Virus record (IMG/VR): IMGVR_UViG_3300009509_000006
Coordinates: 1 to 64,000 of that record
Origin: a virus
Reading direction: 5' to 3' (one strand)
Length of the DNA: 64,000 nucleotides
The translations under genes were made by a program, and so were the position numbers. Positions 1 through 64,000 of this stretch are shown here, piece after piece (within the stretch, counting starts at the first letter, position 1; every line of letters begins with the position of its first letter). The notes beneath the pieces were generated by a model. That model did not search any database and was not told the origin of the DNA. It saw only the letters and a program-made list of their open reading frames with translations.

Positions 1-1
1 T

Positions 2-178
2 GAGAAGGTGGTCCTCGAGACCTACCCCTTCACCACCGATATCGCCTACAAGCTGAAGGAGTTCATCGAGGCAAACCCCGAGAAAGTGCGGGCTGCGTTC
101 GCACCTGTGATGGACGATCTCAGGAAGACCCTGCCGGCTCGCGAGAAAGCGCTCCAGAAGCGCAATCGGAGGTACTGA
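2..178 (+). CDS. C-terminal fragment of an unrecognised protein (partial at window edge)
   Basis: Only the last 58 codons are in the window; the frame is open from the first base and ends in TGA at 176-178. The visible part is charged and looks helical (KLKEFIEANPEK, LPAREKALQKRNRRY) and carries no motif I recognise. It is the first of four genes reading rightward, opposite to everything from 1389 onward. A GGAGG at 168-172 lies just before an ATG at 178 that overlaps the stop, but that ATG opens only five codons, so the next real gene probably starts at 259. Function unknown. Confidence 0.7.
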   Translation, partial: EKVVLETYPFTTDIAYKLKEFIEANPEKVRAAFAPVMDDLRKTLPAREKALQKRNRRY

Positions 179-258
179 TGGCACGCCGGTCATAGGCCCG
201 GTGAACGAGATCAAGAGGCTCGAGGGCGAGGCCGACGCGCTCCAGGAGACGAAGACCC

Positions 259-588
259 GTGGAAGACCTGTTGTACTACATCCTCGCGATCGTCGGTCTG
301 CTCGCGTTCGGTGCCGGGGGCGGCGGCCTGCTCATGAAGAAGCTCCGGGGCAAGGGCAAGAGCGGCGAAGCGGAGATCGATCCCGGCCCACCGCGTCCCG
401 TAAAGGAGCCTTCCGTGGCGCCGACTCCCGAGGCCGTCGAAGAGGCAGATGAGGCGGCCTCGAAGCTGGACGAGGAAGTTATCGACCTCGACGAACGAGA
501 GGACGAGATCGAAGCGAATCCACCCAGCGAGGACAAGCCCGACCCTGGCGTCGTCGCCTGGCTGAAAGACAAGGAGGAGGACGAATGA
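259..588 (+). CDS. Small single-pass membrane protein with acidic tail
   Basis: The 109-residue product starts at GTG 259, ten bases after an AGGAG at 244-248. Residues 6-26 form one hydrophobic, glycine-rich membrane segment (LAIVGLLAFGAGGGG), followed by a basic patch (KKLRGKGK) and then a long acidic, proline-rich soluble tail. By the positive-inside rule the tail should be cytoplasmic. It overlaps the next gene by four bases (ATGA), so the two are probably translationally coupled. Its neighbour 875-1318 is also a membrane-anchored protein and a cell-wall enzyme lies at 3427-4341, so a role in lysis or envelope modification is possible, but nothing in the sequence proves it. Confidence 0.7.
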   Translation: MEDLLYYILAIVGLLAFGAGGGGLLMKKLRGKGKSGEAEIDPGPPRPVKEPSVAPTPEAVEEADEAASKLDEEVIDLDEREDEIEANPPSEDKPDPGVVAWLKDKEEDE

Positions 589-875
589 GTCGACGCACGT
601 GGAGCACGCTGTCCGAAGCGAGAGCGAGCTTTCGAGTGGGCAAGGTTCGCTACCCCGAGGACTTCCCATCTGTGCTGCTGTACAACAGCCCTACGCGGCG
701 GAGTCTACGAGAGGCAAGGGAGCGGCTCGAGGGGCTTCTCCGCGGCGACCTCATGGAGGGACCCACAGAAGAGCTGTCCGACGCGATCGAAGCGCTCGAC
801 GACCTGGAGCACGCCATGAGGAAAGCCGAGGGCAAGCTGTTCCAGTGGTTCCAGGAGCACAACGAGGGGGCGTGA
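585..875 (+). CDS. Unrecognised 96-residue soluble protein
   Basis: This 96-residue protein begins at ATG 585, overlapping the stop of the previous gene (ATGA), and ends in TGA at 873-875, which overlaps the ATG of the next gene (TGATG). The N-terminal third is basic (LSEARASFRVGKVRYPED); the C-terminal two thirds are charged and alpha-helical, probably a short coiled coil (EELSDAIEALDDLEHAMRKA). It has no signal peptide or membrane segment. The tight overlaps on both sides show that it belongs to a rightward operon with two membrane-associated proteins. Function not recognised. Confidence 0.65.
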   Translation: MSRRTWSTLSEARASFRVGKVRYPEDFPSVLLYNSPTRRSLREARERLEGLLRGDLMEGPTEELSDAIEALDDLEHAMRKAEGKLFQWFQEHNEGA

Positions 876-1318
876 TGCGATATGCGGCCGCACTCCTCGT
901 TCTTTTCCTACCCGCCGTATGCTTCGCGCAGGACGCACAGGACTGCCATACCGATCAAGCGAGCTTCTGGATCTGCGCCGGCGATCTGGCCTGGGTGAAC
1001 GGCTACCTCGTCCCGCCCACCGTCCTGGACCTGCGCGACTGCATGCTGTGGGAAGAGAAGGCGAAGCTCTTGCCCGAGTGCATCGAGCAGCGCGACGAGT
1101 TCCAGAAGCAACGGGACCAGGCACTCGCCGAAGTCACGAGCCTGGAGCAGCAGTACGCCGAGGCGCTCGAGTACGGTGACGGCAACCGTGAGCTCTACGA
1201 GGACTGCCACCGGGACCTAGAGGACCGCTTCGAGGTGTGGGAAGTCGGGCTGATCGCCGGGGGCACCGGGCTCGGGGCGATCTTGCTCGGGCTCGTGATC
1301 GGTGGCTTCGCGATGTGA
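875..1318 (+). CDS. Exported coiled-coil protein with C-terminal membrane anchor (spanin-like topology)
   Basis: The 147-residue product has an N-terminal signal peptide (MRYAAALLVLFLPAVCFA, probable signal peptidase I cut after FA), a cysteine-containing periplasmic part, a coiled coil near residues 70-118 and a C-terminal hydrophobic segment at about 124-147 (GLIAGGTGLGAILLGLVIGG). That gives an exported N-terminal domain tethered to the inner membrane by its C-terminus. The layout resembles single-molecule spanins, which link the outer and inner membranes in the last step of lysis, but the expected lipobox is poor: the Cys at residue 16 is preceded by PAV rather than L-(A/S)-(G/A). Several cysteines suggest periplasmic disulfides. 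A spanin role is an inference; another envelope function is possible. Confidence 0.65.
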   Translation: MRYAAALLVLFLPAVCFAQDAQDCHTDQASFWICAGDLAWVNGYLVPPTVLDLRDCMLWEEKAKLLPECIEQRDEFQKQRDQALAEVTSLEQQYAEALEYGDGNRELYEDCHRDLEDRFEVWEVGLIAGGTGLGAILLGLVIGGFAM

Positions 1319-1319
1319 G

Positions 1320-1344
1320 TGCCCCCAGCAGGGATCGAACCTGC
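1320..1344 (-). other. tRNA 3'-end-like element (T-arm plus acceptor 3' strand)
   Basis: Read on the minus strand, 1344-1328 forms a perfect T-arm: a 5-bp GCAGG/CCTGC stem around a canonical TTCGATC loop. It is followed by TGGGGGC and an A discriminator, as in an acceptor 3' strand. A whole tRNA cannot be built. No GCCCCCA partner lies about 70 bases away, and the only anticodon-like hairpin (TGCG/CGCA around 1356-1371) has A instead of U at position 33. The element sits exactly between converging transcription units. It could be a tRNA relic, an attachment-site core copied from a host tRNA, or a hairpin used as a terminator. Confidence 0.4.
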
Positions 1345-1388
1345 GCTGTGCCTACTTGCGCTTGTTCCGCACGTGACGCCCCAACGGC

Positions 1389-1706
1389 TCAGGATACGAC
1401 GGCCTTCTTGACACCGTTGCCGAGAGCGGCGTCCTTTCCAGTCTTCGCACCGACGATCCTACGCTTGAGCGGGTCGGCGTTTGTCTTGTAGTGGAAGACC
1501 ATGCTCTTCGTCACGCCCGTGCCCTTCAGAACGGGGGTACCGCCCTTCATGCCCGCGACCACGAAGCGCTTGCCGCCGACACCGGCCTTGCTTTGGCGCG
1601 CGAAGCTCAGGAACACCGATTGGCCCTTCTTGGCGCTCTTGAGAGTAGCCAGCACAGGGTCCTTACCCTCAAGCAACAGGCGCCCTTCCTGGATCATATT
1701 CCTCAT
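1389..1706 (-). CDS. Putative internal head protein with capsid-targeting N-terminus
   Basis: This is a 105-residue, strongly basic protein (pI clearly above 10 from its K/R content), typical of DNA-associated internal head proteins. Its start, MRNMIQEGRLLLEG, belongs to a peptide family shared with the genes at 4423, 58113, 58639 and 58902. It has two sites fitting the (L/I)-x-E prohead protease rule: IQE before G8 and LLE before G14. The rest (SVFLSFARQ, KRFVVAGMKGGTPVLKG, KSMVFHYKTNADPLKRR) looks like a small beta-rich nucleic-acid-type fold that I cannot name. The start is backed by GAGAGG six bases upstream. It is the last gene of the leftward transcription unit, next to the convergent boundary. 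Confidence 0.7.
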   Translation of the reverse strand: MRNMIQEGRLLLEGKDPVLATLKSAKKGQSVFLSFARQSKAGVGGKRFVVAGMKGGTPVLKGTGVTKSMVFHYKTNADPLKRRIVGAKTGKDAALGNGVKKAVVS

Positions 1707-1720
1707 CGCGTCCTCTCGTA

Positions 1721-3280
1721 TCAGAAAGCAGGGAAAGCGTTCGAGACGGCAATGAAGTCCATCTCGTCCATCGCCGCTTGCAGAGCTCTCATGGCGTCAC
1801 GGACGCTCTTGGCGCTTTTGGCTTTCACCAAGGCTTTCCGCCACCCCTTCAAGCCACCATCGCTCGGGGCGGATTGGAGCAGGTCTTGGTCGGCGTCATG
1901 GAGGAGGCGACCAATCATGTTCGAGATACCGATGAAGTCCATTGCGTCCATCGCGTTCTGGATGTGCTTGAGCGCCACCCCCACCTTCACCCGCAACAGC
2001 GACGCGGCCTTGAGCTCACTCCAGAATTCCTTCTCGGCTCCAGGGGCAGGCTCTCCGAAGTCGCCACCCGGAGCTTCGATCAAGGCGCGAGCACGCTCGA
2101 GCAGGTCGGAACTCTCCTTCTTGACTTTGTGCTTCGACTTGCCCGTCCATGGCGTTCCGATCTGACCGGTCCTCTTCTTGCCCTTCCTGGGCTTCCTCTT
2201 CTGGCGGTAGTGCCGCAGGTAGCCGGCGACGGCCTCGGGGTCACGGACGTCCTTGCGGGCCTTGAGCGCCTTGAGCGCCTTCGTGCCCTTGAGCTGTTCG
2301 GTCTCGGCGAGTGGGGAGCCACTCGCATCGGTGTCTTCGGCGAGAGCCTGATCGATGGCATTCGAAATCACCATGAAGTCCATCGAATCCATCGCGCGGC
2401 CGAGGGCCTGCATTGCGGCCCGCACGCTCGTTGCCTTCTTGGCCTGGAGCAGGTTCTTGCGCCAGCTCTTCCGCTCGCCCTCGCCGGGCTCGCGCTGGAG
2501 CTCCGCCGCGGAGGACTGCAGCATGTGGCCGATCGCGTTCGAGACGGCGATGAAATCCATCTCGTCCATCGCGTTCTGGATGTGCTTCAGCGTCTCGGCG
2601 ACATTCGGGCGCGTGATGGCGGCCTTCTGGATGTGCGCCTTGAAGCGCTTTGCCGCTCCAGGGTCGGGCTCGTACATCTCGAGGGCCACGTTCTCGAGGT
2701 CTTGTGCGACGGCGTCGGCGTAGAGCTTCGCGAGCTCCTCGGGGCCCTCGACATGGTCGAGCGACCACTTGCCCGGGGACCAGGACAGGCCGCCGCCTCC
2801 CCCTCCACCCATCGTTGTCGTGCCGCCGCCCACCGTCTGGTAGACCTTCTCCTTCTCTTGCTCCTGCCCGAGCGTCGGTGTCACGTGCCACTTCGACTTG
2901 GCCTGGGCCTTCTCCTTCTCTTTGGCCTTCTTCTGCGCCCAGGTCATTGTCTGAGCCTTGGCCTGCTGCTTTTGCTTGGCCTTCTGGGCCTCTTTGGCAG
3001 CCTTCTCGACCTTCTCACGGGGGGCGATCGCCACCCACTTCACCGAACCCTTCTGGATCTGGAACTTGCCACCGAGGCCCTTGAGGAAGTTCTCGAGCAT
3101 CTTCCTGGAGCCCTTGATCGAATGGTAGATCTTGACGACCACGAAATTCTTCGGGTCGGTCCGGTGGGGCCTGTAGTGGATCCCCTTCTTGCCATTGACG
3201 TAGTTGACGATGAAGTCCTGGCCTTCCTTCGGGATCGTGGCCTCTCGGATGATCTTCGCCACGGCGGGATGCACGGGCAT
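1721..3280 (-). CDS. Large basic protein with a duplicated about 98-residue helical module
   Basis: The 519-residue product begins after AAGGAGG. Residues 1-85 form a compact domain (NYVNGKKGIHYRPHRTDPKN). Residues 86-130 are a lysine/glutamine/alanine-rich helix and 151-164 a glycine run. Two copies of a roughly 98-residue module follow, at about 212-310 and 419-516, separated by a very basic linker (KRKPRKGKKR). Each module holds two half-repeats built on the motif A-M-D-x-M-D-F-I-x-x-S-N-(A/M)-I, so the motif occurs four times (231, 289, 437, 497). The protein may be cut after IRE at residue 13 (AKIIRE before A), consistent with a head-internal protein. I do not recognise the family. Abundance in lysine suggests DNA contact. 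Confidence 0.75.
   Translation of the reverse strand: MPVHPAVAKIIREATIPKEGQDFIVNYVNGKKGIHYRPHRTDPKNFVVVKIYHSIKGSRKMLENFLKGLGGKFQIQKGSVKWVAIAPREKVEKAAKEAQKAKQKQQAKAQTMTWAQKKAKEKEKAQAKSKWHVTPTLGQEQEKEKVYQTVGGGTTTMGGGGGGGLSWSPGKWSLDHVEGPEELAKLYADAVAQDLENVALEMYEPDPGAAKRFKAHIQKAAITRPNVAETLKHIQNAMDEMDFIAVSNAIGHMLQSSAAELQREPGEGERKSWRKNLLQAKKATSVRAAMQALGRAMDSMDFMVISNAIDQALAEDTDASGSPLAETEQLKGTKALKALKARKDVRDPEAVAGYLRHYRQKRKPRKGKKRTGQIGTPWTGKSKHKVKKESSDLLERARALIEAPGGDFGEPAPGAEKEFWSELKAASLLRVKVGVALKHIQNAMDAMDFIGISNMIGRLLHDADQDLLQSAPSDGGLKGWRKALVKAKSAKSVRDAMRALQAAMDEMDFIAVSNAFPAF
1733..2647 (-). repeat. Coding repeat: two about 295-bp modules, each with two AMDxMDFI half-repeats
   Basis: Within the gene at 1721-3280, the segments 2351-2647 and 1733-2026 encode the two copies of the duplicated module. 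At DNA level the most conserved stretch, plus-strand ATGAAGTCCATCTCGTCCAT and close variants, recurs at about 1751, 1935, 2374 and 2550. Because the duplication is in frame and the protein copies are diverged mainly outside the core motif, it is a protein-level repeat, not a mobile or regulatory element. Confidence 0.75.
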
Positions 3281-3290
3281 GGTGCCTCCT

Positions 3291-3389
3291 TCAGAATCTG
3301 CGTGGGCGCCTGAAGTAGTACACGAGCGCAGCTGTGCATACGAGGCCCCAGACGAGCAGGAAGAAGTAGAATGTCGTTGTCTCGCTCAT
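3291..3389 (-). CDS. 32-residue single-pass membrane protein
   Basis: This small frame, starting at ATG 3389, encodes a 32-residue peptide made of a short polar N-terminus (MSETTT), one hydrophobic segment at residues 7-25 (FYFFLLVWGLVCTAALVYY) and a basic C-terminus (RRPRRF). The pattern is a classic N-out/C-in single-span peptide. No strong ribosome-binding site precedes it. It lies directly downstream of the exported lytic transglycosylase gene in the same direction, with 37 bases between them, so a role in lysis or in membrane delivery of that enzyme is a reasonable guess; tiny holin-like and connector-like peptides look similar. Confidence 0.55.
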   Translation of the reverse strand: MSETTTFYFFLLVWGLVCTAALVYYFRRPRRF

Positions 3390-3426
3390 CCGGGCCAGGA
3401 TAGCAGCATCGCTTTCGTGTCGTCCA

Positions 3427-4341
3427 CTACTGGCCGCCCTCTCCGTGCACCTCGAGGAAGTCGAGCTCGCGTTGCAGCTCTTCGATCGACCACTCGCGCA
3501 GAGCTGCCTCCTCGTATGGCACCTCGTTCCGGTCGTAGGCCTCCATGAGATCCTTGCGCAGAGACCGTCGTTTCTTGCGCGCCGCGTGCTTTGCCAATGC
3601 CTTGGCCTTGCCATCGAAGTAGACATAGCGCTCCTTGCCGACAGCCTTGAGGTCTTCGGGCGAGATGTACGGATCGCGGAGCGAGGCCTTCACCTTGAGC
3701 ATCTTGCGCTGCGCGAAGCCGCACTGACCCTTGTAGCTGTTCCTGGCCTTCGGCCCACACTTCCAGTGCGCCATCCAGTCGTGCAGCTGCCCGGCGCACT
3801 TCTCGTGGCTCTCGATCGCGTGCTTCACCTGGAACGCGGCGACCTGGGTGTTGACCCAGGGGTCGTACAGATCGTCCGGCTCCCAGTCGGTACCGTAGAA
3901 CGTGCGGGCCGAGTAGATCCAGTCGGGCTTCTGCTGGAACAGCCCTCTTTCGCCACCGGAACCTGTGGCATCGGCCTCGTAGGTGATCGGCCTGTCGTAT
4001 TCCGGCATCTTTGCGAACGTGAAGTCGAACCTGTAGCTGCTGTGTTCCGAGATCAGCAGCGCGCCTAGATCGTAGGGGTCAATGTCGATCGCCACCGCGG
4101 CCTTGTACGTGTACCACCCGAACTCCGGGGGCACTCCCGCGCGAGCGAGTCGAGATGTAAACAACGCCCCGTCAAGCAGCCCCACGAGCGGGTTGTGCCC
4201 GCTCCGAACGAGAAGCGCCCGAACCACGTCCGCTGAGGGGCCACCCGCGCCACCCGAGCTCGCCCTGTCCTCGGCGAGAACAGAGCCCGAGCAAAGGAGC
4301 AGGAGCGCGACGAAACACAGTGATAGTGCTGACTTCCTCAT
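3427..4341 (-). CDS. Exported lytic transglycosylase-like cell-wall hydrolase
   Basis: The 304-residue product starts after GGAGG (five bases). It has a Sec signal peptide of about 23 residues (LCFVALLLLCSGSVLA before ED). The central domain has the layout of the soluble lytic transglycosylase (SLT/goose lysozyme) family, which cleaves the MurNAc-GlcNAc bond of peptidoglycan: a glutamate in LLISEHSS (E99) as catalytic candidate, a G-E-R-G-L-F-Q-Q motif (130-137) matching the family's GxxGLMQ loop, and DPWVNTQVAAF (160-170) matching the N-x-x-x-G/A helix. The C-terminal 100 residues are basic and helical and belong to no family I know. It is preceded by a promoter-like sequence of its own, suggesting separate timing. 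It is the likely lysis or wall-degrading enzyme here. Confidence 0.75.
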   Translation of the reverse strand: MRKSALSLCFVALLLLCSGSVLAEDRASSGGAGGPSADVVRALLVRSGHNPLVGLLDGALFTSRLARAGVPPEFGWYTYKAAVAIDIDPYDLGALLISEHSSYRFDFTFAKMPEYDRPITYEADATGSGGERGLFQQKPDWIYSARTFYGTDWEPDDLYDPWVNTQVAAFQVKHAIESHEKCAGQLHDWMAHWKCGPKARNSYKGQCGFAQRKMLKVKASLRDPYISPEDLKAVGKERYVYFDGKAKALAKHAARKKRRSLRKDLMEAYDRNEVPYEEAALREWSIEELQRELDFLEVHGEGGQ

Positions 4342-4387
4342 TCGAGCCTCCCTGTCACGTTATCGGCTATCACGAGCCTGGTGCCCG

Positions 4388-4416
4388 GATATATCAGAAG
4401 TGACAGAGAGGGCCAA
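4388..4416 (-). promoter_or_regulatory. Sigma70-like promoter for the lytic transglycosylase
   Basis: On the minus strand TTGGCC (4416-4411) and TATATC (4393-4388) are separated by exactly 17 bases, each matching four of six consensus positions. The element lies in the 81-base gap upstream of the lytic transglycosylase start at 4341 and clear of the preceding gene, which ends at 4423. The spacing is ideal, but the hexamers are imperfect. Confidence 0.5.
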
Positions 4417-4422
4417 GCGGGA

Positions 4423-4848
4423 TCAGCGTTCGCGCCAGGCTTTGTCGACAAGCTCCGGGATCTTCTTCATCCGGATCTTGTTCACGGCGTCTTTGAGCCC
4501 TGCATTCGACAGCAGTGCGAGCAAATGTCGCATCACCTCGGGGGCGTTGTACTTGTTGAACGCCGGGGTCTTCGGTTTGCGCTCCAGGAGTGCTCTTGCC
4601 GCGGCCATGGGATCCACGCTCTCGGCTTTCGGAGGCTGCCCGGGCTCTTTCTCGTTCGCTGGTTTTCCGTCCTTGTCTTGCGGGGGCGGGGGTGGCGGGG
4701 TCTCGCCTTTGGGGATCTTGTAGCGCTTTCTGAGCTTCGGGACGATACTCCGGATCACGTCGATTGGCGTCTCGGGCACTTTGGGCTGCTGCTCCGCGTC
4801 TTGCTCCCTGGCGAGCAGCAGTTGTGCCTCATCGATCAGGTCTCGCAT
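4423..4848 (-). CDS. Putative internal head protein with capsid-targeting N-terminus
   Basis: The 141-residue product begins MRDLIDEAQLLLAREQ, matching the shared N-terminal peptide (M-R-x-L-I-x-E-A), with a predicted prohead-protease cut after LIDE at residue 7. It continues with a basic helix (SIVPKLRKRYKIPKGE), a proline-rich linker (six consecutive prolines, then DKDGKPANEKEPGQPP) and a helical C-terminal domain (MAAARALLERKPK; APEVMRHLLALLSNAGLKDA). A second LLE-type site, ALLE before R, lies near residue 89. Start supported by CGGAGG four bases upstream. No enzymatic motif is visible. Its linker-and-domain layout would suit a packaged, ejected effector, but that is inference. Confidence 0.7.
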   Translation of the reverse strand: MRDLIDEAQLLLAREQDAEQQPKVPETPIDVIRSIVPKLRKRYKIPKGETPPPPPPQDKDGKPANEKEPGQPPKAESVDPMAAARALLERKPKTPAFNKYNAPEVMRHLLALLSNAGLKDAVNKIRMKKIPELVDKAWRER

Positions 4849-4879
4849 GATGCCTCCGGGGCGATGTCACGCGAGAAGT

Positions 4880-5428
4880 CTACTCTGTGGGCGTGTCGAA
4901 GTGTAGAGGGCATCTCGGCGAGTAGATCTCGCCGTTTCCAGGGACGAGATCCTCCTCGAAGTGCTTCTTGCGAGCCGTGTAGACGGCTGTGGCGCCGCAC
5001 ACGTCGCAGTAGGCCTCCCGGGCCACCGTGATCTGGTCGGCGTGGCACAAGAGCTCCGGGATGCCGTCCCACGGCGACCCGTTCCACAGGAGCGTCAGCG
5101 CGGCGAGCACAATCTCCTTGCCCTTGCGCCTGAGCATCAGCGCCACGTCGAGCACCCCGGGCAGCATCTGGGCTTCTTCGACGAGGAACAGGTCGTAGTC
5201 GTCCTGGATCTCGAGCATCTGAGCTGCGTGCTGAATCCGCATCGCCGGCCACGCACGCCCCGTGCGGCTCTTGAGCGCAGCCTCCTCGTCTCTTGTGTCG
5301 ATCCTGGGGCGGAAGGCCCCGATACGAGCTGGGTTCCCTGACAGTGCGCTCTCAGCTCGCCCGATCAGATAGTCCGTCTTCCCGCTGAACATCGGGCCCA
5401 CTACGACGTGAATCTTCCCCGCTTTCAC
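4880..5428 (-). CDS. tdk: Thymidine kinase (type II)
   Basis: The 182-residue product phosphorylates thymidine to dTMP for phage DNA synthesis. It has the type II thymidine kinase hallmarks in order: P-loop GPMFSGKT at 11-18, Walker B/catalytic region DLFLVEEAQML (the usual D-E-A-Q-F appears as E-E-A-Q-M, the second glutamate being the catalytic base), and a zinc site made of CDVCG and a late RCPLH. Length fits the bacterial and phage enzymes (about 190). A GTG start at 5428 is chosen because CGGAGG lies five bases upstream and the conserved domain begins at once; upstream in-frame codons look non-coding. It overlaps the end of a small hydrophobic frame. It is a nucleotide-metabolism gene embedded among virion genes. 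Confidence 0.9.
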   Translation of the reverse strand: MKAGKIHVVVGPMFSGKTDYLIGRAESALSGNPARIGAFRPRIDTRDEEAALKSRTGRAWPAMRIQHAAQMLEIQDDYDLFLVEEAQMLPGVLDVALMLRRKGKEIVLAALTLLWNGSPWDGIPELLCHADQITVAREAYCDVCGATAVYTARKKHFEEDLVPGNGEIYSPRCPLHFDTPTE

Positions 5429-5570
5429 TGCGACCTCCGAAGAACACTCTCGATACAACCGAGGCCGAATAGTACAGGGATTCCCCGATCCCAGCGAGCA
5501 TCGCGGGGAGGGCCAGGGCCGCCTCAAGCAAGAACCGGAGAAGACTCTCGAGTACCCCGTAGACGCCCAT
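5352..5570 (-). CDS. Possible small hydrophobic protein overlapping tdk
   Basis: This frame starts at ATG 5570, overlapping the stop of the SEC-C gene as ATGA, and encodes 72 residues. Residues 1-45 are hydrophobic or amphipathic (VLESLLRFLLEAALALPAML), and the last 26 residues are read out of frame through the start of tdk. The start overlap and the otherwise empty 140 bases between the two flanking genes argue that it is translated, perhaps to couple tdk to the upstream gene. The tail composition, which mirrors the tdk frame, weakens the case. A membrane-associated peptide is the most I can say. Confidence 0.4.
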   Translation of the reverse strand: MGVYGVLESLLRFLLEAALALPAMLAGIGESLYYSASVVSRVFFGGRSESGEDSRRSGPDVQREDGLSDRAS

Positions 5571-6076
5571 CACCGTGACCTCTGTTGTTGCTCGAGGCGC
5601 ACCAGGAGAGGCTCGGTCACAAGATGGTGAGGGAATTCCGCGCAGAACCCCTCCCACTTGTCATCGGGAATCGCGCCGATCCGGATCTCGCTTGCGTCGA
5701 ACCCGCCAGCGTTGGCCCATCGCTGCGCGTGGGCATAGCGCTCGAACACGAGCACGGTCTCGCCGTCGAGCGTGAGCACACCTGTATCCTTCCCTCTCAG
5801 AACAAAGCGCGTCCTGTTGCCCTCGTAGTGGTTTCGGACCTCCTTCATGCCCGAGACGCCGCGCACCCTGTGCCCACAGCAGTGCTTCATCTTGTGGCCA
5901 CTGCCGCAGGGACACTTCGCGTTGCGCCCGACCTTCGCGCCCGCGACGCGCTTCGTCCGGGATTTCTTCGGCGGGTCCTTCGGCGCGTCCTCAACGGCCT
6001 TCTTGAACCGCGCGGCCAATCCCGAACGATCCGGCCCCTCCATCTCGTCCAAGGCTTCGTTCAACTGCTCGTCCAT
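5570..6076 (-). CDS. SEC-C motif (zinc-binding) protein
   Basis: The 168-residue product starts at ATG 6076, placed eight bases after GGAGG. After a charged helical N-terminus and a basic stretch (KKSRTKRVAGAK), residues 48-68 carry a clear SEC-C zinc motif: V-G-R-N-A-K-C-P-C-G-S-G then H-K-M-K-H-C-C-G, with C55, C57, C66 and C67 as ligands. This motif is best known from the SecA C-terminus, where it binds zinc and contacts SecB or ribosomes, and it recurs in many small proteins. The remainder (residues 75-168) is a separate domain (TGVLTLDGETVLVFERYAHA) that I do not recognise. It follows a terminator and possible promoter, so it may head its own transcript. Confidence 0.75.
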   Translation of the reverse strand: MDEQLNEALDEMEGPDRSGLAARFKKAVEDAPKDPPKKSRTKRVAGAKVGRNAKCPCGSGHKMKHCCGHRVRGVSGMKEVRNHYEGNRTRFVLRGKDTGVLTLDGETVLVFERYAHAQRWANAGGFDASEIRIGAIPDDKWEGFCAEFPHHLVTEPLLVRLEQQQRSR

Positions 6077-6102
6077 TGCGGCCACCTCCATGCGCAAGCG
6101 AT

Positions 6103-6129
6103 GATATACAGCGTGTACACTGATCGCAA
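6103..6129 (-). promoter_or_regulatory. Weak promoter candidate with GTGTACAC palindrome
   Basis: Between the terminator at 6131-6170 and the SEC-C gene, the minus strand has TTGCGA (6129-6124) and TATATC (6108-6103), but the spacer is only 15 bases. A perfect 8-bp palindrome GTGTACAC (6113-6120) lies in the spacer and could be an operator. Its position, just after a terminator and 27 bases before a good start codon, supports promoter function more than the hexamers do. Confidence 0.35.
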
Positions 6130-6130
6130 G

Positions 6131-6170
6131 GACAAAACGAAAGCCCCTGTTGGAGAGGCAGGGGCTTTCG
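6131..6170 (-). terminator. Rho-independent terminator, leftward
   Basis: A perfect 12-bp inverted repeat, CGAAAGCCCCTG (6138-6149) with CAGGGGCTTTCG (6159-6170), encloses a 9-base loop. On the minus strand the stem is followed by TTTTGTCCTT, giving a textbook intrinsic terminator. It lies about 85 bases after the stop of the gene at 6257-7153 and ends the leftward transcript that comes through the chaperonin region. Confidence 0.85.
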
Positions 6171-6256
6171 AATACCGTCGGCTGGGGGGCCTTCGGTGGA
6201 GGATGCTTTCGTACAACGTAGAAGATCCGGCAAGTCCCCGCAAGGGGGTAACTTTC

Positions 6257-7153
6257 CTACAGCTTGGCGAACGCCGACGGATCCTCCAGTGTCTTGTGGC
6301 CCTTCGTGAACTTGAGCCAGTCTTTCCACTTGAAGCCGAAGACGGTGCAATCGTAGTCGTAGAGGAACTCGATGCGCTTGTAGCCCAAGGCCTTGATCTT
6401 CGGGATCAGCTGCGCCTTGGCCTTTTTCTTGTGAGGCCCACGGAAGCGGAGGCGGATGTTGTCGCCGTACTTTGTCTTCGCGGCGTAGACCGACGGCAGG
6501 ATCGTTTCCAGGGTGCCCTTTGGCTTGGGCACGTCAGGGCCGGTCTCCGTCGCCTTCCCTGGTTTCCCTGCCAACTCGCGACCAATGTCAGCAAACCTGG
6601 ACTCGGCAATCGCCTCGTTTCGTCGACGCACAAGGCCCCACAGCTTGCCGAGGAAGCCCTTGTCCTCCTTGTCGCTTTCTGGGCACGTGGCGAGCTTCTT
6701 GATCAACTCGACGAGCTTCGACGTGATGCTCTTGAGCAGCCCTTCGTCAAGTACGACGTCGAGAAGCGCCTCATGGATCTGGACGAAATCCGTGGTGTCG
6801 GTGATCTCGGTCATCTCGACCGCGCGGACCCTGGCTTTCTCCTCGAGGGCGTTGCACTGCTGCGCAAGCGCCTGGAGCGCGTCGGCGAGCGCCGTCACTC
6901 GAGCTCGACTGTACGAGTGCTCCAGGGTGCGGAGAGTGGCAGTCTCGATGCCTTCGAGGCCGAGGTTGCGCACGGCGTTGTCGAGACGGAAGCGGAGTTG
7001 TGCCTCGAGCGGCCAGGGCTCTCGAGCAGCCTCGAGCAGATCGGCGAGCGGGTCTCTACCAGAGCGATGCTCGGCGAGAATCGCGTGTGGGCTTCGGCGG
7101 GGGAGCAGGGTCAGACGCTCGAAGAGACTTGAGACCTTCTGGGAGCGTTTCAT
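6257..7153 (-). CDS. Unrecognised 298-residue protein, last gene before the terminator
   Basis: The product starts at ATG 7153 after CGGAGGA (nine bases), inside the 3' end of the GroES-like gene, giving a 98-base overlap. It is mostly helical and charged: residues 30-115 look like a helical bundle (LADLLEAAREPWPLEAQLRFRL, RARVTALADALQALAQQ in part), residues 125-160 form an amphipathic helix (LLDVVLDEGLLKSITSKL), and the C-terminal 90 residues are a basic alpha/beta domain (KTKYGDNIRLRFRGPHKKK, EFLYDYDCTVFGFKWKDW). No catalytic motif is evident. Upstream neighbour is a co-chaperonin; downstream lies a strong terminator. Confidence 0.7.
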   Translation of the reverse strand: MKRSQKVSSLFERLTLLPRRSPHAILAEHRSGRDPLADLLEAAREPWPLEAQLRFRLDNAVRNLGLEGIETATLRTLEHSYSRARVTALADALQALAQQCNALEEKARVRAVEMTEITDTTDFVQIHEALLDVVLDEGLLKSITSKLVELIKKLATCPESDKEDKGFLGKLWGLVRRRNEAIAESRFADIGRELAGKPGKATETGPDVPKPKGTLETILPSVYAAKTKYGDNIRLRFRGPHKKKAKAQLIPKIKALGYKRIEFLYDYDCTVFGFKWKDWLKFTKGHKTLEDPSAFAKL

Positions 7154-7517
7154 AGGTACCGTCCTCCGGGGTGTCTACCAGCATGAGCACTTCGTTGCGG
7201 GCCCAGCCAACGAGAGTACCGTCTCGGAGCTTGTAGCTCCAGGCGAAGTCGAGGCGCATGAAGCAGACACGGTCGCCGACCGCCACCTCGGCCTTCGGTC
7301 CCGCTGCGATCACCGTCGCCCACTTCGTGATTGGCGTGTTCCAGCCTCTCTTCGGGTCTTTTCCGGGAAGCCCGTAGTAGAAGTCGGCCTGCTTGTCCGT
7401 CAGGATGATGCCGCCTTCCGTGATCCGACGGATGGGATCGGTGCGCACGAACACGATGTCGTTGCGTGCTCGTATCTCGTGCCCAAGCTCCTCCCAAGTA
7501 TCCTCTGCGCGTTCCAT
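7056..7517 (-). CDS. GroES-like co-chaperonin
   Basis: The 153-residue product resembles chaperonin-10 proteins, the seven-fold lids that cap GroEL during folding; phage T4 gp31 is the classic phage version, needed to fold gp23. Visible family features: an early IVFVRTDP strand, EGGIILTD (the conserved G-G-I-x-L-P/T region), a mobile-loop-like insert (KQADFYYGLPGKDPKRGWN), then KWATVIAAGPKAEVAVGDRVCFMR, matching V-x-A-x-G-x(n)-V-G-D-x-V. It is longer than GroES (about 97) and gp31 (111), with a 30-residue proline-rich tail. Start supported by AGGAG eight bases upstream. With a gp23-like capsid gene in this genome, a capsid-folding role is likely. Confidence 0.75.
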   Translation of the reverse strand: MERAEDTWEELGHEIRARNDIVFVRTDPIRRITEGGIILTDKQADFYYGLPGKDPKRGWNTPITKWATVIAAGPKAEVAVGDRVCFMRLDFAWSYKLRDGTLVGWARNEVLMLVDTPEDGTYETLPEGLKSLRASDPAPPPKPTRDSRRASLW

Positions 7518-7561
7518 GTCTTCGTCTCCTTTTGCCCCTCACGGGGGCGGGGTCAGCGCAT

Positions 7562-10312
7562 TCACTGGGGCACCGCTTGCTCCAGCGCGCGCCTGTACTG
7601 CCGCATCGAGTCACCGAAAGCCTCGGGCTGCTGGAAAGGGATCTGTTCGGCGTGCGCGTCGCCGCTCTCAATGTCTGCCGCGAATACGCCGCCCGACACC
7701 ATGCGACCTTGGGCTCGCAGGTCCACCAGATGGGCAGCTTTTCCGGCAATCTTACAGAGCGCTTCGTCCAGGCTGTCGGTCGGGTCACTGCGGAAGACGA
7801 TCCGGACCTGCTGGTCACGGTCGTCTGCCATGCCCGAGATGGGATCGGTGATGTTGAAGTCCTCGAACCGGGGCCCCAGGGCTTTCGCGAGCTCGACAGC
7901 CTCCTCCGGCCAGGTGTCGACGACGAGGTACGCGGCGAAAGGGCCGTCCGGGGCCGTGTTTGTCACCACTTCCTGGTGCGCCTCGAGGATGACATCGGGC
8001 GTATCGCTCGAGAAGAAGCGCATCTCATCGAGGCATGCCTGCATTGGGTCTGTTGCCTCGCCGTACTTCGGGAATTTCGGCACGCGGAACGCCGCGCCCA
8101 TGTGGGCGGGCTTGTCTCGGAGAGTAGCGTGCAGCTGTGCTCGTTGCGCCATCGCCTGGAGCGTCGCCTCCACGTTCTGGATCGAACCAGAAGTCCTGAA
8201 GAAAGGCGGCTCCTCGCCCTTACCCTCTGGGGTGAACGAAACATGGGCCTGAAGCGAGGCGGGACGTCCTCCTCGCGGAGACCAGGCCACAATCGTGTAG
8301 GTTCCGAACGGGGCTTCGAACGTCAAGACGCCCGGGAATGTCTTCTTCGGCTTTCCTGGCGCACTGTACGTGCTCTTCCGCGTCACCCTCCATTTCGTGT
8401 GGTCACCGAGGCCAGTGGGTGCCTTGGCCTCCTCGAGGCCCTCGGCCTTCGGCTTCTTGCGGTCGATGCCAGCCTCGTACTCGCCGACCTTGGTCGCGTG
8501 CTCTTCCTCGCCTGCGTGACGAGCTGCGGCCTCGCGGCCCTTCGCCGTGAGTTCTTTCGTCCCAGCCTTGTAGTAGCCCGCCTTCTGGCCAGCCGCCGTG
8601 CAGATCGCGAATGCGGACTCGGTGCTCTTGCCCTTGCCGGTGAGCTTTGCAACACAGTGCTGCATGAAGGCGTCGGCTTCCTCGAGGGGCTCTCCGGTAC
8701 CCAGGAAGACATCGAAGGCCTCGATCATGAGGTCGAAGGCCTTGTGGTCGACCGAGTCCCACATCTCGCGGTCCTTGAGACGCTCGAGGAACAGCCGCAC
8801 GCGCTTCATGAAGCCCAGGATGTTCTTGTAGAACACGTTGCCCACGGCCTTGTGCAGCTCTTTGCCCGCTCGCACGGCGTCCTCGAGCTCTTCCTTCGTG
8901 CATTCGCCCTTCTGCGCCACCTCGCGGAGGATGCGCCTCGCGGAAGCTCCGGTCTCGAGCATGTCCCGGACAGACTGGTGCAGAGAGGGCCCGTACTGCT
9001 TGATCACCTCGATGAGCTCGGAGTCGCTCATACTCTTGATCCCTGGAGTACTGTCGACAGTCTTGGGGCCCGGAAGCCACTTCGGGGGGAATCCCCACGA
9101 CTGCACCTGGCCGCGGAAGATCGGGAAGCTCTTCTGGAAGGCCTGCGCGTAGACCTTGTCGCGCACCTTGGCCAGGCGATCCAGAGCGTTGCCGAGACTG
9201 ATCAGGCCTTTGCGAATGCCCTTCCAGTGCGCACCTGAGAGCTTTTCCGCCTCCTCGATCACCTTGAAGGACGCCTCGAGCAGGTTGTCGCCCTGCTCCA
9301 TGGCCTTCTTCCAGTATTGCGAGATCTCGAGCAGCTTCTGGGTGTTGACCTGGATCAGCGCGGCCTCGACGTGAGCGGGCTTGTCCTCCCACCACAGCCT
9401 GGGACCGACAGCAGCATCGGTCCCTTCGTTTGCGGCCTGGTGAGCCTTGACTGCATCGAAGTAGGCCTTCTTGCGCTGGTCATGGTTCGGCTGCTTGAGC
9501 TTCTCGATGCCCTTCGCCTTGCCCTTCTCGGTGAGCTTCATGCCCGAGCTGTAGTAGCCGTGCTTCTGCCCCATCTTGCGGCACACGAAGCTGGCCTTCG
9601 ACAGCGGAGCACCTTTCTCGAGCATCGCGCCGGCGCAGTGCACGAACCACGAGTCCACCGAGCGGAACGGCTGAAAGCCCTCCTGCATCTCGTCCGGGGG
9701 CTCGGGCTCTTCCGCCTCGATGGCGGTCGTGTAGTCGTCACCGAAGCCCATGAGGCGCAGGACATCGGGGTGCACCTGCACTGGTGAAGGACGGGTCAGC
9801 CTGCTCGAAGCGCGCTCGATATCGGAGGGCGTCGTCTCGAACTCGGCCCGGAGCATCTCTTCGGCGAGCTTCTCGACCTGGCCCCAGGACAGCCGCCGGC
9901 CGTTCGTGCCCTGCGACGTGTCCACCCAGGAGAACACGGCCTTGGGATTGCCGATGTCCCTCTCGTCGAGGTCAACGAAACGGTGCGTCCGCACAACTCT
10001 GCCCCAGCCGTCACAATAGCCGGCCTCGACAACGTAGCCCGTGTGAGGATGGTGGCTTGCGCGCATGTAGAAGCGTGGCGGGACACGGTCGCCCTGGAGC
10101 ATTCGCTGATGGAGCTCCAGGCGTAGGCGAGAGGTGCCCTCCTGCGTAATCTGCGGGTGCACCTTGACGGCGCGTCCCGTGACCTGCTTGAGAAACTCGG
10201 CGATGGCGGGGGCCGCCTGCCGAAGAATGCCCTTGATCGCGTCGAGACGGTCTTCCGGTCGGGGCTCGCTCTCCGCCAGGGCGCGGAACTCGTCCAGAGC
10301 GTTGTTGAACAT
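7562..10312 (-). CDS. Large virion-type protein with a duplicated Cys-containing domain
   Basis: The 916-residue product starts at ATG 10312, five bases after AGGAG. I do not recognise the overall family. A domain occurs twice, at about 222-265 and 547-592. Each copy has a helix with a cysteine (FVHCAGAML / FMQHCVAKL), then A-S-F-V-C-R-K-M-G-Q-K-H-G-Y-Y or A-F-A-I-C-T-A-A-G-Q-K-A-G-Y-Y, and ends in L-T-x-K-G. Similar A-F-A-I-C pieces occur in phage portal- and head-associated proteins. The stretch 320-545 is a long helical region and the C-terminus an alpha/beta domain (VILEAHQEVVTN, PFAAYLVVDTWPEEA). Early (L/I)-x-E sites (ALDE at 5-8, ALAE before S at 14) would suit processing by the prohead protease, making a head-internal protein plausible. 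Confidence 0.7.
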   Translation of the reverse strand: MFNNALDEFRALAESEPRPEDRLDAIKGILRQAAPAIAEFLKQVTGRAVKVHPQITQEGTSRLRLELHQRMLQGDRVPPRFYMRASHHPHTGYVVEAGYCDGWGRVVRTHRFVDLDERDIGNPKAVFSWVDTSQGTNGRRLSWGQVEKLAEEMLRAEFETTPSDIERASSRLTRPSPVQVHPDVLRLMGFGDDYTTAIEAEEPEPPDEMQEGFQPFRSVDSWFVHCAGAMLEKGAPLSKASFVCRKMGQKHGYYSSGMKLTEKGKAKGIEKLKQPNHDQRKKAYFDAVKAHQAANEGTDAAVGPRLWWEDKPAHVEAALIQVNTQKLLEISQYWKKAMEQGDNLLEASFKVIEEAEKLSGAHWKGIRKGLISLGNALDRLAKVRDKVYAQAFQKSFPIFRGQVQSWGFPPKWLPGPKTVDSTPGIKSMSDSELIEVIKQYGPSLHQSVRDMLETGASARRILREVAQKGECTKEELEDAVRAGKELHKAVGNVFYKNILGFMKRVRLFLERLKDREMWDSVDHKAFDLMIEAFDVFLGTGEPLEEADAFMQHCVAKLTGKGKSTESAFAICTAAGQKAGYYKAGTKELTAKGREAAARHAGEEEHATKVGEYEAGIDRKKPKAEGLEEAKAPTGLGDHTKWRVTRKSTYSAPGKPKKTFPGVLTFEAPFGTYTIVAWSPRGGRPASLQAHVSFTPEGKGEEPPFFRTSGSIQNVEATLQAMAQRAQLHATLRDKPAHMGAAFRVPKFPKYGEATDPMQACLDEMRFFSSDTPDVILEAHQEVVTNTAPDGPFAAYLVVDTWPEEAVELAKALGPRFEDFNITDPISGMADDRDQQVRIVFRSDPTDSLDEALCKIAGKAAHLVDLRAQGRMVSGGVFAADIESGDAHAEQIPFQQPEAFGDSMRQYRRALEQAVPQ

Positions 10313-10325
10313 GGGGGTCTCCTGG

Positions 10326-10718
10326 TCAGAAGCGAATATGGATATGGATGTTCGGCATGCCGACGTGTCCGAAAGTGCTCGCCGAAGTCGTCGAAGTGCC
10401 CCAACCCGGGCCCACCATGACGAACTGCTGCGGGACAACGCGCCGTGGCGGCACCGGCTTCGGCACTTCCATGGCGAGTATAGCCTCGACCGTTTCCCGG
10501 ATCACCTTGAACTCCTCTTCTTTCGCCAAGTCATTCGGGTGCAGGTCGGGGTGCGTCTCACGCGCGACGCGCTTGAACTCTCGCTTGACGTACTTCTTCA
10601 GTGCCTCGAGAGCTCGGACGCGCCCATCGTAGGGGCCGTTCTTGATCGCCACGAGGGCAGCGGTCCCAATGCGTAGCCGCTGCATGGCGAATGATACTTG
10701 CTCGGGCGAGAGTGCCAT
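10326..10718 (-). CDS. J-domain (DnaJ-like) protein
   Basis: This 130-residue protein carries the J-domain signature: helix II KKYVKREFKRVARETHPDLH with the invariant H-P-D at 56-58, then a loop and helix III (EEEFKVIRETVEAILAM). J domains stimulate the ATPase of Hsp70 (DnaK), so the protein probably recruits the host chaperone. The remaining 45 residues are a proline- and glycine-rich tail ending in an unusual histidine run, PNIHIHIRF. ATG 10718 overlaps the stop of the Nudix gene (ATGA). Together with the GroES-like gene 3 kb away this suggests a small folding toolkit. The proposal rests on the HPD and helix pattern, so a degenerate J domain is possible. Confidence 0.65.
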   Translation of the reverse strand: MALSPEQVSFAMQRLRIGTAALVAIKNGPYDGRVRALEALKKYVKREFKRVARETHPDLHPNDLAKEEEFKVIRETVEAILAMEVPKPVPPRRVVPQQFVMVGPGWGTSTTSASTFGHVGMPNIHIHIRF

Positions 10719-11716
10719 CAGAACCTTCGTGTCTGCGGCTCCATCCGGGTGACGTAGCCGCGATTGTAGTCGTCGCGATCGAGAATGACGAGGTGATACC
10801 AGCTACCTTTGATCACATCGAGGGGTTTGACACGGGCCTTCTTGAGGGGTCCGAGGATCTCGTTGACGTCTCGCTTGTTCGAGAGCTTGATCACGATCTT
10901 GCTCTCGTCGACGTTGCCCTCTGGAGTCTTGAAGTCGTCGGTCTTCATGTCGAGATCGTAGACGAGCTCGGACAGCGCGACCTGGACCCGCTTCATTTTC
11001 ATCCGGCGCTTGAACTGGCCGCGCTGCGGGTTCTGCTTGAGCCACTTCTGGGCTTTCTGGAGCACCTTCATGTCGCGGTAGTTGCCCGTCTTCTGCATCA
11101 GGGCAATGGCTTCCTCGAAGGGCAGGAGCAAGACCTTCGACGTCTCGAAGTCCGTCTTCTTGAGCGCTCCAGTGGTCTGCACCATGACGTAGTAGTACGT
11201 CACGCTCATCGTACCCTCGAACTTGCCTAGGTTGGACCCTGGCAAGACCTTGGCGACGACGCCAGCCTCCTCCTCGACCTCACGGATCGCGGTCTCTTTC
11301 TTCCCCTCACCTTCGTCGACCCGGCCTTTCGGGAGCGTCCAGGCCTTGCCTCCGTACTTGCCCGAGGGCTGCCGGATGTAGACGTAGTTGATCTCGTCGG
11401 GGTGCAGGGAGGGGATGACGACACCCCCTGCCGAAACCCACTTTTCCGGCTTCTTGGGTTTGCCGTGCGGGGGCTCCTTGGGGCTCATGGGCAAGTCCGA
11501 AACGCTCGGAACATCGTCCCAGAACGACGAGCCCGCGGCGAACTTCGAGGGCGCTTTCTTCTTCGGCGGCTTCGGCGGCTTCTGCTTCTGCCCGGGCGCC
11601 CACGGCTCGTCGACGCCACTCACATTCTTGGGATCTTTCCAGAATGGGAGCCAGGCTTTGGAGTCGGCCTCGAGCAGTTTGGCAATGCCCCGGATTGCCT
11701 TGCGTGCAGTTCCCAT
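10718..11716 (-). CDS. Nudix hydrolase, possibly capsid-packaged
   Basis: The 332-residue product contains a complete Nudix box at residues 131-153: G131, E137, then REVEEEAGV at 145-153, satisfying GX5EX7REUXEEXGU. Such enzymes hydrolyse a nucleoside diphosphate linked to another group using Mg bound by the box glutamates. Substrate cannot be told. The N-terminus MGTARKAIRGIAKLLEA resembles the capsid-targeting peptide (I-x-x-G-x-x-K-L-L-E-A, identical in that frame to the metalloprotease at 58902) with a possible protease cut after LLE16; a proline/lysine-rich linker (residues 40-60) follows. The C-terminal 120 residues are an extra basic domain. The ATG at 11716 is preferred to GTG 11719 because GGAGG lies seven bases before it and it overlaps the previous stop (ATGA). 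Confidence 0.85.
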   Translation of the reverse strand: MGTARKAIRGIAKLLEADSKAWLPFWKDPKNVSGVDEPWAPGQKQKPPKPPKKKAPSKFAAGSSFWDDVPSVSDLPMSPKEPPHGKPKKPEKWVSAGGVVIPSLHPDEINYVYIRQPSGKYGGKAWTLPKGRVDEGEGKKETAIREVEEEAGVVAKVLPGSNLGKFEGTMSVTYYYVMVQTTGALKKTDFETSKVLLLPFEEAIALMQKTGNYRDMKVLQKAQKWLKQNPQRGQFKRRMKMKRVQVALSELVYDLDMKTDDFKTPEGNVDESKIVIKLSNKRDVNEILGPLKKARVKPLDVIKGSWYHLVILDRDDYNRGYVTRMEPQTRRF

Positions 11717-12549
11717 CACCAGGCCTCCACAATGAAGTTCACCGGGACTCCCGTCGCGCCGGCCATTCCTGTGTGCGTGAACCCAACGTTCAAGACCGTG
11801 TCTGTAATCGCATTGTTCGCGGCGGTGCCGGGCAAGCCAACAAGGTCGACGGTAGCGGCGCCGCCGTTGGAAGCTGTGATCTCGAGCACTGGAGCGCTGT
11901 TGATGGCTGCGATGATGAGGTCCCGCACAGCGTCGGCATCGCCCCCGCCGGACAAGTCGACTTGGCGCAACGTGTCCGTTTCGACGACCGACCCGTCCTT
12001 GTCGAACTCGAAAGTAACGGCCGGGTTCGCCCCGTCATTCAGGACGAAGACCTCCCCATCGTTGATGAGCGCGGCCTCGATCGTCGTGATGTCCCCCTCC
12101 GCCAGGTCCCCACCGATACGCAAGGCGATTCCAGCCTCGTAGCGATTCCGGTAGACCTGCGCGGCTTCGTTCGAAGTTACCCCGCGCACATACCCGTGTG
12201 GGAGGATGCCGTCGAAGGAGAACTCGAGGTCTTCCCCTGTTCCCCCGTCGTGCGCAATGCGCATCGTCTGCGTGTGGATCATTGGCTTCGGGGCGGGAGG
12301 GATCCCGGGAACCACGGGGCGCTGTCCGCCTCCCATCGGAGTTCCGCCTTTCGAGAGGTCGCCGAACTGCACTGGGTCTGTCGACCCTGGAGCGACGTAG
12401 GGCGTCGGCTCGACAGTGTTCGCTCCAGGTTGGTCGATGTAGAGGTAGGCGTTTCCTGAGAAGCTCGGCGTCGTCGTGCCCTTGATCAGTACCCGGAATG
12501 ATCTATGGCCGGACGCCGAGCGTGGCGGCCAGCCGGTCGGGAAGGCCAT
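11716..12549 (-). CDS. Virion structural protein with tail-type beta domain
   Basis: The 277-residue protein starts after AGGAGAGATGAC. Residues 1-105 are a proline/glycine-rich region (YLYIDQPGANTVEPTPY, GIPPAPKPM). Residues 155-277 carry a beta domain with the pattern G-x-V-F-V-L-N-D-G, T-F-E-F-D-x-D, R-x-L-I-x-A-I-N, V-x-L-x-G-x-x-G-x-x-x-N. The same domain plan is found inside the sheath gene at 49949 and, more distantly, in the baseplate genes at 33650 and 21300. It is therefore likely a virion surface or baseplate component. A short N-terminal part rich in T/S/G (HRSFRVLIKGTTTPSFSGNA) is like those of fibre-associated proteins. No enzyme motif. Confidence 0.65.
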   Translation of the reverse strand: MAFPTGWPPRSASGHRSFRVLIKGTTTPSFSGNAYLYIDQPGANTVEPTPYVAPGSTDPVQFGDLSKGGTPMGGGQRPVVPGIPPAPKPMIHTQTMRIAHDGGTGEDLEFSFDGILPHGYVRGVTSNEAAQVYRNRYEAGIALRIGGDLAEGDITTIEAALINDGEVFVLNDGANPAVTFEFDKDGSVVETDTLRQVDLSGGGDADAVRDLIIAAINSAPVLEITASNGGAATVDLVGLPGTAANNAITDTVLNVGFTHTGMAGATGVPVNFIVEAW

Positions 12550-12550
12550 G

Positions 12551-12757
12551 TCATCTCTCCTCTGTCAGCAGCTGCGGGGCAGGGGTCTCCGCAGTCTCTT
12601 TCAAGTACAGATCCAGGGCCTTCGCCACCATGGCTCCAACAACCATGCCGCGCTTCGCGGCCTCGTTTGCGAGCGCCCGATACGTCGCCATGGGGATGAA
12701 GATCAGGGCGAGGTCGGATTCACCGGGAACCCCAACGCTTTCCTGAGCTTGTGCCAT
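12551..12757 (-). CDS. Small ribbon-helix-helix-like protein
   Basis: This 68-residue protein starts after AGAGG and overlaps the end of the preceding gene by 55 bases. The pattern strand-helix-helix (LALIFIPMATYRALANEAAK then VVGAMVAKALDLYLKE) fits ribbon-helix-helix DNA-binding proteins of the CopG/Arc type, which act as dimers on palindromic operators. The match is based on secondary-structure pattern only; there are no invariant residues to prove it. A similar architecture is seen in the C-terminal part of the protein at 47100-47651. Confidence 0.5.
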   Translation of the reverse strand: MAQAQESVGVPGESDLALIFIPMATYRALANEAAKRGMVVGAMVAKALDLYLKETAETPAPQLLTEER

Positions 12758-13419
12758 TTGCTCGGCCTCTTCTCTTTCTCTCGTTCCAGTTTGCGTCGTC
12801 GCAACAAGTCGGCAACGAGGGCATTCGGATCAACGTGGTAGTCCCACGGAGGAGGGTGCCGACCGAAGGCCACGTTGCCTATGCCAGGATAGGGCATAGC
12901 ATGCCCTCCTGAAAAGATCCCGTTGGGACCTACCGCTACAGGGTGCGCCATGAACTCGTTCAAGAGGTCAGCTTTCGTGCGCAAGTCGACCACCTCGGAT
13001 TGCGGCGGCGAGGTGTTCGGGCCCGTGAAGCGAGCCGGCCCACCTGGAGCTCCCCCAGTTCGGGCCGAGGGCGGCGGCGGGCCATTCTGCAACCACTCGA
13101 TCGCCATCTTGAGCAGTTGCATGTCCTCTGGTGTGAGGTCGTAGTACGGGCGCGGCTCATGCTCCAGGGCTCGGTGAAGGATGGCGTCGGGGCCGTCTGA
13201 TGGGTACTCGAGGATCATGTCGCGAGCCCGAGCGAAGACGCGCTCGGCAGTCGCGGTGCGAAACGGGAACAGGGGCGCTTCGGGAATCGCCCCGGCGAAC
13301 TTGGGCGGGACGCCTGGGTGAAGTCCAGACACCGCACCACCCCCGAGGAAGATGGACCGGTTGAAGTTCCAGTCTTCGACCAGTCGGCGCATTCGCCTGG
13401 CAACCTGGCGCACTTTCAT
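12703..13419 (-). CDS. Unrecognised 238-residue protein
   Basis: ATG 13419 overlaps the stop of the CIS-tube-like gene (ATGA). The N-terminus is basic and helical (VRQVARRMRRLVEDW); the middle is proline/glycine rich and disordered in appearance (PPPPSARTGGAPGGPARFTG); a possible helical segment follows (TPEDMQLLKMAIEWLQN), and the C-terminus is very basic (LLRRRKLEREKEKRPSKWHKL in part). No domain is recognised. The mixture of helices with flexible linkers is common among minor virion proteins. It sits between a tube/baseplate-type gene and a small putative DNA-binding protein. Confidence 0.6.
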   Translation of the reverse strand: MKVRQVARRMRRLVEDWNFNRSIFLGGGAVSGLHPGVPPKFAGAIPEAPLFPFRTATAERVFARARDMILEYPSDGPDAILHRALEHEPRPYYDLTPEDMQLLKMAIEWLQNGPPPPSARTGGAPGGPARFTGPNTSPPQSEVVDLRTKADLLNEFMAHPVAVGPNGIFSGGHAMPYPGIGNVAFGRHPPPWDYHVDPNALVADLLRRRKLEREKEKRPSKWHKLRKALGFPVNPTSP

Positions 13420-14192
13420 CGCAAACCTGCCTTCTTGCGAGCCTCGAGCCCGTAAGGGAGGAATTGCTGTCCACCGGTCCCGTAGAAGAGGAGGCGTCCC
13501 CCGGTCATGATTTCAACGTCCGCCGAATTCTGTATAGCCTGCGGGAAGTTGATCGTGCCGCGCACCTGGGCGATCTGCGAGAATGCCAAGTCGACAGTGG
13601 CGATACGAGGAAATCCTGTGGGGAAGAAGGCCACGTAGGTGATGTCGCACTGCGTCATCACAGCAAAGATCGAATCCGGCGTGACGAGAGAATCGCCGTA
13701 CACACCGCCAGACACGCCGATCCCAGACCCCGGGATGAACAGCCGGACTTTCCTGGGGGCGAAGGTCACGGGAACGCCGAGTCCGCCCGCAGTGCCATAT
13801 GTCGGAAGCATGAATTGGCGGAGGAGTGATAGTGCAGTCCTGACGTCCACGTTGCGACGCAGGAGCCCCTCGCTTTTGACCCGCTGGCGAATCTCGTCTG
13901 CTTTGCTATCGCCCTGCGCCAGGTAGTCGATGTCGCTCGCAAAGTAGGCTGTGAACGAGATCAGCCGCTCCCCGCTGCCCACCCATTGGATCAGGGGCAG
14001 CGAAGCACCGGGGATCTCTTTCTGCTGGTGGTTGATCTGCTTTGTGTCCGAGATCGACTCGGGGAAATACTGGAAGATGAAGTCTTCCTCGAGGTCGTCC
14101 GTCTGCGCGTTCATCGCGGTCAGGATCACGTCGCCGCGCGCTTCGGTGTTTGTCTCGTTGATCGCCGCCGCGAGTTCGGATACGCCTGGCAT
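13416..14192 (-). CDS. CIS-tube-like tail tube or baseplate adaptor protein
   Basis: The 258-residue product starts after GAGGAGAAGTA. Residues 36-95 match the pattern of the N-terminal domain of contractile-injection-system tube proteins: F-Q-Y-F-P-E-S-I, then H-Q-Q-K-E-I-P-G-A-S-L-P-L-I-Q-W, then G-S-G-E-R-L-I-S-F-T-A-Y-F. In that family this domain links the tube or hub to the spike and often precedes a LysM domain; here no LysM is fused, but a separate LysM baseplate gene exists at 41507. The middle (FAPRKVRLFIPGSG) and end (ITYVAFFPTGFPRIATVDL) fit further tube-like strands. It lies far from the other tube genes, which is unusual. The assignment is by motif pattern only. Confidence 0.6.
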   Translation of the reverse strand: MPGVSELAAAINETNTEARGDVILTAMNAQTDDLEEDFIFQYFPESISDTKQINHQQKEIPGASLPLIQWVGSGERLISFTAYFASDIDYLAQGDSKADEIRQRVKSEGLLRRNVDVRTALSLLRQFMLPTYGTAGGLGVPVTFAPRKVRLFIPGSGIGVSGGVYGDSLVTPDSIFAVMTQCDITYVAFFPTGFPRIATVDLAFSQIAQVRGTINFPQAIQNSADVEIMTGGRLLFYGTGGQQFLPYGLEARKKAGLR

Positions 14193-14500
14193 TACTTCTC
14201 CTCGGCCTCTTTTTCGGCCTTGCGGAAAGCCCGAAGGCGTTTCATGTAGGCGGATCGCTTCTCGGGGTCAATGCGGTGGGTCCGCTTGCGAGTCTTCCAC
14301 ACCAAGTGGTCGCAGCGCATCTCGCCCGAACGCACCATGCGACAGCGCCATCGCCGGCGCCTGCGGAAGGTCTTGCCGGCGGGGCCGGGGCCAAGCTCGT
14401 CTTTGTTGCGGAAGGGGTTGTGGGCGCTCTGCTCCAGAAGAGCCCGAAGCCTCTCGAGGTATGCGCTCCAGGTTGTGCAAGCCCGTGCGCTGCCGCTCAC
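14192..14500 (-). CDS. Small very basic protein
   Basis: The 102-residue protein uses GTG 14500, six bases after GGAGG... and overlapping the preceding stop as GTGA. It is exceptionally rich in arginine and lysine (RRRRRWRCRMVRSGEMRCD, KTRKRTHRIDPEKRSAYMK) with cysteines at about 56 and 66 that could be part of a metal site, and ends in a charged helix. The composition suggests nucleic acid binding. No family recognised. Confidence 0.55.
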   Translation of the reverse strand: MSGSARACTTWSAYLERLRALLEQSAHNPFRNKDELGPGPAGKTFRRRRRWRCRMVRSGEMRCDHLVWKTRKRTHRIDPEKRSAYMKRLRAFRKAEKEAEEK

Positions 14501-14838
14501 GCCGCCTCCGAGACAGCAGATGCGAATTCTGCCACCTCTACACGGTACACTTCCTGGACGCGCTCTGCAAAGGCCGGATCTCGCTTGAGTAGATGCGCGA
14601 AGCGGCCCTTTTGCCGGGGGTTATCGAACACGAAGTTCGTAACACCGCCCCGGCTTCGAATGAGGCCCACGTAGTGCCCGACGCGAGCTCGTAGCAGGAT
14701 CGTCATGCCGGCGCGGGTGCCCGAGGGTGTCAGCTTTCGCAGAAACTGGGTTTGGTCGAGCTCCAGCGGGTCCCTCTTGCGGGAAGGCACGAAGCGGTCA
14801 TCCCGCACGTGGCAGGGCTGGAGCACGATCCGGCTCAT
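14497..14838 (-). CDS. Unrecognised 113-residue protein
   Basis: The product begins MSRIVLQPCHVRDDRFVPSR, has a beta-rich middle (GMTILLRARVGHYVGLIRSR) and a helical C-terminus (PAFAERVQEVYRVEVAEFAS). It is small, basic and without signal or membrane segments. ATG 14838 follows four bases after the stop of the gene at 14842 and has only a weak ribosome-binding site, so it may be read by coupling. It lies in a run of small, tightly packed genes that are probably minor virion or assembly proteins. Confidence 0.55.
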   Translation of the reverse strand: MSRIVLQPCHVRDDRFVPSRKRDPLELDQTQFLRKLTPSGTRAGMTILLRARVGHYVGLIRSRGGVTNFVFDNPRQKGRFAHLLKRDPAFAERVQEVYRVEVAEFASAVSEAA

Positions 14839-14841
14839 GGC

Positions 14842-15198
14842 TCACACCGCGGCGATGAAGGTCTCTTCGGTGTCGGTGAAGCCGGTCTCGGAGGCGATCA
14901 CGAAGGTCACGATGCCGGCCTGGATGATCTGGTTCCACTCCTCGCGGGGCTCCATCGGCTTGTGCAGGTTGTGCTGCCGACGGAAGTCGGAAGGGTGCAT
15001 GGCGCGCTGGACGTCGTCGCCGGCCAAGCCGTTCGCGGCGAGCTCGCCAACCTGGTCGAATGGGAACGGGAGCGGCTGCACGACGTTCCCACCCGTGGCG
15101 ACCAGTCCCGCGGGATTCCCCGGGAGGTACTGCGCCGTGTTGATCTCTTCCAGGTAGTTGATGCGGGTGCTCAGTTGATTCTCGACGGTAACGAGCAT
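14842..15198 (-). CDS. Unrecognised 118-residue acidic protein, possible head or tail decoration
   Basis: ATG 15198 is preceded by CAGGAGGACGAC, a strong ribosome-binding site. The protein is acidic with no membrane segment, contains an early helix (TRINYLEEINTAQYL), a glycine/proline loop (PGNPAGLVATGGNVVQPLP), and ends in a beta-like stretch (AGIVTFVIASETGFTDTE). A promoter-like sequence lies just upstream, and the strong initiation signals suggest an abundant product such as a decoration protein, but there is no sequence family match I can name. Confidence 0.6.
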   Translation of the reverse strand: MLVTVENQLSTRINYLEEINTAQYLPGNPAGLVATGGNVVQPLPFPFDQVGELAANGLAGDDVQRAMHPSDFRRQHNLHKPMEPREEWNQIIQAGIVTFVIASETGFTDTEETFIAAV

Positions 15199-15252
15199 GT
15201 CGTCCTCCTGATTCTCGCCCCCGCGAGACAACCGGGAGCTGGTACGTTCTGT

Positions 15253-15282
15253 ATGCTAATCCCCGGCAACGGAGATCGTCAA
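15253..15282 (-). promoter_or_regulatory. Promoter candidate upstream of the 118-residue protein gene
   Basis: On the minus strand TTGACG (15282-15277, five of six matches) and TAGCAT (15258-15253, four of six) are 18 bases apart. The -35 part lies in the last codons of the gene that ends at 15256, and the start codon at 15198 is about 50 bases downstream. Plausible sigma70-type element, unproven. Confidence 0.35.
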
Positions 15283-15663
15283 CTCTGCATCATAGCTCCC
15301 CGGGTTGCTCACGTACAGTGCCGTCAAGCTGTCCGAAGTTACCATGAACACAGCCACCTTCGAGTCGTCCGGGGGCTTCAGCGGCAAGGGCGTATTCCCG
15401 ACGTCGTTGAGCTTGATCGAGAGCTCTGGAGCCGGGTGCTCCTCCGCTACCGGCGAAACGCGCAGCGCAAGGAAGCGTCCCACCGCGATGTTGTCCAGGT
15501 AGAACCGGACGTCTGCGGCGCCTTGCCCGACAACAGTCTTCCAGGATCCGCCCTCGGCGAACGAGTCGGTGCGCACCTGGAACTGCACGTTGCCGAGGTC
15601 TTTCTCGTCGGCCTGCGTGCTCGAGATCGAGTAGTCAAGCTTGAAGGTCAGTCGAACTGCCAT
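15256..15663 (-). CDS. Unrecognised beta-rich 135-residue protein
   Basis: The protein starts at ATG 15663 (a GTG three bases earlier is less likely because the ATG overlaps the stop of the previous gene, ATGA). It is rich in alternating hydrophobic/polar strands (RLTFKLDYSISS, VQFQVRTDSF, VRFYLDNIAVGRFLALRV, VAVFMVTSDSLTALYVSN, DAELTISVAGD), consistent with an immunoglobulin- or jelly-roll-like beta sandwich as found in baseplate and fibre accessory proteins. No known motif. Confidence 0.6.
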   Translation of the reverse strand: MAVRLTFKLDYSISSTQADEKDLGNVQFQVRTDSFAEGGSWKTVVGQGAADVRFYLDNIAVGRFLALRVSPVAEEHPAPELSIKLNDVGNTPLPLKPPDDSKVAVFMVTSDSLTALYVSNPGSYDAELTISVAGD

Positions 15664-15875
15664 CACTCCTCCTCACCGGGCAAGAGCCCGGCATCAAGAG
15701 CCAGGCGGAACAGAAGCTCGTCTTTCTCGACAGGGGTCATGTCCGCGAACTTCTTGTTGCCGAGGGCCTGGAGCCTGGACTCGGATCCCTTTCGTGCTTG
15801 CGCCTTCGCCCGCTTCTTCGCGCGCTCGGTAGCGAATCCCGCAATGTCTCTCGTTGTCTTCGCTGTCGTCGCCAT
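15663..15875 (-). CDS. Small basic helical protein
   Basis: The 70-residue product starts at ATG 15875 after GGAGGG (six bases). The first 45 residues form a basic helix (ATERAKKRAKAQARKGSESR) and the rest an acidic helix (TPVEKDELLFRLALDAGLL) ending EEE. It could be a small assembly factor or chaperone for the adjacent structural gene. It overlaps neither neighbour by more than four bases, as expected for an operon member. Confidence 0.55.
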   Translation of the reverse strand: MATTAKTTRDIAGFATERAKKRAKAQARKGSESRLQALGNKKFADMTPVEKDELLFRLALDAGLLPGEEE

Positions 15876-15877
15876 CA

Positions 15878-16267
15878 CTATCCCTCCACGAGTCCAGACT
15901 CACGCACTTCGAACTCAAGACTGGCAAGGTCGGTAGCGCCCGGAGGAACGGACGCGACCACAGCATACGCTACATAGTGCTCGAAAGGGCCGTCGTCAGC
16001 GAATATGTAGGGGTCCTCCTCCCCGAGCACATACTCGTCCACAAGGAACAGCACCTCTCCGGTCGCCTTCTCCTTGCAGATGTGAACGACAACGATGGTG
16101 CTCCCCTCGGGGTCTACGGAGACATCATGTTGCGTCTCTGCGATCACGAAGTCTTGACCGAAGTAATGAAGCGTCGTCTCTGCCAGCGTGAGGCGAAGAC
16201 CCTCTACCGCGAACGAGATGCTGTACACGATCTCCGGCAGCACCGTGTATATGCGTTGAATTTCCAT
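15878..16267 (-). CDS. Unrecognised acidic beta-rich protein downstream of the large fibre gene
   Basis: The 129-residue product starts after AGAGG. It is acidic and strand-rich (GLRLTLAETTLHYFGQDFVI, STIVVVHICKEKATGEVLFL, YVAYAVVASVPPG). Its place immediately downstream of the 1371-residue repeat fibre, ten bases away, suggests a fibre-linked accessory such as an assembly chaperone, tip protein or adaptor; such small genes commonly follow long phage fibre genes. No motif identifies it. Confidence 0.55.
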   Translation of the reverse strand: MEIQRIYTVLPEIVYSISFAVEGLRLTLAETTLHYFGQDFVIAETQHDVSVDPEGSTIVVVHICKEKATGEVLFLVDEYVLGEEDPYIFADDGPFEHYVAYAVVASVPPGATDLASLEFEVRESGLVEG

Positions 16268-16276
16268 GTCTGGCCT

Positions 16277-19200
16277 CTATGCAGAGCTACCCTGCGAAGC
16301 GAACAAGATGAAGCGAATGTAGGTAGTGATGGAACCACCGTTGATCGGGACAGTTGCTCCAGTTGTCGAATTGAACATAGTGATCGTCATGCTCGCCGGA
16401 ATGACGCTCGTGCACTGGAGCAATTCTGTCGGGTTCGTACCACTCAAGCCGACACCCCCAGAGGTGATCGAGCTTCCGGATCCTGTGTCGGCAATCATCC
16501 CGGACGCAAACGTGATGACGAGCGCTCCAGTCCCGATGCTCGCGCTCGCGATGTTGATGCCCTGGATGTTCGTGATCACCCCGGCTGTGACCGTGATCTT
16601 GCCCCAGCACTTGACGACACCCTTGGCCCGGAGGTCATTGAGGAGAGTCTGGTTGTAGGGCGGGTTCCCCTTTGTGGCACCATATGTCGCCGTGGACCAG
16701 TCCATACCCCTGTCAAACGAGCGAATAGTTTTGTTGCCCGTCACGCTCGCGGCCATAAACGCTTCGCTGGTCGTAGCGTCCCAGGTCAGGTCGGTCCAAG
16801 TGCCCGCGCCAGCGTTCCGCTTCTCCAGGTAGAGGACCCCGGAATTGAGACGGATAGCCGTGGAGTCCTTCGTGTTGTCGTCCGCATTCCAGACGCCATT
16901 CCAGTAGGCGTTGGTCGTGATCCAGATGTCGTCCTCTCCAGATCCGTCGACATCGCGCCACAGACGGAACTTCGGGCCTCCAGAAGCCCCGGCGCTCCGA
17001 AAGATGCAGGTCCGACCACCGACAACGCCGCTCCAATCAATGTCTAGGCGAGCGCCCTGCGCCTGTGCAGGGAGATCGTCTAGCTCACCGCCCAGAGATA
17101 CCCGACCGCCAATATCCAGGTTCAAGAGCGCGTTGAAGTCGAAAGGCTTCTTGTCCCACGCCGAATCGAGCCACGTTGCAGTCCCGGAGGCCTTGTAGTC
17201 CGTCGTCAGGCCAAGCTCCCCGAACGTGTACTTTTGGGCGTTGTCCGCCGTGTTGTCTGCATTCCAGTCTGTACCGTCCCACTCGGCGTTGAATGTGACA
17301 ACGAGCTCCAAGCTGGCGTTCGAATACAGGCGTCCGTGTGCGCTCGCGGTCGCACCTCCGAGATCTATCAGGAGCGTGTACGTTGCCGTCCGGATCCTAG
17401 GTTTCAGGCGCGGGATGGCGGCTTCGGCAGTGCTCCCAGTGACCAAGTTTCCGACCTCGAGCACCGACATCAGACGCATGAGCTCAGGACTATCCCAGGC
17501 GGTGTTGGCCCAGCTCGCCGGGGGCGCGGCCTTCGTCTGGACCGTCAATCCTTGCGTCCCGAACTCGTATATCCAAGCGTCGTCACCACCGGCGTCGTCC
17601 GCTTCCCAGACCGATCCAGAAGAATCCCATTTGGCGTTGTACGTATAGATGAACTGGCCGGAATATCCGCAGTACAAGCGCGTTCCGGGGTATGTGCCAG
17701 GAGCTTTCGATTCCCACAGGAGGTTGAAGGCCGAATTGCGAAGGGGCGCTGTGATACGCGCCAGGGCAGCATCATCGGCAGTGCCGAGGAGGTTGGCGCC
17801 GAGGTTGTCGATGAGGCTACGGACGTCGAGCTTCTCGCTCGTCCAGGCACCATCGGCCCACGTGCCCGCACCAGCCGGACGGTAGAACGCCGTCATCCCG
17901 TCCTCGCCGAACACGACCTTCCTGGAATCCTCACTCGTCTGGTCGGCGGTCCAGACAGTGCCGCTATAGCTCGCGTTGTACGTCAGCACCCATTCGTTGT
18001 CGGCGCCGCTGAACAAGCGCGTGTGGCCATTGAAGGCATCGCCCCAGTCCCGAACCAGCGTGAACGTGTTGCTCCGGATCCGTGGCCAGAAGCGCGCCAC
18101 CGTCGCCGCTTCGGCGTCCGAGGACAAGAGGTCCAGGCCGGCGTCCAGCCTCCCAGCGGTGCGGAGCATGGGCGGCTCCGGCCACGATCCGTTCGACCAG
18201 GACGCGGGCGTCGTCTCGTAGAACCAGCTGACGAAGCTGCCGTAGTTGAACTCGTACTTCCAGGCCTCCGCGCCTACATTGTCGGAATTCCAGTTGGAGC
18301 CGTCCCATCTCGCATTCAGGGTGATCACCCACTCGCCGTTCGAGGACACGTACAGCCTACCGACCTCGGAGGAAGTCACCTCCGATTCCCACATGCAGGT
18401 GAAGGTCCCGTTCAGACCTGGAGCGGCGATTCGAGGCCTCGCAGCCTCCGCAACAGACCCCAGGACGTTCCCGCCGAAATTCGACAGCACCGTCGGGTGC
18501 GCAATGGATTCGTCCCAGGCGGATTCCGACCATGTCCCGGCGCCGGCCGCTCGCGAATAGCCGAGCATGCCGTAGCGGCTAATCACGAACTTCTGGCTGT
18601 CGAGAGAGATGTCGTCCGCCTGCCACACAGTGCTCGAGAAGTAGGCATTGTATGTGATGAACAGCTCGTTCAGAGCACCCGAGAAGAACCGCAGCTTTCC
18701 GTTGGAGGGCCCACCGCTCTCTTGCAGGAGAGTGATCTTGGTGGACCGCACGCTGGGGGCATAACGTGGTGTCGTGGCCGCTTCGGCATCGGAGCTGTTG
18801 AGAGCAGACCCCGCTCTCAATTGGCCTGTGGTTGGGAGCATCGGCGGCTCGGGCCACGCGGTATCCAGCCACGAGGCCGGACAGGTGTCGTAGACCCAGG
18901 CAGTCAAGTTGTCTCGATCGTAGACGTACTTCGACGCGGTATCGCCAACGTCGTCGGAATTCCAATCCGCACCGTCCCAGCGCGCGTTCATGGTGATTAT
19001 GAACTGGGCGCCGCTTCCGCTGTACAACCGGAGGACTTGCGTCGAACTGATCTCGGTCTCCCACAGCAGCGTGAACGAGGTCGCGATGCCCGGAGCCGTG
19101 ATGCGAGCCAGTGCCGCCCGCGTTGCCGTACCAATGTCGCCTTCGCCGAGCGCGAGTTGCCCGAGAGCGACCTCCAGGCCCCAACTCGTCCCGCGCCGCC

Positions 19201-20392
19201 CGATGTTCATGCGCGGATTGGACGGGTCCATCGAGATCTGGGCTGCGTCATCCGTGAACGCTCCGGGTTGATTTCGCTCGATGGTAAGCCTCGACGTCGC
19301 CACCGGACGCCGAAGCGTGTCACCAAGCCCGATGAACTGGCCCTTCTCCTCAAGGAAGAGCTCGAGGCAATCCAGGTAGTATTTGTCGCCCGCACCACTG
19401 TACGTAAGGCCGGAGTGTGTGAGCTGCACACGCCGAATGAACGCCGCCGTCGACACTGCGGGGATCTCGTATTCCGCCTCGACGAGCCGGAAGTCGGCAT
19501 CCACACTTGAGAGGTCGATTACGACCAACGTGATCGGCGTAGCCGTACCCAGGTCCGTGTCGGCCATGTCCAAGGTGATGCCGACAACACCGCCCGTGGG
19601 CACAGCCAGGTTCTTGATCCAGAACCGCACGTAGATGTGCTGCCCGGGGAGAACCGGGGCATCGAGACCCTGGAACAAGTAGCCGGTGTGAGAGCCCGCG
19701 TTGGCCCAGTAGAATGCCAGACTCTTTCCGCCATACTTCGATGCTGCCGTGGTTGCGTACCAGTTGCCGATCGATCCGGACAACGGAAATACCTGCCACA
19801 CACGATGGCTGTCCTCGTAGAGGTTCATGCCATCTTCGGCCCACTCGAACGAGGGGTCTTCGAGCATCTGGCGCCATGGCACCCGCCCTGGAGCTTCGAA
19901 CTGCCATGCCGAGGTGCGATACAGTGGCTTGATCCGCGAGTACGAGATCAGGCCTGCGGCTGGAACTTCAACCCAACCGAGCACCACGAGCTCAGCACGC
20001 TCCGAGGCTCCCGTGAACTCGTCCGAGGGCGAGAGCTCGTAGGCTCGAATCTCGCCGTAGGTATCGGCGCCGACCGCATACTCGACGAAGACGGCGATCA
20101 CGACCTCTTTGTTGGCGTAGGCCGAAAGGTCGAGCGAGAAAAGGCCCCCCGTCTTCCGCACGGTGAGGTTGTAGCCGTCCAGCGTCTGAACCGCACACAC
20201 GTGGTCGTTGGCATCGGGATCTGGATTGACATCGACTGTGAGCACCGAAGCGCTCGTGCCCATCTTGAAGCCGCGATAGATCCCGTGCGGCGTGTGCACT
20301 GCGAGCTTCTGGTTCAGGCTCTCCGTCACGAGCGGCGTGCGGTAGCGAGACGTGATCGCAGTTGCGGCGATGTCCTCAAGTTTCGTAGGCAT
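16277..20392 (-). CDS. Giant tail fibre with seven about 100-residue beta repeats
   Basis: The 1371-residue product is a long tail fibre or appendage. Residues 1-150 look like a virion-attachment domain, 180-330 like a carbohydrate-binding jelly roll (the stretch around SIGNWYATTAASKYGGKSLAFYW and TGYLFQGLDAPVLPG). From about 430 to 1230 seven tandem units recur, each with an R-L-(Y/F)-(S/C)-G core, T-x-N-A-x-(W/Y) strand, W-x-(A/S)-D, and A-(S/T)-W-x-(D/N/E)-x-(A/S/T)-W end. Odd units (PASW...AWPEPPML) and even units (GAGTW...) alternate, so the true period may be a pair of about 215 residues. The last 130 residues are a distinct C-terminal beta domain that is probably the receptor-binding tip. 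It is among the longest genes here. Confidence 0.8.
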   Translation of the reverse strand: MPTKLEDIAATAITSRYRTPLVTESLNQKLAVHTPHGIYRGFKMGTSASVLTVDVNPDPDANDHVCAVQTLDGYNLTVRKTGGLFSLDLSAYANKEVVIAVFVEYAVGADTYGEIRAYELSPSDEFTGASERAELVVLGWVEVPAAGLISYSRIKPLYRTSAWQFEAPGRVPWRQMLEDPSFEWAEDGMNLYEDSHRVWQVFPLSGSIGNWYATTAASKYGGKSLAFYWANAGSHTGYLFQGLDAPVLPGQHIYVRFWIKNLAVPTGGVVGITLDMADTDLGTATPITLVVIDLSSVDADFRLVEAEYEIPAVSTAAFIRRVQLTHSGLTYSGAGDKYYLDCLELFLEEKGQFIGLGDTLRRPVATSRLTIERNQPGAFTDDAAQISMDPSNPRMNIGRRGTSWGLEVALGQLALGEGDIGTATRAALARITAPGIATSFTLLWETEISSTQVLRLYSGSGAQFIITMNARWDGADWNSDDVGDTASKYVYDRDNLTAWVYDTCPASWLDTAWPEPPMLPTTGQLRAGSALNSSDAEAATTPRYAPSVRSTKITLLQESGGPSNGKLRFFSGALNELFITYNAYFSSTVWQADDISLDSQKFVISRYGMLGYSRAAGAGTWSESAWDESIAHPTVLSNFGGNVLGSVAEAARPRIAAPGLNGTFTCMWESEVTSSEVGRLYVSSNGEWVITLNARWDGSNWNSDNVGAEAWKYEFNYGSFVSWFYETTPASWSNGSWPEPPMLRTAGRLDAGLDLLSSDAEAATVARFWPRIRSNTFTLVRDWGDAFNGHTRLFSGADNEWVLTYNASYSGTVWTADQTSEDSRKVVFGEDGMTAFYRPAGAGTWADGAWTSEKLDVRSLIDNLGANLLGTADDAALARITAPLRNSAFNLLWESKAPGTYPGTRLYCGYSGQFIYTYNAKWDSSGSVWEADDAGGDDAWIYEFGTQGLTVQTKAAPPASWANTAWDSPELMRLMSVLEVGNLVTGSTAEAAIPRLKPRIRTATYTLLIDLGGATASAHGRLYSNASLELVVTFNAEWDGTDWNADNTADNAQKYTFGELGLTTDYKASGTATWLDSAWDKKPFDFNALLNLDIGGRVSLGGELDDLPAQAQGARLDIDWSGVVGGRTCIFRSAGASGGPKFRLWRDVDGSGEDDIWITTNAYWNGVWNADDNTKDSTAIRLNSGVLYLEKRNAGAGTWTDLTWDATTSEAFMAASVTGNKTIRSFDRGMDWSTATYGATKGNPPYNQTLLNDLRAKGVVKCWGKITVTAGVITNIQGINIASASIGTGALVITFASGMIADTGSGSSITSGGVGLSGTNPTELLQCTSVIPASMTITMFNSTTGATVPINGGSITTYIRFILFASQGSSA

Positions 20393-20401
20393 TGATCACT
20401 C

Positions 20402-20914
20402 TCAGAAGATGACGCGCACCAGGTTGAGGAGAGGGAACGCGGAGGTCTTCGTCTGTTGCGGGAAGGTGCCGTAGGCAACCATGAGCTTCTGGCCAACGAA
20501 GACCGGGTGGTCCATGAACACCCCGATCTCCCAGATCTCGGGGCTGTTGCCGAAACCGTCGTCATTGAACTCGGTGGCATCGAGCAAGCACCGGATCTCG
20601 AGCGTCGAGGGCGAGACGAAGCTCATGTCGGCGCTCGTCAGAGCTTTCGAGAAGTTGCCACGCTCATCGGTAGCGTAGCGCTGATTCGCCGGTGCCCGCG
20701 TCCCATCGACGATCGCGTCGATGTCCTGGATCGTATTGTCGACACGGCGCAGGTTGTCTTCGGGCGTGCGCGGTTCTTTTCCTGTCCCAGGGTTGACCCA
20801 GCCGCCCTCCCCGACTTTGAACAAGTCGATTGTGGCAAAGGACAGGAGGTCGCCAAGCATCTGCGGCAGGTACTTCCTGAAGTCTACGGTCACTTCGGCC
20901 GGGATGACAGCCAT
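20402..20914 (-). CDS. Unrecognised virion-type protein next to tail fibre
   Basis: The 170-residue product starts at ATG 20914, seven bases after GGAGA, shortly after the gene ending at 20923. It begins as an alpha/beta protein (VIPAEVTVDFRKYLPQML), has a charged middle (EDNLRRVDNTIQDIDAIVDG) and an FVSPSTLEIRCLLDATEF strand region, then a hydrophobic hairpin (EIGVFMDHPVFVGQKLMVAY). This composition, W-E-I-G-V-F-M plus P-x-F-V-G-x-K-L, is shared with phage baseplate-fibre adaptors. Located between a fibre tip-type gene and the giant fibre, it is most likely an appendage adaptor. Confidence 0.6.
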   Translation of the reverse strand: MAVIPAEVTVDFRKYLPQMLGDLLSFATIDLFKVGEGGWVNPGTGKEPRTPEDNLRRVDNTIQDIDAIVDGTRAPANQRYATDERGNFSKALTSADMSFVSPSTLEIRCLLDATEFNDDGFGNSPEIWEIGVFMDHPVFVGQKLMVAYGTFPQQTKTSAFPLLNLVRVIF

Positions 20915-20922
20915 GGCCTCTC

Positions 20923-21303
20923 CTACTGGAGCGAGACGATCAAAGCTCCCGCGGCGATCTGGTAGGTGTCGCCACTGCGGACTTGCTCGGGGTTGTTCAG
21001 CTTGGCGTGAAACATCATATTCCCGCCCGGCTCGTAGATGGCAGCATAGCGGATTGTGCCCCAGCTGGCTGTAGCCGTTGGGAACGTGATGAGTGCCGCG
21101 TTCGTGCACTGGCCGCCCGCAGCCGCATTGAAAACAACTGTCTGGCGTGCGTAGCTACCGCCCGAGACCTCGGTACCGCTCCCGGCGTCCGTCGGGTCCG
21201 TGAGGAACAGGGCGAGGCGCACGGACACAGGCGAGACCATCGCGTTGTTTCGGAGCACGTGCTCCAAGAGTTGGTTCTCGAGCCAGTCGGACATCGCCGT
21301 CAT
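20923..21303 (-). CDS. Phage tail-fibre family small protein (DPTDAGSGTEVSGGSYAR type)
   Basis: The 126-residue product belongs to a widespread phage structural family recognised by its opening helix S-D-W-L-E-N-Q-L-L-x-H-V-L-R-N, the block A-L-F-L-T-D-P-T-D-A-G-S-G-T-E-V-S-G-G-S-Y, and T-F-P-T-A-T-A-S-W-G-T-I-R-Y-A-A-I-Y plus G-D-T-Y-Q-I-A-A-G. Members are tail-fibre-associated proteins found near adhesins in very diverse phages. ATG 21303 overlaps the stop of the baseplate gene (ATGA). Full domain length is present, with nothing missing. Confidence 0.8.
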   Translation of the reverse strand: MTAMSDWLENQLLEHVLRNNAMVSPVSVRLALFLTDPTDAGSGTEVSGGSYARQTVVFNAAAGGQCTNAALITFPTATASWGTIRYAAIYEPGGNMMFHAKLNNPEQVRSGDTYQIAAGALIVSLQ

Positions 21304-24137
21304 GTTACTGTCCCCGTGATGCTCATGGAGCCGGTGCCTCGGAAAATAGCGAGCGGCCCTGGAGCGTCAACAACCACTCGGAGCGCTCGGTCGGCCGGGT
21401 ACAGGTCTGCGTCCACCTCGTCTGCGTAGACGGTGACAGGCGAATAGAGCACCGCACCGCTAGGACCGAGCGCTTCAACCTCGGCGCGGATCGCCATCGT
21501 AGCCTCAATGGCCTGCGTGCGCAGTAGAACCATTTCGACGTGTGCCGGCTTCACCTGCTCGAGGCGTGTGATAAGGCGCTCCCACGCCCTCTCGATGGCG
21601 AGCGGCCCCTCGCTAGCGAGCTCGGCGGTCAGGGAGGCCGTCACCAGGATCTTGTACGAGGGACAGACCGAGCACATCGAGACTTCTTCGCACTGGTAGC
21701 GCAGGATCGCATCCCCGAGCACCGGAGCCGCGACAGCCGTCACCTCGAAGTCGTATTCGGGCGGCGGGCCCACCGCGCTCTGCGTCGGCAGCGTCTCGAT
21801 CCAGTACGTCTCGCCATTGTCGTCCTCCAGGAGCCAGCGGCCAATGATCAGGATAGCCTCGGGCAGCGTCGGGAACTCGTCCTTGCCTCCGCTGAAGTTC
21901 ACGAGGGGCTCGGGGCCTGTGAGCGGCGACGCTCCTGTGCCCGTCGCCGTCGCAGTCACGGTGGGAACCGCCCCGTTGATCGCAGCTGCGACGAGCAATG
22001 CGGTGTTCTTCGTCGGATCCAGGACACCGGCGCCGTCCGTGCCGAGATAGACTTCGAAGCCAGGATTCAGATAGGTCACGCTCAAAGGAGCATTGGGCGT
22101 CGGTGTCTGGCTGAACACCTCGACCGTGATCAGGTTGCCCCCGACACCAGGCGCGTTGGCCACCAGGTTCACGGTTCCGTTCGTGCCAAATCCGATCGCT
22201 GCGGACGCGATTGCACCCGTGCGGTGCTCCACGGTGACGCGATACCGATTCGTGTAGAGTTGCGTGGCAGCTATGATTGAGACAGGGAGGTCCGAGCTCC
22301 AGTCCGCCTCCCAGCAGTATTGATCGAGGTCGAAAGTGAACGCGCCGTCCGTCTCCGAAACGACCACGTCGTGCACGAGCTCCTGAATGACCTCGTCATA
22401 GTAGGGCAGCGTCGGAGCTCTGTTCCCATACAGGCGCACGAGTGTCCACGCGAGATTCGGGTTCGCTGCATCAGGCAACGTTGCCAGATCCGCGGGGTCG
22501 AGCTCGATGGTCTGCGCGTCGATGTAGGCTGCGACCGTGTACAAGCCGTCATTGCCCGATCCAGATCCGCTGATCCGAAGATTCAGGCCGACGTGGCCTG
22601 GCCGGAATTCCGCTGTTGGTGACGAGAAGAGCGCAGGCCACGTTCCCGTCAAGCTGCCGTCCGCTCCGTTGTGGTCCCCCTCGCCCGCCTCTACCCGAAG
22701 AGCCGAGGGCAGGTTCTCGAAGTGCTGCTTCGAGATACGCCAGAGCTGATAGGCAGCAACCTCGAAGCCACTCAACGCTCCGACAATGCGATACGAGTCG
22801 GGAACGCCCTTGATAGGAACCCAGTCCGAGACGTGGCGGACCCAGGCCCGCTGGCGCGCTTCTGTCTGCTGCGTGTCGACCTCGATCCCGAAGTCTACAG
22901 CGAGGCGCTCCAGGAGGGAGGGCGCGAAGACCTCGACCTGTGCGGTATCGCCCACCAGGGTCTTCGGCAGCGAGCGCCATAGCACGGTAGTATCAGGGGA
23001 CAGGCTCGAGTCGAGGTCCAGGGTGTTGACATCGACGAAGTTGATGATCTCGTACAGCCCGTCATTGCCCGAAGCCGAATTCCGAATCTCGAGAAGCTTG
23101 CCGACGTCTTCGATCGCAAAGGTAGCCGACGGCGAATAGACCTGGGACGGGGAGTTGACCTCGAGGTCAACTCCGCTCTTTTCGACGACGCCCTTTGGCG
23201 TAGCAACGCTCGAGACATCGATCTGTGGAAATGGAAGGAGGGCCCAATTCAGAGGTCCAGCGTCTGGGGCGAGGGATACCAGCGCTCCAGTTGTGTCGGC
23301 CAGTGTGACCTCGAGGGCCGAATCGACGGTGCTGATCTCGTACTTTCCGTCGTTGTCGCCGTTCTCGAATCCTGTGATGACGAGGGGGCGGCCCACATCC
23401 TGGATCTTGAAAGCGGCGAGCCCGGACCGGAAGCGTCCCGAGGACAGGATCTCTCCATCGCTCCCGGACCTGTCGACGAGGATTGCCCTCATCTCATTCG
23501 GGAAGCGCCGCCGAGCAACAACATCGAATAGCGTCTCCCCATCGTTCAGAATCCAGCCCGGTGCAATGTCGTCGACATCGCCCGATACGACCTCGTAGGT
23601 CAGGATGCCTTCTTCCAGGCCGATCTGAGTCTGGAGCCCCCAGGCAAGTGGGCCGACATCCGCCGAGATCAGGGGGTCGGTGACGACGGTCTGCCGGTCC
23701 ACGATTGTCGAGATCACGAAGCGCTGATTGTTCGTCGGAACGGAGCTGCCCCTGATCGTCAGAATCTTGCCGACGTCTTTCTCTTCGAAGCGGGCATTCG
23801 GAGCGTAGAAGGACCCAAGGCTCGGCGCTGCTCCAGTGATCCCACGCTGCTCGATCGCGCCGTACTGAATGATCTGCTCACCCAGGCGCACCAGGGTCGT
23901 CTCGTCGTAGCGGCTCCGAACGGTGAGGGGGTCGCGTTGCTTCGTGATGTCTCGGATCCGAAGGCGCAAGAAGTCGAAGGGCACCCGGATAGACTCCATC
24001 CAGTCTTCCAGGAAGCCACCGATGTTCGCGTCGGCCTGGCGCTCGAACTCCTCGAGGAGCCACCAGAAGACCTGCCTCCCCCAAGGCCATTCGCCGAAGG
24101 GCTCCTGCCCAAATGGTCCCATCCCGAAGCCGGGCAT
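21300..24137 (-). CDS. Baseplate wedge protein (gpI/gp7-like) with four inserted beta repeats
   Basis: The 945-residue product has ends typical of the P2 gpI-like tail protein family, which joins baseplate to fibres: a start with aromatic/glycine residues and a long helix (EEFERQADANIGGFLEDW), and a C-terminal helix ending R-L-I-T-R-L-E-Q-V-K-P-A-H-V-E. Between them are at least four copies of a 40-residue beta repeat with the motif F-x-x-x-D-V-G-x-x-L-x-I-x-G-x-x-x-G-N-D-G-x-Y-x-I (near residues 113, 240, 346, 520), plus one copy of the beta domain shared with the sheath insert (near 660-740). Baseplate assignment is strong by neighbourhood and C-terminus; gp7 equivalence is an inference. 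Confidence 0.65.
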   Translation of the reverse strand: MPGFGMGPFGQEPFGEWPWGRQVFWWLLEEFERQADANIGGFLEDWMESIRVPFDFLRLRIRDITKQRDPLTVRSRYDETTLVRLGEQIIQYGAIEQRGITGAAPSLGSFYAPNARFEEKDVGKILTIRGSSVPTNNQRFVISTIVDRQTVVTDPLISADVGPLAWGLQTQIGLEEGILTYEVVSGDVDDIAPGWILNDGETLFDVVARRRFPNEMRAILVDRSGSDGEILSSGRFRSGLAAFKIQDVGRPLVITGFENGDNDGKYEISTVDSALEVTLADTTGALVSLAPDAGPLNWALLPFPQIDVSSVATPKGVVEKSGVDLEVNSPSQVYSPSATFAIEDVGKLLEIRNSASGNDGLYEIINFVDVNTLDLDSSLSPDTTVLWRSLPKTLVGDTAQVEVFAPSLLERLAVDFGIEVDTQQTEARQRAWVRHVSDWVPIKGVPDSYRIVGALSGFEVAAYQLWRISKQHFENLPSALRVEAGEGDHNGADGSLTGTWPALFSSPTAEFRPGHVGLNLRISGSGSGNDGLYTVAAYIDAQTIELDPADLATLPDAANPNLAWTLVRLYGNRAPTLPYYDEVIQELVHDVVVSETDGAFTFDLDQYCWEADWSSDLPVSIIAATQLYTNRYRVTVEHRTGAIASAAIGFGTNGTVNLVANAPGVGGNLITVEVFSQTPTPNAPLSVTYLNPGFEVYLGTDGAGVLDPTKNTALLVAAAINGAVPTVTATATGTGASPLTGPEPLVNFSGGKDEFPTLPEAILIIGRWLLEDDNGETYWIETLPTQSAVGPPPEYDFEVTAVAAPVLGDAILRYQCEEVSMCSVCPSYKILVTASLTAELASEGPLAIERAWERLITRLEQVKPAHVEMVLLRTQAIEATMAIRAEVEALGPSGAVLYSPVTVYADEVDADLYPADRALRVVVDAPGPLAIFRGTGSMSITGTVT

Positions 24138-24172
24138 TGCCGCTACCTCATCAGAAGGTCATCGCAAGGAGA

Positions 24173-24487
24173 TCATTCCCCGTATTTGACCCCCGAGATC
24201 CCATCCCACAACCCGTTGACGGACGTCTCGATCTGCACGTCAGTAATGGTCGAGGGATCATCGACTTCGCCGATGTCTGCCGCGACCGCAGCGTAGAACG
24301 AGACAAGAAGCGCCTCGTCATTGCGGAACACCCGCTGACATACAAGGTGTCGTTTGTCGACTTGCTCCTGGCTCGAAGACGCAGGGTCCTCACCGACGAA
24401 CGCATTCGCGGACTTGTACACTTGAGCCCGAACCCGTTTGCGAAATTCCGCGTCGACTTCCGTGTCTCCGATCTGAAGCAATGACAT
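24173..24487 (-). CDS. Unrecognised 104-residue acidic protein
   Basis: ATG 24487 is chosen because GGAGGA lies six bases upstream; nine further in-frame codons are less likely. The protein contains a beta-helix-like first half (SLLQIGDTEVDAEFRKRVRA) and a helical second half (DEALLVSFYAAVAADIGEVD). It lies between a fibre gene and the gpI-like baseplate gene and could be a small adaptor or chaperone. No motif is recognised. Confidence 0.55.
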   Translation of the reverse strand: MSLLQIGDTEVDAEFRKRVRAQVYKSANAFVGEDPASSSQEQVDKRHLVCQRVFRNDEALLVSFYAAVAADIGEVDDPSTITDVQIETSVNGLWDGISGVKYGE

Positions 24488-24532
24488 GACCGTTCCTCCT
24501 GCTTTCTCGCTCAACGCCCTTGAACGTCACCA

Positions 24533-27500
24533 TTACGAAATTCGAGAGATGAACAGCGTCCCGAACCAGTGGATCGTTTTATCGACGGCACCAGTAGCCA
24601 AAATTGTGATGTTCGCTGGAGCGGCTGTACCCAGAGCGACAGTCCATGCAGCGTCATCCTCTGCAATTGGTGTGACAGTGGGGGTACCAACATAGGACAC
24701 GGTTCCACCAATGTTCTTCACCACCGCCGAGATTTCGTAGCCGGCACTATCTCCGACCGTACCGGCTGTACCGCCAGTCTGTCGGGCAACGATTAGGATC
24801 TTGAGTGCCCAGGTATGATTAATGTTGATGGCCACGTTTGACGACGACAGGTCATTCATCCAGAGCTCGGTCGGCGTTGCATCCGTCGTGGTCTGCATCA
24901 CTGTCAAACGACAATACTGAGAACCTCCGGGAGCTACCCCAGACAGGAGGTCTCCGCTGTGCGCGTACATGCCTTGTTGGTCTGCTACAACTCGTTGACC
25001 GTGCGCCACCCCGTAGATTCCAAGTACACCCGTCGTGCAGTTGAAACCGAAGCAAGCAGAACCGAAAGCCCGATTTGCATCGTCCCACTCAGTACCCTGG
25101 ACGTACCCCGCCCTGAACGCATATTTGCTCTTGTCGAACAGCATGCGAGAGTCGCCATCCGTACCGATATCGTCCAGGCTTGTCGACCCAAAAACAAAGT
25201 CGGCAGCCGCCGTCACGATCCCCGAAAGGGACTGAACCTCGTTCGCCCCGCTATCGTACTCGAACCCACCTCCCGGCATGTTCCCGAGTGTGACTGCTTT
25301 CAGTTTGTCACTATCGGCACTGTCGTGAAGCAACAGCCAATCGGACGTGACAGGATTCGCTTTGACAGCCTTGTACTTGAACCACTCGTCGCTCACGCGG
25401 ACGAAGTCCGTGACACGACTCGACGGGTCTGGATTGAGGAGCGAGTCCGCGAGCCCGCCGCCGCCCTTGACAGAGCAGGCTCCTGACCCAGAGTTGAAGT
25501 AGAGGTAGCCGCCCACCACGAACTGGCGCGCATGCAGCTGGCACCCGCTCGGTACAGAGCAATTGCCCTCCGCATACGAGTCCTGAATGTAGATCACACT
25601 GCTGGGGCCGATTATCTGCAGGAACCCCAGGATGTGCACGTTGTTGAAAAATCCGCCAGTGTTGCCCGGATGCGGCCCTGCGGACTGGGAACCGTAGAAG
25701 GCCAAGTTCCCGCGGAACGTAAGGAACGCGGCGCTGAAGCCCTTCATGCCGCCGGACGGCTGTGCAAACGAGGCCGAATACTCCTGTCGGCAAGAGTACA
25801 CCCAGCCATCCATCATCTGGAGCTCGCCGACATTGTAGATGTTGTTGATGTAGTCCGACTTGATGTCGTCCATCCGAATTATCACAGCCGTTCTCGCGTA
25901 ACAGCCGTACTCCAGATAGCAGCTATTGAGCTCCAGCCCCTCCGAGAGGAGCGTACTGTTCGCAGAAACCCCGGCAACCAGGAGAGAGACGTGGCCCGTA
26001 CCGCCGTCGACCGACAGGTTTGCCAACTCCACCGAAGCGGGCCAAGCCGTATCGGCCACCAGCGTGCCCCAGTTGGCGGCATACTGGGACCAGCTTGCAG
26101 ACGCCGCGAGCATGGCGTCCATCGAGGCCTTGGTGGCCTGAGTCACGATGATCCCAGGCTTCGCCGCCGTGGGCCGAATCACACACCGGTCGCTGAGCTC
26201 CTGTGTCGGCCCAGAGAGCCCCACAATGGCGAGGAAGTTGCTGTCCTTGATATAGACCGTCTCGTCATACAGCCCCGGATACACGTAGACGGTCCCGCCG
26301 CCTGCATTGGCGATGGCATCCACTCCGCCCTGGATCGTAACGAATGCGGTGGTCAGGTCGTTGTTGTCGATTGCATCGCTTGAGTTCGGATCCACTCGTG
26401 CCATCGCAGTCGAAGTAGCAGCGCCACCACCCGCGAGCAAATCCGTTACTGTGCCGTTCGACTCCTCTCGGAACTTCAGATGATTGTCTGCCGGGTCGAC
26501 GAACAAAGCCCCCTCGGTAGTGCCCGTTATAGGGGTGCTCGTCTCGGCCTCTTTCAGGATCATGGCAGTCGAAACGCGCACGCGCCCATCCGCCCCCGAG
26601 CCGTCACCCGATCCAGCAGTCAGGTTGACATCACCACCCGCGCCGTTCGATCCAGGGGACGCATTCGAAGCTATAGCACTGATGTCTTCTCCAGCGGCCA
26701 ACAATGCCGCCAGACCACCCGCGAGGCTCAACGGGTTCCCTTGAGGAGCAGTGACTCTGTCGCCGGAGGACACCAGGATGTCATAGCCACCAGTGGCGTT
26801 TCCAAGCGCCAATGTCTGCGCCAGGGTCTCACCACCACCTGAGAGCAGGTCCGTTACCGTCCCGTCCGACTCCGCTCGGAACTTCAGGTGGTTGTCTGCG
26901 GGATCGACGAACAGTGCGCCCTGATCCACCCCCGTGCTCGGCGCAGAACCCTCATCGAACACGATTCCAGTCGGATCGATCAGGCCAGCTACCGTTAGCT
27001 TGCCCGTTACCTCCATGTTGCCTTCGGCCTTGACAACCCCAGCGGAACCGGAGCCAACAGCTGCTCCAGGGACAAGGCGAACGTCCCCACCGTCTCCGTT
27101 TGGCGACCCGCCCCGACCGCCCTGAATTAGAGCATTGCCCCCAACACTGCTCGAGGTGCCTCCCTCGCCGCCTTTGACAATAGCTCCGCCGCCGTAGACG
27201 CCGTCGCCCCCAGTACCTCCGGTAATCTGAACATCACCACCAATGTTTCCGCTGGAACCCTCGCCTCCGCGTATTGTTATGCCACCGCCCTCACCGGCGA
27301 GGCCGTCACCGCCAATAATCGAGATCCCACCTGCGTCAGCCGATCCGTCCAACGTCCACAGGCGGATGTCTTTTCCCTCCGGCGCTGTTATCTTATCCCC
27401 GGAGCTCAACACGATGTCAGTGCCGCCGGTGAGGTTCCCAGCCGCAAGCGTTGTCGCAAGGTCTTCAGCGCCACTGGGCAGCGTGAACAGCGATCCGGAG

Positions 27501-27928
27501 AACCCCGTGTCGATCACACGACCGTCGCGCCAGTAGAGCAGAGTGCCCTTGCGAATCGCGAGCATCAGGCCCGCATCCGTCAAGGGCACCTGGGACGCAA
27601 CGAATACCGGCGTGGTCGTGTTGGCCACGGGGTGTCGGGTCAGGTTCACGTAGAGCAGTTCGCCGTTCTGGACGATCGCGGAGCCTGCCGAGATAGTCCA
27701 CAACAGGCCAGTGATCGTCGCATTGAGCAGGATATCCGCGCTCCAGATGAGCTGCCCGGTTGTTGCGTTCCAGGAGACCGTACCGCCCTCCATGAGGACG
27801 AGGTTGCGGTCCTCCCTGCTCGTGTAGATCGCGGCGTCGAACTCGCGGAGCGTGGACTCGATTTCGTCGAACCAGGGGTCCTTGCGGAAATTCGGATAGA
27901 AGATACCGAGTCGGGGGGTCGTAGGCAT
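24533..27928 (-). CDS. Long tail fibre with glycine-rich segment and duplicated domain
   Basis: The 1131-residue product starts after AGGAGGCAGGA. The N-terminal 170 residues look like a baseplate-attachment domain. Residues about 195-290 are dominated by G-G-x-G repeats (GGDGLAGEGGGITIRGGEG), probably a polyglycine or collagen-like shaft. A 30-residue unit, G-A-L-F-V-D-P-A-D-N-H-L-K-F-R, then G-T-V-T-D-L-L-(S/A)-G-G-G, appears twice (about 355 and 505), linked by alanine/glycine stretches. Beyond about 560 there is a parallel beta-helix-type region (VYVYPGLYDETVYIKDSNFL). A last domain of about 150 residues, with an internal TGGTAGTVGD loop, forms the probable tip. Such organisation is typical of a receptor-binding side fibre. 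Confidence 0.75.
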   Translation of the reverse strand: MPTTPRLGIFYPNFRKDPWFDEIESTLREFDAAIYTSREDRNLVLMEGGTVSWNATTGQLIWSADILLNATITGLLWTISAGSAIVQNGELLYVNLTRHPVANTTTPVFVASQVPLTDAGLMLAIRKGTLLYWRDGRVIDTGFSGSLFTLPSGAEDLATTLAAGNLTGGTDIVLSSGDKITAPEGKDIRLWTLDGSADAGGISIIGGDGLAGEGGGITIRGGEGSSGNIGGDVQITGGTGGDGVYGGGAIVKGGEGGTSSSVGGNALIQGGRGGSPNGDGGDVRLVPGAAVGSGSAGVVKAEGNMEVTGKLTVAGLIDPTGIVFDEGSAPSTGVDQGALFVDPADNHLKFRAESDGTVTDLLSGGGETLAQTLALGNATGGYDILVSSGDRVTAPQGNPLSLAGGLAALLAAGEDISAIASNASPGSNGAGGDVNLTAGSGDGSGADGRVRVSTAMILKEAETSTPITGTTEGALFVDPADNHLKFREESNGTVTDLLAGGGAATSTAMARVDPNSSDAIDNNDLTTAFVTIQGGVDAIANAGGGTVYVYPGLYDETVYIKDSNFLAIVGLSGPTQELSDRCVIRPTAAKPGIIVTQATKASMDAMLAASASWSQYAANWGTLVADTAWPASVELANLSVDGGTGHVSLLVAGVSANSTLLSEGLELNSCYLEYGCYARTAVIIRMDDIKSDYINNIYNVGELQMMDGWVYSCRQEYSASFAQPSGGMKGFSAAFLTFRGNLAFYGSQSAGPHPGNTGGFFNNVHILGFLQIIGPSSVIYIQDSYAEGNCSVPSGCQLHARQFVVGGYLYFNSGSGACSVKGGGGLADSLLNPDPSSRVTDFVRVSDEWFKYKAVKANPVTSDWLLLHDSADSDKLKAVTLGNMPGGGFEYDSGANEVQSLSGIVTAAADFVFGSTSLDDIGTDGDSRMLFDKSKYAFRAGYVQGTEWDDANRAFGSACFGFNCTTGVLGIYGVAHGQRVVADQQGMYAHSGDLLSGVAPGGSQYCRLTVMQTTTDATPTELWMNDLSSSNVAININHTWALKILIVARQTGGTAGTVGDSAGYEISAVVKNIGGTVSYVGTPTVTPIAEDDAAWTVALGTAAPANITILATGAVDKTIHWFGTLFISRIS

Positions 27929-27937
27929 TCCTGCCTC

Positions 27938-28357
27938 CTAAAAGGACAAGCGGGTCACGCCTGGAACGAGGCGGAAGGTGCTGGGGCGCACGACGGGGTA
28001 GCGCTTGCCGTTGTACGGTCCCGAAGTGAACTTCACCCAGATATCGAAGAAGTAGTCGCCGAGGTCCATCGTGTGCGTGTCCGCGGGCGTCAGATAGAAC
28101 TCTGCCACGCCACCGAGGTCATTCGTGATCTGGGCTTGCGTGGGCTCCGTCGAGACCTTCTGGATCAGCGGCTCGCGATCCTCGAGGGCCTTCTTGATGG
28201 TCATGTAGACCACGCCGCCCGTGAGCGGGAAGGGGATCCGCTTTTTGACGCCAGTGGGATCCGGTTGCGTCACGGACAACCGAATCGTCTTGCTCTCGCC
28301 CTGGATCACTTCGAGAGCGTTCTTCGGCAGAAGCAACGACGCTTGACTCAGGCTCAT
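27938..28357 (-). CDS. Baseplate-upper-type beta-sandwich protein
   Basis: The 139-residue product begins as a beta-sandwich: an I-Q-G-E-S-K-T-I-R-L-S-V strand, a G-G-V-V-Y-M-T-I-K strand, a D-L-G-D-Y-F-F-D-I-W-V strand and an R-P-S-T-F-R-L-V-P-G-V-T end. This resembles the immunoglobulin-like domain of phage baseplate upper proteins (BppU-type), which connect fibres to the baseplate. ATG 28357 overlaps the stop of the next upstream gene (ATGA). Assignment is by strand pattern; a general Ig-like adaptor is equally possible. Confidence 0.55.
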   Translation of the reverse strand: MSLSQASLLLPKNALEVIQGESKTIRLSVTQPDPTGVKKRIPFPLTGGVVYMTIKKALEDREPLIQKVSTEPTQAQITNDLGGVAEFYLTPADTHTMDLGDYFFDIWVKFTSGPYNGKRYPVVRPSTFRLVPGVTRLSF

Positions 28358-28806
28358 GCGCAGATCCTCACCATGCCTTCGATCTCTTCGACAAGGGAGA
28401 CTTCACCGACGATCTGCACCTCGGTGACTTCGCCCGAGATAGCATCGCTTGTGCTGAGCTCTCCTGCAACATCCACGACCTCGAGGTGCCCGGTGATCTC
28501 CTCCTCGGTCACATCTTCGAGGAATACCTCCAGCTGGCACACCCCCACCACAACCTGTGGCGCTGCACCACCGCTCTCGTCCAGGTAGAGGAGCTCGACC
28601 GTGTCGCCCACCCGAGGCGGCGGACTGTCGTCGACCTCTACCTCGCCCGTGTTCGGGTCAATCTCAGTCAGGCAGTCTTTCGGAAGGAGCTGGCCGTTCA
28701 GAAAATACCGGACGGTGCCCGCCCCGTATGGCGCGGTCGGGGTGTAGAATGTCGTGTTCGCCCCATCAACCACACCGATAGCCGGCTCAACCCGCTGGAA
28801 TCCCAT
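28354..28806 (-). CDS. Baseplate/fibre accessory protein with LNGQ beta domain
   Basis: Residues 1-75 of this 150-residue protein form a compact beta domain: A-P-Y-G-A-G-T-V-R-Y-F-L-N-G-Q, D-P-N-T-G-E-V-E-V, P-P-P-R-V-G-D-T-V-E-L-L-Y. The same pattern makes up the whole of the next gene downstream (28873) and the C-terminus of the fibre-base protein at 33650. The C-terminal half is acidic and repetitive, alternating V/E/D (EVFLEDVTEEEITGHLEVV, GELSTSDAISGEVTEVQIV), a likely extended beta or coiled linker. It probably attaches to or caps a tail appendage. Confidence 0.6.
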   Translation of the reverse strand: MGFQRVEPAIGVVDGANTTFYTPTAPYGAGTVRYFLNGQLLPKDCLTEIDPNTGEVEVDDSPPPRVGDTVELLYLDESGGAAPQVVVGVCQLEVFLEDVTEEEITGHLEVVDVAGELSTSDAISGEVTEVQIVGEVSLVEEIEGMVRICA

Positions 28807-28872
28807 GCCCCCTCCCGTGCCCCTCCCAGTCTACTCAGTCCACGATGTAACGCAATCCCCGTTCACAGGGAA

Positions 28873-29103
28873 TCACAGGGGGTAGTACATGATCAGAACG
28901 TGATCGCCCGTTCGAGGGGGCACTTTGAAACGGATCTTGGAATAACCGATTTCATCGAAGCCATCGGTGTCGCTCGCGGGCTTGTGCTGGCCGTTCAGCC
29001 ACACCCGGACGGTCCCGGCGACGTAGGGCGCCTTCGTCTTGAAGATCACCCGCACGCCGTTCGGGATGTCAACAGCATCTTCGTAGATCGCAACAGGCAT
29101 CAT
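28873..29103 (-). CDS. LNGQ-domain small structural protein
   Basis: The 76-residue product is almost entirely one copy of the beta domain described for 28354: K-A-P-Y-V-A-G-T-V-R-V-W-L-N-G-Q, E-I-G-Y-S-K-I-R-F, V-P-P-R-T-G-D-H-V-L-I-M-Y-Y. The start is either ATG 29103 or the adjacent ATG 29100, which overlaps the stop of the patatin gene. Its role is probably structural, at an appendage joint. The two neighbouring paralogues point to a domain duplicated within this cluster. Confidence 0.6.
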   Translation of the reverse strand: MMPVAIYEDAVDIPNGVRVIFKTKAPYVAGTVRVWLNGQHKPASDTDGFDEIGYSKIRFKVPPRTGDHVLIMYYPL

Positions 29104-29966
29104 CCCGCCATTGCGGCGTCGGCCTTGCCCCGCTCGATCATGCGCCGGATCTTCTCGGGGTCGAAGTCCAGGGACGAGCAGCCGAGCCCTGTCCTGGGCC
29201 GAACGACCCGAATCGGAATGTGGCGCCGGCCAGGCCCACCGCGACCGTCCGCAATCCGTTCGTTGTGCCGCACAGCCAGCTTCAGGTCGTTCTCGACGAT
29301 CTCGTTCGTCATGATGCTGAGCGTTCGCTGAGCGATGTCGATCGCATCCGGGTCCTTGAGTGGGCTCCAGGTTGCCGGATAGGTCTGGGTCATTATGACA
29401 TCGACCTCGGTGGCGCCGGCGTCTATCGCAGCCTTCAGAGGGGTCACTGTCCGGATCCCGCCGTCCGAGTAGAGCTCGCCGTCGATCCGGATGGGAAGCA
29501 GGAACACCGGGTAGCTCGCGCTCGCCAGGACCGCACTGACGAGGTCTTCGGTGGTCTCGTCGAACAGCGTGTACTCGCCGGAGTCGAGAGACACAGCGCC
29601 CATTCGCAGGACCTTCCCGCTCTGAAGCACCTTGTCACGATCAACGTGGGCTGCAATGAGTTCTCGGAGCGGAGCGCTGTTGTACAGGGCGGGCTGCCAC
29701 AGCCCGTGGATCATGCCGAGCGGGAACCATCGCTTGTAGACGTCTGGAGTCGAGACCCCGGTCCATATGTCGTGGAGTTCGCTCCAGGCTTTCTTCTCGT
29801 CGCCCTTCTTGTGCTGCACGAGTTTGAGCGCGTTGATGGCACCAATACTCGTCCCCGCATTGATCTCGTAGTGGCGCTCCTCGTCATGGAGCCAGCGATG
29901 CAGCACGCCGACTTGGTAGGCACCCTTCGCACCGCCACCCGACTGCACAAGTGCTCGGATCGTCAT
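29100..29966 (-). CDS. Patatin-like phospholipase
   Basis: The 288-residue protein starts at ATG 29966, overlapping the stop of the beta-helix tailspike (ATGA). It shows the patatin family's catalytic elements: oxyanion loop GGGAKG at 10-15, nucleophile elbow G-T-S-I-G with Ser40, and D-G-G with Asp168, forming the Ser-Asp dyad. Such enzymes hydrolyse acyl esters of phospholipids, so it would attack membrane lipids. It has no signal peptide or membrane segment. Position inside the tail-fibre block, coupled to a spike gene, hints at use in infection or lysis, or at virion attachment, but it might also act inside the infected cell. Function on lipids is established for the family, not shown here. 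Confidence 0.85.
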   Translation of the reverse strand: MTIRALVQSGGGAKGAYQVGVLHRWLHDEERHYEINAGTSIGAINALKLVQHKKGDEKKAWSELHDIWTGVSTPDVYKRWFPLGMIHGLWQPALYNSAPLRELIAAHVDRDKVLQSGKVLRMGAVSLDSGEYTLFDETTEDLVSAVLASASYPVFLLPIRIDGELYSDGGIRTVTPLKAAIDAGATEVDVIMTQTYPATWSPLKDPDAIDIAQRTLSIMTNEIVENDLKLAVRHNERIADGRGGPGRRHIPIRVVRPRTGLGCSSLDFDPEKIRRMIERGKADAAMAG

Positions 29967-32005
29967 GTCTCGTTCGCGCTCAGAGTTGTGGAAGTGCCGT
30001 CGTCCTGGAGGCTTCCAGAGGTGTTCCCGAGAAGATTGCAAGCTGCCACGATGCAGTTGGCGGATCCGGAGGCTACGAGTACACCGTACCCACTATTGCT
30101 CATGCAGCGATTCCCATTGACTACCACGTTGTCATTCCCTCGTGTGTCGATTCCATCACCCATGTTGCCGGACACAACGTTTCCGTGAACAGACGTATCC
30201 GGTCCGGCTGCAATACCATCACCACTGTTCCCAGATACTCTGTTCGACCCGATGACACATCCACTGTCGCCCTGGGCACCTATTCCGACGCCGCTGTTGT
30301 CAAAGATTCGGTTCCCAATGATCGCCCCATTGTCCCCCGCCTTGATCCCGCTCCCGTTGGCGCCAATTACGTTGTTCGAAACAATGTTCTCCGCGCCATC
30401 GAAATCCAAGCCGGCCTGCTCGTTCCCTGTGATCGTACAGCTGTCGATGACAGCACTTCCCGTCGTTCCAGCTGTGCTGATCCCCTTCCCGACATTGGAA
30501 CACGACAGCGAATCCGTGATGTTCACGTGCGTCGTAGTGCCCAGGAGGCGGATTCCGTTTCCGCCGTTCGCCATAGCGTTCGTTGTGTCAATGATGACAT
30601 CTTCGCAGTCTGTGATCTCGAGACCGTGCCCATTCGAGTTCACGAAGCTGCACGACGTCAGCTGCATGACATGCGAGGACTCAATGTGGACAGCGTCGGA
30701 CAGGGAATCCTTGACGATCAAGCCCAGCAGGAAGCACTCACCGGAATGGGAGGCGTGAACAGCCGGGGCGGTAGCTGTCCCGCACGCAACACACAGGGCA
30801 GTCTGAACAACAACGTTCATGCACTGCTGCAGGATGATGGCGCTTGAGTCCGATCCGTAGCCGATGACGACAAGATTCTGAAGCAGGGCACCCTGCACCA
30901 TACTTTGTGCACGAAAGGACAGACCCGAGACCGTCTTCCCTCGATACGTCCTTGCGAGAGTGAGGTGCGTGTCGTCTGTTACCGTGTCGATCTCGTGCCA
31001 TATGTGGTCGATCCGGATCCAGTCTCCATCCTGAACCGACGTGAAGCTCGTGCCCGTTCCCGTAACGGCAGCCGTGCCCGACGTGATAGCAATCGTTCCC
31101 GTTTCCGTCGATCTCGACGTGTCGCCCACAAAGATCTTGTTGCTCGCTCCAGCGAGGACGATCCGGGCCTTCCCTGGGGCCTCCCCTAGGATGCCCCCAT
31201 CCTCCGGGACGTTGATGTCGCTCGTTTCGACGTAGGTCCCGTTCCTGACGAAGACCATCTTGGCGCCGCTACCGAACGCTTCCGCGATGCTCGTGAAATC
31301 CCCGTCCCCACCGGAATCAACAACAGCGTCATAGGTTCGCGGGCCAATGTCCGCGTCGGAAATGAGACCGGCGAATTGCGCCAGAGTTGCCGACGTATGG
31401 TCTCCAGAGCTGGCAATGCTGTGCAGGCGCGTGTGGTGCTGGTTCGGCTGCACGTTCGACAGGCTCGCATGGTTGATGTCGCTGCTCTGGAGCATCGTCG
31501 CGTCGACCATACCCTCGGAGTCCAGAACGATCGGCTTGCCTGCGTCAGGTGCTCCAGTGGAGGACGAGATGTGCTCGGATTGCGGGTAGTACCGAGCGTC
31601 TCCTCGCGTATCGTTGTGGTATTGGGAATGGTCGTCGTCTCCGAGGCCTGTGAGGTCGCCGTGGTCTCCACTGAGCGAGGGGTCTGCTGCTGTCAGGAAA
31701 GCCCGGACATCTGTGATGCTCGTGATCGTCCCGTTTGAAGCGAAGACCTTCGCGAGGCGAACGTGCATGACGCCGGAGGGCCATCCTGTTATCGAGACCT
31801 GGAGCGTCGCGGAAGCGTCGACGTAGACGTAGTTGGTCTCGTCGTCTGTGACAGAGACCCCGAGAGCACCATCGAAGCTCCCCTTGTTCCCAGCCAGGTC
31901 GTACTGGAACCTCGAGACGTCGATCTGCAAGTCGTTGCTCTGCTCTACCAGCCCGTCGCGGAACGTGGTCTCGATCTGAAGCGATCCTACGACTGTGTTC
32001 GGCAT
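29963..32005 (-). CDS. Tailspike with right-handed parallel beta-helix
   Basis: The 680-residue product starts at ATG 32005 (GAGGAAGAATAGCC upstream). Its N-terminal part has the D-D-D-H-S-Q-Y-H-N-D-T-R-G-D-A-R-Y-Y block common to phage fibre and spike stems. From about 330 to 660 the sequence is made of short repeating coils rich in N, G, I and V (for example GHGLEITDCEDVIIDTTNA, GSGIKAGDNGAIIGNRI, GDGIAAGPDTSVHGNVVSGN), a pattern of PbH1-type parallel beta-helices seen in tailspikes and polysaccharide-degrading enzymes. It is likely an enzymatic spike or adhesin; its catalytic residues cannot be picked out. Confidence 0.75.
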   Translation of the reverse strand: MPNTVVGSLQIETTFRDGLVEQSNDLQIDVSRFQYDLAGNKGSFDGALGVSVTDDETNYVYVDASATLQVSITGWPSGVMHVRLAKVFASNGTITSITDVRAFLTAADPSLSGDHGDLTGLGDDDHSQYHNDTRGDARYYPQSEHISSSTGAPDAGKPIVLDSEGMVDATMLQSSDINHASLSNVQPNQHHTRLHSIASSGDHTSATLAQFAGLISDADIGPRTYDAVVDSGGDGDFTSIAEAFGSGAKMVFVRNGTYVETSDINVPEDGGILGEAPGKARIVLAGASNKIFVGDTSRSTETGTIAITSGTAAVTGTGTSFTSVQDGDWIRIDHIWHEIDTVTDDTHLTLARTYRGKTVSGLSFRAQSMVQGALLQNLVVIGYGSDSSAIILQQCMNVVVQTALCVACGTATAPAVHASHSGECFLLGLIVKDSLSDAVHIESSHVMQLTSCSFVNSNGHGLEITDCEDVIIDTTNAMANGGNGIRLLGTTTHVNITDSLSCSNVGKGISTAGTTGSAVIDSCTITGNEQAGLDFDGAENIVSNNVIGANGSGIKAGDNGAIIGNRIFDNSGVGIGAQGDSGCVIGSNRVSGNSGDGIAAGPDTSVHGNVVSGNMGDGIDTRGNDNVVVNGNRCMSNSGYGVLVASGSANCIVAACNLLGNTSGSLQDDGTSTTLSANET

Positions 32006-32007
32006 GG

Positions 32008-32637
32008 CTATTCTTCCTCTTCGTAAGCCCAGATACTGGCCTGGAAGTACAACAGATTGGCGTTGTCCAGATCGTCGCGGATCCGGATTCGGATCCAATC
32101 CGAAGTTGCGTCGTCCAATCCCACGCGCCCGCCGAAGGACAAGCCAAAGGCAATCGCATCGTTCGTCCCACGGTCGAAAAAGGTCTCCGATGTCCGAAGG
32201 AGAAAGAAGTCCTCGTTACGCTGTACGCTCCCCAACTCTGTTTCTACCCCTTGCGCCTTTACGGTGATCTGCACGCCGTTTGCGAGCGATGCGATCGCCC
32301 CGAAGTTGTCTACACCAAACTCGATGTTCCGGCTCACGAAGACGATGCGCAGCTCGCTAAGAAGCACGCTTTGGTCCGTTTCGGGAGCATACAGGAAGTC
32401 GACCGGGGTAACGCTCCCATCGACGAGCATGTCAGGGCTGCCACCCGTTTCCGTGAGGAGCGCGTTTATGATCTGCGCTGGGTTTGCAGGAAGAGCATTG
32501 ACCGTGACATCGAGCGTCTCTCCTTCCTTGAAGCTCGTTTCGACCTGGAGCCTGTAGATAGCGTCGTCGAGGACCAAGCCAACTGGGTTCCCGGAGGGAT
32601 CCCGCAGAACCACGCTCCCTTCGACCAGACGGAACAT
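32008..32637 (-). CDS. Unrecognised baseplate/appendage beta protein
   Basis: The 209-residue protein is strand-rich (VVLRDPSGNPVGLVLDDAIY, ELRIVFVSRNIEFGVDNFGA) and acidic at its end (AYEEEE). ATG 32637 overlaps the stop of the previous gene (ATGA). Adjacent to a tailspike gene and a small repeat protein, it is probably an adaptor or part of the appendage base. I see no enzyme motif or known family. Confidence 0.6.
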   Translation of the reverse strand: MFRLVEGSVVLRDPSGNPVGLVLDDAIYRLQVETSFKEGETLDVTVNALPANPAQIINALLTETGGSPDMLVDGSVTPVDFLYAPETDQSVLLSELRIVFVSRNIEFGVDNFGAIASLANGVQITVKAQGVETELGSVQRNEDFFLLRTSETFFDRGTNDAIAFGLSFGGRVGLDDATSDWIRIRIRDDLDNANLLYFQASIWAYEEEE

Positions 32638-33089
32638 CAGCTCTCAACCGTGGCAAGTGACGTCACGAGCCCACCCGTTCTCGTGATGTCGTGTGTCAGC
32701 GTCTGCACCAGCACTCCAGTGCCGTCGTACTGCTTCTCGACTACTTGCGAGACCTGGCCGCCACTGCGTGTGATCAGCGTCTCTCTGACCTTCGTTGTCT
32801 TTCCCACATCTGTCCAGACCGTGATATTCGAAATCTGGCCCGCGGACCTCGTCACCTCTGTGTAGGTCGATTCGGCGAGTTGATGCACCAGGGAATCGAC
32901 GAGCTCGTGCTTGGCTGGAGTGAAGCTCGGATCGAAAGCTCCTTCGCCGTCCACCATCTCGAAGCGGTCGGGGCTCCCGGACACGTACCGAATGATCCCG
33001 TCGCCTTCACCAGGGTCACCGTCGGAGTACATCTGGATGTGGTCGTGCTCCTGGATTGGGCCCGGGAGCCTATCCGGCGTTCTGCCCAT
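32637..33089 (-). CDS. Small beta-repeat protein
   Basis: The 150-residue product ends in three imperfect 27-residue repeats built on R-(S/T)-(A/G)-G-x-(I/V)-S-x-(I/V/L): EVTRSAGQISNITVW, LITRSGGQVSQVVEK, DITRTGGLVTSLATV. Such repeats make beta-hairpin stacks. The N-terminal half is soluble and acidic (SDGDPGEGDGIIRYV). The start at 33089 lies 20 bases inside the end of the upstream coiled-coil gene. Likely a small spacer or adaptor between wedge and spike. Confidence 0.6.
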   Translation of the reverse strand: MGRTPDRLPGPIQEHDHIQMYSDGDPGEGDGIIRYVSGSPDRFEMVDGEGAFDPSFTPAKHELVDSLVHQLAESTYTEVTRSAGQISNITVWTDVGKTTKVRETLITRSGGQVSQVVEKQYDGTGVLVQTLTHDITRTGGLVTSLATVES

Positions 33090-33624
33090 CGCTCGCTTCT
33101 GCCTCTTCCTCGGCTATCCGCCTCTGCTTGATCGTCGGGCCGGGATGCACCCCCGTTGGGGCGCGCCCCTCGCCGACGTACATGGGATCCCCGTCTTCCA
33201 TGACGATTTCGCCTTGCTCCAGGGCCGCGCGGAGAGCTGCCAGGCGAGCGATCTCGGCCTGATGCTGCTTCTCCAACTCGTCGACGATACGAGCCAGGGT
33301 CTGAGCGCTCCCCATGGCCACGGCGCGCTTGTGCTCCGCCGAATCTTTGAGCGAGGCAACGCACCCCCACGCTCTGTTCAGGAACGTCTTCGCGAATTTC
33401 GCCGCTGCGATCTGCTGCTCCCCGTCCAGTCCCCCCAACTCTGTGTCCCGTTCTTCTTCGAGCACAGCGTGCAAGTCCTGGATGCGCTCCAGGGCCGTTT
33501 TGAAGCCCGCGACTTGGCCGTCTAGCCGCAGGAGTTGCCCCTCCACCTGGAGCTTCTGCTCATCGTACCTCTTCCCGGATTCTCTGAGCATCGCAAGCTT
33601 GATCTCGGTCTTCGCAGGATTCAC
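33070..33624 (-). CDS. Coiled-coil protein, possible fibre or baseplate assembly factor
   Basis: The 184-residue protein starts at GTG 33624, eight bases after AGGAG. Residues 15-145 are almost entirely heptad-like helix (KLQVEGQLLRLDGQVAGFKT, ARIVDELEKQHQAEIARLAA), followed by a short proline/glycine loop and an acidic end. A soluble coiled coil placed between fibre and baseplate genes is typical of fibre-assembly chaperones or spacer proteins. It has no signal peptide. Which of the two it is cannot be decided from the sequence. Confidence 0.6.
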   Translation of the reverse strand: MNPAKTEIKLAMLRESGKRYDEQKLQVEGQLLRLDGQVAGFKTALERIQDLHAVLEEERDTELGGLDGEQQIAAAKFAKTFLNRAWGCVASLKDSAEHKRAVAMGSAQTLARIVDELEKQHQAEIARLAALRAALEQGEIVMEDGDPMYVGEGRAPTGVHPGPTIKQRRIAEEEAEASDGQNAG

Positions 33625-33649
33625 GTTCGTCTCCTATTGGGAAAGGGCA

Positions 33650-35572
33650 CTACGCACTCGTGCCCCAGATGATCATCGTGATCACGTCGTTGATTCGAAC
33701 AACCATCTCGAATTTCAGGTCTCCGTTCGCTGGGGTGTCGCCTGGGTAGACATCGTGATTTGCCGCGGCGTCGGCACCACAGCGCTGGAGTTGACCGTTC
33801 AGGAAGATGTCCACGTCGTCGACGAAGGTCACGCCCGAGTAGTCACCGAGCTGCGCGTCGATATTTGGGGAGCCCCCGGCACCGGTCACATTGGTGTCCG
33901 CTGGGATCACGGCCGCCGTTACCACAGCCACGCTCTTGTGCCGGTTCTCCTTGAAGGATGCCTGGTAGATGGCATCCATCAGCGAGACCTCGCCGAACGC
34001 CGTCTTGTAGTTCGTCCAGCTGGCGGCGTCCTCGGAGAGCTTGACGCCGTTCGTGTCCGTCCACCCGGACTGGTTCCCGTCGTCGAAGTAGAGCTCCCTC
34101 GCGCCATTGAGGTGCAAGTCGTTCGCGCCAGTGGTCTCGATGTGCCCGGCAGTCACTCCGATGTCGATCTCCACCCCACCGGTGTCGACCTTGATCTCGT
34201 TGGCGAAGTCCGTCGTCACGGCATCGATGTCGAACACGTCGACGTCGTTCTCTACGGCGACCGTGCTCGTACCGCCTGCGGAGCCCTCCGTGATGACAAA
34301 CAGGTCCGCCTCGGCGTTATCCCGGATCTTCCAGAAGATGCCCGCGGACTCGAGGTCCAGCGTCGCGTTCGTGGTCAGGTCGACCGGCGTCGTGCCCTGC
34401 TGATCGTAGGCAGTCTGCCTGCTGACCGTCGTGGCTCCGGCAAGGTCCACGAAGATCCCGGTCAGGAACGCCTGCTCTGGAATGTTGTCGAGGCTCGTCC
34501 GCTGCACGTAGGCATAGTTGATCGACTTCCCGCCAATGTCGGCGCCGTCTGCCGGGATCAGGTCGTCTCCCGTGCTGTTGAGCTTCACGAACGAGATCTG
34601 CACCTGGTGGTCCGAGTCGTTGAACGTGTCGCCGTCGACGACACCGCTCTCGGCCTGCAAGAGGCCCCAGATGTCTCGGCCGTCCGAGCCCTCGATCGTC
34701 TCGCGAGTGCTGCCGTCCACGATCAGAACGAGGTTCTTGGGGCGGATAGCGTTCGCCCCCGAGACCTCGGTGAGCGCGAAGCTTCCGACATCGCCGGAGA
34801 GCGTTGCGACAACAGCTCCCTCTGCATTCCCGGCATTGACCGCAGCCGTTTCGGTTGGCACCTCCGAGCTCGCCGCGCTCAAGACAACAACGTCGCCGGC
34901 ACCACCGGACAACGTCGCACCGCCCCACGACAATCGCACACCGGACGTGCTCTCCGTCGTTGCGATCGTGTTCCCGTTCGTACCCTCGACCTTCGCCGTC
35001 GCATTCATGGTGTCGCCGGCCCCAGCAGAAGCCGACACCGTAGGATGCAATGTGGTACTCAAGGCATAGACAGTTCCCGCACCGGGGCCGAGGTTGATAG
35101 CCGCAATCAGGTTGTCGATCGTATTCGAAGCCGAAACACCGTCGATCAGCACGTACCCATCGACATCCGTCAACGAGGTGACGAAAGTGTACGTCTTCGT
35201 GTCGATCGTGACCGTGTCTCCGTTGTTCGGTTGTGAAAGGAACGTCAGCACCCCGGTTGCCGCGACTCCCGCTGGAACCGAAACATCGGTCAGAAGCTGC
35301 GTGCGGAACAGGAAGCGCTTCTCCTCGATGTCGTCGAGGTCGAAGTTCAGGTCGTAGAGACCCCTCTTCTTGGTGTTGACGGTAGGGACGTCATCGTACC
35401 AGTTGAGAGACCCGTCCGCGCGCAAGACCCTGTTGATCTGCGACCGGAGCGCATCCGCGTCGTCATTGCCCGAAGCCGCGTTGGTCTCCAGGGTAGAGCC
35501 CGCAGCCAGATTGTCCAAGTAGACCCTGGCGTTCCGGATCTGGGTGTCCTGGTTCAAGAGCGATCTGGACAT
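33650..35572 (-). CDS. Baseplate/fibre-base protein with tail-type beta domains
   Basis: ATG 35572 is chosen over 35608 because GGAGG precedes it by five bases. The 640-residue protein begins S-L-L-N-Q-D-T-Q-I-R-N-A-R-V-Y-L-D-N, a helix found at the start of several phage baseplate and fibre-base proteins. Near residues 95-180 is the beta domain also present in the sheath insert (D-T-V-T-I-D-T-K-T-Y-T-F-V, then L-I-A-A-I-N). The long middle is acidic and strand-rich and the C-terminus carries the L-N-G-Q domain (DVDIFLNGQLQ) shared with genes 28354 and 28873. Directly next to the gp6-like wedge gene, it is probably part of the wedge-to-fibre connection. Confidence 0.65.
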   Translation of the reverse strand: MSRSLLNQDTQIRNARVYLDNLAAGSTLETNAASGNDDADALRSQINRVLRADGSLNWYDDVPTVNTKKRGLYDLNFDLDDIEEKRFLFRTQLLTDVSVPAGVAATGVLTFLSQPNNGDTVTIDTKTYTFVTSLTDVDGYVLIDGVSASNTIDNLIAAINLGPGAGTVYALSTTLHPTVSASAGAGDTMNATAKVEGTNGNTIATTESTSGVRLSWGGATLSGGAGDVVVLSAASSEVPTETAAVNAGNAEGAVVATLSGDVGSFALTEVSGANAIRPKNLVLIVDGSTRETIEGSDGRDIWGLLQAESGVVDGDTFNDSDHQVQISFVKLNSTGDDLIPADGADIGGKSINYAYVQRTSLDNIPEQAFLTGIFVDLAGATTVSRQTAYDQQGTTPVDLTTNATLDLESAGIFWKIRDNAEADLFVITEGSAGGTSTVAVENDVDVFDIDAVTTDFANEIKVDTGGVEIDIGVTAGHIETTGANDLHLNGARELYFDDGNQSGWTDTNGVKLSEDAASWTNYKTAFGEVSLMDAIYQASFKENRHKSVAVVTAAVIPADTNVTGAGGSPNIDAQLGDYSGVTFVDDVDIFLNGQLQRCGADAAANHDVYPGDTPANGDLKFEMVVRINDVITMIIWGTSA

Positions 35573-35660
35573 GCAAGCCTCCGCATCGAGGGTCGTCTCC
35601 TTCGCCAATAGTAGCAGGCGACACCCTTCTTCGTCATGCCCACATTCCGAGCAGTCGAGT

Positions 35661-37841
35661 TCAGGAGGCTTCTACGGTAACTGCCGTGACAGATCCGCGG
35701 GTCACGACCTCCCCGGATTCAACGATCAGGTTGCCCTTCGCGTCGAGCTTGTCCGTCAGCGTGCTCGATCCCTCCAGGTACCCTTCGATCGTTATGTTCA
35801 CGTATCTAACCCCCGCCGTGCCCTTGAACGCATTGTAGAACTCGTCCAGGTACAGGCTCGCAGCGAAGGCTCGGTCACGGAGCACACCTTCGGCAAGAGC
35901 CGTCAGAGTCGCCTTCAAGACGTCGAGTGAGTAGCCAGTCAAGATCCCGGCTCGGATCGAGACAACAGCGGGGACGAGGTAGTCTTCTCCCGAGACGACT
36001 CGAACGGACTGCGTCGTTTCCTTTCGAGCCTCGAGGTACGCTTGCAGAGAGCGCACCAGGGCGGTCGTTGGCGTCGTGTAGAAGCCCCCAGCATCCCTGG
36101 TCAGGATCGGGACGGTGATGAGATTCGATTTGCAGTCTGCCGACAAGAGCCGGTCAATGTGGTCAAAGATCTCTTCTGTGTAGCCCTCGACGAGGCTCGA
36201 GACGTCCTGGACCGCCGTGTCTATGTCCTCGAGGTCTTCGTAGATGCCCGTTGGCGGAGGCCCGGGCTCGCCCGCTTCGGTCTCGATGAGAGTCCGCTCG
36301 GTCTCGAGTGTGTCCAGGAGCGAGTCGGCCTGAGCTACAGTCAGACCAATCGCGAAGGCCCGGTCCCGCGCCTGGCCCATCACGGTGATCTCGTTGTCGA
36401 CACCCGTCCAGATCACAGCCGAAGCCGTCAGGATGTCCCCGGCCGAACCGTCGATCGAATCGAAGTAGGCCTTGAGCGCATTCTTGTCCGCGGTGGTCAA
36501 CTGTGACGTCGTCGGGTCGTCAGCGATGGCATCGACGGCTGCTTTTCCGTCCGTCACCTTACCCTGAATGTGGACCGCTCCGGCATCGACCTCGTTCGCC
36601 TTGTTCTTGACGACGCGCCCGTCTGCGATAGCGCCCTGGAGCCCCGTGTCGATCCCCGTCGTCTCCGTCGCAATGTCCGTCAAGCGGTCGGTGATCACGC
36701 CGAGCGCCGTCCGAATCAAGTCCAGAGCGGCCTCGGAGTCCGCAACGGCTTGTGTGACTGTAGGCTCGGGCTCCTGCACCGTGTTGTTGATGTCCTGGAG
36801 CAGGCTGCGCAGCGTCAAGTCCTGCTGAGCGGACCGAGCGGACAGAGCTCGAGCGACAGCGACTCGCCCAGCCACGGGATCCGTGTAGGCGCCCGCGAGG
36901 CTCTCGTAGTCCTCTTGTGTGACCGCAACCTTCCGGCTCTTCCATACCTTCGGGGCATTCGCCTTTGCTTGCTCCAGTGTTTCTGGGTCGTCTCCTCCCT
37001 TCGAGCCCTCCGGGTTGGTGACCGTCATAGGGATCGTTTGGAAGCCAATCACCAGAGGCGTGATTACCGCCGTGATTGTCCCGCTCGAAACCTGCCCGGC
37101 CTTGCCCCGCGAGGCCACGTAAACAGCAACGATCGTCGCATTCGTCGCCGGGATGTTTCCGGCCAGGGCGTTGCCAAACGCGAGAGTCGGGGGAGTGTCG
37201 ATGTAGGCGATCTCGAACTGGTCCGAGGCCTCGAAGACCAGCACTTCGTTCTCTACCCAGGCAGCGCCATCGACGGAGACAGCGACGCCCTGGACGATGT
37301 ACTTGTCCTCTGGAACCCGCCGCAGCTGAAAGACCTGGTTTGCACCACCATCGGAAACGAAGGTCTCTGTGACGGTCTCGCCCTCGTAGGCAGGGACTAC
37401 CTTGACAGTTTCGCCGGGCGAGAAGATCACCTCTTCGGCAGCTTCGAAGATCAAGCCGTCCGGGCCGAGGAACTGGAATCCCGGGTGGATAGGGACGTCG
37501 AAGGCATATGTCGAGTTCAACGTCACCTGCAGGTCCACCGAGCTCGCAATCGCGGGGCTGATCTTGTAACCCAGCTGGCGCGCCAGGAGCGTGACGGCTC
37601 TCGGTGTCCGAGCGGTCCCGATGAACATATCGGTCACGCGCCGGTCGAGATAGAAGCTCAGCGTGTCAAGCGCGAAAGCTGTGTGGTCGAACAGCAGCGT
37701 TCCCAGGCTGCCAACCGTGAAGTCGTTGAAGATCGCAGCGAATCGCACCTGCGTGCGCGCGCGGAGCTCGTCGAGATGCGAGTCGAAGTCGAAGCCGACA
37801 TACGACACCCGGTTCAAGTCGGTTCTGGCCATGAGGCTCAC
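35661..37841 (-). CDS. Baseplate wedge protein, gp6/gpJ-like, with coiled-coil insert
   Basis: The 726-residue product matches the Baseplate_J family: N-terminal D-F-D-S-H-L-D-E-L-R-A-R-T-Q, then the central G-G-D-D-P-E-T-L-E-Q-A-K-A-N-A-P and V-T-Q-E-D-Y-E-S-L-A, and the C-terminal V-S-I-R-A-G-I-L-x(n)-L-x-A-L-x-x-G-V. In T4 gp6 the protein forms the inner ring of wedges and triggers sheath contraction; the length here (726) is near gp6 (660) and above P2 gpJ (about 300). Residues about 330-560 are a long helical/coiled-coil insertion (RTALGVITDRLTDIATET). It starts at GTG 37841, overlapping the gp25 stop (GTGA). Functional identity is well supported. Confidence 0.85.
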   Translation of the reverse strand: MSLMARTDLNRVSYVGFDFDSHLDELRARTQVRFAAIFNDFTVGSLGTLLFDHTAFALDTLSFYLDRRVTDMFIGTARTPRAVTLLARQLGYKISPAIASSVDLQVTLNSTYAFDVPIHPGFQFLGPDGLIFEAAEEVIFSPGETVKVVPAYEGETVTETFVSDGGANQVFQLRRVPEDKYIVQGVAVSVDGAAWVENEVLVFEASDQFEIAYIDTPPTLAFGNALAGNIPATNATIVAVYVASRGKAGQVSSGTITAVITPLVIGFQTIPMTVTNPEGSKGGDDPETLEQAKANAPKVWKSRKVAVTQEDYESLAGAYTDPVAGRVAVARALSARSAQQDLTLRSLLQDINNTVQEPEPTVTQAVADSEAALDLIRTALGVITDRLTDIATETTGIDTGLQGAIADGRVVKNKANEVDAGAVHIQGKVTDGKAAVDAIADDPTTSQLTTADKNALKAYFDSIDGSAGDILTASAVIWTGVDNEITVMGQARDRAFAIGLTVAQADSLLDTLETERTLIETEAGEPGPPPTGIYEDLEDIDTAVQDVSSLVEGYTEEIFDHIDRLLSADCKSNLITVPILTRDAGGFYTTPTTALVRSLQAYLEARKETTQSVRVVSGEDYLVPAVVSIRAGILTGYSLDVLKATLTALAEGVLRDRAFAASLYLDEFYNAFKGTAGVRYVNITIEGYLEGSSTLTDKLDAKGNLIVESGEVVTRGSVTAVTVEAS

Positions 37842-38218
37842 CCGATGGGAAGTGGAATCAGCACTTGATCGGCCTGCCCGGTAGACCGCACCGCGTAGTC
37901 GATCTGAACGATGATCTCATTATCGTACCGATCGATCGAGACGTTTCGAAGTATGACGCGAGGCTCATAGCGGCCAACGACCGTCAAGACTTCCGTTCGG
38001 ATGTTCTCCGCTAGCAGCACGTCGTTGTTCTCGAACACGAACCGGAGGGACTGCGTCCCCGCGGCGCGTCGCATAACACGCTGACCTCGAGACATCCTGA
38101 ACAGCCGTGTCAGGTCCACGGCGACCAAGTCGAGATCCGAAGAGGGCAAGGGGAACTGCGACCCCTCTTTCCGAAAGGGCCAAGCGAAGCCCCGCGTGAT
38201 GGTAGAGTTCGTGGCCAT
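37838..38218 (-). CDS. Baseplate wedge protein gp25-like
   Basis: The 126-residue product starts at ATG 38218, which overlaps the stop of the upstream gene (TAATG). It matches the gp25/TssE family: G-F-A-W-P-F near the start, L-T-R-L-F-R-M-S-R-G-Q-R-V-M-R-R, and the E-P-R motif in Y-E-P-R-V-I-L. In T4 gp25 nucleates the sheath on the baseplate. Length is typical (T4 gp25 is 132). The classic phrase R-V-M-R-P-x-F-G is present as R-V-M-R-R-A-A-G-T, a mild divergence. Its neighbours (gp6-like downstream, proline-repeat and spike genes upstream) match the usual order. Confidence 0.85.
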   Translation of the reverse strand: MATNSTITRGFAWPFRKEGSQFPLPSSDLDLVAVDLTRLFRMSRGQRVMRRAAGTQSLRFVFENNDVLLAENIRTEVLTVVGRYEPRVILRNVSIDRYDNEIIVQIDYAVRSTGQADQVLIPLPIG

Positions 38219-38589
38219 TACAAGAGGTCCAGGGGGCATAGGGGGAGTGCCGGGAGCTGCGGGAATGGGATCGTGAACGAGAACGAGAAATTCAGCGAGA
38301 TGAAAGGCAGTGTGATCGTCGGCAACTGGGGCAACGGGATGTTCAGGTCAAACGAGGGAAGGGCCGGGAGCTGCGGGAATGGGATCGTGAACGAGAACGA
38401 GAGGTTCAACGATATGAACGGCAACGTGATCGTGGGCAGCTTTGGGAGCGGGATGTTCAGGTCGAAGGAAGGCAGGGCCGGCAGCTGAGGGAATGGGATC
38501 TCAAGGCTCAACGAGATGGATAGTGAGGGCAGAGCCGGCAGCTTGATCGTCGGCGGGAACGGCGGGAATTTGCATAGCGTATCAGCCAT
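38218..38589 (-). CDS. Proline/leucine-rich repeat protein with perfect 38-residue tandem units
   Basis: The 123-residue protein (ATG 38589, overlapping the previous stop as ATGA) is composed almost entirely of a 38-residue unit: I-P-F-P-Q-L-P-A-L-P-S-F-D-L-N-I-P-L-P, then L-P-T-I-T-L-P-F-I-S-L-N-x-S-F-S-F-T. Two full units are nearly identical, flanked by partial ones. There are almost no charged residues besides D, so it is very hydrophobic, yet the regular prolines make a membrane helix impossible; it suggests an extended polyproline or beta fibre. Position between gp25-like and the spike region points to a place in the baseplate or tail tip. I know of no such family. Confidence 0.75.
   Translation of the reverse strand: MADTLCKFPPFPPTIKLPALPSLSISLSLEIPFPQLPALPSFDLNIPLPKLPTITLPFISLNLSFSFTIPFPQLPALPSFDLNIPLPQLPTITLPFISLNFSFSFTIPFPQLPALPLCPLDLL
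38251..38500 (-). repeat. Coding tandem repeat with 114-bp period
   Basis: Successive copies of CGGGAGCTGCGGGAATGGG (plus strand) or close variants start at 38251, 38365 and 38479, exactly 114 bases (38 codons) apart, inside the proline-rich gene. The two complete copies differ at few positions, mostly in codon third positions. The near-identity indicates a recent or recombination-maintained duplication that could vary in copy number. Confidence 0.85.
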
Positions 38590-39080
38590 CAGATCACAGT
38601 CACAGGAGTGTTCGAAGGGAGCAGAACCATGGGGATCCCTACCGTAGCAGCATGCAAGCACGCGGCAACCCCAGCAGCTGCCGTCTCAGCTGTGTTCCCG
38701 ATGTTCGCAAAGATCCCGGTGAGGCACGGCACGAGCCCAGCGACTCCAGGAACAGCCACTGGCGCTCCAGAGTCCGCGCCCGCAGTGAACACGACAGGGG
38801 GCAAGGTCCAGAAAGTGGTCAGAGCGGTCACGAAGGCTTGCGCTGCCGTCGCCGGGCTGCCGGTCTTGGGCTCGGTCCAAGTTGCGATGAGCGTGCCACG
38901 GAAGAGCTCGGGCTCCAATCCTGTGAACAGCGGTGTCGCTGGCGTCGGCACGGTAGTAGCTTGCGCAGCGTAGTCCGCATACGCCTTCGCCCACTTGTCC
39001 GCCGTATCGAACAGGACCTTCGGGGGGTTCTGGAAAATCGATCTCAGAGCGTTCTCAAGCGTAGCTACTACCAGAGGCAT
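38589..39080 (-). CDS. Unrecognised 163-residue baseplate-associated protein
   Basis: The product starts after GAGGTGAC. It has a helical N-terminus (LENALRSIFQNPPKVLFDTADKW in part, a DTADKWAKAYADYAAQA helix), a proline/threonine region, then an alanine/glycine-rich, hydrophobic C-terminus (TAETAAAGVAACLHAATVGI) ending in a VMLLPSNTPV-type strand. Similar alanine-rich small proteins of about 150-170 residues occur beside baseplate spikes in large myoviruses, where their role is not well defined. It precedes the repeat gene and follows the spike gene by two bases, so is probably co-expressed with the baseplate tip. Confidence 0.6.
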   Translation of the reverse strand: MPLVVATLENALRSIFQNPPKVLFDTADKWAKAYADYAAQATTVPTPATPLFTGLEPELFRGTLIATWTEPKTGSPATAAQAFVTALTTFWTLPPVVFTAGADSGAPVAVPGVAGLVPCLTGIFANIGNTAETAAAGVAACLHAATVGIPMVLLPSNTPVTVI

Positions 39081-39081
39081 G

Positions 39082-40014
39082 TCACCTCGTCTTGACGGAT
39101 TGGGAGAGCATAGCGGGAAGCGCGGGCTCGATCGGAGGGCCGGAGGGCCCTGTACCTGTGGGATGCTGGTGCTTGTTAAGCCAGGTCAGGAGGTCCTCTC
39201 CGAAGACGAGAGACTTGCTCGCCCCGTCACCAATCGCAACCGTGCCGCCTTTGATGTTCACGGTGGGGCCGGTCAGGTGGATATTCTTGCTCGCCGTGAC
39301 TGAGCACTCGCCGTTCGCGAGCAGCACGTAGTTGCCTGCCTTGTCCACCATCTGCACGCCGGAAGAGTTCAGTGTGATCGTGTTGCCATTCTGGTCCATG
39401 ATCGTGATGTTGCCGTCCGTGGCATTCATGTTGATGTTGGACCCCTCCTTGTTCACGAGCTGGATCGACCCGTCTTCGTTGAAGCTCAGGAACGAATACT
39501 CGCCCTGCGTTCGGTCTGCCGATTCCTTCGGGTCTGTGAGGGCGGGGTCTCCAGGGTCGGGCTTGTGCCACAACAGGCGAACCCGTTCGTTCCCGGGTTC
39601 GTCATTGAACACGAGCAGGTGCCCCATGCGCGTGACCATCCCACGCCGCTGCGGGACGGAGTTCGAATACTGGAACTCTACTGGGAGGTCTCTGGGGTCG
39701 TAGCCGAACCAGCCGCCGTAGTAGACATCCGGTTTCGACGGGTCACCGCACTCGAAGCACACACGCACGGCGTCGCCAACCTCGGGCGGCCAGAAGTTCC
39801 CGCGATCGTCTCCAGCACCGGCGAAGGCTGGGTCGATCCACAGATCGAGAGCCTGATCCTGCCCAACTGCCGGGCAGACTGCCTGGATCCGGCCTCGCTC
39901 CTCTGGGTCGTCGTTGCGAGTTACTATCGCTCTGTAGTCCCCGTAGTAACGGCGGAAAGCCTCCAGGCCCGCTCGAGCGAGGCGCTCCAGGAAAGCTCCG
40001 AGTGCTGTTGCCAT
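39082..40014 (-). CDS. Baseplate spike (gp5/gpV-like) without lysozyme domain
   Basis: The 310-residue protein has an N-terminal OB fold (I-V-T-R-N-D-D-P-E-E-R-G-R-I-Q-A-V-C-P, then F-W-P-P-E-V-G-D-A-V-R-V-C-F-E-C-G-D) as in gpV/gp5 spikes, then a beta-helical stretch (NITIMDQNGNTITLNSS, GECSVTASKNIHLTGPT, TVAIGDGASKS) and a C-terminal H-Q-H-P-T-G-T-G-P-S-G-P-P motif; HxH at the spike tip binds iron in P2-type spikes. The lysozyme domain of T4 gp5 is absent, so cell-wall cutting must come from elsewhere. It trimerises and punctures the outer membrane. Start after GAGGTGCGCT. Confidence 0.85.
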   Translation of the reverse strand: MATALGAFLERLARAGLEAFRRYYGDYRAIVTRNDDPEERGRIQAVCPAVGQDQALDLWIDPAFAGAGDDRGNFWPPEVGDAVRVCFECGDPSKPDVYYGGWFGYDPRDLPVEFQYSNSVPQRRGMVTRMGHLLVFNDEPGNERVRLLWHKPDPGDPALTDPKESADRTQGEYSFLSFNEDGSIQLVNKEGSNINMNATDGNITIMDQNGNTITLNSSGVQMVDKAGNYVLLANGECSVTASKNIHLTGPTVNIKGGTVAIGDGASKSLVFGEDLLTWLNKHQHPTGTGPSGPPIEPALPAMLSQSVKTR

Positions 40015-40023
40015 AGCGCACCT

Positions 40024-41463
40024 CTACCCAAGTGCAATGGGCTCGACCTCGACGTAGTCGTACTGCGTGGAGTCGAAATCTTGACTCCCGACCTTGCCCT
40101 TCGACCTGATGCTCGATGGCAGGAACTGCTCACCAAGATTCGACGTGTTACTGATACAGGACACCGTCATCTCTGCGCCGCTCGCCCCGATCGTGTAGGA
40201 GACCTTCAAAGCTCCGTACAGAGTAGCGTCGTGCCGATTCGAGATACCGATCACCTTGGCGATGTCGCCCGGAAAGAACTGCGGGTCCATCAGAGTCGTG
40301 ATCTCAAGCTCGATGCCCATCCCGGATGTCATCGCGTCGTATTCGGACTTGGCCGCATCCAAGACCCTGGACCGCTCCGGGTTGCCCGGATAGAAGTCGC
40401 CTCCGTCACCCGAGTCGCTCTCCGCCGGGTAGGAATCCGTGGCCTCGGCCTGGGTGGCGGCGTCCGCCGTCCGGCCCACCAACGCGATCGCATCGTTCAC
40501 GAAGTGCTGGAGCAGCTTCCGGGACGAGGAGGTGATGTCCCTGAGCAGAACACCCCTGCAAGCTCCAGGCGCGTACACGGCGTTCGTAGGGCTGTCTACG
40601 CTGAGGATCGGGAAGACCCCCTCGACCGGCCCGACAACACCACCAGGGAAGTCGAACAGGCGGAAGGCCCGCTTGATCTCACCGGAGAAGAGCCGATTGA
40701 CCGGGAAGATATGAATCGTGTTCTCCACCAGGGTCATGGTGCACCGAGCCTCGCGCACCAGGTTCCACACGAAAGCCCAGTCCGAGAGATAGCCCTGGGC
40801 GATGCACTCCTTGTTGATCTTCAGGAGGCTGAGCGGACTGTCGGGCTGAATTCCGGCTCCGGCCTCCGCAGTCACCAAGTCCGCGTTGACCTCGAGGTTG
40901 CGCTTGATCGCCCTGTCACCCGAGGGTTGGATCGTCTCCCACGCGCCCCTTTCAATCTCGACCTCTGCGGCCAGCTGCGAGGATGTCGGGCCCTTGATCA
41001 CGGTCTCGATGATCTCGAGCCGAGTCTTGTTGTTGAACGTGCGGCCAGAGTGCTGCCGCAGCGCCGAGTAGCCGCCGGTGCCCTGTGCCGTCAGCGTGAT
41101 CCCGACGTCGATTCCTGTCGAGACTTCTGGGGGTAGCAGGATCCCCGTGTAGACCGGCGAGAGCACGATGCCCTCGGGCGCTCCGGCCGAGTAGCCGAAC
41201 TGAACTTCCAGACTCGAGACGCCCCACTCAATGAGCGGCGAATTGATGAAGGCCTGGCCATCCCGAAACGTCGGGGAGAGCGTCGCGGTGATTCGTGGCA
41301 CCTCGCCGAGCTCGAGGTCGACAGTCAAGTTCTCGAGGAAGGGCAGCGCTGGCGGCACATCGGGGCCGAGGTCCGGCACGTTGGTCCACAGGGGCACGCG
41401 ACCGAGCGGGCTGTCGATCACGGCGATTGCAATCGGAGAGTAGTAGTCGAAGACGCCAGGCAT
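40024..41463 (-). CDS. Baseplate hub protein, gp27/gpD-like
   Basis: The 479-residue product is a likely hub: an N-terminal beta barrel (SPLIEWGVSSLEVQFGYSAG, PVYTGILLPPEVSTG), a helical middle (RTFNNKTRLEIIETVIKGP), and a C-terminal beta domain with F-F-P-G-D-I-A-K-V-I-G and Y-G-A-L-K-V-S-Y-T-I. The pattern, length and gene order (immediately upstream of the OB-fold spike, after a LysM gene) match gp27 of T4 and gpD of P2, which form the trimeric ring onto which the spike and tube dock. The stop lies nine bases before the spike gene. Sequence similarity to named proteins is low but context is strong. Confidence 0.7.
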   Translation of the reverse strand: MPGVFDYYSPIAIAVIDSPLGRVPLWTNVPDLGPDVPPALPFLENLTVDLELGEVPRITATLSPTFRDGQAFINSPLIEWGVSSLEVQFGYSAGAPEGIVLSPVYTGILLPPEVSTGIDVGITLTAQGTGGYSALRQHSGRTFNNKTRLEIIETVIKGPTSSQLAAEVEIERGAWETIQPSGDRAIKRNLEVNADLVTAEAGAGIQPDSPLSLLKINKECIAQGYLSDWAFVWNLVREARCTMTLVENTIHIFPVNRLFSGEIKRAFRLFDFPGGVVGPVEGVFPILSVDSPTNAVYAPGACRGVLLRDITSSSRKLLQHFVNDAIALVGRTADAATQAEATDSYPAESDSGDGGDFYPGNPERSRVLDAAKSEYDAMTSGMGIELEITTLMDPQFFPGDIAKVIGISNRHDATLYGALKVSYTIGASGAEMTVSCISNTSNLGEQFLPSSIRSKGKVGSQDFDSTQYDYVEVEPIALG

Positions 41464-41506
41464 GTCCGGTACACGTACCGTTTAGTGGGTGAAATGATTG
41501 TCAAGG

Positions 41507-41821
41507 TCAGAACTTCGCGAACTTCTTCCTCATCTCCTGGAGCACGTATCGGGGCGACGGGATCCGGATCGTCTCGCCCTGATTCAGGTCGGTAGGCTCG
41601 ATCTCCATGCCATTGGCAGCAGCGATCACATGCTTGTAGAGCTCGGCACCGTAGTACCGGAAAGCAAGGGCGTCGAGCGTGTCGGCGGCAAGCACAACGT
41701 ACTGGATGTCGTCTGGCTGATCGGGGATGTCGGGGTACTCGATCATACCCCAGAACTCGAAGCCGTCGATCTTGAAGATCTCTCCGAAGCGCAATCGGCT
41801 ATCCACTCGTACCCGTGGCAT
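41507..41821 (-). CDS. LysM-containing baseplate protein, gp53-like
   Basis: This 104-residue protein has a LysM domain at about 39-92: Y-V-V-L-A-A-D-T-L-D-A-L-A-F-R-Y-Y-G, then A-A-N-G-M-E-I-E-P-T-D-L-N-Q-G-E-T-I-R-I-P. LysM binds GlcNAc-containing glycans, and in baseplates it serves mainly as an assembly module between hub and tube (gp53, gpX). It starts after GAGGGTGAC and its stop region lies between tape measure and hub genes, where gp53/gpX-like proteins are usual. Confidence 0.75.
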   Translation of the reverse strand: MPRVRVDSRLRFGEIFKIDGFEFWGMIEYPDIPDQPDDIQYVVLAADTLDALAFRYYGAELYKHVIAAANGMEIEPTDLNQGETIRIPSPRYVLQEMRKKFAKF

Positions 41822-41822
41822 G

Positions 41823-44800
41823 TCACCCTCTTGTTCGGGTCATGTTGCCGCTCCGAGCAACCCCGGTCTCGAAAGCCCCGCTCTCTCGTGCCGTCGAAGA
41901 TGCCGTCTTGAGCCGCGCGCCTTGCTTTCGGGGTGTCGCTTTCGCTCCAGAGGCCTCGACAGCCGCGATCAGCCGCTCGAATTTGACCTTGTAGTCCTCG
42001 TACCATTTCGGGAAATGGATGGCCTGGTACATGGCCTCATCAATGCTCAAGCCATCGAGTGGAGGAACCTCGGCCGGGGTAGGCGTTACTGCCGCTTCGA
42101 CACCTGCCTGGAGTTCCTGTGCGGAACTCGCGATGCGCTCCAGGGCAGCCAGGGCCATGCGCGCCGAATCCAGGTCTGCCATGATGGCAGTGACCGCCGT
42201 GTCCGTCATGTCGAGGATGTTGCCCCACGCGGTTCCCCAGCTGACCTGGATGTCTGTCGCGAGGCCCTCGAACTTGCTCGCCATGCTGTTCGTGAAAGCG
42301 CTCGTGATACCGATCATGCCGGTCTGCCACAAGGACCAGATCTGCATGGCGGTGTTGGTATCGTCTGAGATGATCCGCGACAGAGTCGGATCCGGCTCTG
42401 ACACAACGACCTGCAGGGGAACCTTGAGGGGCTCGCCCGGCGAATCCGGCGACCCGCCCATCCCGGACAGCCCGGTCGTGATGTTCGCTCTCAGCATAGC
42501 GAGGGATGCAGACATCCATGTGGTGAGTGTGGGCCAAGATTCCTGGAATCCAAGCAAGAGTTCCCCGACAAAGCCGCCGCCCACCTTGGACAGCTTGCTC
42601 AATGGACTGCTCGAGTCTTCGGGTGGCGAGCTCCAGGGCAAGTACTCCATCAAACCGTCCAACTTCTCGGTCAAGAAGTTCTTGACGTCCTCCCATTTCT
42701 TCTCGAGACCTTCCAGGAATTGGCCAATGAACCCGACCGCGGCGTTGTACATGGCTGCGCCGGCGCTGATCACGGGTGTGATGAACGTCCCCGTCACCCA
42801 GTCCCCGATTGTCGACAACGCATCGCTGATCGGTTGCACGATGTAGGCTTGGACAGAGCTCGAGACCCATTCTGGCAACGTGGCCAGCCAGTTGATGGCG
42901 TTGAAGAACGCGGTCTGGAACGACGAGGCGACATCCGTGATCAGTTCCTTCAGAGCAGTGAAGTGTGTGGAGGCGCCCTCGACCAGGGTCGTGATGATCT
43001 CGGAGAAGAAGGACAGGAAGCTGTCAAGCACCTCACCCATGAAAGCGAAGGCGCTCGCGAACCAGTCAGGGATGATCGACTCACCGAACAGCCAATTCCA
43101 GATTCCGGTCAGCCAATCGCTGAACGCCTGCCACCCCTGCTTCCATGTGTCGAGAAGCGAGTTCATGAAGTCGAAGACAAGGCCAACGCTTTCCTTCAAG
43201 CCATCCCAAGAGTCCGAAATCTTCGTGACGACATTGCGCATAACAGCGCCGACGGCGGGGAAACGCCGCTCGAACCATTCGGTGATCCCCTTGAGCACAC
43301 CAATGACGAGGTCTCCGACAAGCTTGATTCCTGCCCAAGCCAATTCTGGAATCATTGCGAACAGCGAGGGGATATACTTGATCACCTTCAGGGGTGCATC
43401 GACGAACAAGAACTTCCAAGCACTGAGCGCGAAGTCGATGAGGATGGGCATGGCCGTTGGAAGAAACGACCGCAACTCATCCCCGAGGGTGTCCGCAATC
43501 CCACTCACGATGGGGCCGAGATTCCCAAAGAAGCCCAGTATGATCTCCAGAGCCTGGTTCGCCCAGATGGGGATCTGGCCGAGCAGCGACTGGACGAACG
43601 GAAGCACGGCATAGAGAGCCGAGAAAGCGACACCGATCGCCATCTCAGTGAAAGTCCCGTACAGGGCCGCCAAATCCAAGCCACCGAGGAACGCGAAGGC
43701 GCTGTTCACGAACGTGATGAGGGCCTGCCCGACCGTCCCGGCGGCACTGAGCAGCGCCACGACCACCTTCGAGATCGCACCCTCAACAGCATCACTCAAG
43801 AGAAATCCGAGCACGCTCTCGACGGTACCGAAGGCAGTGTCGAAGATGCTCTGCCACGGGATCTTCGATACCAGTGCCTTCAACGCGCCGGATACCGTCG
43901 TGTAGTAGCTCACCACGAGCGGGAGGGCCCTCTGCACGCCATCCCCTATGAACGTCATGAGCTGCTGGCCGGCGGACCGGAGCGCCATCCCGATCGATTC
44001 CCAGTCGATCCCTTGGAGCATCAGGCCGAAGAGCTTGAGGCCACCGTAGACGACGCCGAAGAGCGCCTTGGCGATGCCGACCCACGGCAGGTTCGCTACG
44101 AAGTTCACGAGCGTCACGAAGGCCTTCCCAAGGAAGTCCCCAATGCGCCCCATCACAGAGCCCCAGTCGAGCTTGGCGAGGCTGCGGTAGAGCCCGCCGA
44201 ACACCATTCGGAAGGTCTCGACGAACAGCTCGATAGCTTTGCCGACTTTGGTCTTTGCTCCGCGCGTAGGATCGAACACCGCGAGGATCTCGTCCCACAC
44301 GATAGCCATGCGCCCTGGAGCACCCTTGGCCTCGCCGACGAAGTCCGCAATCAGGTTGTCCCAGAAGTTCTCCCAACCGCCGAACACCCACTCGATAAGA
44401 TAGGCCTGTCGGTACAGGTAATCCCCTAGCTCAGACAGAGCGTCGACAGCCATGTCAAAAGCCGCAACGAGCACCTCACCAACTACTCTCGCCACCTTCT
44501 TGACGTCCTCGACCATTATCTCGAGGGCCTCGGACGTCGTTTTGCCCTGTGCCTTCAGGTCCGCGAAGCGAATCAGGCCGATACCCATGACTGCCGTGAG
44601 GGCGCCCCAGGGGCTGATGAGGTCGTCGAGCTTGATGCCCATCGCACCGAGAGCAGTCAGCGCCGGCGCGATCTCCCCGACCACCCGGCCGAACAGGATC
44701 GACATGGGTTGGAGCGTCTTCGGGATGAAGGCCTGCACTCCGATCTGGTGTACCTCGGAAAGCTTCTCGATGAGCCCACCCATCGGGCCGCCTTCCTTGA

Positions 44801-46118
44801 CGATCTCGGTGAGCCGCTGGTTGAACTTCTTGAACTCCTTTGCCGAGTCCCGGACGAATTCCCGCGCGGCAGGCCGAGCGATCTTGCGGAAGCCGTGCTC
44901 GAACGATTCGATCGCGCGGTCGTAGCGCTCTTGCAGGGTCAAACCAGAGCTGTGCGCCTCCCTTCCGAGCTTCCCGAGGTCCACGGTAGCGGTCTGGATG
45001 CTGCTCATCAGGTCGAGCGTTTTGTCGTCCGCGTGCTCCAGGAACATGAGGAAGTCACCACCAATCTCCTCACCGAAGGCCTTCTGCATTTGCGTGCGGA
45101 GGTAGTTGACTGCCCCGGGTTGATCGTGGAGCATCTGCTCCCAACCACCGGCATTCTTGACGAGCTTGTTGAGCGCGATGCCGAATTCTGCGGGACCCTG
45201 TTTTAAGGCATCCATGGCGAACTGGACGTCGCCCGTCGAGCTCGTGAGACGCGAGAGCATCTCTGGTAGTTGCTTGCCCTCCCCAGCCAGCATGTCCTGA
45301 AACTGTTGCCGCTGCTCGGTCATCGCGTTGGCAAGGCCGAGAGCCTTCTCCCTCGCAACGTCAGAATCCTGCGAGAACTTGAACATGCCCGCGGACAACG
45401 CCATCGTCTGCTGCGCAAACGCCTTGGCCTGCTCGGGCGAGTCGCCGAGCAGCCTGCGCTGCTGCATCAGGTCCGTGAACTCCTTCATCTGATTGAACGC
45501 AGCGCCAATGTCTCCTTGGACTACGCCCATGGCATGCAGAGAGCCTACGAACTGCGCAACCCCCTCTTCGCTCAGACCCACCTCGCGCGTCATGCGCATT
45601 GTCTGGTTCCGGATCAGGTCTGCGGATACGCCAAAGCCTTCGGCGAACCGAGCAACGTCTTTGGCGCCCTCGAGCCCGAGGGCCCGAAGCTCGTCGCCGG
45701 CCTCTTTGAAGGCACGAAGGGACTCGGCGGCAGTCTTGACATCCGTGTTGAGCGAATATGCCATGCCCGCGGCCTTACCGGTGAAGTCCTTGAGCTCATC
45801 CCCGGTGAAGCCGAAGTTGGCACCCATGGCGCGGGCCTCCTTGCCCATACTCGCCATCTGCGATTCTAGCGACGTCGACAGGTTGATCCCTGTTTCAGCC
45901 GAGCTCGCGATGTCGCCGATCTTGTCCTTCAGCATGCCGACCGACTGCAAGAAGGTCTGCATCTTGAGCTGCCCGAGCATTGACTTCGTGGCGTCGCCCA
46001 CGCCTCGAACAGCCCTTGAAACCGCTTCGAATCCCGCGCTGATCTTGTCCTGCATCCCGAGCAGGCCCTTGTCCTTCGCACCGAAGGAGAAGCCCAATCC
46101 CATAAAATTCAGCGCCAT
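41823..46118 (-). CDS. Tape measure protein
   Basis: The 1431-residue product is the tail length ruler. It starts after GGAGGCAC and is helical over most of its length: N-terminal helices with many G/M/S residues, long coiled-coil stretches, a middle rich in hydrophobic helices (GMALRSAGQQLMTFIGDGVQ, DLAALYGTFTEMAIGVAFSA) likely used at membrane passage, then many aromatic-containing repeats (WEDVKNFLTEKLDGLMEYL). At about 1.5 A per residue the tail would be near 200 nm. Its place immediately downstream of the frameshifted chaperone gene is the usual order for tape measures. No peptidase or lysozyme motif is seen. Confidence 0.85.
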   Translation of the reverse strand: MALNFMGLGFSFGAKDKGLLGMQDKISAGFEAVSRAVRGVGDATKSMLGQLKMQTFLQSVGMLKDKIGDIASSAETGINLSTSLESQMASMGKEARAMGANFGFTGDELKDFTGKAAGMAYSLNTDVKTAAESLRAFKEAGDELRALGLEGAKDVARFAEGFGVSADLIRNQTMRMTREVGLSEEGVAQFVGSLHAMGVVQGDIGAAFNQMKEFTDLMQQRRLLGDSPEQAKAFAQQTMALSAGMFKFSQDSDVAREKALGLANAMTEQRQQFQDMLAGEGKQLPEMLSRLTSSTGDVQFAMDALKQGPAEFGIALNKLVKNAGGWEQMLHDQPGAVNYLRTQMQKAFGEEIGGDFLMFLEHADDKTLDLMSSIQTATVDLGKLGREAHSSGLTLQERYDRAIESFEHGFRKIARPAAREFVRDSAKEFKKFNQRLTEIVKEGGPMGGLIEKLSEVHQIGVQAFIPKTLQPMSILFGRVVGEIAPALTALGAMGIKLDDLISPWGALTAVMGIGLIRFADLKAQGKTTSEALEIMVEDVKKVARVVGEVLVAAFDMAVDALSELGDYLYRQAYLIEWVFGGWENFWDNLIADFVGEAKGAPGRMAIVWDEILAVFDPTRGAKTKVGKAIELFVETFRMVFGGLYRSLAKLDWGSVMGRIGDFLGKAFVTLVNFVANLPWVGIAKALFGVVYGGLKLFGLMLQGIDWESIGMALRSAGQQLMTFIGDGVQRALPLVVSYYTTVSGALKALVSKIPWQSIFDTAFGTVESVLGFLLSDAVEGAISKVVVALLSAAGTVGQALITFVNSAFAFLGGLDLAALYGTFTEMAIGVAFSALYAVLPFVQSLLGQIPIWANQALEIILGFFGNLGPIVSGIADTLGDELRSFLPTAMPILIDFALSAWKFLFVDAPLKVIKYIPSLFAMIPELAWAGIKLVGDLVIGVLKGITEWFERRFPAVGAVMRNVVTKISDSWDGLKESVGLVFDFMNSLLDTWKQGWQAFSDWLTGIWNWLFGESIIPDWFASAFAFMGEVLDSFLSFFSEIITTLVEGASTHFTALKELITDVASSFQTAFFNAINWLATLPEWVSSSVQAYIVQPISDALSTIGDWVTGTFITPVISAGAAMYNAAVGFIGQFLEGLEKKWEDVKNFLTEKLDGLMEYLPWSSPPEDSSSPLSKLSKVGGGFVGELLLGFQESWPTLTTWMSASLAMLRANITTGLSGMGGSPDSPGEPLKVPLQVVVSEPDPTLSRIISDDTNTAMQIWSLWQTGMIGITSAFTNSMASKFEGLATDIQVSWGTAWGNILDMTDTAVTAIMADLDSARMALAALERIASSAQELQAGVEAAVTPTPAEVPPLDGLSIDEAMYQAIHFPKWYEDYKVKFERLIAAVEASGAKATPRKQGARLKTASSTARESGAFETGVARSGNMTRTRG

Positions 46119-46127
46119 GTGCCTCCC

Positions 46128-46325
46128 TCATCGTCGCCGGCGTCGAAGTCGTGCGCGGGACGCACGCTGCTGGTCCCGCTCTCGTTGGTCTGCCTCCACC
46201 AGAGAGCATATCAGTCTGTACCTGCGACCAGAAGGCATTCGTTTGACGGCTTCCTCTGTCTGGTTCACCCGCCCAATGAGGAAGAAGATCTCTTTTTCCA
46301 GCGAGCTTGCGACGCCGAAGGGAAG
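46128..46325 (-). CDS. Frameshift extension of the tail chaperone (T-like part)
   Basis: This 65-residue segment lacks its own ribosome-binding site. It is reached by slipping one base back at T_TTT_TTC in the upstream gene (46331-46325), after which reading continues LPFGVASSLEKEIFFLIG to a stop at 46128, ten bases before the tape measure start. The resulting fusion would be about 326 residues. The C-terminus is charged and basic (RERDQQRASRARLRRRRR), as the extensions of such chaperones often are. In many phages the equivalent pair is G and GT of lambda, with the longer form made at low frequency and required for tail assembly. Confidence 0.7.
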   Translation of the reverse strand, partial: LPFGVASSLEKEIFFLIGRVNQTEEAVKRMPSGRRYRLICSLVEADQRERDQQRASRARLRRRRR

Positions 46326-47107
46326 AAAAAACTCGGCTGCCCGGGATTGATGTCGAGCTCCCAGGGAATATTGCACCCCTGGCACTTGAGCTCCACCGTC
46401 GTGTCGACCCCGCCATCAACCTTGGCGAACTCGGCAGCGAGGTAGTCTCGGTCCTGCGAGTGCATGGCCTGCAGGTGCAACCGGTTGGGCGGCATGCCGT
46501 TGATGTCTGTGATCCGGAGCTGCAGCTCGACGCTGATCGGGGCCATGTCGCCGGAAAGCCGGTCCCGCTCCACCTCGGCATCCCCATCCACGCACTTGAA
46601 TCGGACCAAGTCTCTCGAGTACGGCAACCTGACCTCGTAGAGGCGCTTCATAGGGTCCGCCATTGGCACCACCGGCAAAAGCCCCAGATCGTAGTTGAAC
46701 GTGTTCATGTGCGAGCAGGTCGCCCTGGGGCACCTCTCGCGGAACGGGAACATATCGCCGTGCGTCACCCGGCGGATCCCGAAGAAAAGAAAGGTTCTGT
46801 CGCCAATAAGAAGCTTTCTTGTCAGCCCCTGAATCAGGCGCCTCTCCTCAATGTAGAGACCCTGCTCCGGGTTGCCCACCCTCTCGATGCACGCACCAAG
46901 CAGCAGATCCATCTTGCGATCGGCCGGCACGTGCTTCGAAGACAGCATGTCCTCTTCCACGCCTGTTGTTCCGCGCAGCTTCACCTCAGTGTGCAGCACA
47001 TTGTTCTCGTCAATGTAGCCACACGGCATGGTGAACACCCCGATGTCCGAGGACGGCTCCTTCAATTGGCTCTCGATGAGCCCTTCTACTGCTATCGTGT
47101 CAGACAT
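46265..47107 (-). CDS. T4 gp26/gp51-like baseplate hub or tail assembly chaperone, short form
   Basis: The 280-residue zero-frame protein starts after GGGGGGCGAA. It has an alpha/beta core with (C-x4-C) R-C-P-R-A-T-C-S and (C-x2-C) K-C-Q-G-C-N motifs that may bind zinc, an M-P-C-G-Y-I strand near the start and helices rich in R/L. Similar proteins in T4 (gp26, gp51) act in baseplate hub assembly, and the gene position directly before the tape measure is that of tail assembly chaperones. Slippage at 46331-46325 gives the extended form. Its C-terminus (KKRSSSSLGG) is serine-rich only in the short form. Family assignment is moderately confident; the frameshift makes it stronger. Confidence 0.6.
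   Translation of the reverse strand: MSDTIAVEGLIESQLKEPSSDIGVFTMPCGYIDENNVLHTEVKLRGTTGVEEDMLSSKHVPADRKMDLLLGACIERVGNPEQGLYIEERRLIQGLTRKLLIGDRTFLFFGIRRVTHGDMFPFRERCPRATCSHMNTFNYDLGLLPVVPMADPMKRLYEVRLPYSRDLVRFKCVDGDAEVERDRLSGDMAPISVELQLRITDINGMPPNRLHLQAMHSQDRDYLAAEFAKVDGGVDTTVELKCQGCNIPWELDINPGQPSFFFPSASQARWKKRSSSSLGG
46325..46331 (-). other. -1 ribosomal frameshift site T_TTT_TTC
   Basis: On the minus strand the codons AGT TTT TTC of the chaperone gene contain the heptamer T_TTT_TTC, a classical slippery sequence of the X_XXY_YYZ type. Both tRNAs can re-pair after a one-base backward slip. The -1 frame is open to 46128 and its peptide is biased like a real protein, while the zero frame ends at 46265. 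No downstream pseudoknot could be confirmed by eye. Confidence 0.7.
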
Positions 47108-47651
47108 TTCGCCCCCCGACCTCGTCCCAGGCTTCGAGCCACATCATGAGAAGGGCCTTGGTCGTCTCCGTCACCGTCAGGCCTTCGCCGCGCGCCAGCC
47201 CCTTGAACTGCATGTACGTGTCCTTGCCCACCCAGACGTTCACCTTCACATCCGCCTGGACATCCTGGTAGTTGACCAGGTCGCTGTACAGCTCCCGCTT
47301 GTCCACGAAGCGCACCATGAGATAGCGCACCAGGCTCGAGAGCGAGTTGTACCGGTTCTTGCCCTTCAGGACAGCGCGAAGGCGCTCGTACAACTCCCGG
47401 GACATGAAAAAATTCACAGCCCGTGACGGCTCCTTCTCGTTCGACGACAAGTCGCACGCGAAGTCGCAGGTGCGACACAGCAGAACCGAGTTCGACACAG
47501 CCACCTGGCCGCCGAGGTCCTCCGGCACAACCAGGCGCACGACCAGTCGATCCGTTTCCCCGCAGTTCACACAGCGCGACCCGTGATGGAGCCACACCGC
47601 CCGCTCGAACGGAATCCCGTTCGCCTCCAACACTTCAATTTCTTCTCTCAT
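47100..47651 (-). CDS. Zinc-finger plus ribbon-helix-helix-like DNA-binding protein
   Basis: The 183-residue product starts after GGAGGAGGTCG. Residues 24-66 hold two Cys pairs (S-R-C-V-N-C-G and L-L-C-R-T-C-D), a treble-clef or HNH-like zinc knuckle without an obvious catalytic histidine. The C-terminal part has two helix-turn patterns similar to ribbon-helix-helix domains (MSRELYERLRAVLKG ... SLSSLVRYLM; VWVGKDTYMQFKGLARGEG). A transcription regulator is the likeliest role, and a 7-bp inverted repeat flanking the promoter is found directly upstream. Homing-endonuclease or structural roles cannot be excluded. Confidence 0.6.
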   Translation of the reverse strand: MREEIEVLEANGIPFERAVWLHHGSRCVNCGETDRLVVRLVVPEDLGGQVAVSNSVLLCRTCDFACDLSSNEKEPSRAVNFFMSRELYERLRAVLKGKNRYNSLSSLVRYLMVRFVDKRELYSDLVNYQDVQADVKVNVWVGKDTYMQFKGLARGEGLTVTETTKALLMMWLEAWDEVGGRNV

Positions 47652-47661
47652 CGACCTCCTC

Positions 47662-47712
47662 CACGGTTACACTACCTCTGATAGATGTATATCAACCGTG
47701 AAGTAAGGTCAA
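47662..47712 (-). promoter_or_regulatory. Promoter flanked by an inverted repeat, possible operator
   Basis: The minus strand carries TTGACC (47712-47707) and either TATACA (47691-47686, spacer 15) or TACATC (47689-47684, spacer 17). The 7-bp inverted repeat CACGGTT (47662-47668) and AACCGTG (47694-47700) spans the -10 region with 25 bases between arms. The gene that follows encodes a DNA-binding-type protein, so this could be its autoregulatory operator. The signals are suggestive but of moderate strength. Confidence 0.4.
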
Positions 47713-47716
47713 TTCT

Positions 47717-47872
47717 CTATCGCCGCCTGCGTTTCTTGCGGGCTCGCTTCAAGCGCATGAACACGGACATGTCGTCGGGGTCGAGGATCCACGAGTCGGG
47801 CACACTTCGCAGAGGCGGGAAAGTGGCCTTTGTGAAGTAGCCCACGTTGGCGGTCGTGGTCTGCTCGCTCAT
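47717..47872 (-). CDS. 51-residue protein mimicking the major capsid protein N-arm
   Basis: This short gene is easily missed. Translation from ATG 47872 gives a 51-residue protein beginning M-S-E-Q-T-T-T-A-N-V-G-Y-F-T-K-A-T-F-P-P-L and ending in a basic R-K-K-R-R-R-R tail. Residues 1-24 align without gaps to residues 63-86 of the gp23-like capsid protein (61249 downward), with 14 identities including N-V-G-Y-F-T-K; DNA shows synonymous differences, so it is not a recent copy. The alignment begins at the predicted prohead-protease cleavage site of the capsid protein. It sits between the regulator and the tube paralogue. A weak ribosome-binding site precedes it. Role unknown; head-to-tail contact or assembly control are possibilities. 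Confidence 0.7.
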   Translation of the reverse strand: MSEQTTTANVGYFTKATFPPLRSVPDSWILDPDDMSVFMRLKRARKKRRRR

Positions 47873-47894
47873 GCGCCAGCGTCTTCGTGCCACG

Positions 47895-48659
47895 TCAACC
47901 CCCTGCGAGCGAGACCTCGGTGAACTGCTCGACCTCGATGTCGAGCTCCATGATGCTCACCTCGCTCGACATGGCATCGAAGTCGCTGGCGACCTTGTAC
48001 CGGGTCGGAATGCAACTCTTGAGCTTCCACGCTCGAGCGGGAAGGCGATCAACCTTCGCGCCCAGGCCTCCGAAGTCGAGAGCGGCGCCCAACGCCGTAG
48101 CTGCTCCAGTGAGTGTAGGGCCGCCGAAGAGCCCCGCCAGCAGGATCCCGAATCCGAGGCCCGCGTTGCCGAGCCCGTAGTGCGCGAAAGTCTGCACGAG
48201 GAGGAGGTCTCGGCGATACGTCACGCCGCCGATCCTCGGAAACCCGAAGAGGCCGCCTACAGAGGCAAGGGCGAGCGCAGCAGTTCCTACGTTCTCGCCA
48301 ATACCCTCGCTCAAGGCGCCGCCTCCGATCGTCAACGAGAGCCCGTACTGCTTCGACTGGAAGTCCTCGGTGTCGCCAGAGACGGCAGTCTTGATCCAGC
48401 GGTAGAAGTCGGAGTCGTAGAAGAGCGCGCCCCTCTGAAGCGTCATAGTGGACACGCCTGCCGCCTTGACGACCTTCCGCGGGTAGGGCCAGTTCCCTTC
48501 CTGGATGGTCTCGAACTCGACGTAGAGCTCGGGCGCAGTGATCTCAGAGAAGCCGAACAGGGGCGTGAATATGGGGAGCGCGAGCGCCTCGATCGGGGCC
48601 ACGTCAATCAAGTAGAACGGATACACCTGCAAGTGGTCTTGCAGGGCCGATCTGGTCAT
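47895..48659 (-). CDS. Tail tube protein paralogue with two hydrophobic glycine-rich insertions
   Basis: The 254-residue protein shares the gp19-like tube pattern with its neighbour at 48678: an F-x-x-I-T-A-P-E-L-x-V-E strand, P-R-K or T-R-K-x-P-x-x, V-x-x-M-T-L-x-R-G, F-Y-x-W-I, and C-terminal S-S-E-V-S-I-M-E-L-D-I-E-V-E. Unlike a normal tube protein it has two extra hydrophobic, G/A/L-rich insertions at about 108-147 and 160-208 (ALALASVGGLFGFP; GLGNAGLGFGILLAGLFGG). It follows GAGGGGTCACC. It probably forms a special ring at the tube end or tail completion, or a lumen plug; the hydrophobic loops recall membrane-active segments. Confidence 0.75.
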   Translation of the reverse strand: MTRSALQDHLQVYPFYLIDVAPIEALALPIFTPLFGFSEITAPELYVEFETIQEGNWPYPRKVVKAAGVSTMTLQRGALFYDSDFYRWIKTAVSGDTEDFQSKQYGLSLTIGGGALSEGIGENVGTAALALASVGGLFGFPRIGGVTYRRDLLLVQTFAHYGLGNAGLGFGILLAGLFGGPTLTGAATALGAALDFGGLGAKVDRLPARAWKLKSCIPTRYKVASDFDAMSSEVSIMELDIEVEQFTEVSLAGG

Positions 48660-48677
48660 GGTGACCCCTCACTGGAA

Positions 48678-49232
48678 TCAGGGAGCGTACTCGATGCTCT
48701 CGACATTCTCGTAGGCGATGTCCAGCTCCTGGATCGAGACTTCGGACGAAGTGGCGTCGAGGTCGCCACTGAACTTGTGACGTGTCGGGAAGGACTGGTG
48801 CAGGATGAACTGCCGTCCCGTCCCGGCGTCCAGGTTGAGCTTCGTCTGGTTCTCGCCCCCGGCGCCCGGGAAGCCACGGCTCAGCGTGTTCTCGCGGTGG
48901 AACTGCGTGATGAGCACCTTCGCGCGGTACTCGCCCGATCCCTCGATCACAACACGGAGCCAGTCCCAGAAGGCCGAGCTCTGTCTGGTCACACCACGGC
49001 TGAATGTGCAATCCGACATGCTCGGCTTGCCCGGATACTTGCGGGTGTAGATGTCGGTCCCTTCGGAGTACTCGGCCGGCTCGACCGTGACCTCGGGCGT
49101 GGTGATTGCCGAGAAGCCCGCCTGCGGGTAGCCGGGGATGCGCTGGAAGTACAGGCGCTCCCCGATCCCGATGGCGTCCGCGTGGAACCGGAAGCCCTGA
49201 AGGAAATCGGAAGATTCTGGTCTCGACGACAT
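48678..49232 (-). CDS. Tail tube protein (gp19-like)
   Basis: The 184-residue product is a compact tube protein: F-S-A-I-T-T-P-E-V-T-V-E-P-A-E-Y, Y-T-R-K-Y-P-G-K-P, C-T-F-S-R-G-V-T-R, W-D-W-L-R-V-V-I-E-G, and C-terminal S-S-E-V-S-I-Q-E-L-D-I-A-Y-E. These match the T4 gp19 (163 residues) and TssD fold, six per ring, forming the DNA conduit inside the sheath. Start supported by AAGAGGTCGACT. Location directly downstream of the sheath gene (with one small gene between) is the usual order. Confidence 0.85.
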   Translation of the reverse strand: MSSRPESSDFLQGFRFHADAIGIGERLYFQRIPGYPQAGFSAITTPEVTVEPAEYSEGTDIYTRKYPGKPSMSDCTFSRGVTRQSSAFWDWLRVVIEGSGEYRAKVLITQFHRENTLSRGFPGAGGENQTKLNLDAGTGRQFILHQSFPTRHKFSGDLDATSSEVSIQELDIAYENVESIEYAP

Positions 49233-49284
49233 AGTCGACCTCTTGCTTGTGCGTCAGAGAAATGGACTCCCGGCATCAGAAGGA

Positions 49285-49893
49285 TCAGGACTCACGACGG
49301 ATCAGGACGAAGACTTCTCCGACCGCAGTGCTGTCGCTCCGATACACGAACAGACCCTTGGTGACTGCCGGAGTTGCCACCGCAGAGGCATTGTCCGAAG
49401 CGTCGGCACGCCCCAGGGAGGTACTGTCCATCGTGGCGAGCACATTCCCAGCACCAGCCGCCTCGTCCCGGAGCTCCCACGTGCCAGCCACCGCAGTGCT
49501 GATCTTCGCCCAGGCATCAACGACGCGGAACTTGTAGGGCAGGTTGTCGAGGGCATAGGCGACCACGTCATCAGCGCCACCACCGCCAACAGGGCAATTG
49601 ATGCGAAGGAGAGCCACGCCGGAAAGCAGAGCTGCCGCGGCGACTTCCTGGAAGTCGTCACCGGTGATCGAGTTCGGCGGGGCCATCAGACCCGAGGCGA
49701 GCTCGTCGGCTGTGTACTCGATGGAAAAGGAGATGTTGCCCAGGGCGAGCTGCTCCTGAACAACGCGGAGACCGGGCACCTCGGAAGGCGACCGGTTCTC
49801 GAGCTCGAGCGTCGCGCCACCGGGGAGCGTGTAGTAGAAGTCGCCCAGGTGGATCGCGTCGCTGGTCAGGTTGACGATCGTGAACTTTGCCAT
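49285..49893 (-). CDS. Unrecognised protein between sheath and tube genes
   Basis: The 202-residue product starts after GGAGGTCTCAAGAG. It opens with a strand-rich segment (FTIVNLTSDAIHLGDFYYTL) followed by LELENRSPSEVPGL and, in its second half, a beta domain (VDAWAKISTAVAGTWELRDE, GLFVYRSDSTAVGEVFVLIR). Genes in this place in large myoviruses often encode minor tail components that share expression with the sheath. No named family fits, so I describe it as a probable tail structural protein. Confidence 0.6.
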   Translation of the reverse strand: MAKFTIVNLTSDAIHLGDFYYTLPGGATLELENRSPSEVPGLRVVQEQLALGNISFSIEYTADELASGLMAPPNSITGDDFQEVAAAALLSGVALLRINCPVGGGGADDVVAYALDNLPYKFRVVDAWAKISTAVAGTWELRDEAAGAGNVLATMDSTSLGRADASDNASAVATPAVTKGLFVYRSDSTAVGEVFVLIRRES

Positions 49894-49948
49894 CTCTTGA
49901 GACCTCCATACCGGAAGGCGGAACCGGGCCCTGTGGCCCAGGCGCCTA

Positions 49949-52858
49949 TCAGGTCAACGTCTTCTGCGTGAATCGGAACCGCACGAACTCGGCAGGCTTC
50001 TGTGGCGCCAGAGCGATGTCAATGATCACCTGGCCAGCGTCGATGCTCTCTGGAGAGTTGTTCGTGCTGTCCACCGTGACGATGAAGGCCTCGGAAGGCT
50101 GGGCGCCTGCCAGGATGCCTTCGTTGAACAGATTGAGGAAGAAGCCCTCGAGCTGCGCCTTGATCCGGGTCCACAGGGCCGGGCCGTTGTTCTCGAACAC
50201 GATCCAGAACGTCGAGTTGTAGACGCTCCGCTCGGCAAACATGAACATCCGCCGCGTCGAAATGTAGCGCCAATCGCTCTGATTCGAGATCGTGCGAACG
50301 CCCCAGACAGCTCGGCCGGTCGCCGCGCTTGCGATGAGCGGGTTGATCTTGTTCGGGTAGACCGTGTTCCGCTCTTCGATGTCGGGCTCGGTCTCGAGAC
50401 CCGTGACGAAGCGGAGCTGGCCGTCGACGACTCCACCGGGAGCCTTGCCGACGTTGCGGTCGTTGTCGGTCCGCGCGTAGATCCCAGCGATGTGCCCCAG
50501 AGGCGGGATCAGAAGGTCTCGGTTGTCCGATAGCGGATCCGCGATCTTCACCCACGGCCAATACAGGGCGGCCCACTTCGAGAAGCGTTGGAGCGTGTAC
50601 CGGAACCAGCTGACCGCCTCTTGTGCGGTGAGCGCGGACGGAACGGCCAGGATAGCGAAGCGGTCGCCACCGTGCGGGAGCGCTTCCCGAGCGTCGCAGT
50701 AGTCGAGGATGTCGCCCGTGATCGTCGTGTCGCCGGCCCAGTCTGGCACGATCAACTGCAAGAGCTCGTCGACCTTGTTGAACGCGAAGATGCCTTCGTA
50801 GTTCGGGCTGAGAGTCGGGCTCGTGAACTGGTTTCGCCCCCACTGTGTCGTCGAAGTGAACGTCCCGTTCGTCCCTTCTGCGTAGCCCTTGGTCGTGTCG
50901 CCAAAGTCTTCGTCGTGCTGCGTCTCTTCGGGCTCGGTGTAGTAGTTCAGGACGGCGAGCGTCCCGTTCTTGATCGGGTGCCCGGCGACCACCGTCACGT
51001 CGATCAAGCCGCTCGAGTACGTGATCTCGTTCGTTCCGGCGGCATCGATGTCCCCGGTCAGATTGCCGGCCCCGTCATCGATGATCGTGCGAGTGCTGTC
51101 GTCCGTCGCCGACGTGTACGTGAGCGAGAAGGTGCGAGGCTGCACGGGGGCGTTTCCGACATAGTCCTGGATCGTTCGACCGCCCGTTGTCTCGTCCCCG
51201 CCGACCAGAACTCGATAGCGCGGGACAGCCTGGAGCTGCCCCGGAGCCTCGTTGCCTCCGGGCTCGTTGACCACGACCAGATCCGAGAGATCGTTGACCA
51301 CATCGGCGAAGAACTTGGTCGAGGTGTCGTCCGAGAAGTCGAGCTCTTCGTAGGGCTCGCTGATCGAGTAGTCCTGGAGCGAGCTGTTGTACTCCAGCAC
51401 CTGGAAGTCGAAGCGGCTGAACTGCCCGGTCTCCGCAGTGTAGTAGTCGACGTTGCCCTTCACACGCAGGCGCACGTCATTGCCCCACTCTCCACGAGAG
51501 GACGGGTCGAGGTCCCAGGCGTAGATGTTGTAAGTCCACAGGATCGGGCCGCCGTTCCCGGCGCCAGTGGGGCCAATGGGTGCCGTCGAGAAGTTGAGCG
51601 TGTACGACCCGTCGTCGTAGTCGACAACAGAGGCCGCGGCAACATCCCCTGTGATGTTCCCGGCACCATCATCCGTCGCGGTCTTGGTGTCGCTCGCGAG
51701 GTCATAGTCCGCCGTCACAAGCGAGTTGGCATCGATGGCCACGGCGGTGCGCAGAGACCACACACCGGTGCGGCAATCCATGATGGCGTACACACCCGAG
51801 GGAGGAGGTGTCGCAGCCGTCGCATAGGTCCAACGGTCGATCTTCACCGAAAGAACCGCTGTGCGAGGTGTTCCGCCTGCTTCCCACTTGAGGGTCACAC
51901 TCCCACCAAGGTAGGAGAACAACGCCTCGTCGAGACCCGGACCATCGACGCCTCCGGTCGGTTGCGTCACCGTGATCGCGCCACCGGTCGTGTTCTCGGC
52001 CCACGAGGTAACGTTCCCTGCCGTTCCGGGGTTCGTGTTGTAGATGTCGACCTGGGACAGGCTCGCGTTCTGCGTCGCGGACTTCAACGTGAGGCCGGAG
52101 GCCACACCATTGATCGCCGCACGCATGGCTTCGGCGACATCGTCTGTGGAAGCGACGGCGCTGATATCGACGGGGACGTTTCCAGCAGTCACCGAGGAAT
52201 CGTCGTCGAACTCGAACACGGTCGGCGTGTTGATCCCGTCGTCCAGCGTGAACGTATCACCATCGACGATCTGCAGAGCGCCGAACGCCGTGACGACCAT
52301 GCGACCGTCGGCACCTCTGCCGTCCGGGAGCTGTCCTCCAAACTTCGTGGAAGACCCATCCCCAACAACCGCACCAGTTCGGCCGCTCGCGTTCGACACG
52401 GCGCTCGTCGGCGACGACCCGAGCTCACGCCACCGAATCTCGACAGATTCGGGCACGATAGGGGTGTCGCCGTCATTGACTTTCAGCCCGGTTGTGATCG
52501 CGGTCTTCGAGAATGCGGTCGTGGTCCCGTCGCCCGTCTCAGCTTCGTAGTCGTATTGCTTCGACTGAATCTTGGCCTCGGCGAGCGTCGCGTCCCCTGG
52601 CACGACACGGACAATGTAGGCGCGCCTTCCTCCGTTCGCGAAGTAGGCCGCCATGGAATGGCCCAGGAAGCTCTCTTGCGTGAGCGCCCCGAACTTTCGG
52701 GTGTAGTCGTCGAAAGACGTCACCAGCGTTGCAAGATTCTCGGGCCCCTTGGGCGAGTAGCCGAGGCCGCCAACGGTGGAGGTCGAGACCCCCTGGATCA
52801 CTTGCACCTGGGACGGCACCTCTTCGATGAAGACGCCAGCACTCAGGATCTCTGCCAC
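49949..52858 (-). CDS. Tail sheath protein (gp18-like) with large beta insertions
   Basis: The 969-residue protein starts at GTG 52858, five bases after GGAGG. The N-terminal S-A-G-V-F-I-E-E-V-P-S-Q-V and F-D-D-Y-T-R-K-F-G and the C-terminal W-R-Y-I-S-T-R-R-M-F-M-F-A-E-R-S-V and A-F-I-V-T-V-D are hallmarks of phage sheath subunits (subtilisin-like sheath family), the contractile outer tube. It is longer than T4 gp18 (659); the additional length lies mainly in central beta domains, including one (about 190-300: G-D-T-F-T-L-D-D-G, T-V-F-E-F-D-D-D-S-S, A-M-R-A-A-I-N) shared with genes 11716, 21300 and 33650. These inserts would decorate the sheath surface. Confidence 0.9.
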   Translation of the reverse strand: MAEILSAGVFIEEVPSQVQVIQGVSTSTVGGLGYSPKGPENLATLVTSFDDYTRKFGALTQESFLGHSMAAYFANGGRRAYIVRVVPGDATLAEAKIQSKQYDYEAETGDGTTTAFSKTAITTGLKVNDGDTPIVPESVEIRWRELGSSPTSAVSNASGRTGAVVGDGSSTKFGGQLPDGRGADGRMVVTAFGALQIVDGDTFTLDDGINTPTVFEFDDDSSVTAGNVPVDISAVASTDDVAEAMRAAINGVASGLTLKSATQNASLSQVDIYNTNPGTAGNVTSWAENTTGGAITVTQPTGGVDGPGLDEALFSYLGGSVTLKWEAGGTPRTAVLSVKIDRWTYATAATPPPSGVYAIMDCRTGVWSLRTAVAIDANSLVTADYDLASDTKTATDDGAGNITGDVAAASVVDYDDGSYTLNFSTAPIGPTGAGNGGPILWTYNIYAWDLDPSSRGEWGNDVRLRVKGNVDYYTAETGQFSRFDFQVLEYNSSLQDYSISEPYEELDFSDDTSTKFFADVVNDLSDLVVVNEPGGNEAPGQLQAVPRYRVLVGGDETTGGRTIQDYVGNAPVQPRTFSLTYTSATDDSTRTIIDDGAGNLTGDIDAAGTNEITYSSGLIDVTVVAGHPIKNGTLAVLNYYTEPEETQHDEDFGDTTKGYAEGTNGTFTSTTQWGRNQFTSPTLSPNYEGIFAFNKVDELLQLIVPDWAGDTTITGDILDYCDAREALPHGGDRFAILAVPSALTAQEAVSWFRYTLQRFSKWAALYWPWVKIADPLSDNRDLLIPPLGHIAGIYARTDNDRNVGKAPGGVVDGQLRFVTGLETEPDIEERNTVYPNKINPLIASAATGRAVWGVRTISNQSDWRYISTRRMFMFAERSVYNSTFWIVFENNGPALWTRIKAQLEGFFLNLFNEGILAGAQPSEAFIVTVDSTNNSPESIDAGQVIIDIALAPQKPAEFVRFRFTQKTLT

Positions 52859-52870
52859 TGTATCCTCCTA

Positions 52871-53170
52871 TCAGCCCTTCTTGCTCGTCGCCTTTTTCTT
52901 GCTTGTCGTCCTCTTCTTCGGAGCCGGCTTATCGGGCTTCGGCTCGGGCTCGACAGGAGCAGACGCCGTCGCGGGTACGGGCTCAGGCTCGGGGTCTGGT
53001 TTCGGGGCTCTCCGAGCGAGAATGCGGAGCTTGTACAGCCGCACAAGCTCCGGCGAGCCCTCGAGCTCCTCGGGCACCTCGACCCACTTCCGCGGAGGGA
53101 AGCTCTGCGAACTGCCGTCTCTCAGAGTAGCGGCACGTGGGCTCCGCGTCTTGTTGTAGTAGCTAGCCAT
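52871..53170 (-). CDS. Small basic-tailed protein upstream of the sheath
   Basis: The 99-residue product starts with YYNKTRSPRAATLRDGS, contains a helical middle (SPELVRLYKLRILARR) and ends in a low-complexity proline/lysine tail (P-K-P-D-P-E-P-E-P then KKRTTSKKKATSKKG). It overlaps the gene at 53163 by eight bases. The lysine-rich tail suggests electrostatic contact with DNA or with the acidic surfaces of neck or sheath proteins. No homologue recognised. Confidence 0.6.
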   Translation of the reverse strand: MASYYNKTRSPRAATLRDGSSQSFPPRKWVEVPEELEGSPELVRLYKLRILARRAPKPDPEPEPVPATASAPVEPEPKPDKPAPKKRTTSKKKATSKKG

Positions 53171-53930
53171 CGTGGATCTCGCTCCGAATCGTCGGGATTT
53201 GCGTTACAGCACGCCTCACTTCCGGGGGATTGAGGTCGATTTCACCCTGAACGCGCAAACTCAACCGGAACCCTATCTTCCGCGCAGTCACATCGAGGAG
53301 CTCGTCTTCCGTGTCGATACTCTCCGCATCAGCGTGGTACGTGCGGACGTCTCCTATGGTATCAACTACGCGGACGTTGCAATAGGGTTGATAGATGCTC
53401 ATGACGTAGTGGAAGATCGCGCCAGCCTGGTTTCGCGGGCCTTCCACATTCACCCCACCACGGTTGCGGGCGAGCACCTGGATGCCGTAGCTGATATCGA
53501 ACGGGACCGCCTGGGGCGTGAACTCATAGGAGTCGTACCCATAGACCTTCCGACCGTCTGGGTACTCGATCACAGTCGGCAAGGCTCCCTTTGCAGGCGC
53601 GCGGTATTGCGTGTTGCCCGGATGCCACCGGTTCATTGCCCGCTCTATCCCTTCTCGCATCACAGCGATCATGGGCATCTTCGCGTCGGCGAGCATGTCG
53701 TCCGGGTTCCCGAAGATGATGGGGATTCCGGGAAGCCCCGGAGGAGGACAGACACCGGTGATGCCCATGTCCTCGATCGTCGCGATCGTGATGTAGTAGT
53801 CAGCTCCGACCTTTGTAGGGTTCAAGGTCAGCACCACCCCGGAGTCGAAGTCCCGGAGCGTAACGCGCCCACACCGAGCGCGTCCGAGGCTCCGGTCCTC
53901 GTGATCCAGGCTAGCAACTACGTTCGGCAT
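53163..53930 (-). CDS. Tail terminator/sheath stabiliser candidate (gp15-like position)
   Basis: The 255-residue protein lies between neck-type genes and the sheath, the place of T4 gp15 (tail sheath terminator), which joins tail and neck. Its sequence is alpha/beta with strands such as V-V-L-T-L-N-P-T-K, Y-Y-I-T-I-A-T-I-E, P-F-D-I-S-Y-G-I-Q-V-L-A-R-N and a helix G-A-I-F-H-Y-V-M-S-I-Y. Gp15 and relatives share a similar strand order, but no diagnostic motif lets me call it with certainty. The assignment is therefore mainly positional. Confidence 0.5.
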   Translation of the reverse strand: MPNVVASLDHEDRSLGRARCGRVTLRDFDSGVVLTLNPTKVGADYYITIATIEDMGITGVCPPPGLPGIPIIFGNPDDMLADAKMPMIAVMREGIERAMNRWHPGNTQYRAPAKGALPTVIEYPDGRKVYGYDSYEFTPQAVPFDISYGIQVLARNRGGVNVEGPRNQAGAIFHYVMSIYQPYCNVRVVDTIGDVRTYHADAESIDTEDELLDVTARKIGFRLSLRVQGEIDLNPPEVRRAVTQIPTIRSEIHDG

Positions 53931-53934
53931 GGGT

Positions 53935-54336
53935 TTACGCGCCCGCGTTCACCTGGGATCGAGCAATCGACAGGGCACGCTCGCCGAGACCGCAAGTGGC
54001 CGCCCGAGCGATCCAGATCGCCAGGCCCTTCTGGTCGTTCGGGATTTCGAAGAGCAAAGCCTCCTCGATCATCTGGTCAATGGCCGTGCCGACGCACTGC
54101 ATGGCTCCGTCCACAGTGAGCCCGTACTCGACGCCGATCGCATCGACGATGTCCTCGATGTAGCGATCGAAGTCGTGCGTGACGCCAGTGATGTTCGTGG
54201 CCTTGCCGGTACCAGGCAGACTGCCGTGTCGATCGGTTGCGGCTTCGCCGAGCGCCTCCTTGGAGGAGTCGAACTCCATGTCGCCAATGATCTTGTCACG
54301 GATGCCTTCCAGAACGGCGTTGAATTCCGAATTCAT
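53935..54336 (-). CDS. Unrecognised neck-region protein
   Basis: The 133-residue product starts after GGAGAGAAGC. It is acidic and mostly helical (EFNAVLEGIRDKIIGDMEF, FDRYIEDIVDAIGVEYGLTV, ALLFEIPNDQKGLAIWIARA). It follows the gp14-like gene region and precedes the gp15-position gene. Small helical proteins in the same place are head-completion or tail-joining factors in other myoviruses, but no motif identifies this one. Confidence 0.55.
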   Translation of the reverse strand: MNSEFNAVLEGIRDKIIGDMEFDSSKEALGEAATDRHGSLPGTGKATNITGVTHDFDRYIEDIVDAIGVEYGLTVDGAMQCVGTAIDQMIEEALLFEIPNDQKGLAIWIARAATCGLGERALSIARSQVNAGA

Positions 54337-54345
54337 GCTTCTCTC

Positions 54346-55158
54346 CTACGCGCGGATTCCGAGGGTCTTCTGGAACTTGAAGTAGTCCCCGAGCTGGCTT
54401 GCTGACATCCGAGTAGATGCCACCGGACGCTTCCAGCCCCGGTACATCGGATCCATCATAGTGCGAACCCAGGCTTTCTGGGAACGAGCAATCCCCAAAA
54501 ACCCCGACAGGACACGCCGGACAGCGGGGCGCCAGTGAGGTCGAGGCTTCATGCCACCGAGGCCGAGCTCCAAGCGAAGCGCTTCGAAGGCAATGTCAGG
54601 AGCAGCTCGGACCGAAGGCATCGCCTTCTTTTTCTTGTCGCCTCGCACCCCGGCTTTCGCCAATTGCGGACGCCACTCTTTCTCGTCCCTACGGCGCTGC
54701 TTGGCGACACGCTGCACCTCTCGCACATGCACACGGCGCGAGACGAGCCGCGCGTCCGCCTTCTTCGGAGCGAAGGGTAGGGTGTCCAAAGTCCAAGGGG
54801 AAAAGCGGGCCAAGATAGCGATCTCCTCTGGAAGCCTGCGTTGGCGCCGACGAGGCTCAACATACAGAACCAACTTTTGAGCGTCAACACGGCTTACCCG
54901 CTTAGAGCGAGGCGTAGCGCGGACGATCCAGCCACCCTCGTCCTTCGACAGGCCCACGATCCGGTCGACACGAAAGGCTTTGCGGTATGCTTTCCAGTCC
55001 GTACCCTGGGGCACTTTGGAGAGCACTCGCGTCTCAACGTGCTCCGCAACGACTCGGGGCACATCGTCCAGAAGAGCTCTTGTCCGGTCCTGCCACTCCT
55101 TCAGGAGGCGCGCCAGTTGCTTGACGCTCTCGCCCGGTCTGACCCGAATTTCAATCAT
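54346..55158 (-). CDS. Basic connector-region protein, HK97 gp10-type possibility
   Basis: The 270-residue protein (ATG 55158, seven bases inside the previous gene) is very basic: helix VKQLARLLKEWQDRTRALLD at the start, then repeated basic segments (RRRQRRLPEEIAILARFSPW, VQRVAKQRRRDEKEWRP) and a C-terminal M-S-A-S-Q-L-G-D-Y-F-K-F-Q helix. The start E-I-R-V-R-P-G-E-S followed by a long helix recalls HK97 gp10-like neck proteins, but the length is greater. Its neighbours are neck genes, so a head-tail joining role is likely. Confidence 0.55.
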   Translation of the reverse strand: MIEIRVRPGESVKQLARLLKEWQDRTRALLDDVPRVVAEHVETRVLSKVPQGTDWKAYRKAFRVDRIVGLSKDEGGWIVRATPRSKRVSRVDAQKLVLYVEPRRRQRRLPEEIAILARFSPWTLDTLPFAPKKADARLVSRRVHVREVQRVAKQRRRDEKEWRPQLAKAGVRGDKKKKAMPSVRAAPDIAFEALRLELGLGGMKPRPHWRPAVRRVLSGFLGIARSQKAWVRTMMDPMYRGWKRPVASTRMSASQLGDYFKFQKTLGIRA

Positions 55159-55606
55159 TCGCCTCTCTCGCCAAGGCTCGGGCGTTCTCCGCAAGGAGAG
55201 CCGAGAGAGTCTTCGGTCGGTCGCGCTCCAGTTTGTCGACTGTGAGCAGGAAGCCGTCGCGCTTCACAATGATCTCGTTCGGACGCCTCGGGCGCTCGAG
55301 GGGCTCCAGGTCTGTGAGGAAAGAGAGATGCTCTTCGCACACGCCGACCTTGCCGTCGTGTCCCTTGACGCCGACAGCGTAGGCTGTGTTGTTGCCGCAC
55401 ACGAAGCACCACGAGACCATAGCCTCCGGGGTCAAAGGGCCTTCGTACTCCGGGAACACCTTGCCGCCAATCGGTCCACAGCACGACTTGCCAAGGCAGC
55501 GCTTGCCTGGGACACCCGCTTCTCGCGCTCGCCAGAACTTCGTGCACGTGGCACAGACCATACCGAGGCCCTTGGACATCACAGCTTGGATGGCAGCGAC
55601 GTTCAT
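55151..55606 (-). CDS. Cysteine-rich zinc-binding protein in the neck cluster
   Basis: The 151-residue product contains many cysteines in pairs: M-V-C-A-T-C-T-K near residue 18, R-C-L-G-K-S-C-C near 36, W-C-F-V-C-G near 67 and V-C-E-E-H near 89. They probably bind two zinc ions. The C-terminal third is helical (KLERDRPKTLSALLAENARA). ATG 55606 overlaps the stop of the gp14-like gene (ATGA), so it is translated with neck genes. It may be a structural adaptor or a DNA-binding factor; no enzyme motif is visible. Confidence 0.6.
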   Translation of the reverse strand: MNVAAIQAVMSKGLGMVCATCTKFWRAREAGVPGKRCLGKSCCGPIGGKVFPEYEGPLTPEAMVSWCFVCGNNTAYAVGVKGHDGKVGVCEEHLSFLTDLEPLERPRRPNEIIVKRDGFLLTVDKLERDRPKTLSALLAENARALAREAND

Positions 55607-56226
55607 GGACAGGGGCCCTCCGGCGAATCGATGATTTTCTGCTCGGGCGTGAAGGTCGTATTCCGCCTGATGTCAAAAAGGAACCCTACAAACGCCGGTC
55701 CGTCAAACAAGTGCCCGTCGTCGGCAACCTGCGTGACATCGAAGAAGTAGCCCTCGCCACCGGAAGCACCATCGAAGTACGGGATCCGCCAGAACTCGAG
55801 GATGTCTCCTTCGGAGGGCGCCGGACATCCCACACGCTCGAATTCACGCCTGGGGATCCACGCCTCCGTGTACCACTCGATCCGAAACCCGGTCTCCTCG
55901 GCGGTAGCGGATCCGGGCTCGTGCCCCACGAAGGCAAACATCTTGAAAGGCCCGTTCCAAGCTCGGTTGATGGGCTCGTTGTAGACGGGATCGACATCGG
56001 TGTTGTCTGCGTCGAAGCTGTAGTAGCGGATCTCGACACCGCAGATCCGGATGTGCTCGTTGGCCCACAGGTCGAAGAGGGGGAGCTCGACGTCGGTCAG
56101 GCGCAGAGTGAACGTGGCCAGTTGTTCGCCGTGGACTTCACCGACAACGTGCTTCTCTTCCTCTTCGTAGCCACCGAGGGATTGAAGGTGCCAGCGCATA
56201 TCGGGGACGTCGTGCTGCCTCGGCAT
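55603..56226 (-). CDS. Neck protein, gp14-like
   Basis: The 207-residue protein directly follows the gp13-like gene. Its C-terminal half matches the pattern of T4-type gp14: T-G-F-R-I-E-W-Y, R-R-E-F-E-R, P-S-E-G-D-I-L-E-F, Y-F-F-D-V-T-Q-V, F-V-G-F-L-F-D-I-R-R-N; gp14 makes the neck disc that joins the head to the tail and whiskers. The N-terminus (M-P-R-Q-H-D-V-P) also resembles the start of gp14 proteins. Start after GGGGTGAGTC. Confidence is moderate because of divergence. Confidence 0.65.
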   Translation of the reverse strand: MPRQHDVPDMRWHLQSLGGYEEEEKHVVGEVHGEQLATFTLRLTDVELPLFDLWANEHIRICGVEIRYYSFDADNTDVDPVYNEPINRAWNGPFKMFAFVGHEPGSATAEETGFRIEWYTEAWIPRREFERVGCPAPSEGDILEFWRIPYFDGASGGEGYFFDVTQVADDGHLFDGPAFVGFLFDIRRNTTFTPEQKIIDSPEGPCP

Positions 56227-56229
56227 GAC

Positions 56230-56979
56230 TCACCCCGTGATGAAGGGCATTGGCATGCCCGCCTTGATGATGTCCTCGTCGAGCGTCCGCATCTCTTCCT
56301 GCCCTTCCGAGAGAATGTCGCGGCCATCGAGCTGGCGCTCGCCTTGTGCTCCAGGGAAACCGGCGTACTTGGATCGTATCCGGCCCACGAGGATCTTCGC
56401 GTTGGCGAGCATGTGGCGCCTCACCAGCTGGTGGTCGAAGTGCCGGAGCTCAGTGAACGCGATCGAGGCGCTGCTGTAGACGAGCATCATCTGGCCTGAG
56501 GTGCGCGGCGCCGGGCTCAGGATCACCTTGCGCGTGTACTCGTCCCAAATCCAGTTTGCATCCGCCGACATCACCCGCTTCGCCATCTCTGTGTACTGGA
56601 TTGCCTGCGCCAGGCTCGAGTACAGCCCCGCCGACTCGGGGGCTGCGAAGACGTCGTAGGGGATCTTCTCGTCTGCCAGGATGTAGGGCGAGAACACCAT
56701 CGTGAAGTCGTGCGGTGCCGAAGGCAAGAGCACCTCTACAACATCGTCGCAGTCGTCCGGCACATCGTACTCGACAACATTGGTAGCCACATCGATCAGT
56801 CGGTATCGCGCCACGCCCTTCTTCGAGATGAACCAGTCCTTCGCGTCCTCGACGAGGTCATCGAGGTGCGCGGGGTGTAGCTCCACTTTGAGGATTGGAG
56901 CGCCAAGACGACGGAGCACCCACTTCTGGAGTTGCTCTTCGTCCATGACAATCTGGCGAGAGCGGGCCGAATAGGTCAT
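56230..56979 (-). CDS. Neck protein, gp13-like
   Basis: The 249-residue protein carries the recognisable opening of T4-type gp13 neck proteins: L-Q-K-W-V-L-R-R-L-G-A-P-I-L-K-V-E-L, then H-L-D-D-L-V-E-D-A-K-D-W-F. A helical, acidic middle and an alanine-rich end (ALVRRHMLANAKILVGRIRS) also fit. Gp13 binds the portal vertex and recruits gp14 and the tail. The start overlaps the previous stop as ATGA at 56979. Gene order with gp14 supports this call. Confidence 0.75.
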   Translation of the reverse strand: MTYSARSRQIVMDEEQLQKWVLRRLGAPILKVELHPAHLDDLVEDAKDWFISKKGVARYRLIDVATNVVEYDVPDDCDDVVEVLLPSAPHDFTMVFSPYILADEKIPYDVFAAPESAGLYSSLAQAIQYTEMAKRVMSADANWIWDEYTRKVILSPAPRTSGQMMLVYSSASIAFTELRHFDHQLVRRHMLANAKILVGRIRSKYAGFPGAQGERQLDGRDILSEGQEEMRTLDEDIIKAGMPMPFITG

Positions 56980-57371
56980 GCGTCAATGGCCTCAAGCTGC
57001 TCAAGGATCGCAGCCTTCACGGTCTTGCGGTCCTTGTTCTCTTCCTCGTACTCGAGAACCTCTCGAAGCTCCTCCGCCGTGAACTCGTACTGCTCGACGG
57101 TCTCGATGACCTCGGTCGCACGCAGGCTGTCGTAGTCCTCGATGGGGAATTCGGTCTCGACGGAGGGGTCCAGGTCATCGGGATCCGGACATCCTTCTTC
57201 GGGAGCGTCGGCCTCGGCCACCTTCGTGTCGTCGGGCTCCTGCTTTGGCGCCTCCACATCCTCGAACAGGTGGGGCATGATCTTCGCCACTTCCTCGGAG
57301 ACGAGGTCTCCGTATCGATACGCCCTACCACGATGGTAGAGTATCGAACCCTTTGTCTTCAGCCTTCTCAC
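56976..57371 (-). CDS. Acidic protein upstream of the neck genes
   Basis: The 131-residue product starts at GTG 57371, four bases after AGGAGGTCCCC begins its spacing. It has a basic N-terminus (MRRLKTKGSILYHRGRAYRY) that looks like an SH3-like strand set, then a long acidic stretch (DAPEEGCPDPDDLDPSVETE) and a helical end (FTAEELREVLEYEEENKDRK). The acidic tail is typical of proteins that mimic DNA or bind basic partners such as portal or scaffold. Function not recognised. Confidence 0.55.
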   Translation of the reverse strand: MRRLKTKGSILYHRGRAYRYGDLVSEEVAKIMPHLFEDVEAPKQEPDDTKVAEADAPEEGCPDPDDLDPSVETEFPIEDYDSLRATEVIETVEQYEFTAEELREVLEYEEENKDRKTVKAAILEQLEAIDA

Positions 57372-57380
57372 GGGGACCTC

Positions 57381-58028
57381 CTACCCCTCGAGCACAGGGC
57401 CCGAGCTCAAAATTTCCGAAGCGACGAGTTCGAGCGGGTCCACCGTGTTCCGCTTCCCGCTCGCTCGCTCCTCGTAGATATCATCGTCTTCGCCCGGCAT
57501 CTCTTCGGGACCCTTGTACGGAGAGCGAATGACAGGGTCGTTGCGGTAGCCACCGCGTTCCCCCTCAAGGAGGGGGCCACGACGCAGGATCTCTTCGGCA
57601 AGCGCGTCTTCGACATCAGGGTCAAACAGGCCACCCTCCGGATCCGTAGGTGGCGCCCCTCGGACCGGACGCGGCTCACGGGCAGGAGCATGCACTGCTC
57701 CCTGCGATTCGTGGATCTCACGGCGCAGCACCCGGATGTCGGCACCAAGCTGGTCCACACGACCCGAGAGGTCCTCGACCAACTGGATCAGGTGCACGAG
57801 CAGTTTTGCGCTCGGTGGGATCGCAGGCCGCTCGGTATCCTCTCGGGGGTCTCGGTCGCGCCCCAGGTCTTTCGCTGGGACCGTTCGAGCCGGCGACCTG
57901 TACAGGGATTGCCTGGGCGCTCGGGAACGCTCCAGGGCCTCCTCGTCTTGTTCGCGCATGGGGCTGATACCCATCCCTCGCAATTGCGAGAGTACGTTCT
58001 GAACTCGCTCGTCGCCTCGCCTCGGCAT
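57381..58028 (-). CDS. Coiled-coil protein with LLEG-type terminal repeats
   Basis: The 215-residue protein starts after GAAGGAGGAAGAG. A coiled coil lies at about 75-112 (SAKLLVHLIQLVEDLSGRVD). The C-terminal 75 residues contain two copies of I-L-x-x-G-P-x-L-E-G (ILRRGPLLEG and, at the very end, ILSSGPVLEG). The first fits the prohead protease rule (LLE before G), and the motif looks similar to the second half of the capsid-targeting peptides (x-L-L-E-G). It lies between the cargo cluster and neck genes. It could be a head-core or portal-associated protein. Confidence 0.6.
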   Translation of the reverse strand: MPRRGDERVQNVLSQLRGMGISPMREQDEEALERSRAPRQSLYRSPARTVPAKDLGRDRDPREDTERPAIPPSAKLLVHLIQLVEDLSGRVDQLGADIRVLRREIHESQGAVHAPAREPRPVRGAPPTDPEGGLFDPDVEDALAEEILRRGPLLEGERGGYRNDPVIRSPYKGPEEMPGEDDDIYEERASGKRNTVDPLELVASEILSSGPVLEG

Positions 58029-58078
58029 CTCTTCCTCCTTCGTCTCCTTAGTCTGGGCCGAAACGACCCAGCCCGTCC

Positions 58079-58107
58079 AGTATAGAGACGAGACACAGGC
58101 GAAGAAA
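58079..58107 (-). promoter_or_regulatory. Promoter candidate with TATACT box
   Basis: In the 84-base gap before the coiled-coil gene, the minus strand has TATACT (58084-58079), five of six matches to the -10 consensus, with a poor TTTCTT at -35 (58107-58102). A CTGGGTCG/CGGCCCAG hairpin with a 3-base loop follows in the leader at 58053-58071. Weak evidence overall, but the gap position and the -10 box are suggestive. Confidence 0.3.
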
Positions 58108-58112
58108 GGCGC

Positions 58113-58637
58113 CTACTTCCCAGGAAACTCCTTCTTGAGCTTCGATTCCACAGCCTTGTTCCACGACTTGAGCTTCGGGCCCTCCCACCAGCGCGACGCC
58201 GCGGCGCCGACAGCCGCAGCGCCTCCCCAGAAGGGGTCGTACCGCCCGTACAGCTGCTTCGTGTCCGAGATCTTTGCGCTGGCGTGCCCAACGAGGTGTC
58301 GAGCGTTGACGAGCTCCGGTGGAAGGATCATGAGGAGGCCTTCCTTCCTGAGCATCTCAACAGTGAAGTCCGTACCCTTGAGCATTCCTCGGGCGTCGTC
58401 CATCGCGCTTTTGCCAATGTCGAATCCCTGCTCGCGCGTCAGGTACTTGCGCCCGTAGGCAACGCCCTTCTTCCACTGGGCCTCGGCAAACTTCGATCCG
58501 GACAAGGATTTGCCGAATTTGTCCTTGTAGCCCATGAAGGGCTTCTTCCACTCTTCGTGTGGGACAGGAGGATCGGGAAATTGCGCCTCAAGCTTGCCCT
58601 CGAGCAGGTCCCGGCCCTCTTGGATGAAACGTCGCAC
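58113..58637 (-). CDS. Capsid-targeted internal head protein
   Basis: This 174-residue protein starts at GTG 58637 and begins MRRFIQEGRDLLEG, one of the shared capsid-targeting peptides, with predicted cuts after IQE (before G8) and LLE (before G14). After a proline-rich linker (FPDPPVPHEEWKKPFMG) it has a helix pair (AEAQWKKGVAYGRKYLTREQ), a helix M-L-K-G-T-D-F-T-V-E-M-L-R-K, an alanine/glycine patch (FWGGAAAVGAAASRWWEG) and a basic C-terminus (KAVESKLKKEFPGK). The start gene overlaps the previous gene. No known enzyme motif. Confidence 0.75.
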   Translation of the reverse strand: MRRFIQEGRDLLEGKLEAQFPDPPVPHEEWKKPFMGYKDKFGKSLSGSKFAEAQWKKGVAYGRKYLTREQGFDIGKSAMDDARGMLKGTDFTVEMLRKEGLLMILPPELVNARHLVGHASAKISDTKQLYGRYDPFWGGAAAVGAAASRWWEGPKLKSWNKAVESKLKKEFPGK

Positions 58638-58638
58638 A

Positions 58639-58902
58639 TCAGCCCCCTACTTCCTTGAGCTTCGCGGCCACTTCGGGGTCCTTGCCCCAGCGCTTCCTGA
58701 CAGCCGCCTTCACGGCAGGGTAGTCACTGGAGTCACCACGCTTCGCCTGGATGTAGGCGAGAGCGCGGATCGCGTGCTCCTGGTCATGGATCGGCCACCC
58801 CTTGCGCTCGGGGAAGACGAATGACGACTTTTTCATGCGCTCGCGCTTCCCTGGCGTGATCTCGTCGAGCAGCGCACGTCCTTCTTCGATCAGGTCTCGC
58901 AT
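58639..58902 (-). CDS. Capsid-targeted small internal head protein
   Basis: The 87-residue product (ATG 58902, overlapping the metalloprotease stop as ATGA) begins MRDLIEEGRALLDE, with predicted cuts after LIEE (E7, before G8) and LDE (E14). The mature part, S-F-V-F-P-E-R-K-G-W-P-I-H-D-Q-E-H-A-I-R-A-L then A-V-K-A-A-V-R-K-R-W-G, matches a small helical domain often found fused to phage portal- or head-related proteins (H-A-x-x-A-L-A and K-x-A-V-x-x-R). It is compact and basic, as expected for an internal protein packed with DNA. Confidence 0.75.
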   Translation of the reverse strand: MRDLIEEGRALLDEITPGKRERMKKSSFVFPERKGWPIHDQEHAIRALAYIQAKRGDSSDYPAVKAAVRKRWGKDPEVAAKLKEVGG

Positions 58903-59849
58903 CACACAACTCCCATGTCCTGGAGCACAGTGACCACACCCTTCTTGATGCGGTTCTGGCTCTTTGGCGTGAGGTGTTTCTTGATCTCGCGCCATGTGTT
59001 GGATTGCCCGAGCAGAAACGTCACCGCCTTGCTCTGCGGCCACGCTACGAGTTTCGCTCTGTGCGCGCCAACCAGGTCCCGAACCTGCGCGGAAATCTCC
59101 TGCATGTAGGCCTTCACCTCTTCGGGCGAGTTGTAGTAGCGAGCCTGGCGCTCCTTCGCCTTGGCCTTCGCCTGAGCTCGCTGCTCTTTCGGACTGTCCG
59201 GCGGATGCAATCCCACCTTCGTGAGGGTCATCTTCAGCCGCTCAGTTGAGTCGCCGATCCCGAGCTCTTTTCGCTTCCGGGCGATCAGTCGGTGCGAGAC
59301 CTCGCCATAGCCAGCTGCCTTCAAAATCTGCGAGATCTGCCTATCCGAGAAGGGATGAACAGGGTTCTCCTGCTGGAGCAGCGCTACGATGTGACGCTCC
59401 AGGCTCTTCTTTCGCAGCACGTCCTTGGCGTGGGTGATCTCGTGCATGAGGGCGTACTTCATGGCGCCCTGAATGCTCGACATCTCGGTCCCACGCAAGA
59501 GCGGCACGAGCTCGCCGGCACCGAGATTTCCGTTCAGCATCATGTTGATGATTCGCTCTTTCGGCGCGTAGACGGCACCCAGAAAGAGCCCGCGCACGCC
59601 GGGCCTCTTGACGCTGATCACCGAGACCGGAATCTCGCGCTTCTTGCCCTTGACATCGGACACAGTGATCTTCTCGGTGGCCCACAGCTTGTCGCCGATC
59701 GGCTTGGTCGGTTGCACCCTCGCCATGCTCTGGAGCGCGGGCACGAACTGGCCCATGAGCCGCTTGACGAGCATCGTAACGACTTGGTCAGGCAGCTTGA
59801 TCGGGCGGGCTTCGAGGAGCTTGTGCCCTTCCGTGATCAGGTCTCGCAT
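58902..59849 (-). CDS. Capsid-targeted zinc metalloprotease candidate (HExxH)
   Basis: The 315-residue product starts after GAGGTAGCC with MRDLITEGHKLLEA, a capsid-targeting peptide with predicted protease cuts after LITE (E7) and LLE (E13, before A). Residues 135-140 contain M-H-E-I-T-H, a gluzincin/metzincin-type HExxH zinc motif in a helix (Y-A-L-M-H-E-I-T-H-A-K-D), where two histidines would bind zinc and Glu137 act as base. The third ligand is not obvious; D143 or a later residue is possible. The rest is basic and helical, with an R/K/A-rich stretch (EQRAQAKAKAKERQARYY). A packaged protease that is injected into the host is the most interesting reading; a self-contained head maturation role is the alternative. 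Confidence 0.7.
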   Translation of the reverse strand: MRDLITEGHKLLEARPIKLPDQVVTMLVKRLMGQFVPALQSMARVQPTKPIGDKLWATEKITVSDVKGKKREIPVSVISVKRPGVRGLFLGAVYAPKERIINMMLNGNLGAGELVPLLRGTEMSSIQGAMKYALMHEITHAKDVLRKKSLERHIVALLQQENPVHPFSDRQISQILKAAGYGEVSHRLIARKRKELGIGDSTERLKMTLTKVGLHPPDSPKEQRAQAKAKAKERQARYYNSPEEVKAYMQEISAQVRDLVGAHRAKLVAWPQSKAVTFLLGQSNTWREIKKHLTPKSQNRIKKGVVTVLQDMGVV

Positions 59850-59857
59850 GGCTACCT

Positions 59858-59896
59858 CAAACAGAAAGGCCGCCCACCCAGATCGGGGGAGCGGCC
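59858..59896 (-). terminator. Rho-independent terminator after the major capsid protein gene
   Basis: On the minus strand GGCCGCTCCCCC (59896-59885) pairs with GGGTGGGCGGCC (59879-59868), with one wobble and one mismatch, and is followed by TTTCTGTTTG. It lies 43 bases after the capsid stop codon and before the metalloprotease start. Such a terminator allows much higher capsid mRNA than for downstream genes; it may be partly read through. Confidence 0.6.
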
Positions 59897-59938
59897 CAGT
59901 ACGACCGTGTCAATGGAACGACCCGAGACCGAGCCGCA

Positions 59939-61435
59939 TCAGATGTTGAGCACGCGGACCTGCCCGTAGTATTCGGCCCGAAGCAGCTTCTTCGCGTAGC
60001 GGGTACGCAGACCCTTACGGAAGCTCATGTCATTCGGATCCAAAAAGGTGGGCGTCACCTGCAACGGGACGTAGGGGGCCCAGACGAACCCGGCGTCCAA
60101 GTACGAGCCGCCCTTGAGGCCCAGCATCGCGAAGTCGGACGCGAAGAACGGGTCGACGTAGACGACCCACTTCCGCATCAGGGTGCCGGCCTTGTAGACG
60201 CCGAACTGGCCGTGCTGCGTCAGGGGGCGCGGCATGTCGGCCGGTCCGAGCGGGCTCTCGCCGCCGCTCACCCAGATCGGGCGGTAGTCGCCGTGAGTGG
60301 TCAGCTGCTCCATCAGAGCGCTGATCTCGGGCGAGGTCACAATCCAGTTCGCGGGCGCACGCAGGGTCCGCTTGTGGATCGAGTTCGACACCTGGGACAG
60401 CACGGTGACGAGCGACCGGAGGTGATCGATCTCGGCGATGCCGCTGGGCGGGATCCGATCGAAGGTTCCACCGCTCCCGGTCGAGGCCAGGAACAGGTCC
60501 TGGATGATCTCCCGGTCGATCTCGAGCGCCATCTCGCTCGCCGCTGCAGCGACCAGCTCCGTCTCGGCTTCGAGCCCCTGCAGGTTGCGCAGGTCCTCAG
60601 CCGCTTCCGAGCTCCAGAGAGCCTTGAGACGACGCGGGACCGCCTCGATGACGGCTTTCTTCACGTCGAGCTGCACTTCGGGCAGCTTGGTGTTGAGCTC
60701 GCCGTCGTAGCTGTAGTACATCTTGATCTGGTGGCCAGCCACGGGGTCGACGGCGAAACGCACACCCGCCAGGGCACCATTCGAGTAGTTCAGGGTGCCG
60801 GCGGTGAGATCGGTGCTGGTGTCCGCGGCACCACTCGCCAGGAACTTGCCCTCCTGAATCACGGACCCGGCCGCATCGAGGTCGCGGATGATCACGTCAT
60901 AACCGCGATCGGTACTCGGCTTGTGCACCGGAGTGAGAGCCAGATTCACACTGATCGGCACACCACTGGGACCGTAGTCCGAGCCGGTACCGGTGGCGAG
61001 GATTTCACCATTCACGAACTCCGAGCTGTAGTAGCGGTCGAAGTCGCGCGGGAACACGTCGCCGCGAGTCGTTTCCCCCTTGGTCGTACCGTAGACATAG
61101 TCCAGGTAGAACACGGCGCCCTGCGGCGCGGTCATGGGCTGCACCGAGACGATCTCGTTCACGATCAAGTTCGGGAACACACGGCTGAGCACCGGGAACA
61201 CGAATTTCGTGAAGTAGCCCACATTGATGGCCCTCGTCTCTTCGTTCATGCTACGAAGGTGACGGGCCTGGTTCTCGTAGAGCATCGCCATGCAGCCCCG
61301 AATGTAGCGCTCGTGGCGACAGCGATCCGGCATCCCTTCCAGAAGGGGTGCCCACTTCTCCACGTATGCGCCGACGAGACGGCGGTCGGCGATGGTGCCA
61401 CTGCTATCTTCGATCACAACTCGACGAGCTTCCAC
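59939..61435 (-). CDS. Major capsid protein (gp23-like)
   Basis: The 498-residue product starts at GTG 61435, eight bases after AGGAGG. It matches T4 gp23 over its N-terminus: V-E-K-W-A-P-L-L-E-G-M-P and Y-E-N-Q-A-R-H-L (T4 has NKWKPLLEG and ENQEKDF), then V-F-P-N-L-I-V-N-E-I-V-S-V-Q-P-M-T-A-P-Q-G-A-V-F-Y. T4 gp23 is cut after Glu65; here M-N-E65 before E66 occupies the same place, so mature protein would begin ETRAINVGYFTK. The C-terminus (FRKGLRTRYAKKLLRAEYYG) is basic as in T4. Length is close to T4 gp23 (521). It is followed by a terminator. The main shell subunit, folded in T4 by GroEL with gp31; a GroES-like gene is found in this window. Confidence 0.92.
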   Translation of the reverse strand: MEARRVVIEDSSGTIADRRLVGAYVEKWAPLLEGMPDRCRHERYIRGCMAMLYENQARHLRSMNEETRAINVGYFTKFVFPVLSRVFPNLIVNEIVSVQPMTAPQGAVFYLDYVYGTTKGETTRGDVFPRDFDRYYSSEFVNGEILATGTGSDYGPSGVPISVNLALTPVHKPSTDRGYDVIIRDLDAAGSVIQEGKFLASGAADTSTDLTAGTLNYSNGALAGVRFAVDPVAGHQIKMYYSYDGELNTKLPEVQLDVKKAVIEAVPRRLKALWSSEAAEDLRNLQGLEAETELVAAAASEMALEIDREIIQDLFLASTGSGGTFDRIPPSGIAEIDHLRSLVTVLSQVSNSIHKRTLRAPANWIVTSPEISALMEQLTTHGDYRPIWVSGGESPLGPADMPRPLTQHGQFGVYKAGTLMRKWVVYVDPFFASDFAMLGLKGGSYLDAGFVWAPYVPLQVTPTFLDPNDMSFRKGLRTRYAKKLLRAEYYGQVRVLNI

Positions 61436-61466
61436 TTCGCCGTCCTCCTACTGTTGGTTTCCGGGG

Positions 61467-63032
61467 TCAATCCGCTCCAGGCGGCATCAACTCCTTCAGG
61501 GCTCCGAGGCCAACACCGAGACCATTGAAATCGGTGTCCTCACTGAGTGCTCTCCTGACAGGCGTATCCGGCCAGGGCTCCTCCTCGTCGAACGGTGTGT
61601 GTCCGACTCCGCCCCCCAATTGACGGCGAATCCGCGAAACCGTGGATTCGATGGCCTCCAGCGAACGCTTCGGAGGCCGGAACTGCTCGATGATCGAGTC
61701 GACGTCTTCGCGAGACGACAGGGCCGATCGGTCGAACACTTCCCTGATCTGCTTGGCCCTCGGGTGCTTGCCGATACGTCTCTCCCCGTACAGCTGAAGG
61801 CCCGTGATGTGCAGTGCTTCGGCAGACTTGTGTAGCGCGGTCTCCAGGTCGCGCACACGGTCGTGCAGCTGCTCGAACTGAGCTTCGGCGCGCTCGGTGA
61901 GCTCGCGGTGTTGCTCCTGCGCCTGTTCCTCCTCCAGACGCAGCTCTTCGAGATGCTCTTGCACAGAGGCGAGCTTCGACTGGAAGTCCGCCTCGGATTC
62001 GAACCGCGAGAGGTCTCCGACCAGTTGCCGCACACGCTCGGCATCCGGGTTCTGGTGCAACTCTCGCTCCATGTACCAGGCGAACCCGGCCACCTGGGCC
62101 AGAGTCACCAGCTTCTCGTTCTCTTCCTCGAGTTCGGCCACGCGGGCACGCACCTTGTCTCTCGACTCTCGCAGCCGAGCGATCTCTTCGTCTCTGCGCT
62201 CCAGGGCTTCGCGGGCTTCTCCGGATCGCATGAAAGGCGCGAGAGCCTCTCGGATCACGTGGAAGGCCTCGACCTTCTGGAGCGTCTCGTCGCTGCGCAG
62301 CTCGGCCCGGACGTCCGCCTCGACGACCGTGCGCAGCTCGGACATTCGCGTCAGGATGTCCGTGGCGATCTCGGCATTCATGTCGGGATCGCCCGAAGCG
62401 TTCTCTTCGGGAAGGAACTCGTCCCCTTCCGGGAACTCGATACCTTCGAACAGGAGCATGCTGTCAAGGTCGACACTCTCGCCGACCATTGTCGGGTAGG
62501 CGGTCTGATCCGCGGGGTCGGCAACGAAGTCGAATGCGATGAGCTTGTAGTCCTCCTGGACCACGTTCTCGCCGAACTCGTTTGGCTTCGTCGTCCCGTA
62601 GCCTCGGGACGAGATTCCGACCTTGCCTCCCTCACGCAGGATGGCTGCGAGATCCTTGCCCGCCGCCGTACCGAGGATCTGCGCCTCGCCGTACACGACA
62701 TCGTCGCGGACCTCGAGCTTCGTGATCAGGTGGCTTGCCCTGGACAGCTTCGTTTTGCCGTCTTCTGGATGATCGAGCTCGCCGTAGCACTTTCGCTCAG
62801 CAAGGCGCGGCAACAGGCGCTTGATCTCCCGCTCCCACAGAGCCTTTGGGTAGACGCGCTTATTTTCGGTCGGGATACCGGCGCGGGCGAACTCACCGCG
62901 CATGAAAAGACGCTTCGTTGCCACGTCTTCGACGAGCTCGAGCTCGGTCCCCTCGATCCACTCGATGAGATGATTGAGGTCGCCGACCTTCGTGTCTTCT
63001 GTGAGCTGCTTCGTCATCAGTACCGCCGCCAT
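61467..63032 (-). CDS. Prohead protease fused to scaffold (gp21 plus gp22 in one gene)
   Basis: The 521-residue product has two parts. Residues 1-190 match the prohead protease family: Y-G-E-L-D-H-P-E with His88, and K-V-G-I-S-S-R-G-Y-G with the nucleophile at Ser141 (or 142). Residues 200-490 are almost continuous coiled coil (RVAELEEENEKLVTLAQVAG), like T4 scaffold gp22. Between them, L-L-F-E before G (E196) fits the (L/I)-x-E self-cleavage rule and would separate protease from scaffold. In T4 these are two genes (21, 22). The start may be ATG 63032 or ATG 63017, which overlaps the preceding small gene's stop (TGATG). It should process the capsid and cargo proteins. Confidence 0.9.
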   Translation of the reverse strand: MAAVLMTKQLTEDTKVGDLNHLIEWIEGTELELVEDVATKRLFMRGEFARAGIPTENKRVYPKALWEREIKRLLPRLAERKCYGELDHPEDGKTKLSRASHLITKLEVRDDVVYGEAQILGTAAGKDLAAILREGGKVGISSRGYGTTKPNEFGENVVQEDYKLIAFDFVADPADQTAYPTMVGESVDLDSMLLFEGIEFPEGDEFLPEENASGDPDMNAEIATDILTRMSELRTVVEADVRAELRSDETLQKVEAFHVIREALAPFMRSGEAREALERRDEEIARLRESRDKVRARVAELEEENEKLVTLAQVAGFAWYMERELHQNPDAERVRQLVGDLSRFESEADFQSKLASVQEHLEELRLEEEQAQEQHRELTERAEAQFEQLHDRVRDLETALHKSAEALHITGLQLYGERRIGKHPRAKQIREVFDRSALSSREDVDSIIEQFRPPKRSLEAIESTVSRIRRQLGGGVGHTPFDEEEPWPDTPVRRALSEDTDFNGLGVGLGALKELMPPGAD

Positions 63033-63154
63033 CGAAACTGACCCCGTAGCGGGGTCCTATCCAGGAGACCGGGCTTCTTGCGAACAACCCGGGACTTGCG
63101 CTGTGTGGCCTTCTGGTAGTTGAAAGCGTCTCTCCTCCCACTCGAGGTGGACAC
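63017..63154 (-). CDS. Small basic protein upstream of the protease gene
   Basis: This 45-residue frame starts at GTG 63154 and ends in TGA at 63017-63019, overlapping an in-frame ATG of the protease gene. It is very basic: DAFNYQKATQRKSRVVRKKP then DRTPLRGQFRWRRY. In T4, small prohead-core genes (67, 68) lie between the portal and protease genes, so a small core or DNA-binding protein fits by position. Without a strong ribosome-binding site it remains uncertain. Confidence 0.5.
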   Translation of the reverse strand: MSTSSGRRDAFNYQKATQRKSRVVRKKPGLLDRTPLRGQFRWRRY

Positions 63155-63234
63155 GCGGCGTCCCCGCGTCGAATGCGAGAGCGTAGGCCTTGTCGGTTTG
63201 ATTCGCCGGCGCGCTACGATCCCGCGGTTCCGCC

Positions 63235-63981
63235 TCAGTCTTCCCCCTGGTCGTCGCCCTCCACGATGCTCTCGTACACCTCGCAGGCGTCGAGAAGAAC
63301 CGAGAACTGCGATTCGAAAGCCTCTTGAAGAGCCTCGAGGTCCTCGATGTCACCCTCTTCGATGGCATCGACAACCGTGCCGGCGAGGTTCGCCAGGCCC
63401 ACGCAGCTGTCCGCGAGCTCGGCGAGCTCTTCGTCCTCGTCTTCGTTCGCGAAGAAGCGGAACGCCTCGCTCAGAAGCGCCGCGATCTCCTGGATGTACC
63501 CGAAACCCTCGTGCGCTTCGGTCAGGACATCGTCACGGTCGATCTCGACCGCCTCGGGCTCGGTGTGATCGACGAGACCCTTGATCTCGCTGATCAGGTC
63601 CGTGATGCGCCCCAGGGCGACATCGTCTTCCTTGCGAGTGCCCTTTCGGAGAGCCGCAGCTGCGACCTTCTCCTTGTGGGTCTGCCACTGCGGGCGTTCG
63701 TACTTCTTCTCGCGCTTTCGAGCGGCAGCCTTTCCTTTGCCACCTCGGCGATAGCGCCGGCCACGAAGAAGCTCCTTCATGGGAGTCCTTGCCAATGTCT
63801 TTTTCGTCCCGATGCGACGCTTGATTCGGACGCGCTCTTCGAGCTCGCCGTCCTTGTCGTCGTCGTCGCCCTCGAGCTCGGGGTCCGTCGTGACCTCGTC
63901 CTCCTCGGGGAGCACGTCTTCGCTCAGGAGCCCGATCGCCTTGAGGTCCTCTTGCAGGGACCGCACTACGACGTTGTACAT
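63235..63981 (-). CDS. Acidic and basic two-part protein, head-core candidate
   Basis: The 248-residue protein starts after GTAGGAGGAATCGG. It has an acidic stretch near the start (PELEGDDDDKDGELEE), a strongly basic segment (RRYRRGGKGKAAARKREKKY) and an acidic helical C-terminus (YIQEIAALLSEAFRFFANED, EGDIEDLEALQEAFESQFSV). Such charge separation is common in scaffold or core proteins that bind capsid and DNA. The N-terminal S-L-Q-E before D fits the protease rule. It lies at the edge of the window, where the portal gene is expected upstream. Family not recognised. Confidence 0.65.
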   Translation of the reverse strand: MYNVVVRSLQEDLKAIGLLSEDVLPEEDEVTTDPELEGDDDDKDGELEERVRIKRRIGTKKTLARTPMKELLRGRRYRRGGKGKAAARKREKKYERPQWQTHKEKVAAAALRKGTRKEDDVALGRITDLISEIKGLVDHTEPEAVEIDRDDVLTEAHEGFGYIQEIAALLSEAFRFFANEDEDEELAELADSCVGLANLAGTVVDAIEEGDIEDLEALQEAFESQFSVLLDACEVYESIVEGDDQGED

Positions 63982-64000
63982 TCCGATTCCTCCTACTCGC

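Follow-up and report, generated by a model that had tools for sequence, protein, structure and literature searches.

In the 64,000-nucleotide stretch of viral DNA analysed here (the window, taken from a virus record of 98,058 bases), the gene at 10718-11716 lies in an operon of virion genes, and both its sequence and its predicted fold show the product to be a Nudix hydrolase of the Ap4A-hydrolase/MutT1 type with an intact catalytic box and predicted activity. Our overall reading, to which we give an even chance, is that of a late-operon enzyme, perhaps delivered by the virion, the N-terminus of which is at most a degenerate packaging label.

An intact Nudix enzyme encoded among virion genes

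The preliminary description of this gene holds with respect to its reading frame and domain plan: the ATG start codon lies 7 bases 3' of a GGAGG and shares one base with the stop codon of the gene upstream (TGATG), and MGTARKAIRGIAKLLE followed by ADSKAW, the Pro/Lys-rich linker and a perfect Nudix box were all found in the sequence. The features of the gene and of its upstream neighbour are as follows.

10718..11716 (-), Nudix hydrolase gene, 332 aa; Pfam NUDIX (PF00293), E 3.4e-13
11666..11716 (-), N-terminal 17 residues, MGTARKAIRGIAKLLE followed by A, a doubtful packaging label; profile HMM, matrix and structure model
11447..11665 (-), Pro/Lys-rich linker, residues 18-90, predicted to be disordered for the most part
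11033..11440 (-), Nudix domain, residues 93-228; Pfam, alignment of relatives, structure model and Foldseek
11258..11326 (-), Nudix box GRVDEGEGKKETAIREVEEEAGV, residues 131-153, with GX5EX7REUXEEXGU intact
10754..10939 (-), small C-terminal alpha/beta domain, residues 260-321; leave-one-out HMM E 5.9e-4
11716..12549 (-), upstream gene, its stop overlapping the Nudix start; homologues in contigs G007 and G023

The match to PF00293 scores 50.2 bits, well above the curated cut-off of 21.1. The Nudix domain is modelled for the most part with pLDDT >90 and retrieves 3i7u with a Foldseek E of 6.8e-10; by sequence as well as by predicted fold, the nearest solved structures are this Ap4A hydrolase and mycobacterial MutT1 (5gg5). 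The phage protein has the Nudix fold and box in common with both, whereas identity over the domain is 26-28% and the linker and C-terminal domain are its own. In a 16-row alignment of relatives the catalytic residues of the box are nearly all invariant. Residues 2-21 are modelled as a helix with low confidence. A Pfam search returned no second domain in the protein, and thus no fusion to a head protein domain. The C-terminal domain recurs in the Nudix proteins of G007, G032 and G012, and a 519-aa protein of the window (1721-3280) holds a further copy (leave-one-out HMM E 5.9e-4).

With respect to genomic position, the neighbours of the Nudix gene include a CIS_tube-like protein. A homologue of the upstream gene (starting MPFPTGWPP or similar) directly precedes the Nudix gene in G007 and is separated from it by one gene in G023, and in both contigs, as in the window, a tail-tube-like gene is located nearby. 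The enzyme would be made late, as part of the virion-gene operon of this T4-type-head phage. The surroundings also bear on a role for the Nudix domain in the tail or baseplate, as a structural or assembly factor. The CIS_tube-like neighbour is consistent with this role, as is the arrangement at three other viral loci (L093, L094 and L096), where the Nudix gene is immediately followed by a very long ORF, possibly a tape measure gene; the intact and nearly invariant catalytic residues argue against it, and we consider it unlikely. The proteins of these three loci have a different C-terminal extension and no N-terminal one.

Head processing and the N-terminal label of this phage

Whether the enzyme could enter the head depends on features elsewhere in the window, which are listed here.

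59939..61435 (-), major capsid protein, Gp23 family (PF07068), E 6e-64
61467..63032 (-), prohead protease, Peptidase_S77 of the T4 gp21 type (PF03420), in a 521-aa protein, E 5.7e-16
61241..61249 (-), conserved candidate cut site in the capsid protein, between M-N-E and E, at the position of L-T-E and A in T4 gp23; alignment
59808..59849 (-), strong label MRDLITEGHKLLEA on the HExxH protein 58902-59849; 28.8 bits, 0/5000 decoys
58861..58902 (-), strong label MRDLIEEGRALLDE on protein 58639-58902; 30.8 bits
58596..58637 (-), strong label VRRFIQEGRDLLEG (GTG start) on protein 58113-58637; 20.9 bits
1665..1706 (-), strong label MRNMIQEGRLLLEG on protein 1389-1706; 27.2 bits
4807..4848 (-), strong label MRDLIDEAQLLLAR on protein 4423-4848; 22.0 bits
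2063..2110 (-), label-like stretch SDLLERARALIEAPGG inside protein 1721-3280; 14.6-18.8 bits

In T4, gp21 cleaves after L/I-x-E, and internal proteins bear a ten-residue N-terminal capsid targeting sequence (PMC9026906). Because this precedent is matched here by a Gp23-family capsid protein, an S77 protease and a cut position at which [LMI]-x-E is kept in most of the 26 related capsid proteins examined, this phage is likely to have a T4-like processing system. The S77 protease and Gp23 are also found together in every Nudix-bearing relative of at least 99 kb. A search for an S78-type prohead protease (PF04586) found nothing, and the protease is of the S77 type; outside its S77 domain, the 521-aa protein looks like a fused coiled-coil scaffold.

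Five proteins of the window begin with nearly the same 13 residues, roughly M-R-D-L-I-x-E-G-R-x-L-L-E, and show no convincing mutual similarity once the first 20 residues are removed. A profile HMM trained on 16 labels from five phages scores the five at 21-31 bits, a level reached by 0/5000 random segments, although the window labels were in the training set and these scores are somewhat flattered; the fair figures are those of a five-label matrix, in which each true label, left out in turn, scores 16-26 bits. The preliminary description had compared the Nudix protein with a labelled metalloprotease, and that protein indeed begins with MRDLITEGHKLLEA and holds a HEITH motif. Taken together, the presence of the label and its T4-type cut site on five proteins, its recurrence in relatives and the processing machinery support the existence of an N-terminal label system in this phage. 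By analogy with T4, the S77 protease would cut the label after L-x-E. A short N-terminal peptide on several proteins, its L/I-x-E end, the S77 protease and Gp23 are all features of T4 capsid targeting (PMC9026906); unlike in T4, the label differs in sequence from MKTYQEFIAE, and T4 head proteins score at most 5 bits in our profile.

Exact DNA patterns of the label retrieved nothing from IMG/VR, and it was traced by profile in related contigs. Two of these, G001 and G021, carry the further labels MKRLIEEGRKILQE, MPSLKVLIEQGRALLEA, MSKLSEAVERGRELLSE, MLQHLIDKGRKLLEA, MSISETIERGRELLDEA and MSQLSEVIEKGRGLLGEA, most of which end in L-x-E. The labelled proteins of related phages include metalloproteases and a RelA/SpoT-domain protein. 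The latter, in G001 (L157:3900-4754, (-)), starts with MKRLIEEGRKILQE, has a RelA/SpoT domain with E 7.5e-16 and is possibly a packaged alarmone enzyme; the same N-terminus is found at L155 in G021.

Two of the window proteins listed above have further features. In addition to its HEITH motif, protein 58902-59849 (-) contains a segment that matches the sigma-54 DNA-binding domain (Pfam E 2.6e-8; E 1.5e-4 against solved RpoN domains). Both the HEITH motif and the sigma-54-like segment (segment E 5.1e-9) are retained in a G021 relative with 68% identity, and an HExxH motif is retained in a further G021 paralogue (36%) that bears a label. The 519-aa protein 1721-3280 (-) combines the internal label-like stretch (DLLERARALIEA) with an IREA site at its N-terminus, and may be processed into fragments.

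The Nudix N-terminus compared with the label

The Nudix start had been read as I-x-x-G-x-x-K-L-L-E-A and aligned on that basis with the metalloprotease label. It is in fact I-x-G-x-x-K-L-L-E-A; between I-R-G-I-A-K-L-L-E-A of the Nudix protein and I-T-E-G-H-K-L-L-E-A of the label the glycine is shifted and a gap is needed, and the ungapped alignment matches only at Arg, Ile and KLLEA. The five-label matrix gives the Nudix N-terminus 8.7 bits (rank 7), a value reached at about 12 of 29,050 other proteome sites, which corresponds to about 0.4 chance N-terminal matches in 95 genes. This score looked suggestive, but the signal was gone with the 16-label profile, and the stronger claim was dropped. 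Specifically, it scores 1.7 bits, equalled by 379/5000 random segments (7.6%), which places it outside the label family of its own phage, and the conserved E-G-R core is absent. The earlier suggestion that the Nudix protein carries the capsid label is thus not borne out by the profile, and in this respect the protein differs from the internal proteins of T4.

What the N-terminus does have is a site of L/I-x-E plus a small residue near the expected label end, LLE before A17. Such sites ([LI]xE[AG] near residue 10-18) occur in 8 of the 95 proteins, where 2.0 would be expected; the eight include three true labels and the Nudix protein, and the excess is a small hint in favour of a label. We conclude that the N-terminus resembles the label beyond chance weakly at best, and that residues 1-17 represent, at most, a degenerate version of it.

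These observations frame the proposal that the 16-residue peptide is a true label that sends the enzyme into the prohead, where the S77 protease would release it between LLE and A17. The right distance of the cut site, the KLLEA identical to that of the HExxH protein's label and the excess of such sites at N-termini speak for it, as does a strongly labelled Nudix relative (L097, contig G034). This protein begins with MKNLIQEVRKLYSRWW. Scored against a profile built without it, this start reaches 19.1 bits (E about 6e-6), and the GTG of the label is the sole start codon upstream of the Nudix domain of L097. Nudix enzymes of this kind can therefore bear the label, as this one from another phage does. 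For the window protein, the profile score, the missing core and the lack of conservation in the aligned relatives all weigh on the other side, and we regard a functional label as a tentative proposal, well short of even. A LLEA in common is, by this example, insufficient grounds for calling a protein packaged.

The comparison with relatives drew on 43 viral Nudix loci found by a pattern search with alignment. A separate pattern search of IMG/VR found no close Nudix relatives, GenBank phages gave only two weak matches, and the close phages G001 and G021 gave no Nudix match. Bacterial homologues reach 37% identity in longer alignments, against 51% for viral ones, and were of no help on the N-terminus. 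The closest relative by tree and by identity, in G023, is 54% identical over the domain and has no N-terminal extension, and those of G007, G032 and G029 keep the domain behind different extensions. Homologues of this kind, with the domain kept and the N-terminus absent or unrelated, had been named in advance as evidence against a label; these four count as such, but their force is reduced in that G023 and G007 make little or no use of the label in the stretches scanned.

Virion delivery and the labelled protein set

If the peptide is not a label, the enzyme could be an ordinary intracellular Nudix hydrolase acting on the nucleotide pool, alarmones or caps, expressed late and left unpackaged, with LLEA as a coincidence. 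The background rate of about 0.4 such N-termini and the relatives that keep the domain without this N-terminus are consistent with this, and T4 nudE itself starts without a label. On the other hand, the position among virion genes is retained in several phages, the C-terminal domain recurs in the 519-aa protein with its label-like stretch, and a labelled relative exists. We judge this alternative a serious one, somewhat below an even chance.

Delivery by the virion need not depend on the label. Phage Nudix enzymes have already been proposed, in comparative work, to be packaged in the head and injected, and T4 NudE-like proteins are encoded within clusters of late genes or as fusions with MuF, portal or a capsid-processing peptidase (PMC9503650). 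Like those enzymes, the window protein has its gene among those for virion proteins, in a phage with a contractile-type tail; unlike them, it stands alone, with its own linker and C-terminal domain, and has Ap4A hydrolase and MutT1 as its nearest solved structures. Because the gene order near a tail-tube-like gene, the S77 protease and Gp23 in relatives, distant MuF fusions and the published proposal make delivery plausible without a label, we put the odds that the enzyme is carried in the virion and enters with the DNA at about even. The earlier idea of a packaged Nudix enzyme is thus upheld as regards the label system, the machinery, the labelled relative and the published proposal, but not as regards a label of its own; packaging into the head is plausible, and the specific claim for this protein is not established.

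Our preferred reading of a late-operon enzyme, perhaps virion-delivered, is favoured by the intact box and Pfam match, the Ap4A hydrolase and MutT1 structures as nearest solved relatives, the virion-gene position and its conserved order in other phages, the S77 protease and Gp23 of the window and of the larger Nudix-bearing relatives, the five strong labels of the window, the true label of L097, the C-terminal domain common to the Nudix and 519-aa proteins, and the Phage_Mu_F fusions of more distant viral Nudix domains. It is opposed by the profile result, the G023 relative without an extension, the differing extensions in G007, G032 and G029, and the distance of the MuF-fused Nudix proteins. 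On this preferred reading, the enzyme would probably hydrolyse an NDP-linked small molecule, for example a dinucleoside polyphosphate or other alarmone. Removal of this signal would take place in the new host for a packaged enzyme, and late in infection for an unpackaged one.

In terms of wider significance, a group of phages with T4-type heads may use one label (about MRDLIxEGRxLLE) by which a variable selection of host-takeover enzymes is loaded into the head, namely HExxH/sigma-54-like proteins, a RelA/SpoT-domain protein and, in some, a Nudix enzyme, that of the window possibly having a decayed label; we see this idea as evenly balanced. If the label is real, the injected proteins of such phages could be listed from sequence alone, and the labelled set (RelA/SpoT, HExxH/sigma-54-like and the Nudix relative) would suggest an early attack on host signalling and transcription.

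Several further reading frames were also observed. Outside the window, a 2123-aa protein (G000:C1:72114-78485, (-)), rich in Pro/Glu repeats and with LCEA near its start, is a possible giant internal protein; matches to the Nudix C-terminal domain within it were too weak to claim as further copies. At L113:1-3702 and L104:3262-8379 (+), a Nudix domain and a Phage_Mu_F head domain share one reading frame, and these proteins belong to a distant branch of the tree. In G012, the Nudix domain lies within a very long multi-domain frame (L067:451-3291, (+)) together with three copies of a small alpha/beta domain and a HELGH motif.
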